Below, piece by piece: positions 1 to 64,000 of a DNA stretch of 64,000 nucleotides. The stretch is from contig PWGV01000024.1 of NCBI GenBank assembly GCA_003554585.1, positions 1 through 64,000 on the forward strand, given 5' to 3'. How positions within the stretch are numbered: the stretch's first letter is position 1; every line of letters begins with the position of its first letter. The notes under the pieces were generated by a model. It was given only the letters and a program-made list of their open reading frames with translations, made no database searches and had not been told where the DNA came from. Made by a program: the position numbers and the translations under genes. The DNA is from Halobacteroidaceae bacterium (GTDB lineage: Bacteria; Bacillota; Halanaerobiia; B1SED10-174).

Positions 1-120
1 ACCTTTGCTGGAAAGGGTCCGGGTAATTGCTGCGGTCAGAGTAGTTTTTCCGTGGTCGATGTGTCCAATGGTTCCCACATTAACGTGCGGTTTCTTTCTT
101 TCAAACTTAGCTTTGGCCAT
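1..120 (-). CDS. tuf: Elongation factor Tu, N-terminal fragment (runs off window)
   Basis: Reverse complement encodes [40 protein letters not shown], the EF-Tu N-terminus with the GHIDHGKT P-loop. Confidence 0.95.
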
Positions 121-175
121 AGATTCTTCGTCCTCCTTTTACACAATTGTGCAGTAAATTAACAGTTCAGAACAA

Positions 176-829
176 CTAAATATTATGCTTGCGCAAAAAA
201 ACTTCCAGTTTCCTTTTTACTCTCTGCAGTGCGTTGTCAACTGATTTCACATGGCGGTCAAGGTGATCGGCAATTTCCTGATAGGATTTTCCGTCAAGGT
301 ATTCCTGGAGAACATTCATCTCCAGTTCACTGAGCATCTCGGTAATCTTGTTTTCAATTAAACTGTAGGTTTCTTTGCTTATAAATAAATCTTCGGGATT
401 GGTTAACTTACTTCCCCGCAGAACATCTAAAAGGGTGCGGTCGGATTCTTCATCATAAATTGGTTTGTTCAAAGAAACATATGAATTCAAGGGTTGATGC
501 TTCTGGCGGGTTGCAGTTTTAATAGCAGTAATAATCTGGCGGGTAATACATAATTCGGCAAAAGCCCGAAAAGAAGCAAGGCGATCAGGCCGATAATCCC
601 GGATAGCCTTATACAAACCGATCATGCCCTCCTGGACAATATCTTCCCGGTCGGCTCCAATTAAAAAATAAGATCTTGATTTGGCTCTCACAAAATTTTT
701 ATATTTGCGGATTAAATGATCGAGGGCGTATGAATCTCCTTGATGGCAAAATTCAACCAGCTCGTCATCACACCGCTCATTGTAACATAAAACCTTTTTT
801 CCCTTCTGCTGCTGCAGATTACCCTTCAA
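176..829 (-). CDS. sigH: RNA polymerase sigma-H type factor
   Basis: 217 aa; sigma-70 region 2 (EDIVQEGMIGLYKAIRDY) and region 4 (YQEIADHLDRHVKSVDNALQRVKRKL); located next to rlmB as in other Firmicutes. Confidence 0.92.
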   Translation of the reverse strand: MKGNLQQQKGKKVLCYNERCDDELVEFCHQGDSYALDHLIRKYKNFVRAKSRSYFLIGADREDIVQEGMIGLYKAIRDYRPDRLASFRAFAELCITRQIITAIKTATRQKHQPLNSYVSLNKPIYDEESDRTLLDVLRGSKLTNPEDLFISKETYSLIENKITEMLSELEMNVLQEYLDGKSYQEIADHLDRHVKSVDNALQRVKRKLEVFLRKHNI

Positions 830-905
830 TAATATACCCCCCAGAATAAATTCGGTCCAAAGTCTCCCTTATATTATACTTATTAGCATAAAAATCGTCA
901 AGACA

Positions 906-1631
906 TTATTCCTGCTCCATTTTTCGCTGCCTCATAATCTCATATAGGATAATCCCTGTAGCCACCGAAGCATTTAAAGATTCCAGGTTGCCTATTCCGG
1001 GGATTCGGATTAAGTGATCACATTTTTTCCGGACCAGGGGGCGAACACCTTTTCCCTCGCTTCCAATAACAATCAGGGTTGGATAAGTAAAATCTACCTG
1101 CCAGGGCTGAGTTTTAGCGTTTTGTTCTCCGGCAGTAATCCAGAAACCTCTGTCCTTAAACTCGTCGATTGTTCGGGCCAGGTTGGTAATTTCTACGACT
1201 GGAACCCACTCCCACCCGCCAGAACTGGCCCTCTGCACTGTTTCAGTAAGAGGAGCAGAACGGTCCTTTGGAGTCAAAATTCCATCAACTCCGATAAATG
1301 CAGCTGAACGAATTATGGCTCCCAAGTTTTGCGGATCCTGGATCTGGTCCAGGGCAATAATCAAACTTAAATCTTCCTTATTTAATATATCCTCCATTTT
1401 CCAGGGGGAACGGGGCCTGACCCGGGCCACAACACCCTGGTGGTTCTCTGTAACCATCTGATCAAGTTTTCTCCGGTCAACCTTCTGCAGGGTTATTCTT
1501 TTTCGGGCGGCCATTCTTTTAATTTCCTCAACTGCCGGTCCCCGACCATCACGGAGGATAAATATCTCTTTAATTTCCCGGCCCGATCTTAAAGCTTCAA
1601 GGACCGGGTTTCTTCCACTAATGGTTTCCAT
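906..1631 (-). CDS. rlmB: 23S rRNA (guanosine-2'-O)-methyltransferase RlmB, SpoU/TrmH family
   Basis: METISGRNPVLEALRSG N-terminus; SPOUT motifs QDPQNLGAIIRSA, IGSEGKGVRPLV, ESLNASVATGIILYE; start trimmed from the ORF track to the METISGRN ATG. Confidence 0.93.
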   Translation of the reverse strand: METISGRNPVLEALRSGREIKEIFILRDGRGPAVEEIKRMAARKRITLQKVDRRKLDQMVTENHQGVVARVRPRSPWKMEDILNKEDLSLIIALDQIQDPQNLGAIIRSAAFIGVDGILTPKDRSAPLTETVQRASSGGWEWVPVVEITNLARTIDEFKDRGFWITAGEQNAKTQPWQVDFTYPTLIVIGSEGKGVRPLVRKKCDHLIRIPGIGNLESLNASVATGIILYEIMRQRKMEQE

Positions 1632-2334
1632 TAACTTCACCTTTCTTCCGCCACCGCCCGCAGGATTTATCCCCTTCCGGGCAGGGCCCTCTTGCACAGG
1701 CTGCTCCGGCTGTCGCAAAAAGGATGGGTGCTTTTTCTTTCACCAGGTTCAGCATCTTCTGAGCCATTGTCCTGATTTCCCCCTGGGCGCGGTTACAGCA
1801 GCGAAGATTGAAGAAGTGATGCAGTGCCCTGCCATTCATTGTTACCACAATCTTGCTTTCCAGAGCTTGGGGAAGGAGGTACCTGGCTTCCTCCTGGTGA
1901 ACACCGCTGTCAACCAGATCACAGTAAGCGGTGAAGCTTTCTCTGCAGGAGTTTAAAAACATTTCCTTTTTTCCCAGATCTTTTTCAATTTTTGGGGGAA
2001 CCACAAATTCTGGTTCAGTTTCCCGCACATAACGTTGAGATTTTTGTGAGTAGGAACAACCGATGCGGTGCCGGACCAGTTGGTGAGTAGTTACACGGGA
2101 AACTCCTTCGATCAGGAAGGTGAAGGTAACATGTTCAAGGACGGAAAAATGGCCCATCCCCAGAACACTTTCCAGCAGCCTCTCTACCTTTTCTTGAGTC
2201 AGGGCATCCTTTAATTTTTCCCCGCCCAGCGGAGAATAGCAAAGGCGGGCGGCCAGGGCAACTACCCGTTCCGGGTCAGGGGTGTGACTCAGGATTTCGA
2301 TATGCATCTGGGAATAGGTACTCATTACAATCAA
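1618..2334 (-). CDS. thyX: FAD-dependent thymidylate synthase ThyX
   Basis: RHR...S signature RHRIGCSYSQKSQRYV. Confidence 0.93.
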   Translation of the reverse strand: MIVMSTYSQMHIEILSHTPDPERVVALAARLCYSPLGGEKLKDALTQEKVERLLESVLGMGHFSVLEHVTFTFLIEGVSRVTTHQLVRHRIGCSYSQKSQRYVRETEPEFVVPPKIEKDLGKKEMFLNSCRESFTAYCDLVDSGVHQEEARYLLPQALESKIVVTMNGRALHHFFNLRCCNRAQGEIRTMAQKMLNLVKEKAPILFATAGAACARGPCPEGDKSCGRWRKKGEVNGNH

Positions 2335-3779
2335 TCCTCTCTCAATTCAAGGGCTTTTTCCAGGCGGTTAACTCCTTCCCCCGGCCCTAAAAAAGCCATA
2401 ATATAATTCAGGTCCGGGCCAGAACCTTTGCCTGTAAGAGCCCAGCGAACTGGCTGGAAAACGAGTTTACCTTTAAACCCCAATTCTTTTCCTATTTCTT
2501 TCAGGAAACTTTTCCCTTCCTCGGGAGCAATTTCTTTTCTCCGTTTAAGTTTTTCCTGCAGGGCTTTTAGAACTTCATCCACCTGGTCCTGGCTGAAAAT
2601 TTCCTTTGCCTTTTCCCTGTTCTCATATTCCAGGTCCCCGGTGAACTCAGCACCCATTTCCCCCATTTCCTGGAGAGTCGAAACTTTTTCCTGCAGGGCA
2701 AGCAGCAGGTAATCCATTTTTTTACCAGCGAGGTCAATACCTTTCTTCCGGAAAAAAGGTATTGCTTTTTCTCTCAAGCCCTCCAGAGTTAACTTCCTTA
2801 TATATACACCATTCATCCAGTCCAGTTTTTCCCGATCAAAAATAGCTCCACTGTGCTTTATTCTCTCCAAAGAAAAACCGGCGATTAATTCTTCGCTTGT
2901 GAGAACTTCTTCTCCGCTCTGATCAGACCAGCCCAACAGGGCAAGATAATTTAGCATTGCTTCTGGGAGATAGCCCATTTCCCTGTAGCGGCTGATAAAA
3001 ACTTCTGCTTCCCCGGATCTCTTCTTCATTCTCTTGCGGTTTTTATCCAGGATAAGCGGTAAATGAGCAAATTCAGGCAACTCCCAGCCCAGGGCCTTAT
3101 ATAACAGGATTTGTTTTGGTGTATTAGAGATATGATCTTCTCCCCGGATAACATGGGAGATCTCCATCTTATAATCATCAATAACACAGGCGAAATTATA
3201 TGTTGGCGAACCATCTGATTTCATCAGGACAAAATCATCCCGGGTTTCAGCGGCAAAAGAAATTTCTCCGCGGATAATATCCCTGAAAGCAACTGGTCCC
3301 TGGAATTTGTTATAAAAACGAAGGGCTTCGGGGGTTTGCTGCTCCCGAGCTTTGGCACTTTTTTCGGGGGAAAGGGTCCGGCACTTTCCACTGTATCGAG
3401 ATTCCCTGCCTTCCTGCACGGCTTTTTCTCTTTCAGCTTCCAGTTCTTCCGGGGAACAAAAGCAGGGGTAGGCAAGACCTTTCTCTTCCAGTATGCGAGC
3501 ATACTCCCGGTAAATTTCCAGTCTCTCCATCTGTTGATATGGACCATACCCGCCTCCAGCACCAACACCTTCATCCACATCCAGCCCCAGCCACTCAAGT
3601 TCTCGAAAAATTATCTCCTTAAATTCCTCGGTGGAACGTTCCCTGTCCGTATCTTCAATTCTAAGTATAAAAGTCCCCTCTTCATTGCGGGCGAAAAGCC
3701 AGTTGAAAATTGCTGTCCTTATATTTCCAATATGAATTTCTCCCGTCGGGCTTGGGGCAAACCTAACTCTCACACTCAC
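2331..3779 (-). CDS. gltX: Glutamyl-tRNA synthetase
   Basis: VRFAPSPTGEIHIGNIRTAIFNWLFA and class I GluRS catalytic domain; KMSKS region atypical (RMKKRSG). Confidence 0.94.
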   Translation of the reverse strand: MSVRVRFAPSPTGEIHIGNIRTAIFNWLFARNEEGTFILRIEDTDRERSTEEFKEIIFRELEWLGLDVDEGVGAGGGYGPYQQMERLEIYREYARILEEKGLAYPCFCSPEELEAEREKAVQEGRESRYSGKCRTLSPEKSAKAREQQTPEALRFYNKFQGPVAFRDIIRGEISFAAETRDDFVLMKSDGSPTYNFACVIDDYKMEISHVIRGEDHISNTPKQILLYKALGWELPEFAHLPLILDKNRKRMKKRSGEAEVFISRYREMGYLPEAMLNYLALLGWSDQSGEEVLTSEELIAGFSLERIKHSGAIFDREKLDWMNGVYIRKLTLEGLREKAIPFFRKKGIDLAGKKMDYLLLALQEKVSTLQEMGEMGAEFTGDLEYENREKAKEIFSQDQVDEVLKALQEKLKRRKEIAPEEGKSFLKEIGKELGFKGKLVFQPVRWALTGKGSGPDLNYIMAFLGPGEGVNRLEKALELRED

Positions 3780-4944
3780 CAGAATTACCTCCCTCTTTCA
3801 TGTCACGATTTATTGTAGCTACGGCCTGGACTAAAACTCCTTCACCCCGCCCAATAAAACCAAGCTTTTCTGCAGTGGTTGCCTTTATCCCAATCTTTTG
3901 GGGAAGGACATCCAGGGTTTGAGCAATATTCTCCTTCATGTTTTGAATATAAGTAGCAATTTTGGGTTTTTCCAAAATGACAGTGCAATCAGCGTTGTTT
4001 AGCTGCCAGCCCTTTTCCTTTAAAACCATAGCTACTTTTCCGAGAAGTTCAATACTGTCAGCCCCCCGGTATTTTTCCTCGGTATCCGGGAAAAAATGGC
4101 CGATATCCGGCAGACCAGCCGCCCCCAATAGAGCATCCATCAGAGCATGGACAAGGACATCTCCATCAGAATGACCTCCACACCCCTTTCCTCCAGGGAT
4201 CAAAACCCCCCCAAGAATCAATTTTCGGCCTGGAACCAGGGGGTGAATATCAACTCCTAGACCGGTTCGATTTTCCTCACGGGGAAAGAAAAGATCCAGA
4301 TCATTTTTGGTGGTCACCTTAATATTTTTCTCCTCTCCGGGAATTATAAAAACTGGATGGCCGGCTTTCTCCATTATTGCTGCATCATCAGTAACTTCCC
4401 AATCAGATTCCCTTGCTTTCCTGTATGCCTCCAGGAGCGGCTTTTTTTGGAAACCCTGCGGGGTTTGGATTAGACGAAGCTGTTCCCTGTCCAGAGTTTT
4501 TTCCACTCTTTTTTCCCTGTTAATAACTTTTACAGTATCCCGGGCCGGGACTGCGGGAATTACAGCGCCTTTTTTCCTGGTTTCAGAGTATATTTCTTTT
4601 ACAAGCTTCTCTGATAGATTAGGCCGGGCTCCATCATGAATAAGAACAATATCAATCTCGGAGCCAAGTTCTTCCAAAGCCAGGGCAATGGTTTCCCGCC
4701 TGGTCCTGCCCCCCGCCACAACCACCGGGGCTGGATGCAAAGAAAAGGGAGGAAGGAGTTCTCGCTCCACCCACCCTTTATCTTCCCGGGGAACACATAG
4801 TACTATCTGGGAAATAAAGGACAACCCGGTGAAGGGCTGAGTAGCCCTGATCAGCATCGGCGTGCCCTTTATAGATAAATATTGTTTTTTGCAACCCATG
4901 CGCTGCCCTTTTCCGGCAGCAGCGATAATCACCGCAGCTTTCAT
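3763..4944 (-). CDS. ispDF: Bifunctional IspD/IspF (MEP cytidylyltransferase / MEcPP synthase)
   Basis: N-terminal IspD (IIAAAGKGQRMG, VLIHDGARPN, TDDAAIMEKAG) fused to IspF (GLGVDIHPLVPGRKLILGG, GHSDGDVLVHALMDALLGA, TTAEKLGFIGRGEG). Confidence 0.94.
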   Translation of the reverse strand: MKAAVIIAAAGKGQRMGCKKQYLSIKGTPMLIRATQPFTGLSFISQIVLCVPREDKGWVERELLPPFSLHPAPVVVAGGRTRRETIALALEELGSEIDIVLIHDGARPNLSEKLVKEIYSETRKKGAVIPAVPARDTVKVINREKRVEKTLDREQLRLIQTPQGFQKKPLLEAYRKARESDWEVTDDAAIMEKAGHPVFIIPGEEKNIKVTTKNDLDLFFPREENRTGLGVDIHPLVPGRKLILGGVLIPGGKGCGGHSDGDVLVHALMDALLGAAGLPDIGHFFPDTEEKYRGADSIELLGKVAMVLKEKGWQLNNADCTVILEKPKIATYIQNMKENIAQTLDVLPQKIGIKATTAEKLGFIGRGEGVLVQAVATINRDMKEGGNSGECES

Positions 4945-6059
4945 TGATTAACGGTCCTTTCCACGAGGTGGTCCTTTTTGGGTTTGGCAAAAATCATCCG
5001 GCCCGCTGCGGTTTGAAGAATACTGGTAACTAAAACCTCCAGTTCTTCATTAATATATTTCTTCCCTTCATCAACAACAATCATGGTTCCATCATCAAGG
5101 TAAGCAACACCCTGCCCCTGTTCTTTTCCTTCCTTAACCACTTTTACCACCATTTCTTCACCGGGAAGGACAACAGGTTTCACCGCATTGGCAAGCTCGT
5201 TAATATTCAGGACTTCAACTCCTTGAAGCTCGGCGACTTTATTAAGGTTAAAGTCATTGGTAAGAATTTTTCCTCCAGTGCTCTGGGCCAGTCGAACCAG
5301 CTTGCTGTCAACTTCACTTAAATCTTCAAAATCTTTTCCGATTATCTCTACCTTAACATCAAGGTCTTTTTGAATCCTGTTTAAAATATCCAGGCCCCGT
5401 CGCCCCCTGTTTCTCTTGAGCAAATCAGAGGAATCTGCAATGTGACGGAGTTCTTCCAGAACAAATTCAGGGATAACCAGGGTTCCTTCCAGGAAACCAC
5501 TGCGGCAAATATCGGCGATCCGTCCATCAATTATTACGCTGGTATCGAGGATTTTCGGGGAAAAGCTTTCTTCTTTTTCCGGTGATTTACGCACGGTTGG
5601 AGAAGGAACCCGCCGAAAGAAAGCTGCTATTTCTTCCTTTTTCCGCAGGGCCAGGCTTACCCCCAGGTAAACAGTGAATAAATTAATAAATAACCTTATA
5701 TATATGCCAAAAGTGGGAATAGAATCGATTGGAAAGGAAAAAACTATTAATAAACCAATTAATAAACCAATTATAAGTCCGAGTGAACCAGCCACAATTT
5801 CCTGGGTTGGAAGTTTAGCCAGGTGTTTTTCGAGGCGCAAAAGGCTTTTAACAATTTGCTCCGCCCCAAGGGGAAAAATTATAAAACCAATCAATGCTCC
5901 CAAAATGATTCCAAAAAGCTGAATATTTCCAATTTCAATTCCCGCCGGCGCCCAAAGGACATCTTCTCCTGGTGGTGCAAAAATCAGGGAAACCTGATGC
6001 CCGATGCTTGCTCCAACAAGAGCAGAAACCAGGCGGAAAATTGCCCTGAGGACTTTCAA
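4941..6059 (-). CDS. PIN/TRAM domain membrane protein (YacL family)
   Basis: N-terminal TM segments, PIN domain (ILDTSVIIDGRIADICRSGFL ... ILTNDFNLNKVAELQGV) and C-terminal TRAM domain. Confidence 0.9.
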   Translation of the reverse strand: MKVLRAIFRLVSALVGASIGHQVSLIFAPPGEDVLWAPAGIEIGNIQLFGIILGALIGFIIFPLGAEQIVKSLLRLEKHLAKLPTQEIVAGSLGLIIGLLIGLLIVFSFPIDSIPTFGIYIRLFINLFTVYLGVSLALRKKEEIAAFFRRVPSPTVRKSPEKEESFSPKILDTSVIIDGRIADICRSGFLEGTLVIPEFVLEELRHIADSSDLLKRNRGRRGLDILNRIQKDLDVKVEIIGKDFEDLSEVDSKLVRLAQSTGGKILTNDFNLNKVAELQGVEVLNINELANAVKPVVLPGEEMVVKVVKEGKEQGQGVAYLDDGTMIVVDEGKKYINEELEVLVTSILQTAAGRMIFAKPKKDHLVERTVNQ

Positions 6060-6144
6060 TTCGCCCTCACCTCCTTCCGATCATTGGCCGTAATCCTCCT
6101 TTTGAGGACAAGCAGTCCAAATATTAGTTGATAAAACTTTTAAA

Positions 6145-6163
6145 AGTCCATTTTATTTGGACT
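6145..6163 (-). terminator. Putative intrinsic terminator downstream of carD
   Basis: agtcc-attttattt-ggact hairpin followed on the minus strand by TTTTAAAAGTTTTAT. Confidence 0.5.
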
Positions 6164-6212
6164 AATGGGTAAAAAAAAGAAGGGAAAAAGCCAACCTAGA
6201 ACTGACGCCCTT

Positions 6213-6695
6213 TTAGTCCAAAGCAAATATTTTCTCCAGTTCTTCGAGGACATCCTCCTCCGAAGATTCCTGGGCAAGAACAAGTTCACTAACCAAAATC
6301 TGCCGTGAATTGTTTAAAAGCTTTTTTTCACCAGTGGAGAGGCCTTTTTCCATTTCTCTTCTACTTAAACTGCGAACTACTTCTCCGACTGCAAATATAT
6401 CTCCGGTTTTTATTTTTTCAACATTGGCCCTGTAGCGGCGGTTCCAATTTTTACTTCCCTGCTCATGATCGTGGCAGAGTTCCCGCAGAACTTCCCGGGC
6501 TTCTTCCGCAGAGATAATATATCGCAAACCGAGTGAATCTACTTTATCCATGGGAACCATAACCCGCATATCACCAAGGGGCATCTCCATGATATAATAT
6601 CTTTTCGTTTCACCTAAAAACTCTTTTTCTTCTATAGCAGTAATTGTCCCGGCCCCGTGCATGGGGTAGACAACCCTGTCCCCAACTTCAAACAT
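6213..6695 (-). CDS. carD: CarD/CdnL-type transcriptional regulator
   Basis: MFEVGDRVVYPMHGAGTITAIEEKEFLGETKRYYIMEMPLGDMRVMVPMDK; start trimmed to this Met. Confidence 0.92.
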   Translation of the reverse strand: MFEVGDRVVYPMHGAGTITAIEEKEFLGETKRYYIMEMPLGDMRVMVPMDKVDSLGLRYIISAEEAREVLRELCHDHEQGSKNWNRRYRANVEKIKTGDIFAVGEVVRSLSRREMEKGLSTGEKKLLNNSRQILVSELVLAQESSEEDVLEELEKIFALD

Positions 6696-6837
6696 GGAAA
6701 CCCCTCCATAATAATCATGCTTAATAATTATAACATTTACCCCCTGGGGGGTCAAACAGCCGCTAACTTGACAAAGCAATGAAGGAATGACTATAATTAA
6801 TATTAGGAAGTTAATTCGTCCCGAGGAGGAGATAAGA

Positions 6838-7257
6838 ATGACAGATCCCAAGGATCAAACTGCCAGGGAAGAACTATGTTGTCGCTTCCAGGACATTGTC
6901 TCCCAGTATCTTATCCGCCACCAGAGTGTTTTGGATATTATATCCAAGCTACAGGAAGCTTCAAGCAGGACCAACCGAGCAGTAGTTAAGTCAATCACCA
7001 GCTGCGGCTGTTTAAAGGTGAGTGCTGAAAAACAGCAAATGCCAGATGATATTAGCTTCACCCAGATGAAGGAATATATGGATAATCACCTGTCGGGACG
7101 GCTGTGCGAAGATTGTCGCGAAGTTTTGGATGACGAGATTGGGAAAACGCTCTTTTATCTTGCAGCCCTTTGCGATGTTTTGGATTTAAACCTATCGGAA
7201 ATAATGGAAAAAGAATTAAACCGAATGTCCACTCTGGGCATTTTTAATCTTCGCTAA
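6838..7257 (+). CDS. Small conserved protein, DUF1573-like N-terminal family of Clostridia
   Basis: MTDPKDQTAREELCCRFQDIVSQYLIRHQSVLDIISKLQE...; RBS gaggagg upstream of the ATG at 6838; divergent from carD. Confidence 0.6.
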   Translation: MTDPKDQTAREELCCRFQDIVSQYLIRHQSVLDIISKLQEASSRTNRAVVKSITSCGCLKVSAEKQQMPDDISFTQMKEYMDNHLSGRLCEDCREVLDDEIGKTLFYLAALCDVLDLNLSEIMEKELNRMSTLGIFNLR

Positions 7258-8342
7258 ATTTGCCGGTCCAAAAAGACCTGCTCTTTAAGCCGGTGCAGGC
7301 CATCCTTGATGGCCTTGGCCCGGACTTCGCCAATACCATCAACCTCATCCAGTTTTTCGATACTGGCCCCTAAAACGGCCTGGAATCTACCGAACTCCTG
7401 GATGAGGTTTTCTATTACCGGGAGCGGTAGGCGCGGGATTTTCCTCAGGAGACGGTAACCCCTGGGAGAAACAGGGTTCTCCAGCGAGGAAATGTTTCCA
7501 CCGTGTCCAAGAACCTTACTGATATTGGGCATATTAACCAATTCCTCGCTGGTCCATTCAAGGAGCTCGTTAAGAATACTTTCGGCATCCACCGGTTCGT
7601 TTCCTTCTTCGTCCACTCCATAATCCCGGATAATCATAAGTGTTTCTTCCCAGGCATTGGCAACCAGTTCATCGAGCTGCATCCTGATTAAACGGCCTTC
7701 ATCGCCTAACTCATTTACATACCTCTCGATTTCTCTCTGGATATCGAGGACCATTTCAGCGCGCTGAACTACCAGTACAACATCGGAAACCGTAACCATA
7801 TCTTCAAATTCAAGTGCACTGAGGTTGGTAATTGTCTGATCCATAACATTGCGGTACTTTTCCAGAGTCTGCAGGGCCTGATTGGCCTTGGCAAGGATCA
7901 CCCTTATGTCTTCCAAAATATAGTGTTCTTCACCATAAAAAAGGGAAATTATATCCCGCCTCTGGGAGATGGAAATAACAAGCTCCCTGGTTTGTTTGCT
8001 AACCCTCTCTGCAGTCCTGTGTCGGATTCCGGTTTGATCGGTGGGCAGAGATGGATCAGGAACCAGGTGAGCATTCACCACCAGAATCCGGGTTGCGTCC
8101 TTGCTTAAAAGAATGGCTCCATCCATTTTGGCCAGTTCGTAAAGTCGGGCTGGGGTTAATTCGCAATTTATGTTAAAACCCCCGTCAACAATACCCAAAA
8201 GCTCTTCACTATCACCCAGTGCAATCAGGGCGCCGGTTTTGGCCCGCAGAATATTCTCTAACCCTTCTCGCAAAGGAGTCCCCGGGGCAACCAGCTTTAA
8301 TATTGGAGAAAATGCTTTATTGGCAATGCCCCTTCCATCCAA
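7254..8342 (-). CDS. disA: DNA integrity scanning diadenylate cyclase DisA
   Basis: DAC domain (LAKMDGAILLSKDATRILVVNAHLVPDPSLPTDQTGIRHRTAERVSKQT) and C-terminal helix-hairpin-helix. Confidence 0.96.
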   Translation of the reverse strand: MDGRGIANKAFSPILKLVAPGTPLREGLENILRAKTGALIALGDSEELLGIVDGGFNINCELTPARLYELAKMDGAILLSKDATRILVVNAHLVPDPSLPTDQTGIRHRTAERVSKQTRELVISISQRRDIISLFYGEEHYILEDIRVILAKANQALQTLEKYRNVMDQTITNLSALEFEDMVTVSDVVLVVQRAEMVLDIQREIERYVNELGDEGRLIRMQLDELVANAWEETLMIIRDYGVDEEGNEPVDAESILNELLEWTSEELVNMPNISKVLGHGGNISSLENPVSPRGYRLLRKIPRLPLPVIENLIQEFGRFQAVLGASIEKLDEVDGIGEVRAKAIKDGLHRLKEQVFLDRQI

Positions 8343-8363
8343 AAATACGCACCTCCCTAAAAT

Positions 8364-9719
8364 TTATTCGACAAAAAGATACTGGATCAACTCCTGGACT
8401 GATGCCAGAGGGACAACTTCCATACCGGTTTCAACCCTGGCCCTGGCAGGCAATAATGCTCTGCTCAGACCCATTTTTTCTGCCTCGCGCAATCTTTCCC
8501 CCAGGCGAGGAACTCCTCTCAACTCACCGGTTAACCCAATCTCCCCGCAGAGAATAACGTCATCGGGTATCGGCTTTTCCAGGAAAGAACTGCTCATTGC
8601 AGCAAACATGGCCAGGTCGGCGGCAGGCTCGCTCAACCGGATCCCTCCGGCGACATTCACATAAACATCCTGCCAGCCTATTTCCAAACCCGCTCTTTTT
8701 TCCAGGACAGCCATCAGCATCGAAACCCTCCTGTGGTCAACTCCTGCCGTCATTCTCTGCGGTTGACCAAAAGTAGTCGGAGAGAGTAAAGCCTGGACCT
8801 CAACCATTATCGGCCTGCTTCCCTCCATGGAAGGGAAGATAGCACTACCGGGGGCCTGTTTTGGCCTCTCTTCAATAAAAATCGAGGAAGGGTTTGCTAC
8901 CTCCAGCAAACCGGCGTTTTCCATGCGGAAAACTCCAACCTCATTAACCGAGCCAAAGCGATTCTTTATGCTACGTAAAATTCGAAAAGAATAATGCTGA
9001 TCACCTTCGAAATAAAGAACGCAGTCAACCAGGTGCTCCAGAATTTTGGGGCCGGCCAGAGAACCATCCTTGGTTACATGACCCACAAGAAAAACGGGGA
9101 CATCATTTTCTTTGGAATAACGGAGAAAATAGGAGCCTACTTCCCTGATTTGACTTACGCTTCCAGGCATGGAATCTATATGGGGAAAAGACATTGTCTG
9201 GATAGAATCAATGATAACCATCCCCGGTTGGAGTTCCTGCAGTATTTGATCCAGAGCCCCCAGGTCAGTTAGGGAAAGAGCTTTAAGGACACCTCCAGAA
9301 ATATTAAGCCTCTGGGCCCTTAATTTTAACTGGCCCAGGGATTCTTCTCCCGAAACATAAAGAACCGGGCCATTCGAAGTCATTCCTCCTGCTACCTGCA
9401 AAAGCAGGGTTGACTTGCCAATTCCCGGATCTCCTCCCACTAAAATTAAAGAACCGGGGACCAGCCCTCCCCCCAGAACACGGTCAAGTTCGCCGATGCT
9501 GGAGGGGAGGCGTTCTTCGCGGGCCCCGGTTATTTCATCTATTGATTTAGGTTGGCTAAGGGGACCAGAAAGTTCACTGGTAGATGCAAACGAGTTCCAT
9601 GCTCCACAGGAACTACACTGCCCCAGCCACTTAATACTTTTGTAGCCACACTCCTGACAGACAAAGCTGTTTTTTCCCTTTTTCATTGAGGGCCTCCCGA
9701 TATTCGCGTCCTTCTTCAT
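8364..9719 (-). CDS. radA: DNA repair protein RadA
   Basis: Zn finger (FVCQECGYKSIKWLGQCSSCGAWN), Walker A GGDPGIGKSTLLLQ, KNRFG motif, Lon-like domain. Confidence 0.97.
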   Translation of the reverse strand: MKKDANIGRPSMKKGKNSFVCQECGYKSIKWLGQCSSCGAWNSFASTSELSGPLSQPKSIDEITGAREERLPSSIGELDRVLGGGLVPGSLILVGGDPGIGKSTLLLQVAGGMTSNGPVLYVSGEESLGQLKLRAQRLNISGGVLKALSLTDLGALDQILQELQPGMVIIDSIQTMSFPHIDSMPGSVSQIREVGSYFLRYSKENDVPVFLVGHVTKDGSLAGPKILEHLVDCVLYFEGDQHYSFRILRSIKNRFGSVNEVGVFRMENAGLLEVANPSSIFIEERPKQAPGSAIFPSMEGSRPIMVEVQALLSPTTFGQPQRMTAGVDHRRVSMLMAVLEKRAGLEIGWQDVYVNVAGGIRLSEPAADLAMFAAMSSSFLEKPIPDDVILCGEIGLTGELRGVPRLGERLREAEKMGLSRALLPARARVETGMEVVPLASVQELIQYLFVE

Positions 9720-9749
9720 TATAGCAAGTTTTTCGCCCTCTTACAAGGT

Positions 9750-12185
9750 CTAGGCACTTTTTTTATCAAATTTAATTTTGCCGTCAGCGACCTCAACCTT
9801 GATTGTTTCTTCTGGTTGGAATTCTCCAGCAAGAACTTTGTCTGCCAGTGGATGTTCAATTAACCGCTGGATAGTCCTCCGCAGAGGTCGGGCTCCAAAC
9901 CGCCTGTCAAAACCTTCTTTGGCCAGGTGAACCTTGGCCTCAGGGGTAACATCCAGTTTCAATTTTTGTTCGGTTAAACGTTCCTGGAGTTCTTCCAGCA
10001 TCAGGTCCACTATTTGCTCAATGTGTTTTTGGTTCAGGGCATGGAATACAATGGTTTCGTCAACCCGGTTTAGGAATTCGGGCCGGAAGGTCCGGCGCAA
10101 TTCGCTGGTGACTTTTTCCTTCATTTTCTCGTAAAGTTGTTGCTCGTCTTCTTCTGCATCAACAGGCTGGAACCCAACTCCACCCTGTTTTTCAATTAAA
10201 GTTGCTCCCACGTTTGAGGTCATAATTACTACAGTATTTTTGAAGTCAACCCGTCTTCCGTGGGTGTCAGTAAGGTTCCCATCCTCGAGGATCTGCAGCA
10301 GGATATTGAAAACATCCGGGTGGGCCTTTTCAATTTCGTCAAACAGAACAACGGAGAAAGGACGCCTCCTTACCTTTTCGGTAAGCTGGCCACCTTCCTC
10401 GTGCCCTACATAACCCGGAGGAGAACCAACAAGGCGGGATACGGCGTGCTTTTCCATATATTCGGACATATCGATCCGGATCAGGGCATTTTCGTCGTTG
10501 AAAAGTGTTTCGGCCAGGGCCCTTGCCAGTTCCGTCTTACCTACACCGGTAGGTCCGAGGAAGATAAATGAACCGATGGGACGGCCGGGATCTTTTAACC
10601 CCGCCCTCGCCCGGCGGACGGCACGGGAAACTGCTGTGACTGCCTCATCCTGGCCGATTACCCTCTTGTGCAATTCATCTTCCAGGTGGAGCAGTTTCTG
10701 GGTTTCTTCGCTGGCAAGCTTGGTTACGGGAATTCCCGTCCACTGGGAGACAATCTGGGCAATATCCTCTTCGTCTACGGTTAACTCATCGCGCCCCTTT
10801 TGCTTGTCCCATTCTTCTTTCTTTTCTTCCAGTTCTTCTTTAAGTTTTTTTTCCTGGTCCCGGAGTTGAGCAGCTTTTTCAAACTCCTGGGAACGAATTG
10901 CTTCTTCTTTTTCATGTTCCACTTTTTCCAGTTCTTCGTTCAGTTTCTTAATTTCCGGAGGCCTTGTGTTCTCTTTGAGTCTTACCTTGGAACCAGCCTC
11001 ATCAATCAGGTCAATTGCTTTATCGGGAAGATAACGTTCTGTGATATAACGGTGGGAAAGATTTACTGCGGCTTCAATGGCAGAGTCAAGAATTTTAACC
11101 CGGTGGTGGGCTTCGTAGTTGTCGCGCAGGCCTTCCAGGATTTTCCTTGTTTCTTCAGGGGTGGATTCCTCTACGATTATTGACTGGAAACGCCTTTCCA
11201 GGGCGGAATCCTTTTCAATATACTTGCGGTATTCATCAAGGGTGGTTGCCCCAATACACTGCAGTTCTCCTCTTGCCAGAGCAGGCTTTAAAATATTGGC
11301 CGCATCTATAGCTCCCTCTGCCGCTCCTGCTCCAACCAGAGTATGCAGCTCGTCGATAAATAATACAACATCTCCGGCCTGACGGATTTCTTCCATTACG
11401 GATTTCATTCTCTTTTCAAATTCACCCCGGTACTTGGAACCCGCAACAATTGCACTCAGGTCAAGCAGAATTACCCTCTTGTTAAGGAGAATTTCCGGTG
11501 CGTTCCCTTCAACAATTCTCTGGGCAAGGCCTTCGGCTATCGCCGTTTTCCCTACCCCGGGCTCCCCGATTAAAACCGGGTTATTCTTGGTTCGCCGACT
11601 CAAAATCTGGATGACCCGCTCGATTTCCCGGGAACGACCGATAACCGGGTCCAATTTGTTGTCCTGGGCTTGCTGGGTAAGATCACGGCTAAACTCATCC
11701 AGGGTGGGTGTATTGGATTTGGTCTGGCTCCGGGCAGGCTGTTCCCCCGAAGCTCCACCCAGGTGGCTCATTACTTCATTGCGCAAAGTTTCCAGGTCTG
11801 CTCCCAGCTCTGTTAAAACCCTGGCCGCAACCCCTTCACCTTCCCTGATCAAACCCAGGAGAAGGTGTTCAGTTCCTATATAATTGTGGTTTAACTGGCG
11901 GGCTTCATCCAGAGCAAGATTCAAAACTTTCTTGGAACGAGGGGTAAGAGTAATTTCGGGATTCTGCCCTGCTTCCATTTCCCCCACGTACCGTTCTACG
12001 CTCTGGCGAACCTGGTCCAGGTTGATTCCTATGGACCGCAGTGCTTTTGCTGCTACTCCCTGCCCTTCCTGGATCAATCCTAAAAGCAGGTGTTCAGTTC
12101 CTATATAATTATGGTTTAAGCGCCTGGCTTCTTTCTCAGCTAACATTAGCACCTTCTGTGCTCTCTCTGTATATCTACCGAACAT
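9750..12185 (-). CDS. clpC: ATP-dependent Clp protease ATP-binding subunit ClpC
   Basis: Two Clp_N repeats, two AAA domains ([32 protein letters not shown]), UVR linker; start trimmed to [10 protein letters not shown]. Confidence 0.97.
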
Positions 12186-13239
12186 TTTGGACACCTCCAT
12201 CAAGCTTCTTCTTAATTAATTCCGCCCTCTTGATATCTCTTTCTTTTTCATCCAGTTCCCTGTTATTTATTCTCTGCAGAGTTGCCGGGCGAATTAAAAC
12301 CATTAACTGGCTCAAAATTGTGGGATCTATCTCTTTAATTATTTCCAGGTCAATACCGAGTTTTAAGTCTGATAAAAGGGAAATTGCTTCTTCGCTGGTC
12401 ATCTTCTGGGCATAAGCTAAAACACCGTATGCTCTCCACACCTGGTCTTTTATATCGATTTCCCTTTCCCGCAATAGAAACTGCCTGGCCTGCCTTTCTC
12501 GCTCCACTACCTGTTCAATAACTCCAGAGATATTATCTATCATTTCCTCTTCCTTTAATCCCAGGCTGGTTTGATTGGAAAGCTGAAAAATATTACCCGC
12601 TGATTCGCTTCCTTCCCCGTAAAGACCTCGCACAGCCAAACCCAGGCGAGTAACCAGCTGCAGGGTCTGCTTTAGGTTTCCTGTCAATGCTAATCCCGGC
12701 AGATGAACCATTACTGAAACCCGAAGACCTGTTCCTAAATTGGTAGGACAACAGGAAAGATAGCCCCATTTCTCCTGGAAGGCATATTCCAATTTTTCCT
12801 CCAGCCCGTCATCCACTTCCTCGGCCAAGCGCAGGGCATCCTGCAATTGCATTCCTGGGAAAAGAACTTGAATTCTAAGGTGGTCTTCTTCGTTGACCAT
12901 AATACTTATCATCTGGTCTTCGTCAATCGCAAGTCCTTTTTCAGGGCCCTGGGAAGCGTGATTGATGCTGATCAGGTGCCTTTCCACCAGCCCTCTTTTT
13001 TCCAGTTCAGAAAGATCTTCCATCTGGAGAAAGTCCAATTTATACTGTAACTCCCCCAGGGCTTGCTTAACTTTTTCCCTGACCTGATGGAGTTGTTTTG
13101 CATCCTCGCGGCTGGGGAAAGAATAATCAGCAAGGTTACGAGCCAGCCTGGCCCGGCTGGAGATTACAACATCGTTCATTGGGCCCTTACCCTGCATCCA
13201 TTTGCTCTGTTCTGATTGAACTCTTTTATCCAGGGACAT
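12175..13239 (-). CDS. mcsB: Protein arginine kinase McsB
   Basis: Guanido kinase-like: [35 protein letters not shown]. Confidence 0.95.
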
Positions 13240-13245
13240 TTTTGC

Positions 13246-13761
13246 TCACCCCTCCAATTCCTTCTCCAGTTTTTTGATTTCGTCTCTAATTCGAGCAGCT
13301 TCTTCGAAATTTTCCTCCCGGACAGCCTTTTCCATCTCCTGACGCTTTTTCTCAATTTCTCGCTTTTTACGGATCAGTCCTCCGGTCCGAGCAGGCAACT
13401 TTCCTCGATGTTCCTCGCGACCGTGGATTCTTTTAATCAGGGGAGTTAACTGTTCTTCAAAATTTTCAAAACACCGGGCACAGCCCAGGCGGCCTTTTTC
13501 CCGGAATTCGCTGTAGGAGAGTCCGCAATTCGGGCAATCGGAAACTCCAACCAATCCTCCTGCAGGAGTTTCTTGCTGGGGATACTCGCCGCCCAAAAAC
13601 CCGGTTAAAAAATTATGCAGGGAGAGGGGATCCTCGGCAAAACTGAATTCTCCTTTTTTCTGGGCACAATCCTGGCAGAGATAAATTTCAGTTTTTTGAT
13701 TGTTTACTATCTTGGTCAGGTGAACATTCGCTTTATTCTTACCGCATTCCTGGCAAAGCAT
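13246..13761 (-). CDS. mcsA: McsA, activator of McsB (Zn/UVR protein)
   Basis: CxxC motifs MLCQECGKNKA, YLCQDCAQKKG, DCPNCGLSY and C-terminal UVR motif. Confidence 0.94.
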   Translation of the reverse strand: MLCQECGKNKANVHLTKIVNNQKTEIYLCQDCAQKKGEFSFAEDPLSLHNFLTGFLGGEYPQQETPAGGLVGVSDCPNCGLSYSEFREKGRLGCARCFENFEEQLTPLIKRIHGREEHRGKLPARTGGLIRKKREIEKKRQEMEKAVREENFEEAARIRDEIKKLEKELEG

Positions 13762-13764
13762 GGC

Positions 13765-14235
13765 TCAACCCTCCTTGTGTAAATTCCAGTAAAGACTTTC
13801 AATAACACTTTTCAATATTTTGCCCCGCAAAATATCCCGGCGGGGGAGCGATATATCCAGAATATCCCTCCGGACTATATTCTGTAACAGGAGACATTCT
13901 CTCCTGGTTAAAAGTTTATCTCTCTCCAGGCGGTGTAAAATATCCAGTGCTTCCTGTTGAGTTACTCCACTTCCAAGAGAGTTATGCAAACGAGAAAGGT
14001 ATTCTTTCCTTTTTTCGCGGGGAATTTCTACTATCTCCACATAACCCCCGCCGCCTCGCTGGCTCTGGACCAGGTAACCCCGGTCCAGGGAAAACCTGGT
14101 TTGTAAAACATAGCTAACCTGGGAAGGCGCACAATCGAAGCGGGCGGCAACTTCATTCCGTTGAATGCGGAGTCGCCCCTGTTTTCCCAGCATTTTTTTC
14201 AGATAATATTCAATCCTGGTTACCAGGGTATCCAA
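13765..14235 (-). CDS. ctsR: Transcriptional repressor CtsR
   Basis: MDTLVTRIEYYLKKMLG...RNEVAARFDCAPSQVSYVLQTRFSLDRGYLVQSQRGGGGYVEI; TTG start with GGAGGGG SD at about 14242-14248. Confidence 0.95.
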   Translation of the reverse strand: MDTLVTRIEYYLKKMLGKQGRLRIQRNEVAARFDCAPSQVSYVLQTRFSLDRGYLVQSQRGGGGYVEIVEIPREKRKEYLSRLHNSLGSGVTQQEALDILHRLERDKLLTRRECLLLQNIVRRDILDISLPRRDILRGKILKSVIESLYWNLHKEG

Positions 14236-14248
14236 GACCAGCCCCTCC

Positions 14249-14281
14249 TTTGACTTTGACTTTGACTTTGACTTTGACTTT
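14249..14281 (-). repeat. Hexamer tandem array (5 x TTTGAC / GTCAAA) immediately upstream of the ctsR SD
   Basis: tttgactttgactttgactttgactttgacttt read directly on + strand. Confidence 0.98.
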
Positions 14282-14289
14282 CTTTGTCT
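14273..14289 (-). promoter_or_regulatory. CtsR operator
   Basis: Minus strand AGACAAA-GAA-AGTCAAA versus CtsR consensus RGTCAAA-NAN-RGTCAAA: one mismatch; overlaps predicted +1. Confidence 0.8.
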
Positions 14290-14292
14290 TTT

Positions 14293-14321
14293 ATTTTAAT
14301 TGTTTTTCCCGGGGCTGGCAA
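14293..14321 (-). promoter_or_regulatory. Sigma-A type promoter of the ctsR operon
   Basis: Minus strand TTGCCA (14316-14321), 17-nt spacer, TAAAAT (14293-14298). Confidence 0.75.
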
Positions 14322-14336
14322 AAGCTATTAAAGAGC

Positions 14337-14372
14337 AAAAAAGCCCGTCTATTCAATTGAGCAGGCTTTTTG
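14337..14372 (-). terminator. Putative terminator between the nitrilase gene and ctsR promoter
   Basis: AAAAAGCCtGCTC...cGGGCTTTTTT hairpin on minus strand. Confidence 0.5.
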
Positions 14373-14398
14373 CAGACTTATGCAATTATTACTTCACT

Positions 14399-15406
14399 TT
14401 ATTTTATTTTAAGAAGTTTTTCATAGCTTTTTGTCAGATAATCCCTGTATAGCTCTGCTGGAAGAGAGGTCTTTTTAGCCCTGGTTTTTTCCAGTAAAGC
14501 CCGGGAAAGTTTGGCCTGAACCAGATTTCCCTGCTCGGGATTTTTTGATTCCGCAATTACCCCCTCCCCATCAGGGGTAATTGCCCCGGGAGCGTAAATC
14601 CCTGCTTTCCCGGTAAACTTAAAACCAAAAAAATCCCCTACAAGAGCACTTTTTATTCCAAAAACTGGTTCCTCCTGGACCCGGGCCCAGATCCCCCGCA
14701 GAGCCATATGCTCACTGTAATCGGGATTAATATCGGCAATAGGAACCAGGACCAGGTCCGCTCCACGGGCCCCGGCCAGCCGAAAAATTTCAAAGTAAGA
14801 TGCATCCATACAAACCGGCATGGCCAGTTGCCACCCACCGGCAATCTCAATTACCTCCAGCTCTGAACCTGTTTCTACCTCCCACTGATTTTCCAGGGGA
14901 ACCAGGTTCATTTTACTCTGGGCCAGAATTAATTTTCCTTCAGGGTCAAACAGGTGAGCAGTATTAAATAATCTACCTTTTTGGACGGTAAACATGCTCC
15001 CCGCGGCTATATATATCCCGGCTCTCCTGGCCAGGACACTAAAGACCTCGTGGTAAACCTTGCTAAAATAGGGGGCCACAAACCTGAAAACTTCTCCTGG
15101 ATCAAGTTTATTTTCATCTTCCGCCCCAATTACGGGCAGCAACCCCAAAAGGGGAAGAGTCACATATTCGGGATAAAGAAAAAGCTGATTACCCCTTCTC
15201 TGGGCTTCCAAAAGCGGCTGATAAAGCCAGTCAACATATTCCTTAATATTGCGGGCAGATATTAATTCCATCTGGGAGCAGGCAACTCTCAATTCTTCTC
15301 GAGCAGGGCAGGGAGGACAGGGGGGAAATTTCTTGTCTGCCAGAGCTTTTTTGATTGCACCAGCCCTGGTTTTCCACTGCAAAAAGGCTTTAACCAGAGG
15401 CAGCAT
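14399..15406 (-). CDS. Carbon-nitrogen hydrolase (nitrilase superfamily), catalytic triad apparently intact
   Basis: Glu in LFLYPEY, Lys in AQSKMNLVP, Cys in MPVCMDASYFEIFRLAGARGADLVLVP. Confidence 0.8.
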   Translation of the reverse strand: MLPLVKAFLQWKTRAGAIKKALADKKFPPCPPCPAREELRVACSQMELISARNIKEYVDWLYQPLLEAQRRGNQLFLYPEYVTLPLLGLLPVIGAEDENKLDPGEVFRFVAPYFSKVYHEVFSVLARRAGIYIAAGSMFTVQKGRLFNTAHLFDPEGKLILAQSKMNLVPLENQWEVETGSELEVIEIAGGWQLAMPVCMDASYFEIFRLAGARGADLVLVPIADINPDYSEHMALRGIWARVQEEPVFGIKSALVGDFFGFKFTGKAGIYAPGAITPDGEGVIAESKNPEQGNLVQAKLSRALLEKTRAKKTSLPAELYRDYLTKSYEKLLKIK

Positions 15407-16152
15407 TATTGACCACCTCCGGATAGCTTTTCCAGGAAATTTTCCACCGTTGGAGAGCTTAACTGGGAACCAACAGGAAAAATTTGCCGGGCTTCCTCCC
15501 TTTTTTTCTCTTCAAGAGAGGCCCTGATTGAACCCCAGCCTTTTTTTAGAATCCCCGTCCTATCTTTTGTGGCTTCACAGGGGGCAAAAACCGCTCCCGG
15601 CCGGGATTTACATCCAGCCTCAACACCCCAGAACTGATTTCGCTGGACTTCTCTCCACAAACCAGACAATTCCCAGCGCCAGCCTCCCAGTTTTTCCCGG
15701 TCAACTAAAGGAGCCAGAACAATGTCGCCCCCCATCCCGGCAAGAACTCTCCCGTATTCGGGAGTATAAACATCCTTACCCAATGACAGGGCCAGGTTGC
15801 CCAGTTCAGTGGGGAAAATATTTATATCCCCCTTTTTTTTGCTTCCGATTTCAGCCTGTATCCCGATTTCATTTCCCGAATAATCAAAGATTACACTGAC
15901 CATTTTCCCTGCAGGGTTTTTAATTGGACCAGGAACAAGGAAAACATTAAAATCTTTTGCAATCTCACCGTGGATGGAGAACCAGTCTTCTGCAGTTATA
16001 TTATCTTCTCCCCCAGTGTTTCCCGGCAGGAGAACCAGTTCAACCCCCTGTCCCTTTAATTTCTCCACTTCGCTCTTTGCCCTTTGCAGATAGCTCTCAA
16101 AACCTGGGGGTTGTTTCTCCCAGGAAATTACTCCTATATCAGTTTTGCTCAT
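15406..16152 (-). CDS. Carbon-nitrogen hydrolase-like protein, apparently lacking the catalytic Cys and Glu
   Basis: Nitrilase-like order of motifs but LLPGNTGG replaces LxPE and LSLGKDVYTPEYGRVLAGMGGDIVLAP replaces xCYDxxFPE; start trimmed to MSKTDIGV. Confidence 0.65.
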   Translation of the reverse strand: MSKTDIGVISWEKQPPGFESYLQRAKSEVEKLKGQGVELVLLPGNTGGEDNITAEDWFSIHGEIAKDFNVFLVPGPIKNPAGKMVSVIFDYSGNEIGIQAEIGSKKKGDINIFPTELGNLALSLGKDVYTPEYGRVLAGMGGDIVLAPLVDREKLGGWRWELSGLWREVQRNQFWGVEAGCKSRPGAVFAPCEATKDRTGILKKGWGSIRASLEEKKREEARQIFPVGSQLSSPTVENFLEKLSGGGQ

Positions 16153-18049
16153 CCGCCTGCCTCCTCCAGTCAATAGCCAGAGCATAACCCAGAAATCCCG
16201 CACAGGTGGCAAAAGCCAGACCTGTCTTTGCTTTTCCTGTCTGGGTATCAACAGTTTCGCAGGCAAGTCCACCGTCAAGGGCCGCTCTCATTAACCATTC
16301 CCTGTTTTCACCTGCCCGGTAACCCGAGAGAAGTTCGCTTACTGCAGCTAAAACCCAGGCTCCGTCAGCATGGGCAGAAGAAATTCCAGGGAATTTTCCC
16401 TCTTCCAGGTAATACTGGTTTTGCGAGGAATTGATCCATTCCATCGTATTCTGGTAAAGCGGATCTTCAATATCCAGAAAACCCCAGTAAGGCAAAAGAG
16501 AAAGAGCCCCCGGTGGGTTTTCATAAAGTTCATGGTTGCCCCGGGCGTCAAAAGTCCCGGCCAGGATCTCTCTCTGGTCATCAGTTTTCACAACTGCATG
16601 GTCGTAAATAGATTTTTCTATTCCCTCCCGCAGCCTTTTTAACCAGGAGACCGGAAGACCCAGTAAATTGGCTCGGGCCAGTTCCCTGAAAAAACCCAAA
16701 ACCCGCCAGATCAAAACCTGGTTGTAAGTAACGTAGGGATAGGTGGGAGGGTCATCTGCAGGATCAAGGAAGGTTGCAAAAAGAAATTCATCCTCGTGTT
16801 TCCAGGCATATAACCAGCGGAAAAAATCCTTTGCCATGCTATTAATCGGCATTCCCCCAACAAGCAATTTGCCTCCAGGAAGCTTCCAAAACCTTTCCAT
16901 GGCAATAAAATAGGCGCAAAGCTGGTCAACCTCAAAACCGGGATATAGTTCTCCCCCGGTAATATACTGGCTGTGGGTCCCTCCCTCATTCCAGTGCCTG
17001 TTTACAGCAAGCTTAAATAATTCTTTTCCCCTGTTCCGGTCTATTTCAATAATACCCGGTAAACTCCAGAGAAGCGAATCTCTTGGCCAGTATGCACCAC
17101 TCACATAATAACGGGGGCTCCTGGAAGTAAGGAGGTGGAGCTCTCCTTTTTCAATAGAACGCCCCTGGGCGTAAAAATAGTTGAAAAAAAGATTGTAGTT
17201 TAGTTTTCTTTCCAGAGCAGGGGGACCCGCTAAAACTTTCCTTTCCTGGAGCCAGTCCCTGCTTTTTGAAAGCAACTCCTTCCAGCCCTGTCGTTGCAGG
17301 TGAATACAGGTTGTTGCAGCCCCGTCAGGATCAGCGCCCACGGCAAGGTAAAGGGGCCAGACTACTTTTTCCCCGGGATTAACTAAAAAATCCTGTTCCA
17401 GGACAAACTCAATTTTTTCTCTTCCTGTTGAAATACCTTCCCCTTCTTGCAGTAGCCTTGTTTTTTCTCCCCCACCAACCTGGATCCGATCCCCTCCTTC
17501 TCCACCCTTCATTGCAAGGGCACCAAGGGATAGTCCACTGGAAAACTCCAGGTTCAGCGTTTGAGTCCAGCTATCCTGAACTATACGTTTCTCTCCCGAA
17601 ATTCGGCGTGATCTGTAGATAGTCTGGTTACAGCCCACCCAGTTCCCTTTAAAACCAAGGGAAATATTCTGGGCAAAAAGACCTTCATTTTTATAGCCAA
17701 ATACTATCACCCCTCCCCTTTCTTCAGGGGGAAAGAGGTAGGTTATTTCCATTTTACCTCCCGGACAGGAGATTTCAACGACTGGGATCCAGTGATCAAG
17801 TTGTTTCCAGTTCCATTTTTTTGGTTGTAAAACTCGATCCTGCTGGCGGCAAAAGGGAACAAGGAAATATTTCCCCGCCTCGGGGCGAAATTCTAACAGG
17901 CCCCGGGCCTTTTCACTCAAAAGGTTGACGCTTTCCACAAGGCCCTGCTGAAAAAGGGCAGGTAGCGCCAGATACTCATTGCCGGTAGCCAGAACCTCTG
18001 CCCCGGAATTTTCCTGGGGTGCCCTGGTCAAAATTTTTCCCTCTCCCAT
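16139..18049 (-). CDS. Putative (alpha/alpha)6-barrel glycoside hydrolase (GH15/GH125-like)
   Basis: YYVSGAYWPRDSLLWSLPGII, GGTHSQYITGGELYPGFEVDQLCAYFIAMERFW. Confidence 0.5.
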   Translation of the reverse strand: MGEGKILTRAPQENSGAEVLATGNEYLALPALFQQGLVESVNLLSEKARGLLEFRPEAGKYFLVPFCRQQDRVLQPKKWNWKQLDHWIPVVEISCPGGKMEITYLFPPEERGGVIVFGYKNEGLFAQNISLGFKGNWVGCNQTIYRSRRISGEKRIVQDSWTQTLNLEFSSGLSLGALAMKGGEGGDRIQVGGGEKTRLLQEGEGISTGREKIEFVLEQDFLVNPGEKVVWPLYLAVGADPDGAATTCIHLQRQGWKELLSKSRDWLQERKVLAGPPALERKLNYNLFFNYFYAQGRSIEKGELHLLTSRSPRYYVSGAYWPRDSLLWSLPGIIEIDRNRGKELFKLAVNRHWNEGGTHSQYITGGELYPGFEVDQLCAYFIAMERFWKLPGGKLLVGGMPINSMAKDFFRWLYAWKHEDEFLFATFLDPADDPPTYPYVTYNQVLIWRVLGFFRELARANLLGLPVSWLKRLREGIEKSIYDHAVVKTDDQREILAGTFDARGNHELYENPPGALSLLPYWGFLDIEDPLYQNTMEWINSSQNQYYLEEGKFPGISSAHADGAWVLAAVSELLSGYRAGENREWLMRAALDGGLACETVDTQTGKAKTGLAFATCAGFLGYALAIDWRRQADEQN

Positions 18050-18116
18050 TTATTCCCCTCCCTCCTTCTGCCCAATATCTTCTATTTTTTTTCATTTTTC
18101 CCTTTTACTTTAAAAC

Positions 18117-18142
18117 AAAAAAGGTCCATTCCGGACCCTTTC
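18117..18142 (-). terminator. Intrinsic terminator downstream of cysS
   Basis: Minus strand GGTCCggaatGGACC followed by TTTTTT. Confidence 0.7.
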
Positions 18143-18153
18143 TTAATTCCAAA

Positions 18154-19566
18154 CTAATTATTTTTTTCTCCCCTTTTTATCCTTTCCCAGCGAACACCCT
18201 CAGGAGTGTCCATCAAGTGGATCCCTTTTTCAAGGAGTTGATCTCTTATGGCGTCAGCCTCTACCCAGTTTCTCTTTTTCCTTGCTTCTTCACGCCGTTC
18301 AATCAATTCCCTGATTTCATCGGAAATCTCTTCCTCTTCCCGTTTTTCCATCCCCGCCAAACCAAGCCCAAGAACCCGGTCACAATCAAGAAGAAACTGG
18401 TGATAATTCTGGCTGGGTTCTTCGCCCCGCAGGACGTCCCAGATTAGACCGATAGCTCGGGGAACATTCAGGTCGTCATTAACGGCTTCTTTAAACCTTT
18501 CTCTATAAACCTCCATCCGGGGTTCACCGCCTTCTTTTGGCGGAGCTTCTCTAAATTTAAGAAAATGTTCGGTTAATCGATCAATTGCTTTCTGGGCTCC
18601 CTGCAGGGCTTTCCAGGTGAAATTAACTTTTTTCCTGTAGTGGGCATTCAGAAGAAGATATCTGAAAGATATGGGGTCATAGCCCTTTTCTTCAATATTA
18701 TCCAGGGTATAAAAATTACCCAGGCTTTTGGCCATTTTCCCCCCGTCAACCTGCAAAAACTCGCTGTGCACCCAGTATTTCACCATTTCCTTGCCCTTGA
18801 AACCCCAGTTTTGAGCAATTTCGTTTTCATGGTGAATGGGGATATGGTCCACTCCACCGGTATGGATATCAAAAAAATCGTCAAGGTATTTTAAGCCCAT
18901 GGCCGAGCACTCAATATGCCAGCCGGGGTAACCCATTCCCCAGGGACTGGGCCACTGCATGATGTGGTTTTGGGGAGCCTTTTTCCATAAGGCAAAGTCT
19001 GCAGGGTGTCTTTTTTCCGGGTTAACTTCAACCCGGGCCCCTTCCAGTTGTTCCTCGAGATCAATTCCCGATAATTGGCCATAGTTGGGGAAGGTGGAAA
19101 TATCAAAATATATCCCATCACTGATTTCATAGGCGCAACCATTATCCACTAAAACCTTAACAAAATCAATCATTTCCTGGATATGGTCCGTAGCCTTACA
19201 GGCAATTGTTGGGTCTTTAATATTTAATTGGGCAGAATGGGTGAAAAAAACTTCAGTATAAAATTCTGCAATTTCATAAGGTGTTTTCTTTTGTTTACGG
19301 GCTTCTAAGACCACCTTGTCTTCACCTTCGTCCGCATCGGAAACCAGGTGCCCCACATCTGTAATATTCATAACGTGGCGAACCTTATAATTATTAAACT
19401 CCAGGACCCGCCGGAGAATATCAGAAAAAACGTATGCTCTCATATTACCGATATGAGCATAGTCATAAACGGTGGGGCCACAGGTATAGAGGCCGACCCA
19501 GGGTGGTTTCTGAGGTTGAAACTTTTCTTTTTTTCTGGTCTTGGTGTTAAAAATAAAAAGATCCAT
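18154..19566 (-). CDS. cysS: Cysteinyl-tRNA synthetase
   Basis: YTCGPTVYDYAHIGNMRAYVFSDILRR; GWHIECSAMGLKYL; KMAKSLGNF. Confidence 0.97.
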   Translation of the reverse strand: MDLFIFNTKTRKKEKFQPQKPPWVGLYTCGPTVYDYAHIGNMRAYVFSDILRRVLEFNNYKVRHVMNITDVGHLVSDADEGEDKVVLEARKQKKTPYEIAEFYTEVFFTHSAQLNIKDPTIACKATDHIQEMIDFVKVLVDNGCAYEISDGIYFDISTFPNYGQLSGIDLEEQLEGARVEVNPEKRHPADFALWKKAPQNHIMQWPSPWGMGYPGWHIECSAMGLKYLDDFFDIHTGGVDHIPIHHENEIAQNWGFKGKEMVKYWVHSEFLQVDGGKMAKSLGNFYTLDNIEEKGYDPISFRYLLLNAHYRKKVNFTWKALQGAQKAIDRLTEHFLKFREAPPKEGGEPRMEVYRERFKEAVNDDLNVPRAIGLIWDVLRGEEPSQNYHQFLLDCDRVLGLGLAGMEKREEEEISDEIRELIERREEARKKRNWVEADAIRDQLLEKGIHLMDTPEGVRWERIKRGEKNN

Positions 19567-19582
19567 GTCTCTTCCTCCCTGA

Positions 19583-19942
19583 CTATTGCAGGTTTTCTAT
19601 ATATTTTATGCTAGGGAGAGCTAATTTTAAATCTTTTTTTTCCGGAGCAACAAATAACTGGCAGTGGCACATCCCATCCTCTTCGATTTCCTGCTTGTGC
19701 CAGTGGCAGGGACAGATCTTTTTCCTATCTTCTTCCTTGTCCCTGGTAACTGTCCTGCACGGGCAGTACTGCCGACCGTATTGTTTTTTGTTTTCTACAA
19801 GGCCCTTGAGAATCATATCAACTATTTCAGGATCGGGATTTAATCTGTACCCCGCTTTTTCCGCATATTTTTCCGCAAAAGCCCTCATTTTTTTCATTTC
19901 ACTATCATGTTCACTCATCTTTTTTTCCCTCCATTTCTTCAA
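19583..19942 (-). CDS. Ferredoxin-thioredoxin reductase catalytic domain protein
   Basis: CPC...CPCHWHK...CHCQLF cysteine pattern typical of FTR beta subunit. Confidence 0.88.
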   Translation of the reverse strand: MKKWREKKMSEHDSEMKKMRAFAEKYAEKAGYRLNPDPEIVDMILKGLVENKKQYGRQYCPCRTVTRDKEEDRKKICPCHWHKQEIEEDGMCHCQLFVAPEKKDLKLALPSIKYIENLQ

Positions 19943-20360
19943 TCAATTTGGAATACTCCTTCTCCTGGAAAGAAATTAGCCAGTCCAGGTGGATCTCTCC
20001 CTTTTCCTTTTCCAGCCTGCGGGCAAATAGTTGATCCCAGGATTCAAGAATTAAAAGCCAGGTTAGCTGAAGCAGGTCCGCTCCTTGCGTTTCTCTGCCG
20101 GTTTCGAGAGGAACTCTGGCCAGTTCATATTCTTTCCTCTCTTCCCGGCTTATGGTTCTTAAAAAACAAATCTTTTTCCCTTCTAAAATTTCCAGTTTAA
20201 AATTTTCAGTTAGGGTACCCAGTTCGTCCCAGATCCTATCCAAATCATCAACATAATTTCGGCATTCCGGCCCACTGACTGTATCCCTATCAAAAAGGTG
20301 ATGGTGGCTTTTTATTTCTCTTCGCAGCAGTTGACCAAATTTTCTTTTTTCCGGCATCAT
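19911..20360 (-). CDS. Hypothetical protein
   Basis: 149 aa ORF overlapping the FTR gene by a few codons on the same strand; no family recognised. Confidence 0.6.
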   Translation of the reverse strand: MMPEKRKFGQLLRREIKSHHHLFDRDTVSGPECRNYVDDLDRIWDELGTLTENFKLEILEGKKICFLRTISREERKEYELARVPLETGRETQGADLLQLTWLLILESWDQLFARRLEKEKGEIHLDWLISFQEKEYSKLIEEMEGKKDE

Positions 20361-20539
20361 TATTTTATCCTCCCCATAGAAACGGTATTCACTATTTTTC
20401 TATTTCTTCATCTTCCCCCCCTGTCCTGCCTTTTTATATTTTTTGTACACCATTGAAGGAAGAAAGAAGGTTTTGTGGAAAAAGAAAGTTGATAACAAGC
20501 TTTATCGTTTGGGAAAACGTGGTAATAGTAGGTGATAAA

Positions 20540-21148
20540 ATGAAGTTAAAATATCTGTCAATATTAATTGCCCTTTTTATCCTTGGAGGCTGCGCTCCCA
20601 CAGAATCTGTTTATCCCTTTACTACCATAGGTTCAGTTCTTCAAGACCCTGAAAACTTCGTCGGGCGGAGGATCCGCCTTAGTGGAACATACCAGAGGGA
20701 CCCCCGCCTTGAACCCCACGAAGTCCAGGGAATACTTCAACAGGAAGGTCACGAAATCCATGTCCGGGGAAAGGTTCTGGACTGGATTCCACCTGAAAGA
20801 ACCACCCTGCAGTTATGGGGAGAAATTAAACTTGAAAATTCCCAACCCGTTCTTATCTTTCACAACGGCCGGGGCCTGGGCAATATTTTCCGCCACCCCA
20901 AACCTTTACCCTCCCTGGAAACGGGCGACAGAATCCAGGTTAAGGGCAGGCTTGAATACGAAGATAATTTTCTCGTTTTGATTTCCGAGGATTTGAACCG
21001 CCTTAATTTAACAAATGTTACAATCCCAGATATGCTCCCAGCCATCGCTGAAATTGACGGGGAAATAACTGCGAAAAACCAGAAGGGCTTTACCTATATC
21101 GTCTCAGTTGAAAAAATGAACACCCAGCCTTACCCACCGTCTAATTGA
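20540..21148 (+). CDS. Putative lipoprotein with OB-fold-like domain
   Basis: Signal peptide with lipobox MKLKYLSILIALFILGGCAPTE; start trimmed to this Met. Confidence 0.7.
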   Translation: MKLKYLSILIALFILGGCAPTESVYPFTTIGSVLQDPENFVGRRIRLSGTYQRDPRLEPHEVQGILQQEGHEIHVRGKVLDWIPPERTTLQLWGEIKLENSQPVLIFHNGRGLGNIFRHPKPLPSLETGDRIQVKGRLEYEDNFLVLISEDLNRLNLTNVTIPDMLPAIAEIDGEITAKNQKGFTYIVSVEKMNTQPYPPSN

Positions 21149-21534
21149 GGAGGCAGTTTATGAAAAAAGACTGTGTTTTCTGTAATTATCCCCGGCGAAA
21201 AATCATCCTGGAGAATGACATGGCCTTTGCCATTTATGATAAGTACCCGGTCAACCAGGGCCACATGCTGCTCATTCCAAAAAGACATTTTCCCGATATT
21301 TTTTCCGCAACTCAGGAAGAAATACTGGCCCTACACCAGTTGATCAAAAAAGCTCGGGAATATTTAGTTGATAAATATAACCCTGACGGCTTTAATATTG
21401 GAATAAACCTGGGTGAGGTTGCAGGACAGACCATCTTCCACCTGCATATCCATATTATTCCCCGTTACCTGGGGGATGTGAAAAATCCCCGGGGAGGCAT
21501 TCGGAACTTTAAAGAGAATATTGTGGATTATTAA
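21145..21534 (+). CDS. HIT family (histidine triad) hydrolase
   Basis: CVFCNY...; HLHIHIIPRYLGD histidine triad. Confidence 0.92.
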   Translation: MRRQFMKKDCVFCNYPRRKIILENDMAFAIYDKYPVNQGHMLLIPKRHFPDIFSATQEEILALHQLIKKAREYLVDKYNPDGFNIGINLGEVAGQTIFHLHIHIIPRYLGDVKNPRGGIRNFKENIVDY

Positions 21535-21630
21535 AAAGAAGGTCCCCGCTAATAATTCGGGAATTTTTGGGGCGATTTAACCTAAAACATTTAAGTGGAA
21601 TTTTCCAGGGTTAATAAAGTTTTTCAAATT

Positions 21631-21666
21631 AAAGGGACAGAATATCCTGTCCCTTTAATTTTTTTC
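21631..21666. terminator. Intrinsic terminator between convergent genes
   Basis: AAAGGGACAG-aatatc-CTGTCCCTTT followed by AATTTTTTT. Confidence 0.75.
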
Positions 21667-22113
21667 AATTTCATGGGGAGGAATTGTTCCCCGGACCAGA
21701 ACTTCAGGAGACTGCAGCATCCCCTGGCGGTATATTTTTAGGGGTAAAGCCTGTTGATCATATTGTTTAACAAACTCCATTGCTCTTTCTAAGTCCTCAC
21801 CTACTGTATCTCCCCCATTCAAACACTGCCAGCTTTCGAAAAATAAGGCCTGATCGGCAACAGTGCATAAACGGGGGTCCACCCTGACCGCTAATAAAGC
21901 ATAACCACCATTCTTTGCCAGGCCCCAGAGGTCATCTTCAGGCTGTAAATAGCAAAAGATTGCAGGTTTTTTCCGAAGTTCTGAATCCAGAATATAAGCA
22001 GGTTTCTCCGGCTTTAATCCATTTTGGAGAACATCATTTATTTTTTCTTTTGCAACAAAGTGGTAGAGTTTGACCCTGGGGTTGGGGAAATCCCTGCTTT
22101 CAATCAATTTCAA
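21655..22113 (-). CDS. Hypothetical protein, possible ADP-ribosyltransferase-like fold
   Basis: VKLYHFVAKEKINDVLQNGLKP ... YALLAVRVDPRL ... SPEVLVRGTIPPHEIE spacing resembles DarT/Tpt1-like H...Y...E layouts. Confidence 0.4.
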   Translation of the reverse strand: MKLIESRDFPNPRVKLYHFVAKEKINDVLQNGLKPEKPAYILDSELRKKPAIFCYLQPEDDLWGLAKNGGYALLAVRVDPRLCTVADQALFFESWQCLNGGDTVGEDLERAMEFVKQYDQQALPLKIYRQGMLQSPEVLVRGTIPPHEIEKN

Positions 22114-22122
22114 TGCCTCCTA

Positions 22123-23028
22123 TCATTCTTGTTTGGGGTCAAGAGCATCGCGCAGACCGTCGCCAAGGAAATTAATACTCAGCACTGCAAGGAAAATCGC
22201 GATTCCCGGGGGCAGCCACATCCAGGGCATACCCTCCATTATATGCAGTGCTCGAGCCGAGTTAAGCATGTTTCCCCAGGAAGGTGCCGGCGGGGGAACT
22301 CCGAGTCCCAAAAAGCTCAAGCCGGCTTCCCCAATAATTGTGCTGGCCACTCCCAGTGTTGCAGCAACCAAAAGGGGTGGAATTGCATTGGGCAGGAGGT
22401 GGATCAAAATAATCCGTCTGTGGCCTCCTCCCAGGGCTATTGCTGCCTGGACAAAGTCCTGGGTTTTCAATTTCAAAAATTCGGCTCTTAAAAGCCTACA
22501 GGGACCCGGCCAGGATATTACGCCCAGGATAATCATAACATTATAGATACTGGGTCCAAGAAGAGCAGAGGCAGTAATCGCCAGGATCAAAAATGGGAAA
22601 CTCAAAAAAACGTCTGCAAGTCGCATTATTACCGTGTCAGTGAAACCTCCAGCATACCCCGCTATTGACCCCAGGATAAGCGCAATAATCATCATGATTG
22701 ATACTGCAACCAATCCCACTGAAAGAGAAATCCTGCCTCCATGAAGAGTCCGGGTCAGGACATCTCGTCCCATTTCATCAGTACCCAGCCAGTGTTCACT
22801 GGAAGGCGCCTGGTTGCGCCTTAAGAAATCAGCCCTCGTAGGGTCATAGGGCGTTAAAACTGGTGCGAAAACAGCAGCGAACACAAAAATAAACAGAAAA
22901 ATTGCCCCGAGCAAAGCAACCCGGTTCTTTTTGAACCTGCGCCAGCCAACCGCCCAGGGAGATTCTATATTTCTTCTGGACATTACCTGTTCTTCATTAT
23001 ATTCAGCCACTTTGATCTCCCTCCTCAA
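22123..23028 (-). CDS. oppC: Oligopeptide ABC transporter permease, OppC/DppC type
   Basis: HWLGTDEMGRDVLTRTLHGGRISLSVGLVAV; EAGLSFLGLGVPPPAPSWGNML; GDGLRDALDP. Confidence 0.95.
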   Translation of the reverse strand: MRREIKVAEYNEEQVMSRRNIESPWAVGWRRFKKNRVALLGAIFLFIFVFAAVFAPVLTPYDPTRADFLRRNQAPSSEHWLGTDEMGRDVLTRTLHGGRISLSVGLVAVSIMMIIALILGSIAGYAGGFTDTVIMRLADVFLSFPFLILAITASALLGPSIYNVMIILGVISWPGPCRLLRAEFLKLKTQDFVQAAIALGGGHRRIILIHLLPNAIPPLLVAATLGVASTIIGEAGLSFLGLGVPPPAPSWGNMLNSARALHIMEGMPWMWLPPGIAIFLAVLSINFLGDGLRDALDPKQE

Positions 23029-23984
23029 TCATACCGAATTCGGGGATCGGCAATAGCATAGGCAACATCTGCAACTACATTCCCCAAAAAGGTAAGGATG
23101 CCAAACATTAGGGTTATACCCATCATTACCGGATAGTTTCGCTGATGAGTTGCATCAATGGCCATTCGGCCCAACCCGGGCCAGGAAAAAACCTGTTCGG
23201 TAATTACAGCCCCGGAGAAAATAATCGGAACCATAAAGCCCATCAGGGTTAAAATGGGAATTAAGGCGTTACGCAGGGCATGTTTGTATATAACTACCCG
23301 TTCCCGCAAACCTTTGGCTCGAGCGGTACGCAGGTAGTCCTGGCGGATAACTTCCAGCAAACTGCTCCGCATATACCTGGTAATACTGGCGATGCTGGCC
23401 AGCCCCAGAGTAAAAGCGGGCATGACTAAATAGCTAAGCATTCCTAAAATGGTAAACTCTTCTCCCGGACCAAAATAGCCCCCCGCCGGGAGAACATTTA
23501 AAATCAAGGCAAAAATATAAAGCAAAATCATTCCGAAGAAAAAATTTGGAATAGAAACCCCCACAAAAGCCATAAAGGTAATCGTATAGTCAGAAAGGGT
23601 ATATTGTCGTCGGGCTGAATAAATTCCGACGGGAATACCTATCCCCCAACCGATAATTATACTCGAAACTGATAATAAAATAGTAACCGGGAGTCGTTCT
23701 TGGATCAAATCCCCTACAGGTCTTCGGGCACTATCAAAAGAGCGCCCTAAATTTCCCCGCAGCAGTTGGCCTAGCCAATCAAAATACCTTACAACTAAAG
23801 GTCGATCAAGGCCCATCTGGGCTTTTCGGTCTTCAATTATCCTTGGATCTAGGTCGGGAACTCCCCGCAGGTGGGTTACCGGGTCTCCGGGGGCAAAATT
23901 GATCATCAAAAAAACCAAAAAGGTAAAACCAAGTAAAACAGGGATCCCTTGAAAAAGAACTCGCCGGATCAGGTAAGTCATCAT
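23025..23984 (-). CDS. oppB: Oligopeptide ABC transporter permease, OppB/DppB type
   Basis: YLRTARAKGLRERVVIYKHALRNALIPILT; ITEQVFSWPGLGRMAIDA. Confidence 0.95.
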   Translation of the reverse strand: MMTYLIRRVLFQGIPVLLGFTFLVFLMINFAPGDPVTHLRGVPDLDPRIIEDRKAQMGLDRPLVVRYFDWLGQLLRGNLGRSFDSARRPVGDLIQERLPVTILLSVSSIIIGWGIGIPVGIYSARRQYTLSDYTITFMAFVGVSIPNFFFGMILLYIFALILNVLPAGGYFGPGEEFTILGMLSYLVMPAFTLGLASIASITRYMRSSLLEVIRQDYLRTARAKGLRERVVIYKHALRNALIPILTLMGFMVPIIFSGAVITEQVFSWPGLGRMAIDATHQRNYPVMMGITLMFGILTFLGNVVADVAYAIADPRIRYD

Positions 23985-24069
23985 AATCCATCACTCCAGC
24001 TAATTAATGGGAATGGCAGACGGATACCGCCTGCCATTCCGATATCTTTTCTTTTGATTTTAACCTTTT

Positions 24070-25689
24070 TTACTGGCGTTCTGCAGGTATCCAGAGCTGA
24101 TTGAGGATCTCGGGCCAGAACAATCCCTGTGGTCCTGGATCACGGTCAACACCCTGGATTCTCTCGTTGATCGCAGAAATGTTTACGGTGTAGGTGAAGA
24201 ATACGTTGGGTAATTCTTCGTTCATCAAACGCTGCCACTCGGCATAAATTTCTTGTCTTTCTTCCTGGTCAACAGTAGTGCGGCCTTGTTCAATGAGTTC
24301 ATCAGAGCGCTCATTGACCCAGCCGGCATCATTCCATACCGAAGTTGAATGCCAGATTCCGTAGGGATCGGGGTCCACGCCAAGAGACCAACCCAGGGTA
24401 AAGGCATCAAATTCACGGGCATCAATACGGTCAACAGCGGCGGAAAATTCCATGGGGCGCAGGTCAACCTTGAAGCCGATATCCTCCATGTTCTGCTGGA
24501 AGAGCATCATCATTTGCTCCTGTGCCCTTGTTGCTTCAGTGTAAATAAACTCAAATTCCATCCGCATATCGTCTTTTTCCCAGACACCGTCGGCTCCGCG
24601 TTCCCAGCCGGCTTCCTGCATTAGTTCAATGGAACGATCAGGATTGTAGGGATATTCGTTAATGCCTTCGTCAGTATAAGCCCAGGATACAGTGGGCATA
24701 GGTGCGTTAGCAACCTTGGAATAACCATCCAGGATAATATCTACCACCGTTTGGCGGTCATATCCATAAGCAACAGCCTGGCGGATTCGCTTGTCATCAA
24801 AACGTTCCTGCCGCAGGTTAAAGCAGATATAACTATAACTCATTGCTTCAAAGTCGTAGACATCAACAAATTCCAGTTGTTCTACCATGGGAACTTGCTC
24901 AGAAGAAATTCCGACAAAATCGATCCGGCCCTGCCGCAGGTAAACCGGGCGGGCTTCGTCGTCGATTACGTGGTAAACCATCCGATCCAGGTAGGGTCCT
25001 TCCTGGTAATAATCATCAAAGCCGTCCAGGACAACATACTGGTCGGGGCGGAATTCTACAAACTCAAAGGGCCCTGCCCCAATTGGATTCTGGTTGAATT
25101 CATGGGCTTCCAATTCGGCGACGGGAACATCCTCAAGAATATGGGAGGGCAGAATACCATAGGTGAACTCAGCCAGAAGAGGAGAATGAATTCTTTCGGT
25201 AGTAAAACGGATTGTGTAATCATCAATTACTTCAATTCCCTCAACATAATCAACTTCACCATCGTGGTAGGCTTCAGCACCCTTGATAACAGCAAAAGTC
25301 CCGTAGCGTACGCCTGTATAGTGCGGATGCAGGATGGTCTTAAAGGTGTACTCAACGTCCCGGGCAGTAACCTCGACGCCGTCGTGGAACTTAACCCCTT
25401 CCCGCAAATGGAAAGTCAGGGAAAGCCCATCATCAGAAAATTCCCAGCTTTCAGCTATCTGAGGAACAGGTTGCAGCTCACGGTCAATGGTAATCAAACC
25501 ATCATAAACAGCCGAAATAACCTCTCCGTCATAAACCTCAGTATAAAGGATCGGGTTGAACATTCCGCGGGGACTGATAACCATACCCCGGTGGAAAGTT
25601 CCACCTTCAACCGGCTCTTCCTGTGCTATGGCAGCGGTTGCCGGGAGAACCAGCGCCATGATCAGAAGAAACAACACTAATTTTTTCAC
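24070..25689 (-). CDS. oppA: Peptide ABC transporter substrate-binding protein (SBP family 5)
   Basis: Signal peptide; VYDGLITIDRELQPVPQIAESWEFSDDGLSLTFHLREGVKFHDG. Confidence 0.95.
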   Translation of the reverse strand: MKKLVLFLLIMALVLPATAAIAQEEPVEGGTFHRGMVISPRGMFNPILYTEVYDGEVISAVYDGLITIDRELQPVPQIAESWEFSDDGLSLTFHLREGVKFHDGVEVTARDVEYTFKTILHPHYTGVRYGTFAVIKGAEAYHDGEVDYVEGIEVIDDYTIRFTTERIHSPLLAEFTYGILPSHILEDVPVAELEAHEFNQNPIGAGPFEFVEFRPDQYVVLDGFDDYYQEGPYLDRMVYHVIDDEARPVYLRQGRIDFVGISSEQVPMVEQLEFVDVYDFEAMSYSYICFNLRQERFDDKRIRQAVAYGYDRQTVVDIILDGYSKVANAPMPTVSWAYTDEGINEYPYNPDRSIELMQEAGWERGADGVWEKDDMRMEFEFIYTEATRAQEQMMMLFQQNMEDIGFKVDLRPMEFSAAVDRIDAREFDAFTLGWSLGVDPDPYGIWHSTSVWNDAGWVNERSDELIEQGRTTVDQEERQEIYAEWQRLMNEELPNVFFTYTVNISAINERIQGVDRDPGPQGLFWPEILNQLWIPAERQ

Positions 25690-25923
25690 TTAAAATTTCC
25701 CCCTTTTAAATTAAAATTATTATTAACAGTCTCCCTCCTCAATTTATTTTTCAATATAAAAAGACGGATTCCTTCTTAAAAATTTTGAATTTTAATTCAT
25801 GGCAGGGTTTTTGGGTATTTTTTACTTACATCCCTCTTTAAGTTGTTCTTTTTAACGAAGGTTGACTTTTTTTGTTCGGGGACCAGGCCAATAAACAAGG
25901 AGAGTGTTCTCACTCCCCCTTTT

Positions 25924-26295
25924 TTACAGGAATTTTTGGATTTCCACCGAATAACCATCCGGATCTTTTGTAAAGAAATGATAGATATTAAACTTCGGAT
26001 TGTGCTGGGGTTCCTCCTCTACTTCCCAACCACAGTCAACAAGTTTTTGGTACCAGTGGTCAACATCGTCCACCAGAAGAGTTATTATTGGGGCTTTCCC
26101 TTTCTGAGTTTTTTCCAGGTGGGTGCAGAAACCCAGAAATCCCCCTCCTGGAACTTCATAGATACGACATACTCCTTGGTCTTTAAATAATTTAAGACCC
26201 AGGATATCCCTGTAGAAAACAGCATTGTCCTCCAGGCTCTCCGTTCCAAAAAACACAATAGTTCCATCCCAAGCCATATTGCGCCCTCCTTCCAT
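25924..26295 (-). CDS. VOC/glyoxalase family protein
   Basis: DNAVFYRDILGLKLFKD...FFTKDPDGYSVEIQKF. Confidence 0.85.
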   Translation of the reverse strand: MEGGRNMAWDGTIVFFGTESLEDNAVFYRDILGLKLFKDQGVCRIYEVPGGGFLGFCTHLEKTQKGKAPIITLLVDDVDHWYQKLVDCGWEVEEEPQHNPKFNIYHFFTKDPDGYSVEIQKFL

Positions 26296-26369
26296 TTTTT
26301 AATCATAAATTTTGAAGGAAAAAACTATCCCTTGACGTAATCCTCATATTATAAGAGGAGGAAAAATGG

Positions 26370-26903
26370 ATGCAGAAAATTTTTGAAAAAATTAGCGCCT
26401 TTTTCTCCGGTATTGCTGACCGTTTAATCTCTATCCTCGGAGCAGTTGGGATGGCTCAGTTTCCCCAGTTTTTCAGCCAGTATTTGCAGCGATTGGGAGG
26501 ACACCTGCAGGAAATCCGCAGGACAATCAATAAATATGAACAGGCAGCCGAATCCCTGGGAATAAGTTTTGAGGATTATATCAGACAGCACCTGACCGCA
26601 GAAGAAAGAGTTTTTCAAACATCGGGAGAAGTTATTGCAGGCCTTTTAAACCGCCTTGAGAATATCGAGAATTCTTTTTATCAGCTCCAGCAAGCAGGAC
26701 CTTTCACCAGGTGGATTGTTTTTTTCCAGGAGGCGGACTGGGAAATTGCAAGGCAAACTCTAACTTTTTATACCCCGGGAATCCCCACAAGCATGGAAGG
26801 AATTATATATGCATTTACCGGTCTTTTGCTGGGCTGGGGCTTATTTAGCCTTTTTAAAACCGCCTTTAATACTTTAGATAATAAGATTAGAAAAAAGGGA
26901 TAA
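26370..26903 (+). CDS. DUF2937-like membrane-associated protein
   Basis: AQFPQFFSQYLQRLGGHLQEIRRTINKYEQAAESLGISFEDYI and C-terminal TM; pattern recalls DUF2937. Confidence 0.6.
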   Translation: MQKIFEKISAFFSGIADRLISILGAVGMAQFPQFFSQYLQRLGGHLQEIRRTINKYEQAAESLGISFEDYIRQHLTAEERVFQTSGEVIAGLLNRLENIENSFYQLQQAGPFTRWIVFFQEADWEIARQTLTFYTPGIPTSMEGIIYAFTGLLLGWGLFSLFKTAFNTLDNKIRKKG

Positions 26904-26925
26904 ATTACTACAAGGTATTTTAGAT

Positions 26926-26946
26926 AAAAAAAGGGGGTCAGCCCCC
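26926..26946 (-). terminator. Terminator downstream of tRNA-Ala
   Basis: Minus strand GGGGGctgaCCCCC followed by TTTTTTT. Confidence 0.7.
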
Positions 26947-26951
26947 AAAAT

Positions 26952-27026
26952 TGGTGGAGATAGGCGGATTCGAACCGCCGACCTCCTGCTTGCGAAGCAG
27001 GCGCTCTCCCACTGAGCTATACCCCC
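26952..27026 (-). tRNA. tRNA-Ala, anticodon CGC
   Basis: Minus strand GGGGGTATAGCTCAGTGGGAGAGCGCCTGCTTCGCAAGCAGGAGGTCGGCGGTTCGAATCCGCCTATCTCCACCA; cloverleaf, encoded CCA, G3:U70 Ala identity pair. Confidence 0.95.
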
Positions 27027-27127
27027 AAACCTCTTATTCGCTTTTAGTTTACCATCACTTGCGAAAGGGGTCAACCATCTCCTTCTTTTCACCTGACTGC
27101 GCAACCCCGTCTTTTTAAGGAGGCAAA

Positions 27128-27919
27128 ATGATGACAACCAGAATTATCGCTCACCGCGGTTTCTCTTCCCTTTTTCCGGAGAACACTATGCTCGCTTTCC
27201 GGGAAGCCCTGGCCAACGGGGCAACAGGATTGGAATGTGATGTCCAGTTAACCGCCGATGGAGAAATTATTATTTTTCACGACGAAGAAGTTTACCGAAT
27301 AACGGGGAACCGTGGTTTAGTAAAGGATTTCTCCTGGAATGAAATATCCCGAATGGATGCAGGTCGACATAAAGGAGAAAAATTCAGGGGAGAAGGAATC
27401 CCCCGCCTGCAGGATCTCCTGGAACTGATTAAAAATCGGGATATTATTTTAAACATTGAATTAAAAAATGGAATCATCCCATATCCCAACCTGGAAAAAA
27501 AGGCAATTGAAATGGTGGAAAAATTTAGCCTGGCCCATCAGGTTATCATCTCATCTTTTAACCATCCCAGCCTGCTGACAGTTAAAGAACACAATCCCAA
27601 TATAAAAACATCACTTTTATTTTTCGCCCGGATGTATAAACCCTGGAAATACACTTCCGAAGTAAAAGTGGACGGGATTCATCCCTTCTGGATGGGAGTT
27701 GATGGCGCACTGCTGAAAGGAGCTCAAAAAAACGGACTTTTCGTTAACCCTTTTACTGTTAACAATCTCGATGACATGTATAGCCTTTTAAAGGCTGGAG
27801 TAGATGGGATAATCACCGATTATCCCGACCGTTTAGCCCAGTTAATCCACGAAAAAATGCCCAAGCGAAAGGTAGAGCCACTTAGCGATAAAACCACTTA
27901 TTACAGATACGATAAATAA
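27128..27919 (+). CDS. Glycerophosphodiester phosphodiesterase
   Basis: IAHRGFSSLFPENTMLAFREALANGATGLECDVQLTADGEIIIFHDE. Confidence 0.93.
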   Translation: MMTTRIIAHRGFSSLFPENTMLAFREALANGATGLECDVQLTADGEIIIFHDEEVYRITGNRGLVKDFSWNEISRMDAGRHKGEKFRGEGIPRLQDLLELIKNRDIILNIELKNGIIPYPNLEKKAIEMVEKFSLAHQVIISSFNHPSLLTVKEHNPNIKTSLLFFARMYKPWKYTSEVKVDGIHPFWMGVDGALLKGAQKNGLFVNPFTVNNLDDMYSLLKAGVDGIITDYPDRLAQLIHEKMPKRKVEPLSDKTTYYRYDK

Positions 27920-27963
27920 AGCATATTCTTTAATGTCAAATTTTTAAACAAGATATATTTTTT

Positions 27964-27996
27964 GCCCGCCGAATATTTTCCGGCGGGCTCTGTTTT
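27964..27996 (+). terminator. Intrinsic terminator downstream of GDPD gene
   Basis: GCCCGCCG-aatatttt-CGGCGGGC then TCTGTTTTT. Confidence 0.65.
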
Positions 27997-29420
27997 TAAA
28001 GATAACCTTTTTCCATCATTTTTACCATTTCATTGGCCGAGGAAAGGATATCCCCTGTAGCTCTTTCCGCAAGTTCAACCCCAGCCCTGTTGGCTTTCCT
28101 GCAGATTTCTTCTTCATCCATTCTTTTTAATTTCCCTTTTTCCACAACAATTTCACCATTTACCAGCACTGTTTCCACCTCGTTGCCCCGGGCTGAATAA
28201 ACAAGATTGGGAGCAATATTGCGAACCGGATTGGAAAGAACCGGAACCAGGGTGGGTTGGTTCAGATCGATTATTAATAAATCTGCCTTTTTCCCCGGTT
28301 CCAGGGAACCCAAAGTATTTTCAAGCCCAAGGACATTTGCAGCCTCAATTGTAGCCATGCGCAAAGCTTTCCAGGCCGGCATTACCCTGGGGTCAGCTTT
28401 TTTCACCTTGTTCAAAACACAGGCCATTTTCATTTCGTTAAACATATTGTTGCAATTATTTCCCGGGGCCTGATCACTTCCCAGGGCTGCCTGGCCTCCT
28501 GCTTCTAAAAATTCCAAAACCGGAGGAACCAGGCCATCAATTATCCCAATACTGCCCGGACAGTGAACCATTTTTGCACCTTTTTCCGCCAGGAGGCGGG
28601 TTTCTAAATCTGTTGCTTCGGTTAAATGAACTGCTATCAGGTCCTCGTCAATCAGCCCCTGCTTTTCCAGGAAGGGAATCGAGCGGACTCCGTAGCGTTT
28701 TTCCATTTGATCAATTTCCCTGTCTCCCTGGGCTACATGCATGTGAATTTTGTAACCGTACTTCCGACTCAAATCCTTGATTTCTCCCAGCAGTTTTTCC
28801 CCTAACATGTCCGGACCCTGGGGCCCAAAGAGAAAGGTTAATCGACCTTCACCCTTTGTTTCCCATTTTTCAATCAGTTCAAGGGCTTTTTCCAGGCGCT
28901 CTCTTCCCAGGGATTCATCAAGGGGATAAAGCTCTCCTATTTTTAATTTATCCATCCCCGGGGAAAGTTCATTTACAGTAGAAGCCAAACAGGCCCGGGC
29001 TCCAAGTTCAAGGTAGTTTTCTATTATATCATCCAGGGGATAGTCGTAATCCGCAAAGGTAGTGGTCCCGTTCTTCAATCCTTCGATTATATTTACCATC
29101 GATCCCAGACGAACATCCTGCGGTTGCATATGTTTTTTAAAAGGCGCTATGCCCTGCTGCATCCAGTTCTTCGTATCCTGGGCAGTGCCCCTCAAGAGGG
29201 CAATTCCTGTATGTATATGGGCATCAATAAATCCCGGCATAACTATTTTTTCCCGGCCTCCCAGGCGGGGAAGATCGGGATATTTTTTTGCTAATTCAGA
29301 CCTTGCTCCCACTTCTTTTAATTCCTGACCTTCCACCACAACCGCTCCATCCTCAATTATGCCAATCCCTGGCCCGGTCATGGTCAGCAAAAATTTACCC
29401 TCAATCAAATAAGAACTCAT
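27996..29420 (-). CDS. Amidohydrolase family protein (MTA/SAH deaminase / chlorohydrolase-like)
   Basis: MPGFIDAHIHTGIALLRGTAQD; HMHVAQGDREI; GSDQAPGNNCNNMFNEMK. Confidence 0.85.
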   Translation of the reverse strand: MSSYLIEGKFLLTMTGPGIGIIEDGAVVVEGQELKEVGARSELAKKYPDLPRLGGREKIVMPGFIDAHIHTGIALLRGTAQDTKNWMQQGIAPFKKHMQPQDVRLGSMVNIIEGLKNGTTTFADYDYPLDDIIENYLELGARACLASTVNELSPGMDKLKIGELYPLDESLGRERLEKALELIEKWETKGEGRLTFLFGPQGPDMLGEKLLGEIKDLSRKYGYKIHMHVAQGDREIDQMEKRYGVRSIPFLEKQGLIDEDLIAVHLTEATDLETRLLAEKGAKMVHCPGSIGIIDGLVPPVLEFLEAGGQAALGSDQAPGNNCNNMFNEMKMACVLNKVKKADPRVMPAWKALRMATIEAANVLGLENTLGSLEPGKKADLLIIDLNQPTLVPVLSNPVRNIAPNLVYSARGNEVETVLVNGEIVVEKGKLKRMDEEEICRKANRAGVELAERATGDILSSANEMVKMMEKGYL

Positions 29421-29565
29421 AATATTCCCTCCCCGAAATGTTTTTCTTTCACTTTTCCATTTAAATTTTTCCACTTCTTTTCCTGCCATGATTTTGATAA
29501 TAATTTGCATTAACAGCATTTAAGTGGTAAAATTTCATTACTTAAATATTTAAAGGAGGATGGAA

Positions 29566-30066
29566 ATGCCCAGTAAAAAATTGATTGAAAAACTAAATGA
29601 ACAAATCAAGCACGAATTCTTTTCCGCTCAATATTATCTCGCGATGGCCGCTTTTTGCAGTGAAAAAAGCCTTGATGGATTCGCTAACTTTTTTATTGCC
29701 CAGGCCGCAGAAGAACGTTTTCATGCCATGAAATTTTTTGACTTTCTTACCGAAATTGGCCAGACACCGGTAATAACCGGGTTTGAAGATCCCAAAAGAG
29801 ATTTTTCTTCTCTGGAGGAAGTTTTCCAGTTGAGCCTTGAACACGAAAAGCTTGTTACCCGTTTAATCAATGATATCCTGGAAATTGCCCAGGATGAGAA
29901 ACACCACCCAACAGTTTCTTTCCTGCAGTGGTTTGTTGATGAACAGGTGGAAGAAGAAGATACAGTGAATCAAATTCTGGATAAAATCAAAATGGTTGGA
30001 GAAAATTCTCCGGGGACCCTTTTCCTCGACGGAGAACTCGGCAAAAGGAAGTTCTCTGCAGAATAA
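29566..30066 (+). CDS. Ferritin
   Basis: LNEQIKHEFFSAQYYLAMAAFC...AAEERFHAMKFFDFL...FLQWFVDEQVEEE. Confidence 0.93.
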   Translation: MPSKKLIEKLNEQIKHEFFSAQYYLAMAAFCSEKSLDGFANFFIAQAAEERFHAMKFFDFLTEIGQTPVITGFEDPKRDFSSLEEVFQLSLEHEKLVTRLINDILEIAQDEKHHPTVSFLQWFVDEQVEEEDTVNQILDKIKMVGENSPGTLFLDGELGKRKFSAE

Positions 30067-30071
30067 AAACT

Positions 30072-30112
30072 ACCCGCCCTGAATACATTCAGGGCGGGTT
30101 TATTTTTTCTAA
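30072..30112 (+). terminator. Intrinsic terminator downstream of ferritin gene
   Basis: ACCCGCCCTGAATacATTCAGGGCGGGT followed by TTATTTTTT. Confidence 0.85.
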
Positions 30113-30128
30113 TTTATTTCGGGAGAAA

Positions 30129-30545
30129 TTAATCGGGTTTTACCACGGGAAAACCTTCCCCTTCCCAGGCGATTATTCCTCCCAGGAGATTGTAAGCTTC
30201 CTTAAAACCAAGCTCTTCCATTATCCCCAAAGCCGTTGAACTCCTGTTCCCCGAACGGCAATAGACAAGGTAGATATTTCCGGTATCCAGCTGGGCAAGG
30301 CTCTTTCTGAAATCAGCTCCGTAAAAATCGAGATTAACTGCTCCCCCAAGATGTCCAGCTTCAAATTCTTCTGGAGTCCTTACATCAAGCAGGATAAAAT
30401 TTTCTTTTTCAGAATTTTTTTCCATCAGTTCCCAGGCCTCAGAAACCTCCAGATCCGCATTTTTAATTTCTTCCCCGGTATTCAAAATAAGAATTGCTGC
30501 AAATAGAAGTATCATCCCAATAGGTAAAATTATTCTTTTCTGCAA
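30129..30545 (-). CDS. Rhodanese-like domain protein with N-terminal TM/signal
   Basis: FILLDVRTPEEFEAGHLGGAVNLDF; YLVYCRSGNRSSTA. Confidence 0.93.
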   Translation of the reverse strand: MQKRIILPIGMILLFAAILILNTGEEIKNADLEVSEAWELMEKNSEKENFILLDVRTPEEFEAGHLGGAVNLDFYGADFRKSLAQLDTGNIYLVYCRSGNRSSTALGIMEELGFKEAYNLLGGIIAWEGEGFPVVKPD

Positions 30546-30688
30546 GGGTTATACCCCCTCTCTCTAAAACCCGGTATTGCGGTAGTTTTCCTGCTCTTTT
30601 ATTTTAATCTTTCCTTTCCTACCTGTCAACAGGGGAAGGAGCAAGAAAAACTTCCTCGAAGTAATTAAATTAAGATTATAAAGAAAGG

Positions 30689-31537
30689 ATGATCCCATTG
30701 CCCATGAATCGAGGCATGATCATGGCTTTAACTCCACTGGCTCTGGCTTCTATCTTTTTCTTTCGGCTTCCTGCTCTTTTGTTGTTATTAGTGAGTGTTG
30801 TGAGTGCAGTAATTGCCGAATATCTTTACTGCAAACTTACCGGGAAAAAAATCCCCTTAAAAGATTTAAGCGGGATAATTACCGGGCTTTTGCTGGGGCT
30901 ATCCCTTTCGCCTTCAACCCCTTTATACGCTGCTGCTGCAGGGAGTGTAGTGGGAATTGTTGTAGGTAAACAGCTTTTTGGTGGGTTCGGGCGTAATCTT
31001 TTAAACCCTGCCCTGACCGGAAGGCTTTTTATAGTATACGCTTTCCCCGGGGTATTTTCTCCCTGGAAAACTCCTTTTGATTTAACAACCGCGGCAACCC
31101 CCTTAGGAGGGGAACCCGCGGGCTATATAGCTCTCTTTCTGGGGAATATACCCGGCAGCATAGGAGAAACATCGGCTCTTTTGCTCCTGCTGGGCGGAGG
31201 CTACCTGATATATAAGAAATACGCCAACTGGCGAATTCCTGTCAGCATTTTAGCAACAGTTTTTATAATTTCTCTACTTGCAGGGGAGAACCCATTTTTC
31301 CACATTCTTTCGGGAAGCCTTCTTTTGGGTTCCCTTTTCATGGCTACGGATCCTGTCACTTCCCCCAAAAGTCAACCCGGGCGATTTGTTTTCGGGGTTG
31401 GAATCGGTTTTATTGTAATGGCCATGCGGCTCTGGGGTTGGCTTCCTGAAGGCACAACCTTCGCAATCCTGGGAATGAACCTGGTTGTTCCCGCGATTGA
31501 TAAATACCTGAAAAAAACCAAACCCAAAAAAACTTAA
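30689..31537 (+). CDS. RnfD/NqrB-family membrane protein (stand-alone)
   Basis: RnfD-like TM pattern; GGFGRNLLNPALTGRLFIVYAFP; DLTTAATPLGGEPAGY; SLFMATDPVTSPKSQPGRFVFGVGIGFIVMAMR. Confidence 0.85.
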   Translation: MIPLPMNRGMIMALTPLALASIFFFRLPALLLLLVSVVSAVIAEYLYCKLTGKKIPLKDLSGIITGLLLGLSLSPSTPLYAAAAGSVVGIVVGKQLFGGFGRNLLNPALTGRLFIVYAFPGVFSPWKTPFDLTTAATPLGGEPAGYIALFLGNIPGSIGETSALLLLLGGGYLIYKKYANWRIPVSILATVFIISLLAGENPFFHILSGSLLLGSLFMATDPVTSPKSQPGRFVFGVGIGFIVMAMRLWGWLPEGTTFAILGMNLVVPAIDKYLKKTKPKKT

Positions 31538-32403
31538 ATTCCACCTTTTCTCATTTTGTTCCGGTAATAAGACCTTAAAATTATGGCAGCTCCATTTAAG
31601 AGGATTACCAGCAACAAAAGGACCAGTGCGGTTCCATAAGCAAGAGGCCGGACTCTTGAGATGGCATGGTGCTGGGTAGCAAGAATATATAGGTGGTAGG
31701 GTAAAGCCATAAACTGGCTGTGAATAGAATTCGGTAAAAATGGAAGGAAAAAGGCGGCTCCCGTAAATAATATGGGGGCCGTTTCTCCTGCTGCCCGAGC
31801 TAAACCAAGGATAGCCCCTGTTAGCATTCCCGGAAAAGCCTGGGGCAGGACAATACTCCTGATCATTTGCCAGGGAGATGCCCCCAGGGCAAGAGCCCCC
31901 TGCCGGAAACTCGCGGGAACTGTTTTCAAGGCTTCTTCACTGGCAGTAACTGTTACCGGAAGAGTAAGAATTCCCATGGTTAAACCTGCAGTCAGGAGAG
32001 AAGGACGCAAACCCATGTATTGAATGAAAAAAGCAACCCCAAAAAGCCCGAAGACAATAGAAGGAACTCCAGCAAGGTTGCGGAGAGCCATCCTGATGAT
32101 TCGGGTTAAGAAATTTTCCCTGGAGTATTCATTGAGAAAAATTGCAGCACCAACTCCAAGAGGAACGGAAACCAGAGTAGTTATAATAGTGAGATAAACT
32201 GTCCCAATAATTGCAGGAAATATCCCACCAGCAGTCATTCCATCCCTGGGCCTATCGGTAAGGAATTGCCAGTTAATTGAACCCACACCTTTACTAACAA
32301 TGTCAAAAATAATATAGAAAACAATGGCTATTACCAAGAGCATGGACATTCGGAAGAGAAAAAAACCTAATTTTTCATGCAGCTTCCCGTTAGTCACCCT
32401 CAT
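31534..32403 (-). CDS. pstA: Phosphate ABC transporter permease PstA
   Basis: GGIFPAIIGTVYLTIITTLVSVPLGVGAAIFLNEY; LGASPWQMIRSIVLPQAFPGMLTGAILGLARAAGETAPILFT. Confidence 0.95.
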   Translation of the reverse strand: MRVTNGKLHEKLGFFLFRMSMLLVIAIVFYIIFDIVSKGVGSINWQFLTDRPRDGMTAGGIFPAIIGTVYLTIITTLVSVPLGVGAAIFLNEYSRENFLTRIIRMALRNLAGVPSIVFGLFGVAFFIQYMGLRPSLLTAGLTMGILTLPVTVTASEEALKTVPASFRQGALALGASPWQMIRSIVLPQAFPGMLTGAILGLARAAGETAPILFTGAAFFLPFLPNSIHSQFMALPYHLYILATQHHAISRVRPLAYGTALVLLLLVILLNGAAIILRSYYRNKMRKGGI

Positions 32404-33293
32404 TTTTCCACCCCCTGGAACCGGTTAAGGATAATATCAGAGGTCAGGTTAACCAGGAAGGTCATGATAAAAAGGACAAGTCCAACAGCAAAAAGAGCAT
32501 AGTAATGCGTAGTATTAAAGGGCACCTCGCCGAGTTCAATGGCAATAACAGCAGTCATGGTCATTCCAGGATCTAAAAAAGAAGTGGGAAGCGAGAGAAC
32601 ATTACCCATAACCATCAAAACTGTCATCGTTTCCCCGATAGCTCTCCCCATGCCCAGCATAAACGCAGCAGCAATTCCAGATTTTGCTGCAGGAAGGATT
32701 ACCCTCCATAAAGTCTGCCAGGAGGTCGCCCCCAGGGCCAGGGAAGCATCTTCAAAGTTCTTGGGCATTGCGGTAATTGCGTCCTCAGTTAAAGAAATAA
32801 TTGTGGGTAAGGCCATAATTGCCAGAAGAATACTGCCGTTCAGAATATTAAGACCGTTGGAAAGATTAAAAACCCGGGCAATTATGGGATTTAAAACCAC
32901 CAGTCCGAAAAAACCAATAACAACTGAGGGAATTCCCGCAAGAATTTCGACTAACGGTTTCAAAATTTCCCGTTCCCAGGAAAAAGCCATTTTACCTAAA
33001 TAAGCAGCACAGGCAACTCCAATGGGAAAAGCCAGGGCAAGGGCCCCCCCTGTAACCATTAAAGTGCTGACTAGCATTGGCCGGATCCCAAAAATTGGTC
33101 CAAAGTAAGAGGTTGGGTTCCACTGATTATCTGTTAGTAACTTCAAAGGCCCCACTTCTTTAAAAAAGGGCCAGCTATTCTGCCAGAGCAGGCCAAGTAT
33201 TGCCAGAAGAAAAATAATAACTGCCACTCCATTTCCAGCAAAATAAAGGCCAATAGCCCTTTCTTTTAATCTCCTGTAATTCAAATTTCCCAC
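32400..33293 (-). CDS. pstC: Phosphate ABC transporter permease PstC
   Basis: LKPLVEILAGIPSVVIGFFGLVVL; LGATSWQTLWRVILPAAKSGIAAAFMLGMGRAIGETMTVLMVMGN. Confidence 0.95.
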   Translation of the reverse strand: MGNLNYRRLKERAIGLYFAGNGVAVIIFLLAILGLLWQNSWPFFKEVGPLKLLTDNQWNPTSYFGPIFGIRPMLVSTLMVTGGALALAFPIGVACAAYLGKMAFSWEREILKPLVEILAGIPSVVIGFFGLVVLNPIIARVFNLSNGLNILNGSILLAIMALPTIISLTEDAITAMPKNFEDASLALGATSWQTLWRVILPAAKSGIAAAFMLGMGRAIGETMTVLMVMGNVLSLPTSFLDPGMTMTAVIAIELGEVPFNTTHYYALFAVGLVLFIMTFLVNLTSDIILNRFQGVEK

Positions 33294-33370
33294 CTCCCAA
33301 AAAAACCTTCAACTTCCCGGGCCCGCCCCCACTGGGGCAGGCCTTTACAAAGTTCTTTTAATTTTGGTTT

Positions 33371-34258
33371 CTAGAAATTAGCTTTGTTCTGTTCACGATA
33401 CTCATCGGTAATGGGGAAAAAACCTTCCTGGATTACAATATTCTGCCCTTTTTCGGTCATAATAAATTCCAGATAGCCTTTAACATGGCCTTCCGGTTTC
33501 CCATCGGTGTAATGATAGAGTGGGCGAACTATGGGATAGAGACCCTGCATAATGTTTTCCAGTTCAAGGGGAGTTGTCGCTGGAGAATTTTCATCTGTTG
33601 CTACTTTCAAAACAGTTAGACCAGGAACAACCTCGCCGCCATCAACCGCATAGCCAATTCCGATATAACCAATTCCGGCCTGGTCGGCAAGAACACCTTC
33701 AACTATTTGGGCATTTCCGTTCATCATCTTTTTCTGGGGAGAATAATCACCTTTTACAACATTGGCCCGGAAATATACAAAGGTTCCGGAGTTACTCTGC
33801 CGACCGTATAGAGAAATTTCCTGGTCGTTTCCACCAACATCTTTCCAGTTAGTTATCTCGCCCCGGAAGATAGCACCGATTTCATCTATAGTTAATTCTT
33901 GAACCGGATTAGAAGAGTTTACTATAACTGCCAGGCCATCCTGGGCAAAAACGAAGGGTACTGGTTCAATCCCATTGTTCCGGGCCTGTTCAATCTCTGA
34001 TGCAGACATCGCACGGGATGAATTTGCAATATCGATCTGTTTGTTAATTAAAGCTGCAATCCCTGTTCCTGAACCTCCGCCGGTTACAGCAAAATACCTT
34101 CCTGGATTTTCGTCCATAAAAACTTCAGTCAACCTTTGGACCAGATTAACCTCGGTATCCGATCCCCGGATCTGGACCATATCGGCAGTAGCCTGCAAAG
34201 AACCAACCATTAGAAAAGCCAGCACCAACATGGAAGCCAAAACAAATGATCTGCGCAA
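33371..34258 (-). CDS. pstS: Phosphate-binding protein PstS family
   Basis: IRGSDTEVNLVQRLTEVF...VTGGGSGTGIAALINKQIDIANSSR. Confidence 0.93.
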   Translation of the reverse strand: MRRSFVLASMLVLAFLMVGSLQATADMVQIRGSDTEVNLVQRLTEVFMDENPGRYFAVTGGGSGTGIAALINKQIDIANSSRAMSASEIEQARNNGIEPVPFVFAQDGLAVIVNSSNPVQELTIDEIGAIFRGEITNWKDVGGNDQEISLYGRQSNSGTFVYFRANVVKGDYSPQKKMMNGNAQIVEGVLADQAGIGYIGIGYAVDGGEVVPGLTVLKVATDENSPATTPLELENIMQGLYPIVRPLYHYTDGKPEGHVKGYLEFIMTEKGQNIVIQEGFFPITDEYREQNKANF

Positions 34259-34422
34259 ATTAAAAACCCCCTTAGTTTTTTTACTTTCTGGTTACAGTTT
34301 AACCGGAAGTTGTAAGGGGAGTTTTATGCCTATGTTAAGTTTATGTTAAAGAAAAAATAAAGGAGAAAAAACGGATACCCGGAAATAATAAAAATAATTT
34401 ACCGGTACAAACAATAAAAGGA

Positions 34423-34458
34423 TCTACCGAAAGACAGTAGACCCTGAAGGGGTTTTTT
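34423..34458 (+). terminator. Orphan intrinsic terminator upstream of HPP-family gene
   Basis: TCTAC..GTAGA hairpin abutting ACCCtgaaGGGGT then TTTTTT; no upstream co-directional gene. Confidence 0.5.
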
Positions 34459-34535
34459 AAATGGTATTCTGGGACCCTTAACTGTAAAAAAACCTAAAGC
34501 AATATTTAATTCAATGCCTGCTGGCAAAGGGTTCT

Positions 34536-34994
34536 GTGTTTGTTCTTTTTTTACTTCTTGACCTCAATCAGCACTCAGCTATTCTCAGCACTCTCGGTGC
34601 TACAATATTTGTGGTATTTTCCCTGCCCCATTCTTTCTCTTCTCAGCCCCGCAGGATTCTGGGAGAATATTTCTGGGGAACAGTAATCGGAATCCTTGCC
34701 CATTACATAGTCCTGCTCCCCGGGACTTTTTCCTTTCCCGCAATCTTAATTGGCGCACTTGCAGCAGGAGTAACCCTTTTTTTCATGGCAGCAACCAATG
34801 CAGAGCATCCGCCTGCAGCAGGGCTTGCCGTTGGTTTGATTTTTAATCCCTGGGCGTTAGACCCCCTTTTTGTAATATGGGGAGCCATAATTTATCTTTC
34901 TATAATGCGATATGCGCTGGGGCACTGGTTGATTGATCTTACAGAAATCCCGAACCTTAAAAAGAAATTTTATAAGGAGAGAAAGAGTCCTTAG
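34536..34994 (+). CDS. HPP family membrane protein
   Basis: LGATIFVVFSLPHSFSSQPRRILGEYFWGTVIGILAHY; ATNAEHPPAAGLAVGLI. Confidence 0.8.
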   Translation: MFVLFLLLDLNQHSAILSTLGATIFVVFSLPHSFSSQPRRILGEYFWGTVIGILAHYIVLLPGTFSFPAILIGALAAGVTLFFMAATNAEHPPAAGLAVGLIFNPWALDPLFVIWGAIIYLSIMRYALGHWLIDLTEIPNLKKKFYKERKSP

Positions 34995-35853
34995 GAATAG
35001 CCATGCGGCAGGTAATAAGGGGATCCACAATCTGGCTAATCTGCAGGTCACAAAGCAGGCTCATCAACATCCCCACTTCATTGTTGGTCAGATTTGTTCT
35101 CTCTTTAAGGAAGGCATGGGTCCAGTCCATGGTAACTTTTGCCGCTTCCTCCAGGTTTTCCGCAGACCCAATAATGTAAAAATGGCTTTCTGTCTCCAGG
35201 ATAGGAGTGGGCAATTCTTTCCCCTTTAAAACATTTACCTTGACTGTTACTCTTCCCGCTACTTCAACCCCGCAGAAAAGTACCTCCCCATCCGCCTGCA
35301 GGGCATGTAAATCTCCCATGGAAAGCAGCCCCCCTTCCTGCCAGACCGGAAGGTAAAGCCTTGTTCCTTTTCTGATCTCTTTGGTATCCATGTTACCTCC
35401 ATGCGTTCCAGGGGTTCCACACGGTATTTTTTCCTCAGACGGCGCAACTCCGATCACTCCTACCATTGGTTTGATCGGAAATTTTAAATCCTTGTTGAAT
35501 TCTGCCCAGCCGTCTTTTATGGGGATAATCCGGGTTTCTGAACCATCGAGAAGGTGGGGAATGGCACCCATGTCAGCAACTGCAGTCATTACGCCGAATT
35601 CAGCAGTTTCAATATCCAAAATGTCCACTACCAGTACATCACCCTTTTCGGCTCCACCAACGGCAAGAGGCCCGGTAGCTGGATTTATTGTAGACCAGTC
35701 GGCACTTTCAAATAGTTGATCTTCCGTTTCAATCTGGTTGCTAAAACAATCCCTGGTCTCAAAAACAGCAACTGAACCCCGTTTCACAGTTTCTACAGGT
35801 TTATTGTCCGGAGAAAAAGAATAAATTGAATCGCTTGCTTTAATTTTTACCAT
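34957..35853 (-). CDS. Acetamidase/formamidase family protein
   Basis: NPATGPLAVGGAEKGDVLVVDILDIE; IPCGTPGTHGGNMDTKEIRKGTRLYLPVWQEGGLLSMGDLHALQADGEV. Confidence 0.93.
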   Translation of the reverse strand: MVKIKASDSIYSFSPDNKPVETVKRGSVAVFETRDCFSNQIETEDQLFESADWSTINPATGPLAVGGAEKGDVLVVDILDIETAEFGVMTAVADMGAIPHLLDGSETRIIPIKDGWAEFNKDLKFPIKPMVGVIGVAPSEEKIPCGTPGTHGGNMDTKEIRKGTRLYLPVWQEGGLLSMGDLHALQADGEVLFCGVEVAGRVTVKVNVLKGKELPTPILETESHFYIIGSAENLEEAAKVTMDWTHAFLKERTNLTNNEVGMLMSLLCDLQISQIVDPLITCRMAIPKDSFSPYKISF

Positions 35854-35938
35854 TGTTTCCCCATCCTTTCTTTTTTCTTTTATTAATCCTCAAGGCTTTT
35901 TTATTATATTCGGGGTTGGGTGCTTTTACCCTGCATTT

Positions 35939-37555
35939 TTGACTTCACTCGGGAAAGGAGGTTTTCCCATGAATCAACAGCCCTGGTGGCAAAAAGGAGT
36001 TATCTACCAGATTTATCCCCGTTCTTTTCTCGACACCACTCACAATGGCATTGGTGACCTGAAGGGAATTATTAGAAAACTCGATTACCTAAAAACACTT
36101 GGAATAGGAGGTGTCTGGCTCTGCCCTATCTTTCCTTCCCCCATGTACGATTTTGGCTACGACACTTCGGATTATTATGATATTGAACCCCTTTTTGGCT
36201 CCATGGAGACCTTCGAAGAATTACTTTTAAAAGCCCGGGAGAAAAAAATCCGCATTCTCCTGGACCTTGCTTTAAATCATTCCTCTCATCTCCATCCCTG
36301 GTTTGTTGAATCGTCTTCTTCCCGGAACGATCCCAAAGCAGACTGGTATATCTGGGCAGACCCCCGGCCCCTGAAAAGGCCGCCCAACAACTGGAAATCT
36401 GTTTTTGGTGGCCCTGCCTGGACCTGGTCGGAGCAAAGAAAACAATTTTATCTCCACTCTTTTCTCCCCGAACAGCCCGATTTAAACTGGCGTAATCCCG
36501 AAGTAAAAAAGCAGACCTTTAAAATCCTCCACTTCTGGCTGGAAAAAGGTGTGGACGGCTTCAGATTGGACGTGGTTGATTTTTATCTTAAAGATGAAAA
36601 ATTAAGGTCCAATCCTCTTCGCCTTGGCCGCCGCCCATATGAAATGCAAAAACACATTTATGATAAAAATCGTCCGGAAAATATAGAAATAATGAAAGAA
36701 ACCCGCGCCCTTTTAGACCACTACCCGGAAAAAATGGCCCTGGGAGAGGTTGCTGAAAGGAATACAAAAATTGCAGCCTCTTATTATGGCCCTGAAAATA
36801 ACGGTCTCCATTTAAATTTTAATTTCAACTTCCTGGAACAGCCCTGGAAAGCAGCAGCTTTCCAAAAAGCTATCGAAGAATGGGAAAACCTCCTCGGCCC
36901 TGAAAACTGGCCGGTGTATACCCTTTCCAATCACGACGTACCCCGGCATTTTTCCCGATATGGCAATTGTTTAGGGCGGGCAAGGGTTGCAGCGACCTTG
37001 CTTTTAACCCTGAGGGGAACCCCTGTCCTCTATTACGGGGAGGAAATTGGCATGCCTCAGGGTAAAATTCCCCGTTCCAGGATCCTCGACCCCGTTGGAA
37101 AGCGGTACTGGCCTTTTCATCCCGGGCGGGATGGTTCCCGAACTCCAATCCAGTGGACTGGTGACAGAAATTCTGGTTTCACCCCTTCCAATCCCTGGCT
37201 TCCCGTTAACCATGATTATAAAAGGGTTAATCTTGCAGCTCAAAAAAAGGATCCCAATTCTCTTTTCCACTTTTACCGGGGTTTAATAAATTTTCGTAAT
37301 AACTCCATGGCTCTGCAAAGAGGGGAAATTCAGTTCCTGGATCTTAAAAATCCCCAGATATTGGCTTTTAAACGCCAGGACCCAGTAGAAAGCCTTTTAA
37401 TCATCCTCAACTTTTCCTCCAGAAAACAACCCGTAGTTCTCCCCTCTGAATTTTCAGGGGCAAAGCTGGTTTTTTCCTGGAAAAAGGATAATATCGAAAT
37501 GCAAAAAAACCAGCTTAAACTTCCACCTAGTGGTCTGGGCATATTTAGGGAATAA
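35939..37555 (+). CDS. GH13 alpha-glucosidase (oligo-1,6-glucosidase-like)
   Basis: WWQKGVIYQIYPRSFLDT; GVDGFRLDVVDFY; LGEVAERN; LSNHDVPRHFSRYG; RTPIQWTGDRNSGFTP. Confidence 0.94.
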   Translation: MTSLGKGGFPMNQQPWWQKGVIYQIYPRSFLDTTHNGIGDLKGIIRKLDYLKTLGIGGVWLCPIFPSPMYDFGYDTSDYYDIEPLFGSMETFEELLLKAREKKIRILLDLALNHSSHLHPWFVESSSSRNDPKADWYIWADPRPLKRPPNNWKSVFGGPAWTWSEQRKQFYLHSFLPEQPDLNWRNPEVKKQTFKILHFWLEKGVDGFRLDVVDFYLKDEKLRSNPLRLGRRPYEMQKHIYDKNRPENIEIMKETRALLDHYPEKMALGEVAERNTKIAASYYGPENNGLHLNFNFNFLEQPWKAAAFQKAIEEWENLLGPENWPVYTLSNHDVPRHFSRYGNCLGRARVAATLLLTLRGTPVLYYGEEIGMPQGKIPRSRILDPVGKRYWPFHPGRDGSRTPIQWTGDRNSGFTPSNPWLPVNHDYKRVNLAAQKKDPNSLFHFYRGLINFRNNSMALQRGEIQFLDLKNPQILAFKRQDPVESLLIILNFSSRKQPVVLPSEFSGAKLVFSWKKDNIEMQKNQLKLPPSGLGIFRE

Positions 37556-37634
37556 TTCAAACCGGATTAAAGGGATTAGCATAAATAAGAAGAATTATTA
37601 ACTATAAACATAATAACAGAAGGAGGAGTTCGCT

Positions 37635-38150
37635 GTGAATATTGAAGAAGCCGTAAAGGGAGCCGTTAATTTTGAAAGAAAAGGTGTTTCTTTTTACATG
37701 GAACTTGCTTCTCAAACCGAAAACCGTCTGGGGCGTCGCCTTTTTTACACCCTGGCCAAGGAAGAAGTTGAACACATCCTGATAATTGATGATATTCGCC
37801 GAAAACTTGATCGTGGCGAGGAGCTGGGAAAAGCTCCTCTCATGAAAACTACAATTGAAGATCAAATGAAACAATTCTTCAGCGCCTTTAATGCTGAACA
37901 GTTGCAGGAGAAAAACGCAAGCAACCTTGACGGCTATGAATTGGCAATGGAAATAGAGAATAAAGGTTATGAAATGTATGATAAGTTTTTAAATGAAGCC
38001 GAGGATGAAAAAGCCAAAACCTTTTTCCAGAAAATGAAGGAAGAAGAGAAAAGGCATTTTGATGCTCTGCAGAATGTTTATTACTACCTTACCAGTCGCG
38101 ACCATTGGCATTCAGAAACCGAAAGTGAAGTATGGAACTGGATGGTTTAA
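37635..38150 (+). CDS. Ferritin-like/rubrerythrin family protein
   Basis: Repeated ExxH motifs: FERKGVSFYMELA...EEVEHILIID; EIENKGYEMYDKFL...EEEKRHFDALQN. Confidence 0.88.
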   Translation: MNIEEAVKGAVNFERKGVSFYMELASQTENRLGRRLFYTLAKEEVEHILIIDDIRRKLDRGEELGKAPLMKTTIEDQMKQFFSAFNAEQLQEKNASNLDGYELAMEIENKGYEMYDKFLNEAEDEKAKTFFQKMKEEEKRHFDALQNVYYYLTSRDHWHSETESEVWNWMV

Positions 38151-38178
38151 ACTCCGGATTTTTCCGGAGTTTTTTTTA
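38149..38178 (+). terminator. Intrinsic terminator
   Basis: AACTCCGGA-ttt-TCCGGAGTTTTTTTT. Confidence 0.85.
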
Positions 38179-38264
38179 CCAAAAAACCCTTTTTCTGCCC
38201 GGGAAAAAGCCTGTTAAATCCTTAAAAATCTCTATTTTCCTTGTCCTATAAAAACTATTAAAAT

Positions 38265-38565
38265 AAGATCTTTCTCGCCCCTCCTCGAAATTAATTTATG
38301 CCAATTGCTAAAAAGGTTTGGTAAATTGCGCGAAAGTTGTTCGTGGAGAAGGCTGGCTTTTGTTTGGAAAAATCCTGGTCCTGGGAAGCCTTTGCTCTAA
38401 AAAAATAACAGTTCAGCAGGGTAAAAGCCCAAAAAAGCTAGGGGTAATGATGAAAACATCTGCAGTCATTTCCCCCATTCGGCGGCGGAACAGTCTGGAG
38501 CTGCATGATAGCAACTCGAAAAGGTGGCTGGAAATAAAAGAGAGGGGCCTCTGCCCCTCTTTTTT
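38265..38565 (+). ncRNA. Candidate structured non-coding RNA or orphan leader (family unknown); boundaries approximate
   Basis: About 300 nt intergenic segment with nested hairpins (GAGAAGGCT...AGCCTTTGCTC; GGGTAATGATGaaaaCATCtgcaGTCATTTCCC; AGCaGGGtaaaaGCCCaaaaaAGCT) ending in AGAGGGGCctctGCCCCTCTTTTTT. Confidence 0.35.
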
Positions 38566-38566
38566 A
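38541..38566. terminator. Strong terminator shared with the convergent DJ-1 gene
   Basis: AGAGGGGCctctGCCCCTCT followed by TTTTT. Confidence 0.85.
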
Positions 38567-39079
38567 CTTTTCTAAAAATTTTATTATCTCCCGCATGAAA
38601 GCCGGAAGATCAGCCGGTGTGCGGGAAGAAATTATGTTATAGTCAACGACAACCTCTTCGTCAACGAAATCTGCCCCACCGTTTTTCAGGTCATCTTTAA
38701 TTGCTGCAAAAGAGGTCATTTGATGGCCGGATACTATATCAGCAGAAATCAAAACCCAGCCCCCGTGACAGATTGTTGCTACTAGTTTTTTCTGGTAATA
38801 AAGGTCCTGGACAAGTTTCAAAATATTTTCCTGCCTCCTGAGGCGATCGGGAGCCCAGCCTCCAGGAACAATTACCCCATCAACCTTGGAAATTTTAATG
38901 TCCTCTGGTTTGGCATCTACTTTTACTGCCATTCCCTTTTTCCCCATGTACTCTTCTTTATTTCCCACAACTGAAACCCGGACGCCCTCTTCTTTAAGCC
39001 GGAGCAAAGGATACCAAAGTTCGATATCTTCAAATTCCGCCTCAGCAAGAACTAAAACGTGTTTCCCCTGCAAACGCAT
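38564..39079 (-). CDS. DJ-1/PfpI family protein
   Basis: KHVLVLAEAEFEDIELWYPLLRLKEEG; GVIVPGGWAPDRLR; VATICHGGWVL. Confidence 0.92.
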   Translation of the reverse strand: MRLQGKHVLVLAEAEFEDIELWYPLLRLKEEGVRVSVVGNKEEYMGKKGMAVKVDAKPEDIKISKVDGVIVPGGWAPDRLRRQENILKLVQDLYYQKKLVATICHGGWVLISADIVSGHQMTSFAAIKDDLKNGGADFVDEEVVVDYNIISSRTPADLPAFMREIIKFLEK

Positions 39080-39206
39080 TTTAACCCTCCTTGAGAACTT
39101 TTATTGCTTTATTCGCATAAAAAAAGGAGATTCCTTCCTTCTGGCAAAAAAAGTGGAAAAAGCAAATGAGATGGTGTATCCTGATAATAGAAAGGGGGCT
39201 CATAAA

Positions 39207-39752
39207 ATGGTTGATTTCAAAGAGTTACAGGGGAAAATCAAGGAAGCCATGGACACACTTCTCCAGGCCGCCAGTTTGAGAAAAGGCGACATCTTCGTCC
39301 TGGGGTGCAGCAGCAGTGAAATCCTTGGCGAAAAAATAGGTTCCGCTTCCAATCTCGAAGTTGCGGAACACATTTTTCAAATAATATATGAAGAAACCCA
39401 AAAAGCTGAAGTATTTATTGCTGTCCAGTGCTGCGAACACCTGAACCGGGCCCTGGCAGTAGAAGAAGAATGCGCTCGAAAATATAACCTGGAGGTTGTC
39501 AATGCCATTCCTCATTTAAACGCCGGGGGAGCAACAGCAACTACAGCAATGGCCAGGTTAAAAAATCCGGTCCTGGTGGAGAAAATTCAGGGCCATGCCG
39601 GAATGGATATTGGTGATACCTTTATCGGAATGCACCTGAAACCGGTGGTTGTGCCGGTTCGGGCACCCAGCCTTTCTATAGGGTCAGCCCACCTTACAAT
39701 GGCCCGGACCCGCCCCAAATTGATTGGTGGGGAAAGAGCTAAATACTCTTAG
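39207..39752 (+). CDS. TIGR01440/UPF0340 family protein (YwlG-like)
   Basis: GDIFVLGCSSSEILGEKIGSASNLEVAEHIFQ; AVQCCEHLNRALAVEEECA; start trimmed to MVDFKELQG. Confidence 0.9.
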   Translation: MVDFKELQGKIKEAMDTLLQAASLRKGDIFVLGCSSSEILGEKIGSASNLEVAEHIFQIIYEETQKAEVFIAVQCCEHLNRALAVEEECARKYNLEVVNAIPHLNAGGATATTAMARLKNPVLVEKIQGHAGMDIGDTFIGMHLKPVVVPVRAPSLSIGSAHLTMARTRPKLIGGERAKYS

Positions 39753-40401
39753 GATTACTACGAAAAAACCGGTAAAAAATCATCCCAAAAACAAAACCCC
39801 CTATATGGGCCCACCAGGCAATCCCTCCGTAAACCGCTCCCATACCCAGGGCCAGGGTCCCGTAATATAACTGAATTATAAACCATGCTCCAATGTACAA
39901 AAAAGAAGGGACCCGGAAAAAATAAGGAATAAAGATAATCGGAATTACAGCAGTAACCCGGGCCAGGGGAAATAAGAAAAGGTAAGCACCCATTACCCCA
40001 GCGATTGCTCCTGATGCTCCAATTGTTGGAACCATTGAAGCAGGGTTAAAGATAATGTGAAAAAGACCCGAAAAAACTCCTGCAGCAAGGTAAAAAAGCA
40101 AAAAGGAGAAATGGCCAAGGCGGTCCTCCACATTATCTCCAAAAAGCCCCAATATCCACATGTTCCCTACCAGGTGACCAATATTGCCGTGCAAAAACAT
40201 GGAACTAATAAGGACTGAAAATTCCGGGGGGATTGAAGTAAGAAAGATCCTTGGAACAATCCCGTAAGTATAAAAAAACCTCATTAGTTCCATCTGGGAA
40301 AACTGAGTTTGCCAAACAAAAATCCCCACGTTAATAATAATCAAAAACCAGGTAATAACAGGTATTCGTCTGCGGGGAACATCATCTTTAATGGGAATCA
40401 T
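39739..40401 (-). CDS. Rhomboid family intramembrane serine protease
   Basis: MFLHGNIGHLVGNMWILGLFGDNVEDRLG; GASGAIAGVMGAYL; HIGGFVFGM. Confidence 0.93.
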   Translation of the reverse strand: MIPIKDDVPRRRIPVITWFLIIINVGIFVWQTQFSQMELMRFFYTYGIVPRIFLTSIPPEFSVLISSMFLHGNIGHLVGNMWILGLFGDNVEDRLGHFSFLLFYLAAGVFSGLFHIIFNPASMVPTIGASGAIAGVMGAYLFLFPLARVTAVIPIIFIPYFFRVPSFLYIGAWFIIQLYYGTLALGMGAVYGGIAWWAHIGGFVFGMIFYRFFRSNPKSI

Positions 40402-41296
40402 CCTGTAGGCCTCCCAGGTAAGATAAAATATACTCTAATGTTTCTTCCCAGTGGGTTTCCATTACCAGATGTCCCCCGCCGGGAATTATTTTGAGTTCAT
40501 AGCTCGAAAAAAATTTTAATTCATCCTGATCTGCAGGAGGTGGAACCCAGGTATCCTCCTCCCCCCAGATAAAAAGAACTTCTTTTTCAATTTTACCGGG
40601 TAATTTCGCCTGACTTTTCAAGTTATCCGCCGTCATTTTAAAAAGAAATTCCAAAGCCCCTGGCCTGGCCAGGGGTTCATAATATGCAACAAATTCTTCC
40701 GGAGTTGGGGGCCGACCATATGCGGAAAAAAGGATCTCTTCAACCCGGTCCTCGTTCAGGAAAAAACTTCCCATTACCCAGCCGCCAAGTTTCCTTATCG
40801 GGCGGAGGCGAAAGACATTGAACCAAAAACCCGTTTCCCTTTCCCCGATAGCGGGGGCTAAAAGAACCAGCCCGGCAATTTCTTCTCCATTTTTTGGTTC
40901 TACCATCTGCAGGGCAACTCCCCCACCCATGGAATGGCCAAAAACATACCAGGGTTTAGCTGGATTTTGCTCCTTCCAAAAACCCCACAGGATCTCCGCA
41001 TAGCCTGCCCGGGATAAATCCAGTTCTTCTTTCCCCGGGCTCTGCCCAAAAGCAGGCAGGTCGACGGCATAAACCTCAAAACCCGCCTCGGCAAGAGCGG
41101 GGGAGATTTTTCGCCAGCTAAAAGTTGAACCTCCCAGCCCGTGGATTAAAAGAAGGCTGCCCCTGGCATCAGAAGCAGCCGGCCAGTATTCGAAATAAAG
41201 CTCGAGTTCTCCTTCCCCAAACCAATCACCCATGGCTGCCTGGAGGGGAAAGGAAAGAAGGAAAATCAAAAAAACAAAAAGAATTGGCTTTTTCAT
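40388..41296 (-). CDS. Alpha/beta hydrolase with N-terminal signal/TM
   Basis: LLLIHGLGGSTFSWRKISPAL; VFGHSMGGGVALQM; GGGHLVMETHWEE. Confidence 0.92.
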   Translation of the reverse strand: MKKPILFVFLIFLLSFPLQAAMGDWFGEGELELYFEYWPAASDARGSLLLIHGLGGSTFSWRKISPALAEAGFEVYAVDLPAFGQSPGKEELDLSRAGYAEILWGFWKEQNPAKPWYVFGHSMGGGVALQMVEPKNGEEIAGLVLLAPAIGERETGFWFNVFRLRPIRKLGGWVMGSFFLNEDRVEEILFSAYGRPPTPEEFVAYYEPLARPGALEFLFKMTADNLKSQAKLPGKIEKEVLFIWGEEDTWVPPPADQDELKFFSSYELKIIPGGGHLVMETHWEETLEYILSYLGGLQDDSH

Positions 41297-41326
41297 TTCT
41301 CTGCCTCCGCTCCCTAACGGAAGTTT

Positions 41327-42049
41327 TTAAACCTGCTTCCTTCTTTTTTCAATAAATCGAATTAAAATTAAACCGATCTCAAAAAGCAAATACAGAGGAC
41401 CTACCATAAGCAATTGGGAAAAAAAGTCGGGAGGAGTGAGCACGGCAGAGACAATAATAATTATTAAAACCGCATATTTTCTAATTCTGGCCAGGGACTC
41501 GTAAGAGACCGCGCCCAGAATACCCAGGATTAATAAAACCAGCGGTAACTGGAAAACAATGCTGAAAGCAAAATGAAAGCGGGAGAAAAACCCCAGGTAG
41601 TTCTGGAATGTAAACATCGGAATCAGCTCTTCTCCGGCAAATCCCAGGAAAAAATTAATTGCCAGGGGGAAAACAACAAAATAGCTGAAAACAAGCCCCA
41701 GGTAAAAAAGGAACCCTATGGCTAAAAACGAGGGGATAAGAACCCTTATCTCTTCTTTGTAAAAACCCGGTAAAATAAAAGCCAGGATCTGATATAAGAT
41801 TATGGGCAGAGAAAAAAATAATCCCGCTGTAAAAGAAAGGCGGAGGTTTGCCAAAAACGCTTCGGGAGGTGAAAGATAAACCAGGGAAAGATCGAACGCT
41901 GGCAAAAGTATAATCCCACGAAGAAAGTCAACAAAAATAAAACAAATCAGGCTAAACCCGAAAACAAAGACTACAATAACGAATAAACGGTAGCGGAGTT
42001 CCTCCAGGTGTTCGATCAGGGACATCTTAGTTATTTCATCCACTTCCAT
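41327..42049 (-). CDS. tatC: Sec-independent protein translocase TatC
   Basis: SLIEHLEELRYRLFVIVVFV; LSPPEAFLANLRLSFTAGLFFSLPIILYQILAFILPGFYKEE. Confidence 0.96.
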   Translation of the reverse strand: MEVDEITKMSLIEHLEELRYRLFVIVVFVFGFSLICFIFVDFLRGIILLPAFDLSLVYLSPPEAFLANLRLSFTAGLFFSLPIILYQILAFILPGFYKEEIRVLIPSFLAIGFLFYLGLVFSYFVVFPLAINFFLGFAGEELIPMFTFQNYLGFFSRFHFAFSIVFQLPLVLLILGILGAVSYESLARIRKYAVLIIIIVSAVLTPPDFFSQLLMVGPLYLLFEIGLILIRFIEKRRKQV

Positions 42050-42662
42050 CCCTCCGCGCCGTAATCATTTTTTCTGCTCGCCGGAAATCTTCAGGAGTAT
42101 TAACATTAAAAAAAGAAATAGTATCCAGATTAAACCCCGCAAAATCTTCCAGCGTCACCCTTCTTACTTCGGGTTGCCTGGCAATCTCCAAAAGCTTTAA
42201 AGAATTTGTCTCAAGGTTCTCCCTGATCTGTCCTACAAGGTCTTTATGGTAAAAACTATGCAATGGATGGGGCCCATCCTCTAAAACAGGAACAACTCCC
42301 TTATAACCCGAGGTCAAAACAAAAAGAAATTTTACCAGCTCTGGCTGAATAAAAGGCATGTCGCACCCACAAAAAAAAGACCAGCCGGTTTTGCTTTCCA
42401 TCAGGCCAGCCACAATGCCCCGGAGAGCGGACGGCGGATAGGACAAATCGTCATTTACAGCTTTTACCCCGGGTATTTCTATCCTCTGTTCGGGCCTTTT
42501 TACTATAATTATTTCACCAACAACAGGTTGCAGGGCCTGAACAGTCCAGGAAATTAGTTTTTTACCCGCCAGATCTAAACTCCATTTACTCCAGCCCATC
42601 CGGCGACTGCTTCCCCCTGCAAGAATAACTCCGGTGACGTCTTCCAGCCTGTTGAAATCCAT
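42036..42662 (-). CDS. mobA: Molybdenum cofactor guanylyltransferase
   Basis: GVILAGGSSRRMGWSKWSLDLAGKKLISW; FFCGCDMPFIQPELV; FFNVNTPEDFRRAE. Confidence 0.92.
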   Translation of the reverse strand: MDFNRLEDVTGVILAGGSSRRMGWSKWSLDLAGKKLISWTVQALQPVVGEIIIVKRPEQRIEIPGVKAVNDDLSYPPSALRGIVAGLMESKTGWSFFCGCDMPFIQPELVKFLFVLTSGYKGVVPVLEDGPHPLHSFYHKDLVGQIRENLETNSLKLLEIARQPEVRRVTLEDFAGFNLDTISFFNVNTPEDFRRAEKMITARRDGSG

Positions 42663-42665
42663 TTT

Positions 42666-42953
42666 CTATTCTTCCTGTTTATTTTCCGGGGGTTCCTGTT
42701 TTTCCTGTTTTTCTTGTTTTTCTTTCTTTTCTTTCTTTTCCTTCTTTTCTTTCTCTTCTACTTCTTCATCCTCATCATCATCATCATCATCATCGTCGTC
42801 GAGGCTTCGTTGAAAATCCTTGGAAGCACTCCGGAATTCTCGCAGGCCACGGCCGATGGATTTACCAATTTCAGGTAACCTTTTGGGCCCAAAGATTAAC
42901 AAAACCACAACCAGGATTAATAAAAGCTCGGGAACACCAATTCTACCAAACAT
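42666..42953 (-). CDS. tatA: Twin-arginine translocase TatA/TatE with extended acidic/KE-rich tail
   Basis: [39 protein letters not shown]; poly-Asp and (KEK/QEK)n tail. Confidence 0.95.
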
Positions 42954-43154
42954 TTCTTTTCATCCTTTCCTGCAAATTGTATTAGAAAAAGTTACAAAAA
43001 TTAAATAACCTAAAAGCTTGCAGAAGCTATTCCAATTTTTCTTCTTATTATTAATTCGTTTACATCCTCCTAACTCCTTTTTTGCCCTGCGTAATTTTTG
43101 GGAAGGATTTTCCCTTCTTTCCTAAAATTATTCTAAATTAAAGGGGGGAAATAA

Positions 43155-43808
43155 ATGTCCCTATTCCAGCTTGAAGGCGTTTCAATAAAAATTCAGGACC
43201 AGCTTGTCCTCGAGAAAACCGACCTAACCATTTCACCAGATAATATTATCGGGATCTCAGGCCCCAGCGGAGGCGGAAAAACAACTTTTCTTAAGATCTT
43301 TAACCGCCTCTGGGAACCCACTACTGGAAAGGTCTACTTTGAAGGAAAACCCCTGACAGGTCTTGAACATACCCTGCTCAGGCGGGAGGTTATTCTTCTC
43401 TTTCAAGAGCCCCTCTTATTCGGACCCAGTATTCAGGATGACCTGCTTTACCCTTTTTCCCTGTCCCGTTTTCAACAGGAACCCCCGGGAGAAAAATTGC
43501 TCAAAAAAACCCTGGAGGCAATGTCCCTCCCCTTGTCTTACCTGGAAAAAGATAGTTCAGAGCTATCTGGAGGCGAAAAACAGCGGGTAGCCATAGCCCG
43601 AAGCCTCCTGCTAAAACCAAAGGTCCTTCTCCTTGACGAGCCCACTTCAGCCCTCGACCGGGATTTGAGCGACTCTCTCCTGGATTGTATTTTGCATGTT
43701 CATAACCCCCGGTTGATATTGTTCATCTCCCACGATCAAAAACTTCTGGCCCGGGCCAGTTCCCATCTTCGCCTTGAAGATCACAAATTGGAAAAAATGG
43801 GGGTTTAA
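43155..43808 (+). CDS. ABC transporter ATP-binding protein, FetA/YbbL-like
   Basis: GISGPSGGGKTTFLKIFNRLWEPTTG; ELSGGEKQRVAIARSLLLKPKVLLLDEPTSALD; next to FetB-like permease. Confidence 0.92.
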   Translation: MSLFQLEGVSIKIQDQLVLEKTDLTISPDNIIGISGPSGGGKTTFLKIFNRLWEPTTGKVYFEGKPLTGLEHTLLRREVILLFQEPLLFGPSIQDDLLYPFSLSRFQQEPPGEKLLKKTLEAMSLPLSYLEKDSSELSGGEKQRVAIARSLLLKPKVLLLDEPTSALDRDLSDSLLDCILHVHNPRLILFISHDQKLLARASSHLRLEDHKLEKMGV

Positions 43809-44608
43809 TGATGAGTGTTGATATACCTTTATCAGGAATGATCTTGGCCTACATTCTTTTTTTCCTTGTCTTTGGCCTTTCTCAACTTAACCGGCTTAAA
43901 TTAACCAAAGACCTCATTGTCTCAACAATCCGAATGACGCTGCAATTAATCCTGGTTGGCTGGGTTCTGGTTTATATATTCGAGTGGGAATCTCCCATTA
44001 TTATAACCGGAATTTTCCTGGTCATGGTCTTTTTTGGGGCCTGGACAATAATGGAACGCTCCGGAGTTGCTTTTTTCCAGATCTTTTTAAGCCTTTTGGG
44101 AGCGCTTTTATTTGGAACTGGTTTCGTCCTGCTATTTTTCCTGCTTTTTATTGTTGGTGTAACACCCTGGTACAATCCCCAGTTTTTCATCCCGCTGGCG
44201 GGAATGATAATCGGTAATTCCATGAACGGAAGCACTCTCGCGGTGGAAAGGTTTTTTACCGGTGTCCGGGAGAGGAAACTGGAAATTGAGACCAAGGCAG
44301 CCCTTGGAGCCAATGCCAAAGAAGCTTCTCTGGAAATATTCAAACAATCCTATAAAGCTGCCCTGCTTCCCACCCTTTCTTCAATGACCGGTATGGGCAT
44401 CGTTTTCCTTCCGGGCATGATGACCGGGCAGATTTTGGGCGGGACTCCACCTCTTGTTGCAATAAAATACCAGATAACAATAATGCTTGCTATCCTGGCC
44501 AGTGTTGCTCTTTCCAGTTTTATGGTTTTGCTTTTAGAACGCCGCTTCCTGTTTAGTCCACTTGATTTACCCCGCTATAACCTCTTCAAGAATAAAACGA
44601 AGAAATAA
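43808..44608 (+). CDS. ABC transporter permease, FetB/YbbM-like (UPF0014)
   Basis: MTLQLILVGWVLVYIFEW; GMIIGNSMNGSTLAVERFF; LPGMMTGQILGGTPPLVAIKYQI. Confidence 0.93.
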   Translation: MMSVDIPLSGMILAYILFFLVFGLSQLNRLKLTKDLIVSTIRMTLQLILVGWVLVYIFEWESPIIITGIFLVMVFFGAWTIMERSGVAFFQIFLSLLGALLFGTGFVLLFFLLFIVGVTPWYNPQFFIPLAGMIIGNSMNGSTLAVERFFTGVRERKLEIETKAALGANAKEASLEIFKQSYKAALLPTLSSMTGMGIVFLPGMMTGQILGGTPPLVAIKYQITIMLAILASVALSSFMVLLLERRFLFSPLDLPRYNLFKNKTKK

Positions 44609-44620
44609 GGAGAAATTGAT

Positions 44621-45706
44621 ATGGTTAAAAATATTTCCTTGCTCTTGATAATAACCGCACTTCTGTTACTGCCGACCCCTGCAGGGGATATCTCTCCCAC
44701 GGAAGAGAAAACGCAGGGAAGAGTTCTGCACGTGGGGCAACCCACTCCCACTGCAGAAGGTTGGGAAGAACAGGAAGTAATTATTAAAATTACCCGGGGG
44801 GTTTTTGCAGGAGAAACCGTATCCACCCAAAATTCTTTAAGCGGGAACCCCCGATTCGATATCAACCTGGAAGAAGGAGATCTGGTAATCCTGTCCCTGG
44901 AAAAAACCGATGGTTATCTGCAGGGTGTAAAGATAAATAATTTCGGCCGCCACCCCTTTCTTATTATTCTTGCCGCCATCTTTATTACCACCCTTATAAT
45001 TATTGGAAAGAAAAAAGGTTCTCATTCTCTTGCCGCCCTGACAATAACCATTCTCCTGATTATCAAGGTTCTTTTACCACTATTATTACAGGGCTATAGC
45101 CCTCTGCCCCTGATCTCAATTTTCGCCATATTCGTTGCCGCCATTACCCTTTTAATTATTAGTGGTTTAAATTTAAAGACCCTTTCCGCTATTCTGGGTA
45201 TCGGGGGCGGACTTTTGGTAGCAGCAATCCTTGCTGTCCTTTTCGGGCAACTCAGCCAATTAACCGGTTTTGTCTCTCACGAAGCTCCGCTCCTGCAGTT
45301 TATCGGGGGAGCAGGTCTCAATTTAGAAGGTCTGCTTTATGGGGCAATTGTTCTGGGGGCCCTGGGAGCTATAATGGACGTGACCATTTCGGTTGCTTCG
45401 GGACTGGAACAGGTAAGCCTGGCCCAGCCCCGGGCCACAGTTGGCGAGCTATATGGTGCAGGTATTGCCATCGGCCGCGATATAATGGGAACCATGATCA
45501 ATACTCTGATCCTTGCCTATGTCGGGGGCGCTCTTCCCCTGCTCCTTTTGCTGCTTGCAGAACAACCTTCTCTGCTAGGCCTTATAAATATGGACCTTAT
45601 CGCTTCGGAAATTTTGAGAGCCCTGGCCGGGAGTACTGGCCTGATTTTTTCAATTCCCCTTACTGCCATTATCAGTGCAGCTTTTTTAAATAAGGAGAAA
45701 AAGTAA
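44621..45706 (+). CDS. YibE/F family membrane protein
   Basis: LGALGAIMDVTISVASGLEQV; GRDIMGTMINTLILAYVGGALPLLLLL. Confidence 0.92.
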   Translation: MVKNISLLLIITALLLLPTPAGDISPTEEKTQGRVLHVGQPTPTAEGWEEQEVIIKITRGVFAGETVSTQNSLSGNPRFDINLEEGDLVILSLEKTDGYLQGVKINNFGRHPFLIILAAIFITTLIIIGKKKGSHSLAALTITILLIIKVLLPLLLQGYSPLPLISIFAIFVAAITLLIISGLNLKTLSAILGIGGGLLVAAILAVLFGQLSQLTGFVSHEAPLLQFIGGAGLNLEGLLYGAIVLGALGAIMDVTISVASGLEQVSLAQPRATVGELYGAGIAIGRDIMGTMINTLILAYVGGALPLLLLLLAEQPSLLGLINMDLIASEILRALAGSTGLIFSIPLTAIISAAFLNKEKK

Positions 45707-45707
45707 A

Positions 45708-45746
45708 AGAGAGGTCACCCAATCCCGGAATTGGGTGGCCCTCTCT
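45708..45746 (-). terminator. Terminator hairpin between convergent yibE/F-like gene and GH1 gene
   Basis: AGAGAGG-tCACCCAATtcccggAATTGGGTGgC-CCTCTCT; T-rich on minus strand after the stem. Confidence 0.6.
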
Positions 45747-45836
45747 GTGGTGGGGGGTTATTACCTGATTTTATGTGCTCCTTACTTTAAATTTCTACAC
45801 TAGAAAAAATTTACCTGCAAAAATTTCATTAAAACA

Positions 45837-47091
45837 TCACTTTACCCTATTACTACCTGTCTCCAATAACTTCCCATTATTAGAAGCCAGTTCCCGGTAA
45901 TAAGAACAAACCCGGCGGGGGCTTCTTTTCTGAGTTACAAAATCCACTTGATATAAGCCAAAACGGGGGACATAACCTTCAGCCCATTCAAAGTTGTCCA
46001 GCAGGGTCCAGTAGAAATAACCCAAAACCGGAACACCCTCTTCCAGGGCCCGCCTTACCTGCTCCAGGTGAGAGGTTAAAAAGTCAATCTTTTCCTCATC
46101 AGAACGAGGAATTCCGTTTTCAGTTATCATAACTGGCAGGGAATAATCCCTGTCAATTTTTTATAAGTCTGTAAAGACCCTCCGGGTAAATTTCCCAGCC
46201 AAGTTCATTCCTCGGAAGTTCCTCTTTTTCCACAGTTTTGGTAAAAAAAGTCGCAGGATTTTTCAGGGAAAGAGCCACCAAATCCCGGGAATAATAGTTC
46301 AGACCAAAAAAATCAGCCGCACCATTTTTAATTGTTTTGTTTACAAAGCGCCAGTTGAAAAAATAATCCAATAACCTGGAGGCATTCCGGACCGAAATTG
46401 AATGGGAAGCGGGGTTCATTATCCTGAGATGATGAGCTATCCCGGCAGCGGGGGCAGAAAGCTTATTTTTTTGATAAAAGTCATGCAGGTCCCGGTAAAC
46501 CATTTCATTCGCTCCTGCCATGTTTTGCAAAACCTTGAGGGCTTTAAATAGTTTGCCCTTTTTTCCCGGCGGCCAGTTCCCTTCCAGGTACCCCTGGTAA
46601 ACATAAACCGTAGGTTCGTTAATAATCACCCAGTACTTTACAAAAGGAGCAAACTCCCGGACAACCTTCCTGCAATATTCTCGAAAATAGGAGAGGTTTG
46701 AACTTTTTTCCCAGCCCCCCATTTTAGCAAACCAGGTGGGGTTGGTGAAATGGTGAAGTGTAACAACTGGTTCTATTCCTCTCTCCTGCAAACCCGCAAG
46801 AAGTTTCCGGTAGAAAGCAATTCCTTCCTCGGAAAATTCTCCAGGTCGCGGTTCAACCCTGGCCCATTCAATTCCAAAGCGGTAGGCATTGTCTTCCAGT
46901 TCGGAAAGCAAATCCAGGTCTTCCCGGTACAGGTGGTAATATTGGCAGGCTTTTAAAGGGGTTGAACTATCTTTTGTGTTGCCCCCTGCAGCCCAGTGGT
47001 ACCAATCATGGTTGGTTAACCCTCCCTCTACCTGGGTCGCTGCAGTGGCAGTTTCCCATAAAAACCCTTCTGGAAACCCCATGGTTATCAC
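45837..47091 (-). pseudogene. GH1 beta-glucosidase split by a one-base frameshift
   Basis: ORF 46153-47091 ends ...GWEIYPEGLYRLIKN*, continued in another frame by DRDYSLPVMITENGIPRSDEEK...GYFYWTLLDNFEWAEGYVPRFGLYQVD (45837-46130). Confidence 0.85.
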
Positions 47092-47198
47092 CTCAAATTA
47101 ATATTCCTTTGTATTCCAGTTTTTTCCCGCAACTTAAATTTTGTTTGCAACTCTGAACCTTTTGATAGTATAATTAACTTATCTGGTCCCTTCTGGAG

Positions 47199-48578
47199 GT
47201 GATTTTTATGAGCCTGAGACTCGAAGAAGAAGTTTCGATGGTAGAAGAAATGCTGGAGGAAGGCCGCCTGGAAGATGCTAAAAAATTCCTTAATCAGAAT
47301 GCAACCAAAGCCGCTCACATTATCGACTACCTTCCCTTCCCTTTAATCGGTCCGGCCTTTAGACTGCTGTCTAAAAACAATGCCATTGAGGTTTTTGAAG
47401 AGCTCGAACCCGAAGATCAAACCCAGGTAATTGAAAGCCTTGGTACTGAAGAAGGGGCGAAAATGTTTTCGCACCTCCCCCCTGATGACCAGATTCAATT
47501 ACTCGACGAAGTCCCGGCAAAAGTCGCCAAAAAACTTCTGGCCTCCCTGGGTAAAAATCAGCTGGATACTGCAATGACCCTTCTTGGTTACCCCCGGGGT
47601 AGCGCCGGGCGATTGATGACTCCGAATTACCTATCCTTAAAAAAAGAGATGACTGTCAAGGAAGCCCTGGACCGGATTCGCAGAGCAGGGCTAACCTCGG
47701 AAACTATTTACTATTGTTATGTCACCGACCGGGAACGGCATCTGGAAGGGGTTGTTTCCCTAAGGAACCTGGTAGTAGCCGAAACTGAGCAAATAGTCCA
47801 GGACCTCATGGATCCCGAGGTAATTGCCGTTAACACCCATGACAAACAGGAACTTGTGGCCCGCCTTCTTGGTGACCTCGACTTTCTCGCTATCCCGGTT
47901 GTTGACAAAGAAAACCGGCTGGTGGGGATCATTACAATTGACGATGCCATTGATGTCCTGGAGAAAGAGGAAACAATGACTGCTTACTCTTCTGTTGGTG
48001 TTACACCAGTAGAGCAGGAAGGACTCCGCAGTTTGAGGTTAATCGAAGGCCCGATGACACAATCCCTGCGGGTCAGGTTGCCTTTCCTTCTGATAACCCT
48101 GGTCGGGGGGATGGTAGCAGGACGGTTAATAGGAGCATTTGAGCAAACTCTGGAAACAGTTGTGGCCCTGGCCTTTTTCATTCCCGTTATTATGGATATG
48201 GGCGGGAATGTCGGAACTCAGTCCTCTACGATTTTCGCCCGGGCCATTGCCCTGGGGCAGATAAAGCTTGACAGTTTCTGGTCTTACTTGCTCCGGGAAG
48301 GCCTTGTTGGCCTGGCCCTTGGTTTGTTAATCGGAATTGGAGGAGGGCTATTCGCCTGGGTATGGCAGGGAGATATTAATATCGGGATTGTAGTTGGGCT
48401 TTCCCTGATCTTTACCATGGTCCTGGCGAGTATTCTCGGGTTTTTAATCCCCCGCCTGGTGCTGGCCATGGGCTTTGACCAGGCAGCGGGTTCCGTTCCC
48501 ATAATCACCAGTATTAAAGATATGAGCGGAATTTTAATTTATTTCCTGCTTGCCAATTTTTTCCTGGGAATTGTTTAA
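47199..48578 (+). CDS. mgtE: Magnesium transporter MgtE
   Basis: MgtE_N, CBS pair, and TM domain with PVIMDMGGNVGTQSSTIFARAIALGQI. Confidence 0.96.
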   Translation: MIFMSLRLEEEVSMVEEMLEEGRLEDAKKFLNQNATKAAHIIDYLPFPLIGPAFRLLSKNNAIEVFEELEPEDQTQVIESLGTEEGAKMFSHLPPDDQIQLLDEVPAKVAKKLLASLGKNQLDTAMTLLGYPRGSAGRLMTPNYLSLKKEMTVKEALDRIRRAGLTSETIYYCYVTDRERHLEGVVSLRNLVVAETEQIVQDLMDPEVIAVNTHDKQELVARLLGDLDFLAIPVVDKENRLVGIITIDDAIDVLEKEETMTAYSSVGVTPVEQEGLRSLRLIEGPMTQSLRVRLPFLLITLVGGMVAGRLIGAFEQTLETVVALAFFIPVIMDMGGNVGTQSSTIFARAIALGQIKLDSFWSYLLREGLVGLALGLLIGIGGGLFAWVWQGDINIGIVVGLSLIFTMVLASILGFLIPRLVLAMGFDQAAGSVPIITSIKDMSGILIYFLLANFFLGIV

Positions 48579-48580
48579 AA

Positions 48581-48606
48581 GGAGGCCCCTTTGCGGGGCT
48601 CTTTTT
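48581..48606 (+). terminator. Intrinsic terminator downstream of mgtE
   Basis: AGGCCCC-tttgc-GGGGCTCTTTTT. Confidence 0.75.
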
Positions 48607-48665
48607 GATAATGGGAAAGGGATACAAGGGTTAGTGACGAATTAACAAAAAAAGGGGTGATTTAG

Positions 48666-49154
48666 ATGAGTAAAACCAAAAAAATCCTCGAATACGCTTT
48701 GGAAATAGAAAAGAAAGGGGCTTCCTTTTACAAAGAACAGGCCAATAACGTTCAAAATCAAGAGGCTAAAAAGCTTTTTGAAAAATTATCTGACTTTGAA
48801 GAGAAGCACGTGAACTATATTCAGAATAAGCTTGAAGAACTGAGCAAAAAACAGGCAATAGTCTTTGATCCCGAGGAAATTTCCGAAGAAGAATTTATTT
48901 TTGAATCCCGCAAGCAGGAAGAACTGGATAAACAAACAAAAAATGATCTCCCCATTATACGCATGGCTTATTTAATTGAGAAAGATTTCCACGACTTCTA
49001 CAAAAAAGCAAGTCAGCAGGTTTCAGAAAAAGACGCTAAAGACCTTTTTATTGAACTCGCTAACTGGGAAGAAAAACACCTCAACTACCTCTACAAAATG
49101 TACCAGCAACTGATGCAGGAGTTCTGGTTTGACATGGGCTTTGAACCTTTTTAA
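48666..49154 (+). CDS. Ferritin-like/rubrerythrin family protein
   Basis: EIEKKGASFYKEQA...FEEKHVNYIQ; LIEKDFHDFYKKA...WEEKHLNYLYK. Confidence 0.85.
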   Translation: MSKTKKILEYALEIEKKGASFYKEQANNVQNQEAKKLFEKLSDFEEKHVNYIQNKLEELSKKQAIVFDPEEISEEEFIFESRKQEELDKQTKNDLPIIRMAYLIEKDFHDFYKKASQQVSEKDAKDLFIELANWEEKHLNYLYKMYQQLMQEFWFDMGFEPF

Positions 49155-49190
49155 TAATTTCTTCTTCTTTTTACAGGAGGTATCACCCCG

Positions 49191-50048
49191 ATGGAATTCC
49201 GACCCCTAAAACCTGAAGATAAAGATGTGGCCCTGGCCATTGCTGCTGAAACCTGGAATGGCGAGGACTATATTCACCTGATCTGGGATGAGTGGCTAAA
49301 TGAAGAAGATGGTGAATTTACCGCCATTCTCAGCAAGGGAGAACTGGTTGGTTATGGCAAATATACCCTCCTCGGACCGGGTGAGGTCTGGCTGCACGGC
49401 GCCCGAATAAAAAAAGAAAGGCGGGGTGAGGGTATTGGCAGTGCCCTGCTCGAATATTTTCTGAATAAAGCCCAAAAAGATGGAATGGAAGTAGTTCGTT
49501 ACGCAGCCCACGCTTCCAACGATTCATCTATCAACATGGGGTTAAACAGGGGAGCCAGAATTGTTGGCAAATATCATCTTTTCAGCCGTCCCCTGACCGC
49601 ACCCACCCCTGCAGCCAAAACAGTTCCTCACCAGGTAACGGAAATCACTCCCCAGGTTATCGAAGATATTCAGCGTTGTCCTTTCATTAAATATGGCAAC
49701 GGGTTTATGGCCTCTAACTGGCAGCTCCGTAAAGTGAGCCGGCACAGTCTTGAACAATACCTGGAGAAAGGTGAAATTTACGGCATGCATCGGGGTTATA
49801 TTTTGTATACCCCTCCTTCTTCTCCCAAGGATTTTGCCTATATCTCAGCTATTTCTGGTAGCCTTGAAGTTCAGAATCTACTCCTGAATTGGGCTTTAAA
49901 TCAGAGTAAAAAACAAAAAGCAGGCTCGGTTATGGTAAAAATCCCCTCCTACCCTCCCCTGATCCAGTTTTTCCGCAGGCGAGGATTTTTGCCCTGGGGC
50001 AAAACTACCGAGTCCGATTTTCTTTTACTTGAGTTTAAAACTTCTTGA
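49191..50048 (+). CDS. GNAT family N-acetyltransferase
   Basis: VWLHGARIKKERRGEGIGSALLEYFLNKAQKDG acetyl-CoA binding motif. Confidence 0.88.
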   Translation: MEFRPLKPEDKDVALAIAAETWNGEDYIHLIWDEWLNEEDGEFTAILSKGELVGYGKYTLLGPGEVWLHGARIKKERRGEGIGSALLEYFLNKAQKDGMEVVRYAAHASNDSSINMGLNRGARIVGKYHLFSRPLTAPTPAAKTVPHQVTEITPQVIEDIQRCPFIKYGNGFMASNWQLRKVSRHSLEQYLEKGEIYGMHRGYILYTPPSSPKDFAYISAISGSLEVQNLLLNWALNQSKKQKAGSVMVKIPSYPPLIQFFRRRGFLPWGKTTESDFLLLEFKTS

Positions 50049-50143
50049 GGTTCAATTTTCCGCAAGAAGCAGGAGAAAAAATAAATACTATGGACCAGAG
50101 AAAAATCTATCTCCTTTTCCCTGGCCTTTGGAGGTGATTTTTT

Positions 50144-51520
50144 TTGCAATCAAAACTGCAAAACCTTGTTTCCCTGAGTAATTCTGATTACTGTGATATC
50201 CGTATTGAAGAAACAGAAGTCACTCTTATTTCTTTCCGGGGCAAAGAGATCGAAAAAATGGAGGGGAAAATTCAGTTTGGAGGTTGTATAAGGACCCTCA
50301 TCGGAAGCGGTTGGGGTTTTGTTGCGTTTAACCGGCTGGATGAACTGGAAGATAAGCTTCGCCGGGCTGAAGAACAGGCCCGGGCCATTAACCGGGTCAA
50401 AGCAGGTTCAATTTCTCTTGCTCCCTCCCAAAAATTTATTGACCGGGTTTTTACCCCCTACCGGGAAGATCCCCGGAAGGTTTCTTTAAAAGAAAAGGCA
50501 GAGCTTCTCGAACATTATAATCAGTTAATTCTAGAAACTGACCCCCGCATTACCAGCACCCGCATCGTCTACTTTGACAAACATACCGACTGGTATTATA
50601 CCAATTCCCATGGTTCTTATATTTACCAGGAAAAGACGGATATCGGAGGCAATCTGGGGGCTACCGCCAGCGATGGAGAAGAAAGAACTTACGATTCGGT
50701 CACTTTTGGCTCAACTAACGATTTCAACTCCGCCCGAAACCACGATGAAGCAGTGATCGCTGCTGCCCAAAGGGCTGCAGATCAATTAACCGCCCCTACC
50801 GTCAGGGGTGGAGAATACACAGTTATTCTTGACCCGGAAATGGCGGGTCTTTTCGTCCACGAAGCCTTCGGCCATTTAAGTGAAGCCGATGAAATCTACG
50901 AAGACAAAAATCTCCTGAAATTAATGGAGCTGGGCACCCGTTACGGCCCCTCATTTTTAAATATTTATGACAGCGGGCAGGAATGGGGCAACCGGGGTTG
51001 CATGAAATATGATGACGAAGGAACTCCCACCGAAAAAACCTACCTGATAAAAGGAGGAGAAGTTATTGGGCACCTCCATTCCCGGGAATCTGCTTCCAGG
51101 ATGAATGCCCGCCCAACCGGAAACGCCCGGGCAATTAATTACCGCTTTCCACCAATCTGCCGAATGCGGTCTACCTGTATTGAAGGAGGTAAGGATAAAT
51201 TTGAGGACATGCTCTCCGGTATAGACCTCGGCGTTTACGCAATTGGAGGTATTGGGGGAGAAACAAATGGCGAACTGTTTACATTTACCGCCACCAGGGG
51301 CCAGATGATCCGCAATGGACGCCTTGCTGAACCTGTAAAAAACGTTACTCTTACCGGCAATGTCTTTCACACTCTGGATAATATCGATAAAATCGGAGAC
51401 GATTTTTCATTTTTAAATAACGCCGGGGGCTGCGGAAAATTCGAGCAGTCTCCCCTGCCCACAAGCGAAGGCTCACCCCATATCCGCATCAAAAATGTAA
51501 TTATCGGGGGTGAAAGCTAA
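50144..51520 (+). CDS. tldD: TldD family metallopeptidase
   Basis: HEAFGHLSEADEI (HExxxH) motif; GGxGGETNGELFTFTATRGQMIRNG. Confidence 0.93.
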   Translation: MQSKLQNLVSLSNSDYCDIRIEETEVTLISFRGKEIEKMEGKIQFGGCIRTLIGSGWGFVAFNRLDELEDKLRRAEEQARAINRVKAGSISLAPSQKFIDRVFTPYREDPRKVSLKEKAELLEHYNQLILETDPRITSTRIVYFDKHTDWYYTNSHGSYIYQEKTDIGGNLGATASDGEERTYDSVTFGSTNDFNSARNHDEAVIAAAQRAADQLTAPTVRGGEYTVILDPEMAGLFVHEAFGHLSEADEIYEDKNLLKLMELGTRYGPSFLNIYDSGQEWGNRGCMKYDDEGTPTEKTYLIKGGEVIGHLHSRESASRMNARPTGNARAINYRFPPICRMRSTCIEGGKDKFEDMLSGIDLGVYAIGGIGGETNGELFTFTATRGQMIRNGRLAEPVKNVTLTGNVFHTLDNIDKIGDDFSFLNNAGGCGKFEQSPLPTSEGSPHIRIKNVIIGGES

Positions 51521-52803
51521 TGGATTTTAAGTCAATGCTAAATCCTGAAGAAAAAGGCGACCTCCTGCGCAAGGAAAGTCAACATACCACAGTCCAGTTT
51601 TCCAATAACCGGCTGAAAAAAATAAATTCAGGAGAGAGCAACAGGGAAGTCCTGCGTTTAATAAAAAATAGCCGAGTAGGGCTTGTGGAAAATACCAAGC
51701 CGGAAAACAATAATCGTTTAATTGAAATGGCCCGGGAAGCATCCGAGCTTGGCTCCAGAGTTGAATTTTCTTTGCCGGGTCAAGTTCATCTGGAAAGACC
51801 CGAAATTTGTGATGAGCAAATCGACAGGTTAAAGTTGGAGGAATTAATCCGGCCCGCCCAGGAGTTTATTCAAAAAACCACGTCCTACCATCCCGATCTC
51901 CAGGCTGAAGTTAGCGTCCGCAAGGAGAACAACTTTATTAAACTGGAAAACAGTTCGGGCTTTTCCGGGTCTTATAGAAAAACCCAGGTTAAAATTCTTT
52001 TTGGACTGAGGTTAATCGAGGGGAAAAATCTTCTCGTAGCCTATTCTTTCCCCCAGGAAACCCACTGGGAAAATATTAACTGGGAAGAAGAAAGAGAAAC
52101 TCTCCTGCAAAAAATTGACTGGGGAAGAAAGAATGTTAGCCTGCCTTCAGGAAATTACCCTGTCCTTTTCATTCCGGAAACCTTTGCGGAAATTCTCCAC
52201 CCTGTTGAAGCATGCCTGAATGGCCAGGCCGTGGTCCGGGGATTATCTCCCTGGGCAAATAGATTGGAAGAAAAGATTTTTTCTGAAAATTTTAGCCTTT
52301 CTAATAATGGTTTATTGCCCAGGGGACCAGGAAGCAAACCCTTTGATCGGGAAGGAGTCGGCTGTTCTTCTTTCCACTTAATTGAGAACGGAAAATTGCA
52401 AAACTATTTGTTGGATTTAGAAACAGCCCATAAACTAAATCTAACTCCCATGGGAACGGGTGGAGAAAACGGTCCCACTATTAATAACCTTGTAATGGAA
52501 CCCGGGGAAAAATCCTTTTCTGAAATGTTACAGAGCATCGACGAAGGAATTTTAATCGCTGGAACCATGGGCGCATGGGCAGGCAACCCCTACGGAGGAC
52601 AGGTAAGCGGCAATATTTCCCTGGGTTATAAAATTAAAAACGGTAAAATTGAGGGCCGCCTAAAAGATGCCATGTTCTCTCTCAATATATTCCGGGCCTT
52701 TAAAGACAACATTTCTGCCATTGGTTCAGAACCAAAATGGGTCGATAACTTGCATTTACCTGCCGTTTTAATTGATCCCGTAAATATATCTATAAAAGGA
52801 TAG
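51520..52803 (+). CDS. TldE/PmbA family protein
   Basis: GVGCSSFHLIENGKLQNYLLDLETAHKLN; AWAGNPYGGQVSGNISLGYKIKNGKIEGRLKDAM; partner of upstream TldD. Confidence 0.9.
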   Translation: MDFKSMLNPEEKGDLLRKESQHTTVQFSNNRLKKINSGESNREVLRLIKNSRVGLVENTKPENNNRLIEMAREASELGSRVEFSLPGQVHLERPEICDEQIDRLKLEELIRPAQEFIQKTTSYHPDLQAEVSVRKENNFIKLENSSGFSGSYRKTQVKILFGLRLIEGKNLLVAYSFPQETHWENINWEEERETLLQKIDWGRKNVSLPSGNYPVLFIPETFAEILHPVEACLNGQAVVRGLSPWANRLEEKIFSENFSLSNNGLLPRGPGSKPFDREGVGCSSFHLIENGKLQNYLLDLETAHKLNLTPMGTGGENGPTINNLVMEPGEKSFSEMLQSIDEGILIAGTMGAWAGNPYGGQVSGNISLGYKIKNGKIEGRLKDAMFSLNIFRAFKDNISAIGSEPKWVDNLHLPAVLIDPVNISIKG

Positions 52804-52814
52804 GGGGAAAACCC

Positions 52815-53708
52815 TTGGGTTTATTTAATTCTGTTCTTGTGATTGTTAACCCCATAGCGGGAAGCGGAAAAGCAGGAAGAATGGTCCCAGAACTGCGAAA
52901 CCGACTCGAAAAATTCGGAATCCCCTATACCCTTACCGAAACTCAAGCACCGGACCACGCCACACAAATCGCCCAGAAAGCCGCTGAAGAAGGTTATGAT
53001 GCCGTCTGCGCAGTAGGCGGAGACGGAACTGTGAACGAGGTTATCAATGGGCTGGGAGAAGATGGCCCAGCTTTTGGTATAATACCCCTGGGTACGGGAA
53101 ATGACCTTGCTAGAACCATGGGAATTTCCCTCGCTCCACTGGAAAGCGTTTCCCTTCTAAGCCAGGGTAAAATCAGGAAAATTGACCTTGGAAAGGAAAC
53201 TGACCGCCTTTTTTCCATCATTGCTGGACTTGGATTCCCCGCAGAAGTCATGAAGAGGACCAATAGTTATAAGGGAATGCTCCGTGGTTCAATGGCCATT
53301 GCCTACAACGTTGTTAAAACAATTTCCCTGCTGCATCCAGTCCCGGTAGAACTGGATCTCGATGGTAAAAAGTTCTCTCGTAAGGCCAGCGGCCTATTTA
53401 TTCTCAATACCCGTTTTACCGGTGGTGGTCTAATGGTTGCCCCGGACGCTGATCCCGAAGACGGCCTGTTGGACGTTGTCATTATGAATAATCTATCCCG
53501 GGGGGGGTTACTGGGACTTCTTCCACGGGTTTACAGGGGAGGCCATCGCAACCACCCCCAGGTTGAATTCTTCCGGGCCAGGGAAATTTCCATTAATACT
53601 GCCGCTCCGTATCCCAAAATGTTTGACGGCTCCATTTATGGGACCTCGCCCCTCCGGGTTGAGGTAGTTCCCCAGAAATTTAAAATTATTTGTCCTGAGG
53701 AGGTTTAA
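52815..53708 (+). CDS. Diacylglycerol/lipid kinase family (YegS/DgkB-like)
   Basis: VIVNPIAGSGKAGRMVPEL; AVGGDGTVNEVINGL; IIPLGTGNDLARTMGI. Confidence 0.94.
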   Translation: MGLFNSVLVIVNPIAGSGKAGRMVPELRNRLEKFGIPYTLTETQAPDHATQIAQKAAEEGYDAVCAVGGDGTVNEVINGLGEDGPAFGIIPLGTGNDLARTMGISLAPLESVSLLSQGKIRKIDLGKETDRLFSIIAGLGFPAEVMKRTNSYKGMLRGSMAIAYNVVKTISLLHPVPVELDLDGKKFSRKASGLFILNTRFTGGGLMVAPDADPEDGLLDVVIMNNLSRGGLLGLLPRVYRGGHRNHPQVEFFRAREISINTAAPYPKMFDGSIYGTSPLRVEVVPQKFKIICPEEV

Positions 53709-53711
53709 GAT

Positions 53712-54815
53712 ATGACTGATCCCCGTATTGCTAAAATGGCCCAGGTCCTGGTCAACCATTCGTTAGGTTTGCATGAAGGGCAAAAAGTGGCTATCAATTC
53801 TCAGGGTACTGCCTATCCTCTAATAAAGGAGGTTTTTCGGGAAGCTATTCGCAAGGGGGCCTACCCCGAAACCCGAATCCAATTACCGGGGCTTTCAGAA
53901 ATTATTTTTAAAGAAGGTTCCGACCACCAGATCGAGTATGTTTCACCCATGATTAAGCTTATGGCCAATGAATACGATGCCTTTTTAAGCATTGGAGCTC
54001 CTTTTAATACCAGGGAACTGAGCAATATCCCCCCGGAGAAAATGAGGCAATCCCAGAGAGCAACTAGAGAAATTATGCAGACGATTATGAGCCGGGCCGC
54101 CCGCGGGGAATTGAGCTGGTGTGGGACCCAGTACCCAACCCACGCTGCAGCCCAGGAAGGGAACATGTCCCTTGATGAATATACTGAATTTGTTTTCGGT
54201 GCCTGTCTTTTGAATGAAGATGATCCCATTGCCGCCTGGAAAAAAATTCATAAACAGCACGAGAAATTTATTGATTACCTGGAAAATTGTTCTGAACTCC
54301 ACTTTAAATCGAAAGACACAGATCTCAAACTTAATATTTCAGGCCGAAAATGGGAAAACTGCGATGGAAAAAACAACTTCCCCGATGGAGAAATTTTTAC
54401 CGCTCCGATCGAAGATTCGGTAAATGGGCATATCCGCTTCAGTTTCCCGGGCATATATCTGGGGCGGGAAATAGAGGATATCAAGCTAACTTTCTCTGAA
54501 GGAAAAGTAGTTGAGGCCAGGGCCGAAAAAGGAGAAGACCTGCTCCAGACCATTCTCGATACCGATGAGGGCTCCCGATTTGTTGGGGAGGTAGCCATGG
54601 GCACCAACTACGGTATTAAACATTTTACTAAGAACATGCTTTTTGACGAAAAAATCGGAGGGACAATTCACCTGGCTCTTGGCAACGGTTACCCCGAGAC
54701 AGGCAGTAAAAACCAATCGGCAATTCACTGGGATTTATTATGTGACATGCGGACCGGTGGAAAAATCCTTGCAGACGGGGAATTAATTTACAAAGACGGA
54801 ATTTTCACCATTTAA
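53712..54815 (+). CDS. M29-family (AmpS/thermophilic) aminopeptidase
   Basis: VNHSLGLHEGQKVAINSQG; HFTKNMLFDEKIGGTIHLALGNGYPETGSKNQSAIHWDLLCDMRTGGKILADGELIYKDG. Confidence 0.92.
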   Translation: MTDPRIAKMAQVLVNHSLGLHEGQKVAINSQGTAYPLIKEVFREAIRKGAYPETRIQLPGLSEIIFKEGSDHQIEYVSPMIKLMANEYDAFLSIGAPFNTRELSNIPPEKMRQSQRATREIMQTIMSRAARGELSWCGTQYPTHAAAQEGNMSLDEYTEFVFGACLLNEDDPIAAWKKIHKQHEKFIDYLENCSELHFKSKDTDLKLNISGRKWENCDGKNNFPDGEIFTAPIEDSVNGHIRFSFPGIYLGREIEDIKLTFSEGKVVEARAEKGEDLLQTILDTDEGSRFVGEVAMGTNYGIKHFTKNMLFDEKIGGTIHLALGNGYPETGSKNQSAIHWDLLCDMRTGGKILADGELIYKDGIFTI

Positions 54816-54831
54816 GCGAGGAGGGTCGGCA

Positions 54832-55545
54832 ATGTTATATTTAATAAGACCGATAAAAATTACAATATACTTTTTGCTGGCCTGGGTTTTCCTGTTATTC
54901 CTGATTTTTTCAAGAATGGTTTCCATGGGCCTTCTATCCTTTACAGCGGCTGCTTTCCTGGATTTTGCTTACGCCCCCTGGGTTGTTAATAGTATCAAAT
55001 CCGCTCAGTATGGGCTCCCCACTGCAACTCTTGTTGCCAGCGGATTATTCTCAACCCTTTCCCTGGCCCTTCCGGCAATTTTGCTTGCTTTGCCAGTCCT
55101 TTTCCGTTTCTGGAAAGAAGGGCTGCCAGCTCCATTCATTTTAACAGGAAGAATCTTAAGCAAGGCTCCCTTTTTCTGGTGGTCAATGATCCTGGCGGGA
55201 ATTTTCCTCCACTTTGGCTGGCAGCCAGCCCAGGATCCACTTGTCCCATTTTTAATTGCTTTCGTTTATTATTCATTTCTGGGGATAACCTTCCTGAGAA
55301 AACCCAGGCCCTGGCCAGCCCAGGTTTCTTTTGTTTTAATGGCCAGCGGGGCTCATTTAGTTTTCGAAACTGTAATGGCCTGGCCGGGAATAGGCCCATT
55401 ACTTTTTAACAGTATCCTGCAGCAGGATCATATTCTGACCTCGGTAATATTCCTTGCTATTTTAAGCCTTGTGATGCTAATTAACTGGGTGCTTTCCCTC
55501 GGTGATGAAGTAAAAAGGGTATTCTGGGGGGAGGAAATCAAATGA
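54832..55545 (+). CDS. Divergent OppB-like permease (degenerate)
   Basis: C-terminal VFETVMAWPGIGPLLFNSILQQDHILTSVIFLAILSLVMLINWVLSLGDEVKR aligns by eye with OppB ETVFSWPGLG...; multiple TM segments. Confidence 0.6.
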   Translation: MLYLIRPIKITIYFLLAWVFLLFLIFSRMVSMGLLSFTAAAFLDFAYAPWVVNSIKSAQYGLPTATLVASGLFSTLSLALPAILLALPVLFRFWKEGLPAPFILTGRILSKAPFFWWSMILAGIFLHFGWQPAQDPLVPFLIAFVYYSFLGITFLRKPRPWPAQVSFVLMASGAHLVFETVMAWPGIGPLLFNSILQQDHILTSVIFLAILSLVMLINWVLSLGDEVKRVFWGEEIK

Positions 55546-56282
55546 CTGAAAATCCCAGGAAAAAAAATTTCACCCCGTACATAAAAAGATTAAAAACCCG
55601 GATCTTAAAAAATCCCAATTTCCCCTTGAACCTTTTTGCGTTCCTTTTCCTTTCTCTATTATTCCTTACCAGTTTAATCCCCGATTTTGCCAGCCTTGAA
55701 TTTTTCCTGAAAACCCGCAACACTTTTTTAATTTCTGGAGGGCTGGCAATACCCCTGACCATGTTCTTTTATATCCTGGCGCTGTTCCCCCGGGTTAATC
55801 TTCTACCTTTTTGGGCCGGACTTTCTCCCATCTTACTGGCCCTGGTTTTATTGGCCTGGGGGTATCCCTTTTTACCAGCGTTGGCCCTGGGTTCCATTGG
55901 TTTTGCCGGCCTGGAAATTTATCCCCGCATATCTCGCTTTATCGAAGGAGCAAATCGACATCCTTCCTTTTTTACAAGTAAAGTCATGGGGATTTCTGAT
56001 CCAGTCCTTTTTTTAAAAATTACCCTGCCTGTTTCTATTTCTATTTTGGGACGGTCATTTTTGCGCGTTTTTCTGTGCATTCTGGCAGTGGAAACTACCA
56101 TTAGCTTCCTTGGCTTAAAAAGCCCCTTATTAGAAACCTGGGGGACTGCCCTGAACCAGGCCTATCTCCACCCTGACTGGCCTCAAAACTGGGGAGAGTT
56201 TCTCTGGCCCGGCGCCATTTTTCTTCTCACAAGTTTGGCCTGCTCGATCCTGATTGAGGAGGGGAAGAATAATGTTGATTAA
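55542..56282 (+). CDS. Divergent OppC-like permease
   Basis: ISDPVLFLKITLPVSISILGRSFLRVFLCILAVETTISFLGLKSPLLETWGTALNQA...GAIFLLTSLACSILIEEG matches OppC EAA/AGLSFLGLG layout. Confidence 0.65.
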   Translation: MTENPRKKNFTPYIKRLKTRILKNPNFPLNLFAFLFLSLLFLTSLIPDFASLEFFLKTRNTFLISGGLAIPLTMFFYILALFPRVNLLPFWAGLSPILLALVLLAWGYPFLPALALGSIGFAGLEIYPRISRFIEGANRHPSFFTSKVMGISDPVLFLKITLPVSISILGRSFLRVFLCILAVETTISFLGLKSPLLETWGTALNQAYLHPDWPQNWGEFLWPGAIFLLTSLACSILIEEGKNNVD

Positions 56283-57933
56283 AATAAAGGACTTAAAAAT
56301 TAAAAACGCAGCAAATCTTCCCATAAATATCAGTTCTTTTTGCCTCGAGCCGGGGCAAAGGATGCAATTAGCCGATCCAACTGGCCAGTCTAACTACATC
56401 CTGCAAATAGAAAACATAATTGACAGCCTTCCTGAAGATACAGTTTGGATCCAGGGCCAACCAATTGATTTTTTCAAACCCAACCTCTCTTTGGAAAAAC
56501 AGCTCCCGGATAAAACCAAAATTATTGCCGGAAAAATTATTGCCTGCTCCCACGACCTTCTTAAGATGAAGCCGCGGGATATTCCTTCCAACCTGCTTAA
56601 TATTTTGCGCTGGACCGCTGCTATTCTTTCAGCCCCATCTTTAATCATCGCCCGGGACGATCTAACTGATTCAGGCCCTTATTCCCGGCAAAAAGTTCTC
56701 GAAGAACTGAGCCTTTTGTTTGCAGAAAATAATACCGCTCTTTTACAAATAGTGGAACATAACGTTGATTTAAGTCCTCTAATCATGGATTATACCCGGA
56801 TAAAAGCAGGAGATATTATTACTATTTCCCCAGGAAAAAGAAACCATTCTCAGGATTTAAAAACTCCTCCCCCAGATTACAAGATCCTGGCCTTGAATGA
56901 TTGCTCTGGAGACCACCTTGAAGACTGGAACATAGATATTGCCCAAAACCAATCCTGGACTTTTATCTGTGATGGGGAGCAAACCGCCGATGGCCTGGCC
57001 AGATCACTTGCCGGGATCGAAAAACCCAAAAAAGGGACGCGAGAGTGCATTCTTAAGCCAAGGGAAATACTATATTTTGAATCCTTTCCATTCTTTCCCC
57101 AAAAAACTCTGGCTCAAAGCATCAAAATATTTTCAAAGCAAATTTCTTCCCCAAAAAAACTCGACCAAAATTTTAAAAAACTACAGGAAAAAATCAAAGA
57201 GTTTAATTACCTCCAACCCGAAAATATTCTCTCTTTTTTCCCGGATGAAATTTCTCCAGCCCAGGAATTAAATATTTTCCTCTTATGGGCTTCTGTTATC
57301 CCACCTCGGCTTTTGATTTTGAATAACCCCCGGGGTTTAATCCAGGAAAATCTTTCCCTTATGCAGTCCTTGATAAAAAATCAGAGGACCAATATTCTAA
57401 TAACAACTACACGGACGGATTTAGCCCTTACCCCTAAGCTGGGAATTGTCTTTGAAAAACGACTGCTGGAGGATGGGCCCCAATATAAAATCCGAGACAC
57501 CCCTTTCCACCCTTATTCCCGGGCCATACTGACTCCTGATCGCGAGCTTCCCTCCTTCCCTTTCAACCGGGAAGAAATTAACGGCTGTCCCTTTCACCCC
57601 GCCTGCGGGGAGTCTTTCTCCTATTGCGGGTGGAATGGTGCTGACCTGAAAGTTTTCCTGCAGAATCGCCATTTAGACAATTCAATCCATAGTTATGGTT
57701 TGAAAGGAAATGACCTTTCCCTTGAACTCGCCTATACTTCAGAATTTTTCTGGCAGGATTTAATTGAGGAAATAAAGTCCCTGATGTCATCTCAAAACGA
57801 ACCCCTATCCGAGGCCTGTTTGGAGGTAGAATATGAAAACCGAAAGGTTTGGGCCCGCTTTTCACCCCAGAAACCACCCGGTCTGCAAAAAGTTGAAACC
57901 GACCGCCGGGTAGCCTGCCACCTTTTCAAGTAA
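56272..57933 (+). CDS. Fused double OppD/OppF-like ABC protein lacking recognisable catalytic motifs
   Basis: HPYSRAIL, GCPFHPACGESFSYC and RRVACHLF are OppD/F C-terminal hallmarks; PSLIIARDDLTDS and PRLLILNNPRGLI occupy Walker B/D-loop positions; no GxxGxGK[ST] in either half; start trimmed to ATG after gaggagg. Confidence 0.6.
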   Translation: MLIKIKDLKIKNAANLPINISSFCLEPGQRMQLADPTGQSNYILQIENIIDSLPEDTVWIQGQPIDFFKPNLSLEKQLPDKTKIIAGKIIACSHDLLKMKPRDIPSNLLNILRWTAAILSAPSLIIARDDLTDSGPYSRQKVLEELSLLFAENNTALLQIVEHNVDLSPLIMDYTRIKAGDIITISPGKRNHSQDLKTPPPDYKILALNDCSGDHLEDWNIDIAQNQSWTFICDGEQTADGLARSLAGIEKPKKGTRECILKPREILYFESFPFFPQKTLAQSIKIFSKQISSPKKLDQNFKKLQEKIKEFNYLQPENILSFFPDEISPAQELNIFLLWASVIPPRLLILNNPRGLIQENLSLMQSLIKNQRTNILITTTRTDLALTPKLGIVFEKRLLEDGPQYKIRDTPFHPYSRAILTPDRELPSFPFNREEINGCPFHPACGESFSYCGWNGADLKVFLQNRHLDNSIHSYGLKGNDLSLELAYTSEFFWQDLIEEIKSLMSSQNEPLSEACLEVEYENRKVWARFSPQKPPGLQKVETDRRVACHLFK

Positions 57934-57966
57934 AAAACCTCTGGATTTACCAGAGGTTTTCTCTTT
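57933..57966 (+). terminator. Intrinsic terminator ending the tldD-to-opp-like gene run
   Basis: AAAACCTCTGG-attta-CCAGAGGTTTT then CTCTTTTT. Confidence 0.8.
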
Positions 57967-57973
57967 TTCTTCA

Positions 57974-59167
57974 TTATCCTTTTTCCCGTTCAAATTCTTC
58001 CCTGACCTTCTTTTGAAGCTCGGAGCTGGTCAAATAATCAAAACCCGTAAAAGCCAGGGCTGCTGCCCCAATCAGCATTCCTTCCATCGCCCGGGAACTC
58101 TTTGTAGCCCGGGCAAACTCCCTGGTATGCCCTGGATGCGGTTCATCCATTATCTTGATACTGGGGTGAATCGCCGGAACCACCTGGCTGATATCACCGA
58201 TATCTACAGAACCTTTGGTTAGACTTGTTTCTATTTCTTCCCTGGCTACTCCAAGGGAAGTCAGGTTATTTTCAAAAAGTTCATTGAGTTCTTGGTTGGA
58301 ACAAAGGGGAGCATAGCCCATTTCATAATTGGAGATCTCAACCCGGCAACCCGCTGCAAGAGCCCCTCCCTCGGCACATTTAATAACTTTCTCTTTTAGT
58401 TCGGCAAGCTGTTCTAATTCCGGGGCCCGCAGATAGTACTGAGCACGGGTATGTTCGGGAATCATATTTGCGGCTTCGCCACCTTTGGCAATTATTCCAT
58501 GGATTCTTAATCCATCCGGGACCTGCTGTCTGAGGTTGCTTATGGAATTATACATATTAACTAAAGCGTCCAGTGCATTGATGCCCTTTTCTGGAGCAGC
58601 AGAAGCGTGGGAAGAACGCCCGTAAAAATCAAATTGGAGGGCTTCCAGGGCCAGTGAGCTTCCGCTTTTTTGATAAGCACTCGAGGGGTGAGCCATTAAG
58701 GCAATATCTACCTCGGAAAAAGTCCCTCTTTCCACCATGGTAACCTTTCCCCCATCGGTCTCTTCTGCGGGAGTACCAATGACCACTATTCTGCCAGAAT
58801 CGGGGGAAAGAACTTCCCGCAAAGCACTTGCAGCTGCAACCGACATTACTCCAATCAGGTTATGACCACAGGCATGACCGAGTCCGGGCAAAGCATCATA
58901 TTCAGCTAAAAAAGCAATAGTGGGACCATTATTTTTGTTTCCAGTTTCAGCCCAGAAAGCTGTTTCCAGGCCGGCAGTTCCTTTTTCCACCTTAAAGCCA
59001 AGCTCTTTTAACAATTCCACCAGGGCTTTTTGGGCTTTATATTCCTGATGACCTAACTCGGGGTTTTCCCAGATAAAACGGGCTACTTCTGCCCAGCGGT
59101 TTTTTTTCTGAAAGATATACTCCTTAATTTTTTCTTTCAATTCAATCGCTCCTTTTAAGACAAACAA
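57974..59167 (-). CDS. M20 family amidohydrolase/peptidase (AbgB-like)
   Basis: IAFLAEYDALPGLGHACGHNLIGVMSVAAASAL; GTPAEETDGGKVTMVERG; YGRSSHASAAPEKGINALDA. Confidence 0.92.
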   Translation of the reverse strand: MFVLKGAIELKEKIKEYIFQKKNRWAEVARFIWENPELGHQEYKAQKALVELLKELGFKVEKGTAGLETAFWAETGNKNNGPTIAFLAEYDALPGLGHACGHNLIGVMSVAAASALREVLSPDSGRIVVIGTPAEETDGGKVTMVERGTFSEVDIALMAHPSSAYQKSGSSLALEALQFDFYGRSSHASAAPEKGINALDALVNMYNSISNLRQQVPDGLRIHGIIAKGGEAANMIPEHTRAQYYLRAPELEQLAELKEKVIKCAEGGALAAGCRVEISNYEMGYAPLCSNQELNELFENNLTSLGVAREEIETSLTKGSVDIGDISQVVPAIHPSIKIMDEPHPGHTREFARATKSSRAMEGMLIGAAALAFTGFDYLTSSELQKKVREEFEREKG

Positions 59168-59188
59168 AGCCCCGGCAGGGGCTTTGTC
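59163..59188 (-). terminator. Intrinsic terminator downstream of ileS
   Basis: ACAAAGCCCC-tgcc-GGGGCTTTGT followed by TTGTCTT on minus strand. Confidence 0.7.
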
Positions 59189-62100
59189 TTATTTTACGGG
59201 TTCCAGGCCGATTTCAATTCGTCCCTCTCCAAGATCGAGATCTTTCTTTATTGACATGTCAATACTATCCCGTTCTTCCAGGATGTCAGCCAAAGCTTCA
59301 GTTTTAATATATTCTCCATACTCTTCCATTACTTCCTGCACAAGACCTTCCGCCTTGAAATTAATATGAATTCTGGTCTCAACCTCAAGTCCCCCGTCTT
59401 TCCTGAGGGTTTGAATATTGCGGAGAATATCTCTGGCCAGTCCTTCCCGGAGAAGTTCAGGGGTAATTTCTGTATCCAGAGCAACCAGGACTCCTTCCTC
59501 TTCAATAACAGCTTTATCCGCTGGGGCTTTTTTCTGGATGTTAACTTCCTCTGCGGATAGTTTAACATCCTTTTCTTCGAGGTTAAGGGTCAGTTCTCCC
59601 TTTTCCTCCAGCGAGCTTACTGCTTTTTCCCCATCTATGTTCTCCAGAGCTTTTTTGATCTGGGGAACCAATGGGCCAAATTTCGCCCCTACTTTTGCAA
59701 AGTTAGGCTGAAGACGGAATTCATAAAACCCGGCCTGGTCGGCAACAACCTCGATCTCCTTGATGTTAACTTCATCTTTGATAATATTTTCTCCCCGCTC
59801 AATCGCCCGGCTCATGGCTTCATCCCCAGCTACTTCCAGCAGTTTGAGCGGCTGCCGGACCTTAATTCCAGCCTGATTCCGGGCAGAGTGAGCAACACTG
59901 CACACTCTCATTATCCTATCCATCTCCTGCAGCAATTCTTCATCCAGCCATTCCTTCTCTGCCTGGGGATAATTACAAAGATGGATGCTTTCAGGTTGAT
60001 CGGCTAATACTCCCCGAACCAGGTTCTGATAAATATCTTCAGTAATGAAGGGTAGCAGGGGTGCCAGGAGTTTGGTAATAGCCAGCAGGGTGTAATAGAG
60101 GACATGGTAGGCCTGATCCTTGTCGGCATCTTCTTCCCCTTTCCAGAAGCGGCGGCGGTTTCTGCGAACGTACCAGCGGGAGGTATCCTCAATCAATCCA
60201 TCAACACTCCGCAAACCCCGCATCGTATCATAACTCCATAACGCATCGTCCATATCTTCGATAGTCTTTTGAACCCGGGCTACCAGCCACCGGTCAAGGA
60301 GCTCGGAGGGGCTTTCTCCCTGTTCACCCTTGTTTAAAGGCACCTTGTGGGGATCTTTACTGGGTTTCCAGCCATCGAGCTTGGCATAGGTTAGGAAAAA
60401 GGAGTAGGTGTTCCAGAAGGTGAGAAGTTTCCGCTTGACTTCTTCACCGATCCCATAACCAAAGCTGAGATTAACATTCGGGTTCCGGGAGGTATAGATA
60501 TAGCGCATGATATCTGCGCCCATCTCTTCGACTGCATCATCAAACCAGATAGCATTCCCCCAGCTTTTGTGCATCGGTCTTCCCGTTTCATCGTGCACCT
60601 TTTCATAAGTCATTACCTTCTTATAAGGCGGGGTATCTTCCAGAACGCTGCTCATAAAAAGCTGGGCGTAAAACCAGAGCCTGATCTGTTCCCTCATCTC
60701 TACAACAAAATCCGCGGGGAACCATTTTTCCCAGTACTTCTTCCCTTCCTCTCCATTTAGATAACAGAGTGTCGAGAAGGGAACTATACCTGCATCCAGC
60801 CAGCAGTCACCAACTTCGGAAATCCTTTCCACCTCTTCTCCACATTCAGGGCACTCGATTTTATACTGATCAATCCAGGGCCGGTGTAATTCAGGGAGAT
60901 CATCGACTGGACTTGTAGCTTTTTCTTCAAGCTCCTCCCGGGAAGAGATAATTGTTACTTTTCCGCAGGAACACCGGTAAAATGGAAGGGGCAGTCCCCA
61001 GAACCTTTTCCGGGAAATACACCAATCGCCCATATTGTTAAGCCAGTCAGCCATCAGCTTGCCGGCATAATCGGGCTGCCAGTTCACCTCCCTGGCATTA
61101 GCCAGCATTGTTTCCCGCATGGGTTCTCCCTTGATAAACCATTCCTGTTCCAGCCGGAAAACAAGGTCTTCCCCACAGCGCCAGCAAACAGGATAACGGT
61201 GGTGGTATTCTTCAACTTTTAACAGGTAGCCTTTTTCCGCGAGGTTATCCATTATAGGCTGCCCTACTTCGGCTGCATTTTGCCGGGAAAGAAAACCAAA
61301 GTTATCATAATAATCGCCGGCTTCATCAATGGGTGCAATTATATCCAGGTCGTGTTCCTGGCTTAAACCGTAATCCTCGGCACCGCAACCAGGGGCAATA
61401 TGGACAATTCCTGTCCCCTCTTCACCGCTTACTTCATCCCAGGAAATAACCCGGTGTCCAAGTTCCTTTTGTGCAGGCAGCTCATCAAAAGGTCCGCGAT
61501 AGGTAAGCCCCAGAAGCTTATCTCCTTTGACTTTTTCTTCAACCGAATATTTACCGTCAATTCTTTCCCTGGCTTCTTCAGCCACCCAGATAAATTTATC
61601 TTCTGTTTTTAGCTTAAGATAATCCAGTTTTGGGTTTACAGCCAGGGCAACATTAGCCGGAAGAGTCCAGGGAGTAGTAGTCCATACAGCAAAATATTCA
61701 TTTTCCCGGTCAATAATTGGCAGGGTAATGAAAACCGAGGGATGAACCATATCCTTGTAGGAATCCGCCAGTTCATGCTGGGAAAGGGAAGTTCCACAGC
61801 GTAAACACCAGGGCATTACACTGTCCCCCTGGTATAATAGGTCCTTATCCTGGCAAACCTTCAGGAAATGCCAGATATGCTCGATATTATTATCGTCCAT
61901 GGTATAATAAGAGTTTTCCCAGTCCATCCACTGTCCAAGACGTTTAGACTGCTCAGTTTGAATAGCTGCGTACTTCTCAACTCTCTCCCGACAGGCCCGG
62001 GCAAAATTTTCCAGGCCGTATTCAATTATTTCTTTTTTTGAATTCAAATCCAGTGCTTTCTCCCCTTCAACCTCTACCCAGAGGCCCTGACAGTCAAAAC

Positions 62101-62350
62101 CATTCTGAAACCTCTGGTCAAAACCATGCATTGCCCGGTGGCGCTGGAAAACGTCCTTATAGGTCCTGCCCCAGGCATGATGGACCCCCATGGGGTTATT
62201 GGCAGTAATGGGACCGTCAATAAAAGAATAGTGTTCGTTCCCTTTATTTTTTTCCTGGAGTTTTTTAAAAATTTGTTGCTCTTCCCAGAACTTTAAAATC
62301 TGCCTTTCAAGTTTTGGAAATTCTGGCTTGGCGGGAACTTCTTTAAACAT
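59189..62350 (-). CDS. ileS: Isoleucyl-tRNA synthetase
   Basis: NNPMGVHHAWGRTYKDVFQRHRAMHG; WTTTPWTLPANVALAV; KVHDETGRPMHKSWGNAIWF (KxxKS-like); start trimmed to MFKEVPAKPEFPKLE. Confidence 0.95.
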   Translation of the reverse strand: MFKEVPAKPEFPKLERQILKFWEEQQIFKKLQEKNKGNEHYSFIDGPITANNPMGVHHAWGRTYKDVFQRHRAMHGFDQRFQNGFDCQGLWVEVEGEKALDLNSKKEIIEYGLENFARACRERVEKYAAIQTEQSKRLGQWMDWENSYYTMDDNNIEHIWHFLKVCQDKDLLYQGDSVMPWCLRCGTSLSQHELADSYKDMVHPSVFITLPIIDRENEYFAVWTTTPWTLPANVALAVNPKLDYLKLKTEDKFIWVAEEARERIDGKYSVEEKVKGDKLLGLTYRGPFDELPAQKELGHRVISWDEVSGEEGTGIVHIAPGCGAEDYGLSQEHDLDIIAPIDEAGDYYDNFGFLSRQNAAEVGQPIMDNLAEKGYLLKVEEYHHRYPVCWRCGEDLVFRLEQEWFIKGEPMRETMLANAREVNWQPDYAGKLMADWLNNMGDWCISRKRFWGLPLPFYRCSCGKVTIISSREELEEKATSPVDDLPELHRPWIDQYKIECPECGEEVERISEVGDCWLDAGIVPFSTLCYLNGEEGKKYWEKWFPADFVVEMREQIRLWFYAQLFMSSVLEDTPPYKKVMTYEKVHDETGRPMHKSWGNAIWFDDAVEEMGADIMRYIYTSRNPNVNLSFGYGIGEEVKRKLLTFWNTYSFFLTYAKLDGWKPSKDPHKVPLNKGEQGESPSELLDRWLVARVQKTIEDMDDALWSYDTMRGLRSVDGLIEDTSRWYVRRNRRRFWKGEEDADKDQAYHVLYYTLLAITKLLAPLLPFITEDIYQNLVRGVLADQPESIHLCNYPQAEKEWLDEELLQEMDRIMRVCSVAHSARNQAGIKVRQPLKLLEVAGDEAMSRAIERGENIIKDEVNIKEIEVVADQAGFYEFRLQPNFAKVGAKFGPLVPQIKKALENIDGEKAVSSLEEKGELTLNLEEKDVKLSAEEVNIQKKAPADKAVIEEEGVLVALDTEITPELLREGLARDILRNIQTLRKDGGLEVETRIHINFKAEGLVQEVMEEYGEYIKTEALADILEERDSIDMSIKKDLDLGEGRIEIGLEPVK

Positions 62351-62379
62351 TCTTCTTCCTCCTTTACATAATGCTCGCA

Positions 62380-62640
62380 ATAAAAAAACCCAATCCTTTT
62401 TAAGGACGGGGTTTCCCGCGGTACCACCTTAATTGGCTTTACAGCCCTCTCCAGCAGGCACTTTAATGCCCTACCCCTGCTAACGGTGAGGCTTCCGGCA
62501 GACTTACTCATCTTTCAGTCTGCGGCTCCCAGGCGATTTTCCCCATTTTCTTTCTACCGGGCTCCCACCATCCCCGGCTCGCTAAGAGAAATAAAAACGG
62601 GTACTCTTCCTGCTCCTAGCCTATTTGGAGTTATTTTACC
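62380..62640 (-). promoter_or_regulatory. T-box leader (tRNA-Ile responsive) upstream of ileS
   Basis: Minus strand T-box AAGGTGGTACCGCGGGAAAC (about 62411-62430), downstream terminator CCCCGTCCTTaaaaAGGATTGGGTTTTTTT, AATC in the presumed specifier loop (ATC Ile). Confidence 0.92.
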
Positions 62641-62717
62641 ATAGGGATGCTCCATAGTCAACAATCCTTAGGGGAATGATACCTCGCCCCCCTCCTTGCA
62701 AAATCAGGTAAAATAAA

Positions 62718-62745
62718 TAAAAACCCGGCTTTTTTGCCGGGAAAT
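62718..62745 (-). terminator. Intrinsic terminator downstream of small ORF 62774-62962
   Basis: Minus strand CCCGGCaaaaaaGCCGGG followed by TTTTTATTT. Confidence 0.75.
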
Positions 62746-62773
62746 TTATTCCTTGGAATATTATACTTCGGTA

Positions 62774-62962
62774 TTAGATAGCTACAATTACTACCCCCAG
62801 TTCTTTTTCCAGTTGTTTTATTTTTTCCAGCTGCTCTGAGGATAATTGAGCGGGTTTAACTGCCTTGCAGGAAAAAGCAAGCAGGATCGCCCCCAGCTCT
62901 TTTTCCAGGCTTTGCAAAGAATCCAGTTTATCTTTTTCCATGGCGGCATAGGAACAGATCAT
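62774..62962 (-). CDS. Small protein with an internal duplicated LEKELG motif
   Basis: 62 aa; LDSLQSLEKELGAILLAF and LEKIKQLEKELGVVIVAI; own RBS region and terminator. Confidence 0.6.
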   Translation of the reverse strand: MICSYAAMEKDKLDSLQSLEKELGAILLAFSCKAVKPAQLSSEQLEKIKQLEKELGVVIVAI

Positions 62963-63096
62963 TAAAACCCCTCCAATAATTACTTGGTTTTTTTGTATAT
63001 TAATGAAATTTTATCACATTTTTATTCCGCTGGCAAACTGTAAGAAAAAACGGATAATTTTTCAATCCCGTGAAATGCAAACTCCTGCAAAAACCC

Positions 63097-63125
63097 AAAA
63101 AAAAAGCACCTGTAAAAACAGGCAC
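63097..63125 (-). terminator. Intrinsic terminator downstream of the betaine/proline-type permease
   Basis: Minus strand GTGCCTGTttttACAGGTGC followed by TTTTTTTTT. Confidence 0.75.
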
Positions 63126-63134
63126 TCTAAAATA

Positions 63135-63986
63135 TTAATTACTGGGGGGTTCAAAGCGTTTGGCGAAGCCCTGAGTAAGCCTATCAATAACTATTGCAAG
63201 AATTACAACACTTATCCCCGCTTCAAACCCTCGGCCCACATCAATCCTATTTATAGAAACCAAAACCTCATAACCCAGGCCTCCTCCACCAATCATGGAG
63301 GCAATTACAACCATCGCCAGCGCCATCATAGTAGTTTGGTTAACACCGGCAAGGATTGAAGGCATTGCCAGAGGTATACGCACCTCTTTCAGAAGTTGAA
63401 AACGTGTAGCTCCATAGGCCAAAGCCGCTTCTTGGACTTCCTGGGATACCTGCCGCAAACCAAGATTGGTCAGCCTGATTACCGGGGGGACTGCGTAAAC
63501 AAAAGTTGCCAGAACCGCAGGCACCTTCCCCAAACCAAAAAGCATCATGGTCGGGATCAGGTAAACAAAACTGGGCATGGTCTGCATGCCGTCAAGAATT
63601 GGCCTTCCCAGGCCTTCTAGCCTATTGAATTCCGCCATCAAAACCCCATTTGGTATACCAACTAAAATGGCGATAACAACGGCAGTAAGAACGATAGCTA
63701 TTGTTTCTATTGCCAGATCCCACAGCCCAAAAAGACCAACTGCAATAGGTAATAAACTTAAAACAATTGTCAGGCCTATTTTTTTTGTAGTAAAATATGA
63801 GGTCAGGGCAATTGCCAGAATATAAATCCACCAGGGGATAGCTTCCAGACCAGAGTGGATATTTAAAAGAAGGGAGAGGATAATTCCAGAAAGACCGTCA
63901 AAAAAAGCCGTAAACGTGGTTAATAACCAGTTTGTAAAATCATTGATCCAACCAGCGATATGAAACTCCCAGGCTTCAGGAAACAT
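63135..63986 (-). CDS. Glycine betaine/proline-type ABC transporter permease (ProW/OpuAB family)
   Basis: GLGRPILDGMQTMPSFVYLIPTMMLFGLGKVPAVLATFVYAVPPVIRLTNLGLRQVSQEVQEAALAYGATRFQLLKEVRIPLAMPSILAGVNQTTMMALAMVVIASMIG. Confidence 0.95.
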   Translation of the reverse strand: MFPEAWEFHIAGWINDFTNWLLTTFTAFFDGLSGIILSLLLNIHSGLEAIPWWIYILAIALTSYFTTKKIGLTIVLSLLPIAVGLFGLWDLAIETIAIVLTAVVIAILVGIPNGVLMAEFNRLEGLGRPILDGMQTMPSFVYLIPTMMLFGLGKVPAVLATFVYAVPPVIRLTNLGLRQVSQEVQEAALAYGATRFQLLKEVRIPLAMPSILAGVNQTTMMALAMVVIASMIGGGGLGYEVLVSINRIDVGRGFEAGISVVILAIVIDRLTQGFAKRFEPPSN

Positions 63987-64000
63987 CCTCTGTCAACCCC

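Follow-up and report, generated by a model that had tools for sequence, protein, structure and literature searches.

It is the ATP-binding cassette that defines an ABC transporter, and the locus described here raises the question of what an importer-type complex could still do when both of its ATP sites are gone. The window, i.e. the whole stretch of 64,000 nucleotides that was analysed, stems from a Halobacteroidaceae bacterium and carries on its + strand, at positions 54832-57933, three intact, overlapping genes in the order B', C', D'F'. B' (54832-55545) encodes a shortened OppB-type permease of 237 aa, C' (55542-56282) a shortened OppC-type permease of 246 aa, and D'F' (56272-57933) a fused pseudo-ATPase of 553 aa. 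The ATG at 56272, taken as the start of D'F', carries a Shine-Dalgarno sequence; a longer ORF of 559 aa begins with a TTG at 56254. B' and C' are joined by an ATGA overlap, C' and D'F' overlap by 11 bp, a GGAGG-like Shine-Dalgarno sequence adjoins the start of each gene, and a terminator-like hairpin with an 11-pair stem and a T-rich tail (57934-57960, + strand) directly follows D'F'. These coordinates and signals agree with a first-pass annotation of this DNA, which had described three overlapping + strand genes with intact frames, ATGA-type overlap, start-adjacent ribosome-binding sites and a clean terminator. A frameshift or assembly artefact was considered and dropped, as three separate assemblies agree.

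An M29 aminopeptidase gene (53712-54815, + strand) ends 16 bp upstream of B' and is probably co-transcribed with the cluster. Further upstream on the same strand lie the PmbA/TldD protease genes tldD and tldE (50144-52803) and a YegS/DAGK-type lipid kinase gene (52815-53708), which form a probable single operon together with M29 and the cluster. Downstream, a convergent M20 hydrolase gene is followed by that of IleRS. In all three species with a complete cluster, no gene for a substrate-binding protein adjoins it, as had been noted at first pass for the window; such a protein may be encoded elsewhere in the genome.

The three proteins were initially described as Opp-like but strongly diverged, and profile-profile comparison bears this out: they are homologues, albeit highly diverged ones, of OppB, OppC and fused OppDF. 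Pfam matches stay below the cut-off for B' (BPD_transp_1, E=0.027) and D'F' (oligo_HPY, E=0.039), and C' has no Pfam match. The best NCBIfam Opp/Nik matches reach E=5e-6 (B'), 6e-4 (C') and 6e-6 (D'F'), and among PDB profiles D'F' matches 4fwi_B (E=4e-12), C' matches DppC (1e-5) and B' matches DppB (0.005); 4fwi is the structure of DppD from Thermoanaerobacter tengcongensis (reference 35 of PMC12136057). With hhalign, B' aligned to intact OppB at 97.3% (E=2.5e-11, 219 columns), C' to intact OppC at 97.1% (E=7e-11) and the C-terminal domain of D'F' to the F half of intact DF at 99.7% (E=1.5e-26), against 0.1-0.5% for control proteins, a figure that did not exceed 0.2% for the two permeases. The two ABC halves of D'F' alone gave weak scores (31.7% and 40.9%, E 3e-4 to 5e-4), each preferring the matching half of the parent. 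Judged by these profiles, the cluster encodes two permeases of the OppB/OppC type, as expected of an Opp/Dpp system. AlphaFold2 models reached a mean pLDDT of 34 for D'F' (2 sequences) and 43 for B' (3 sequences), too low for any reading of the fold.

Two operons of the same genome (C39, C150) encode intact fused OppDF together with a binding protein, OppB and a long OppC, and their two fused OppDF proteins are the best matches to D'F' within the genome. The parent of the cluster is likely to have been a class-typical fused OppDF peptide importer or a close relative. This descent is based on gene order, the D-F fusion, the C-terminal domain and pairwise scores, and not on the tree: in a rebuilt F-half tree, the four dead proteins group with support of 100/100, and the parent branch is unplaced because of long branches.

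Both ATPase halves of D'F' have lost their catalytic motifs. In the D' half (residues 1-205; 56272-56886, + strand), a dead first nucleotide-binding domain, Walker A has changed from GESGCGKT to ADPTGQSN; in the F' half (residues 206-405; 56887-57486, + strand), the dead second domain, it has changed from GESGSGKS to CDGEQTAD. Walker B (IADEP in intact proteins) reads IARDD and ILNNP, the LSGGQ signature is gone in both halves (ISPAQ in F'), and so is the switch His. All four of these motifs are dead in the two halves of every complete orthologue (3/3). The three orthologues also share the deletion of the D-half Fe-S domain, and the ATPase motifs had already been lost by the time of their common ancestor. 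Two ABC domains with all catalytic motifs, a defining feature of Opp/Dpp importers, are therefore missing, and as judged from these residues ATP-driven import by a B'C'D'F' complex is very unlikely. Two cysteines of the dead F' half, C233 and C259, are invariant in the three species.

The permeases differ in what they retain of the ATPase-docking loops. In B', the coupling (EAA) loop between TM4 and TM5 is deleted, and a conserved FLRxPRPWPAQ turn is found instead; this TM4-TM5 junction is 83% invariant, against 58% across B'. The coupling loop of C' has its full length, and its segment is 34% invariant, against 54% across C'. Selection for keeping the C' loop was considered as well and dropped, since few parts of C' are less conserved than this segment. 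EAA/coupling loops for docking an ATPase are hence not present in both permeases, as they would be in an Opp/Dpp importer; the conserved parts of B' and C' are their transmembrane cores.

The OppF-type C-terminal domain of D'F' (residues 406-553; 57487-57930, + strand) retains an HPY motif and an Fe-S ligand pattern. The first three presumed [4Fe-4S] ligands (C439-x5-C445-x6-C452; 57586-57627) are invariant in four orthologues, and the presumed fourth, C549 in VACHLF (57916-57918), is kept in the same number. An additional cysteine, C516 (57817-57819), is shared by all four dead orthologues and has no counterpart in intact paralogues. All five C-terminal cysteines are thus invariant in four orthologues, compared to only 62/244 columns. 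The HPY and cysteine hallmarks reported for D'F' at first pass hold for the F half; their D-half counterpart is deleted, so that the oligo_HPY/[4Fe-4S] domain typical of Opp/Dpp ATPases is present by ligand pattern in the F half only. D'F' shares a long insert in this domain with the intact fused OppDF of the same genome. The spacing is that of E. coli, where the ligands are Cys284/290/297 in DppD and Cys293/299/306 in DppF (C-x5-C-x6-C), and on the strength of these cysteines D'F' presumably binds a [4Fe-4S] cluster. In E. coli, DppBCDF assembles only if both Fe-S domains are there, the complex comes apart when the [4Fe-4S] cluster is lost or oxidised, and coupling helices dock DppB on DppD and DppC on DppF (PMC12136057).

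Next, we looked at the distribution of the cluster. Complete orthologues are known from only three species, all represented by draft assemblies. Two other species carry the same three-gene order at the same site, with identities to B'/C'/D'F' of 80/77/74% (G003) and 65/61/55% (G002), and both keep the ATGA and the 11-bp overlap. In another species of the genus (G001), the flanks are kept and the cluster is absent; 0.8 kb with a DUF2087 gene separates M29 and M20, and tblastn of this gap revealed no cluster remnant. The DUF2087 gene (L080:10886-11281) lies at the cluster site on the opposite strand. The sister genus (G005) has a D'F' orthologue beyond IleRS in convergent orientation, on a contig that ends inside the gene, and searches of this genome gave no orthologue of B', C' or M29. 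A complete, normal-looking Opp operon with B, C, D, F and binding protein genes (G005:C102, L044:1208-6571) is located there between IleRS and the D'F' orthologue. Outside the genus, no complete orthologue was found with the B' and C' profiles in 59 genomes of the class or with the D'F' profile in 399 genomes of the phylum. As far as these comparisons go, the cluster is probably older than the split of the two genera, with at least one loss since. The species without a trace of it, together with a constraint 3-5x weaker than that on neighbours and intact paralogues, marks the cluster as dispensable.

This raises the question of whether the cluster is a relic, whose importer function was lost and whose frames stay open during slow decay by chance or through mild selection against toxic membrane fragments. 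The loss of all catalytic motifs and the clean loss in G001 would fit such a history. In order to estimate constraint, dN/dS was calculated (Nei-Gojobori, G000 of the window versus G003), yielding 0.20 for B' (95% bootstrap limits 0.12-0.30), 0.27 for C' (0.18-0.44) and 0.25 for D'F' (0.18-0.33), compared to 0.06-0.12 for neighbouring genes and 0.05-0.07 for intact Opp paralogues. Constraint is thus relaxed, as a relic would show, but dN/dS lies clearly below 1, with all 95% limits below 0.45. In a neutral simulation with an equal number of substitutions, about 17 stops were expected over the three genes for this closest pair (G000-G003) alone, whereas none was seen; there is no frameshift in B', C' or D'F' in the three species either, and start sites and overlaps are kept. 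Broken frames and a dN/dS near 1, the marks of a pseudogene cluster, were accordingly absent in all three species. Within D'F', the D' half is the loosest part (dN/dS 0.48), which again is what decay would produce, the C-terminal domain is intermediate (0.27), and the F' half is the tightest (0.11, 95% limits 0.06-0.18), although the D'/F' contrast stems partly from unequal dS (0.44 vs 0.90), with dN differing twofold too. The low value of the F' half is as expected of a putative binding surface and, like the retention of every Fe-S cysteine, speaks against a relic. Since the proteins stayed under this constraint although their motifs had been lost by the time of the common ancestor, decay, the main rival explanation, becomes unlikely. 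The cluster is constrained and not decaying, and the first-pass view that function was retained gains support from dN/dS, from the missing stops and from the orthologues.

Taken together, we favour, with reasonable but far from complete confidence, a retained pseudo-transporter that consists of B', C' and the pseudo-ATPase D'F', is derived from a fused OppDF-type importer and forms a non-pumping complex held by an Fe-S domain. With the B' loop and the D-half Fe-S domain deleted and the constraint on D' the loosest, the B-D arm is, by these sequence features, more dismantled and the C-F arm less so. For this reason, we propose that the B'C' bundle and D'F' would still assemble into a membrane complex, which would owe its cohesion to the F' half and to a [4Fe-4S] domain and would not pump. 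Its most likely role would be that of an ATP-independent, possibly redox-labile membrane platform at which peptides dock, are sensed or pass through passively, to the benefit of TldD, TldE and M29, the peptidases encoded alongside; the link to the peptidases is a guess from gene order and spacing. The first-pass annotation had considered a non-transporting or repurposed complex: the loss of all motifs for ATP-driven transport agrees with the former, and repurposing is something we infer. We regard it as a tentative and rather doubtful further step that an importer-type ABC complex without ATP use was repurposed as a redox-sensitive, [4Fe-4S]-held sensor, anchor or channel for cytoplasmic peptidases, selected for its Fe-S-bearing F half and transmembrane core and not for pumping.

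A regulatory role would also account for retention without pumping: D'F' or B'/C' might assemble with components of the intact fused OppDF importers and either keep these inactive or adjust their activity. The two intact operons in the same genome are the closest in sequence, the F' half is strongly conserved and the C' coupling loop is of full length. However, the cluster has its own permease pair, B' is devoid of the docking loop, the D' half, which would also be required to dock, is the least conserved part, and there is no genetic link to the intact operons, which leaves this explanation improbable, slightly more so than decay. Finally, ATP-driven transport by B'C' with a working ATPase borrowed from another operon and D'F' as an accessory subunit appears highly improbable, as the B' coupling loop is absent, the C' loop is drifting and no substrate-binding protein is adjacent, even though the conserved transmembrane cores would suit it and shared ATPases have a precedent among ABC sugar importers (compare PMC7658222).

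The pseudo-transporter that we favour would be an importer-type complex under selection in which both ATP sites are gone and an iron-sulfur site survives, while degenerate sites, in themselves well known, usually concern one of two. In such a complex, what the Opp/Dpp Fe-S domain, itself poorly understood, contributes to structure would be uncoupled from the ATPase cycle, which makes for a natural case in which to ask what this domain does. In the open-access literature, we found no described example of an ATPase-dead Opp complex.

Among known systems, the fused OppDF importers of the class (e.g. G000:C39) resemble the cluster in the B-C-DF order, the D-F fusion, and the F-half C-terminal domain, in which a long insert separates the third Cys from the fourth. 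They are larger, with 329 aa in OppB and, in the other two proteins, about 600 aa (OppC) and about 753 aa (OppDF). Unlike the cluster, they keep Walker A/B, signature and switch His intact in each half and have two Fe-S domains, a beta-propeller-like insert in OppC, an adjacent gene for a substrate-binding protein and a dN/dS of 0.05-0.07. Intact OppC of these class-typical systems carries an insert of about 300 aa after the first transmembrane segment, which matches the YCF48/PSII_BNR beta-propeller (PF14870, E=2e-11; L040:2468-4270, G000:C39) and is also present in L041, L045-L047 and L050; it looks unusual for a permease to contain a beta-propeller. In the F half of the fused OppDF proteins themselves (about 753-773 aa; L040:4245-6506 and relatives), the long insert follows the third presumed Fe-S cysteine and precedes the fourth, a stretch of 16 residues in E. 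coli DppF. With E. coli DppBCDF, the cluster shares the F-half ligand pattern C-x5-C-x6-C...C. The E. coli complex, however, has a [4Fe-4S] domain on both ATPase subunits and a binding protein (PMC12136057), and its ATPases, like the DppD of 4fwi, are active, whereas D'F' is left with a single Fe-S domain and has none of the catalytic residues. A further parallel is offered by ABC exporters with one degenerate nucleotide-binding site, in which catalytic residues were lost and the ABC domain was kept by selection; these exporters retain a second working site (PMC7756269), whereas both halves of D'F' are motif-less and the system is of the importer type.
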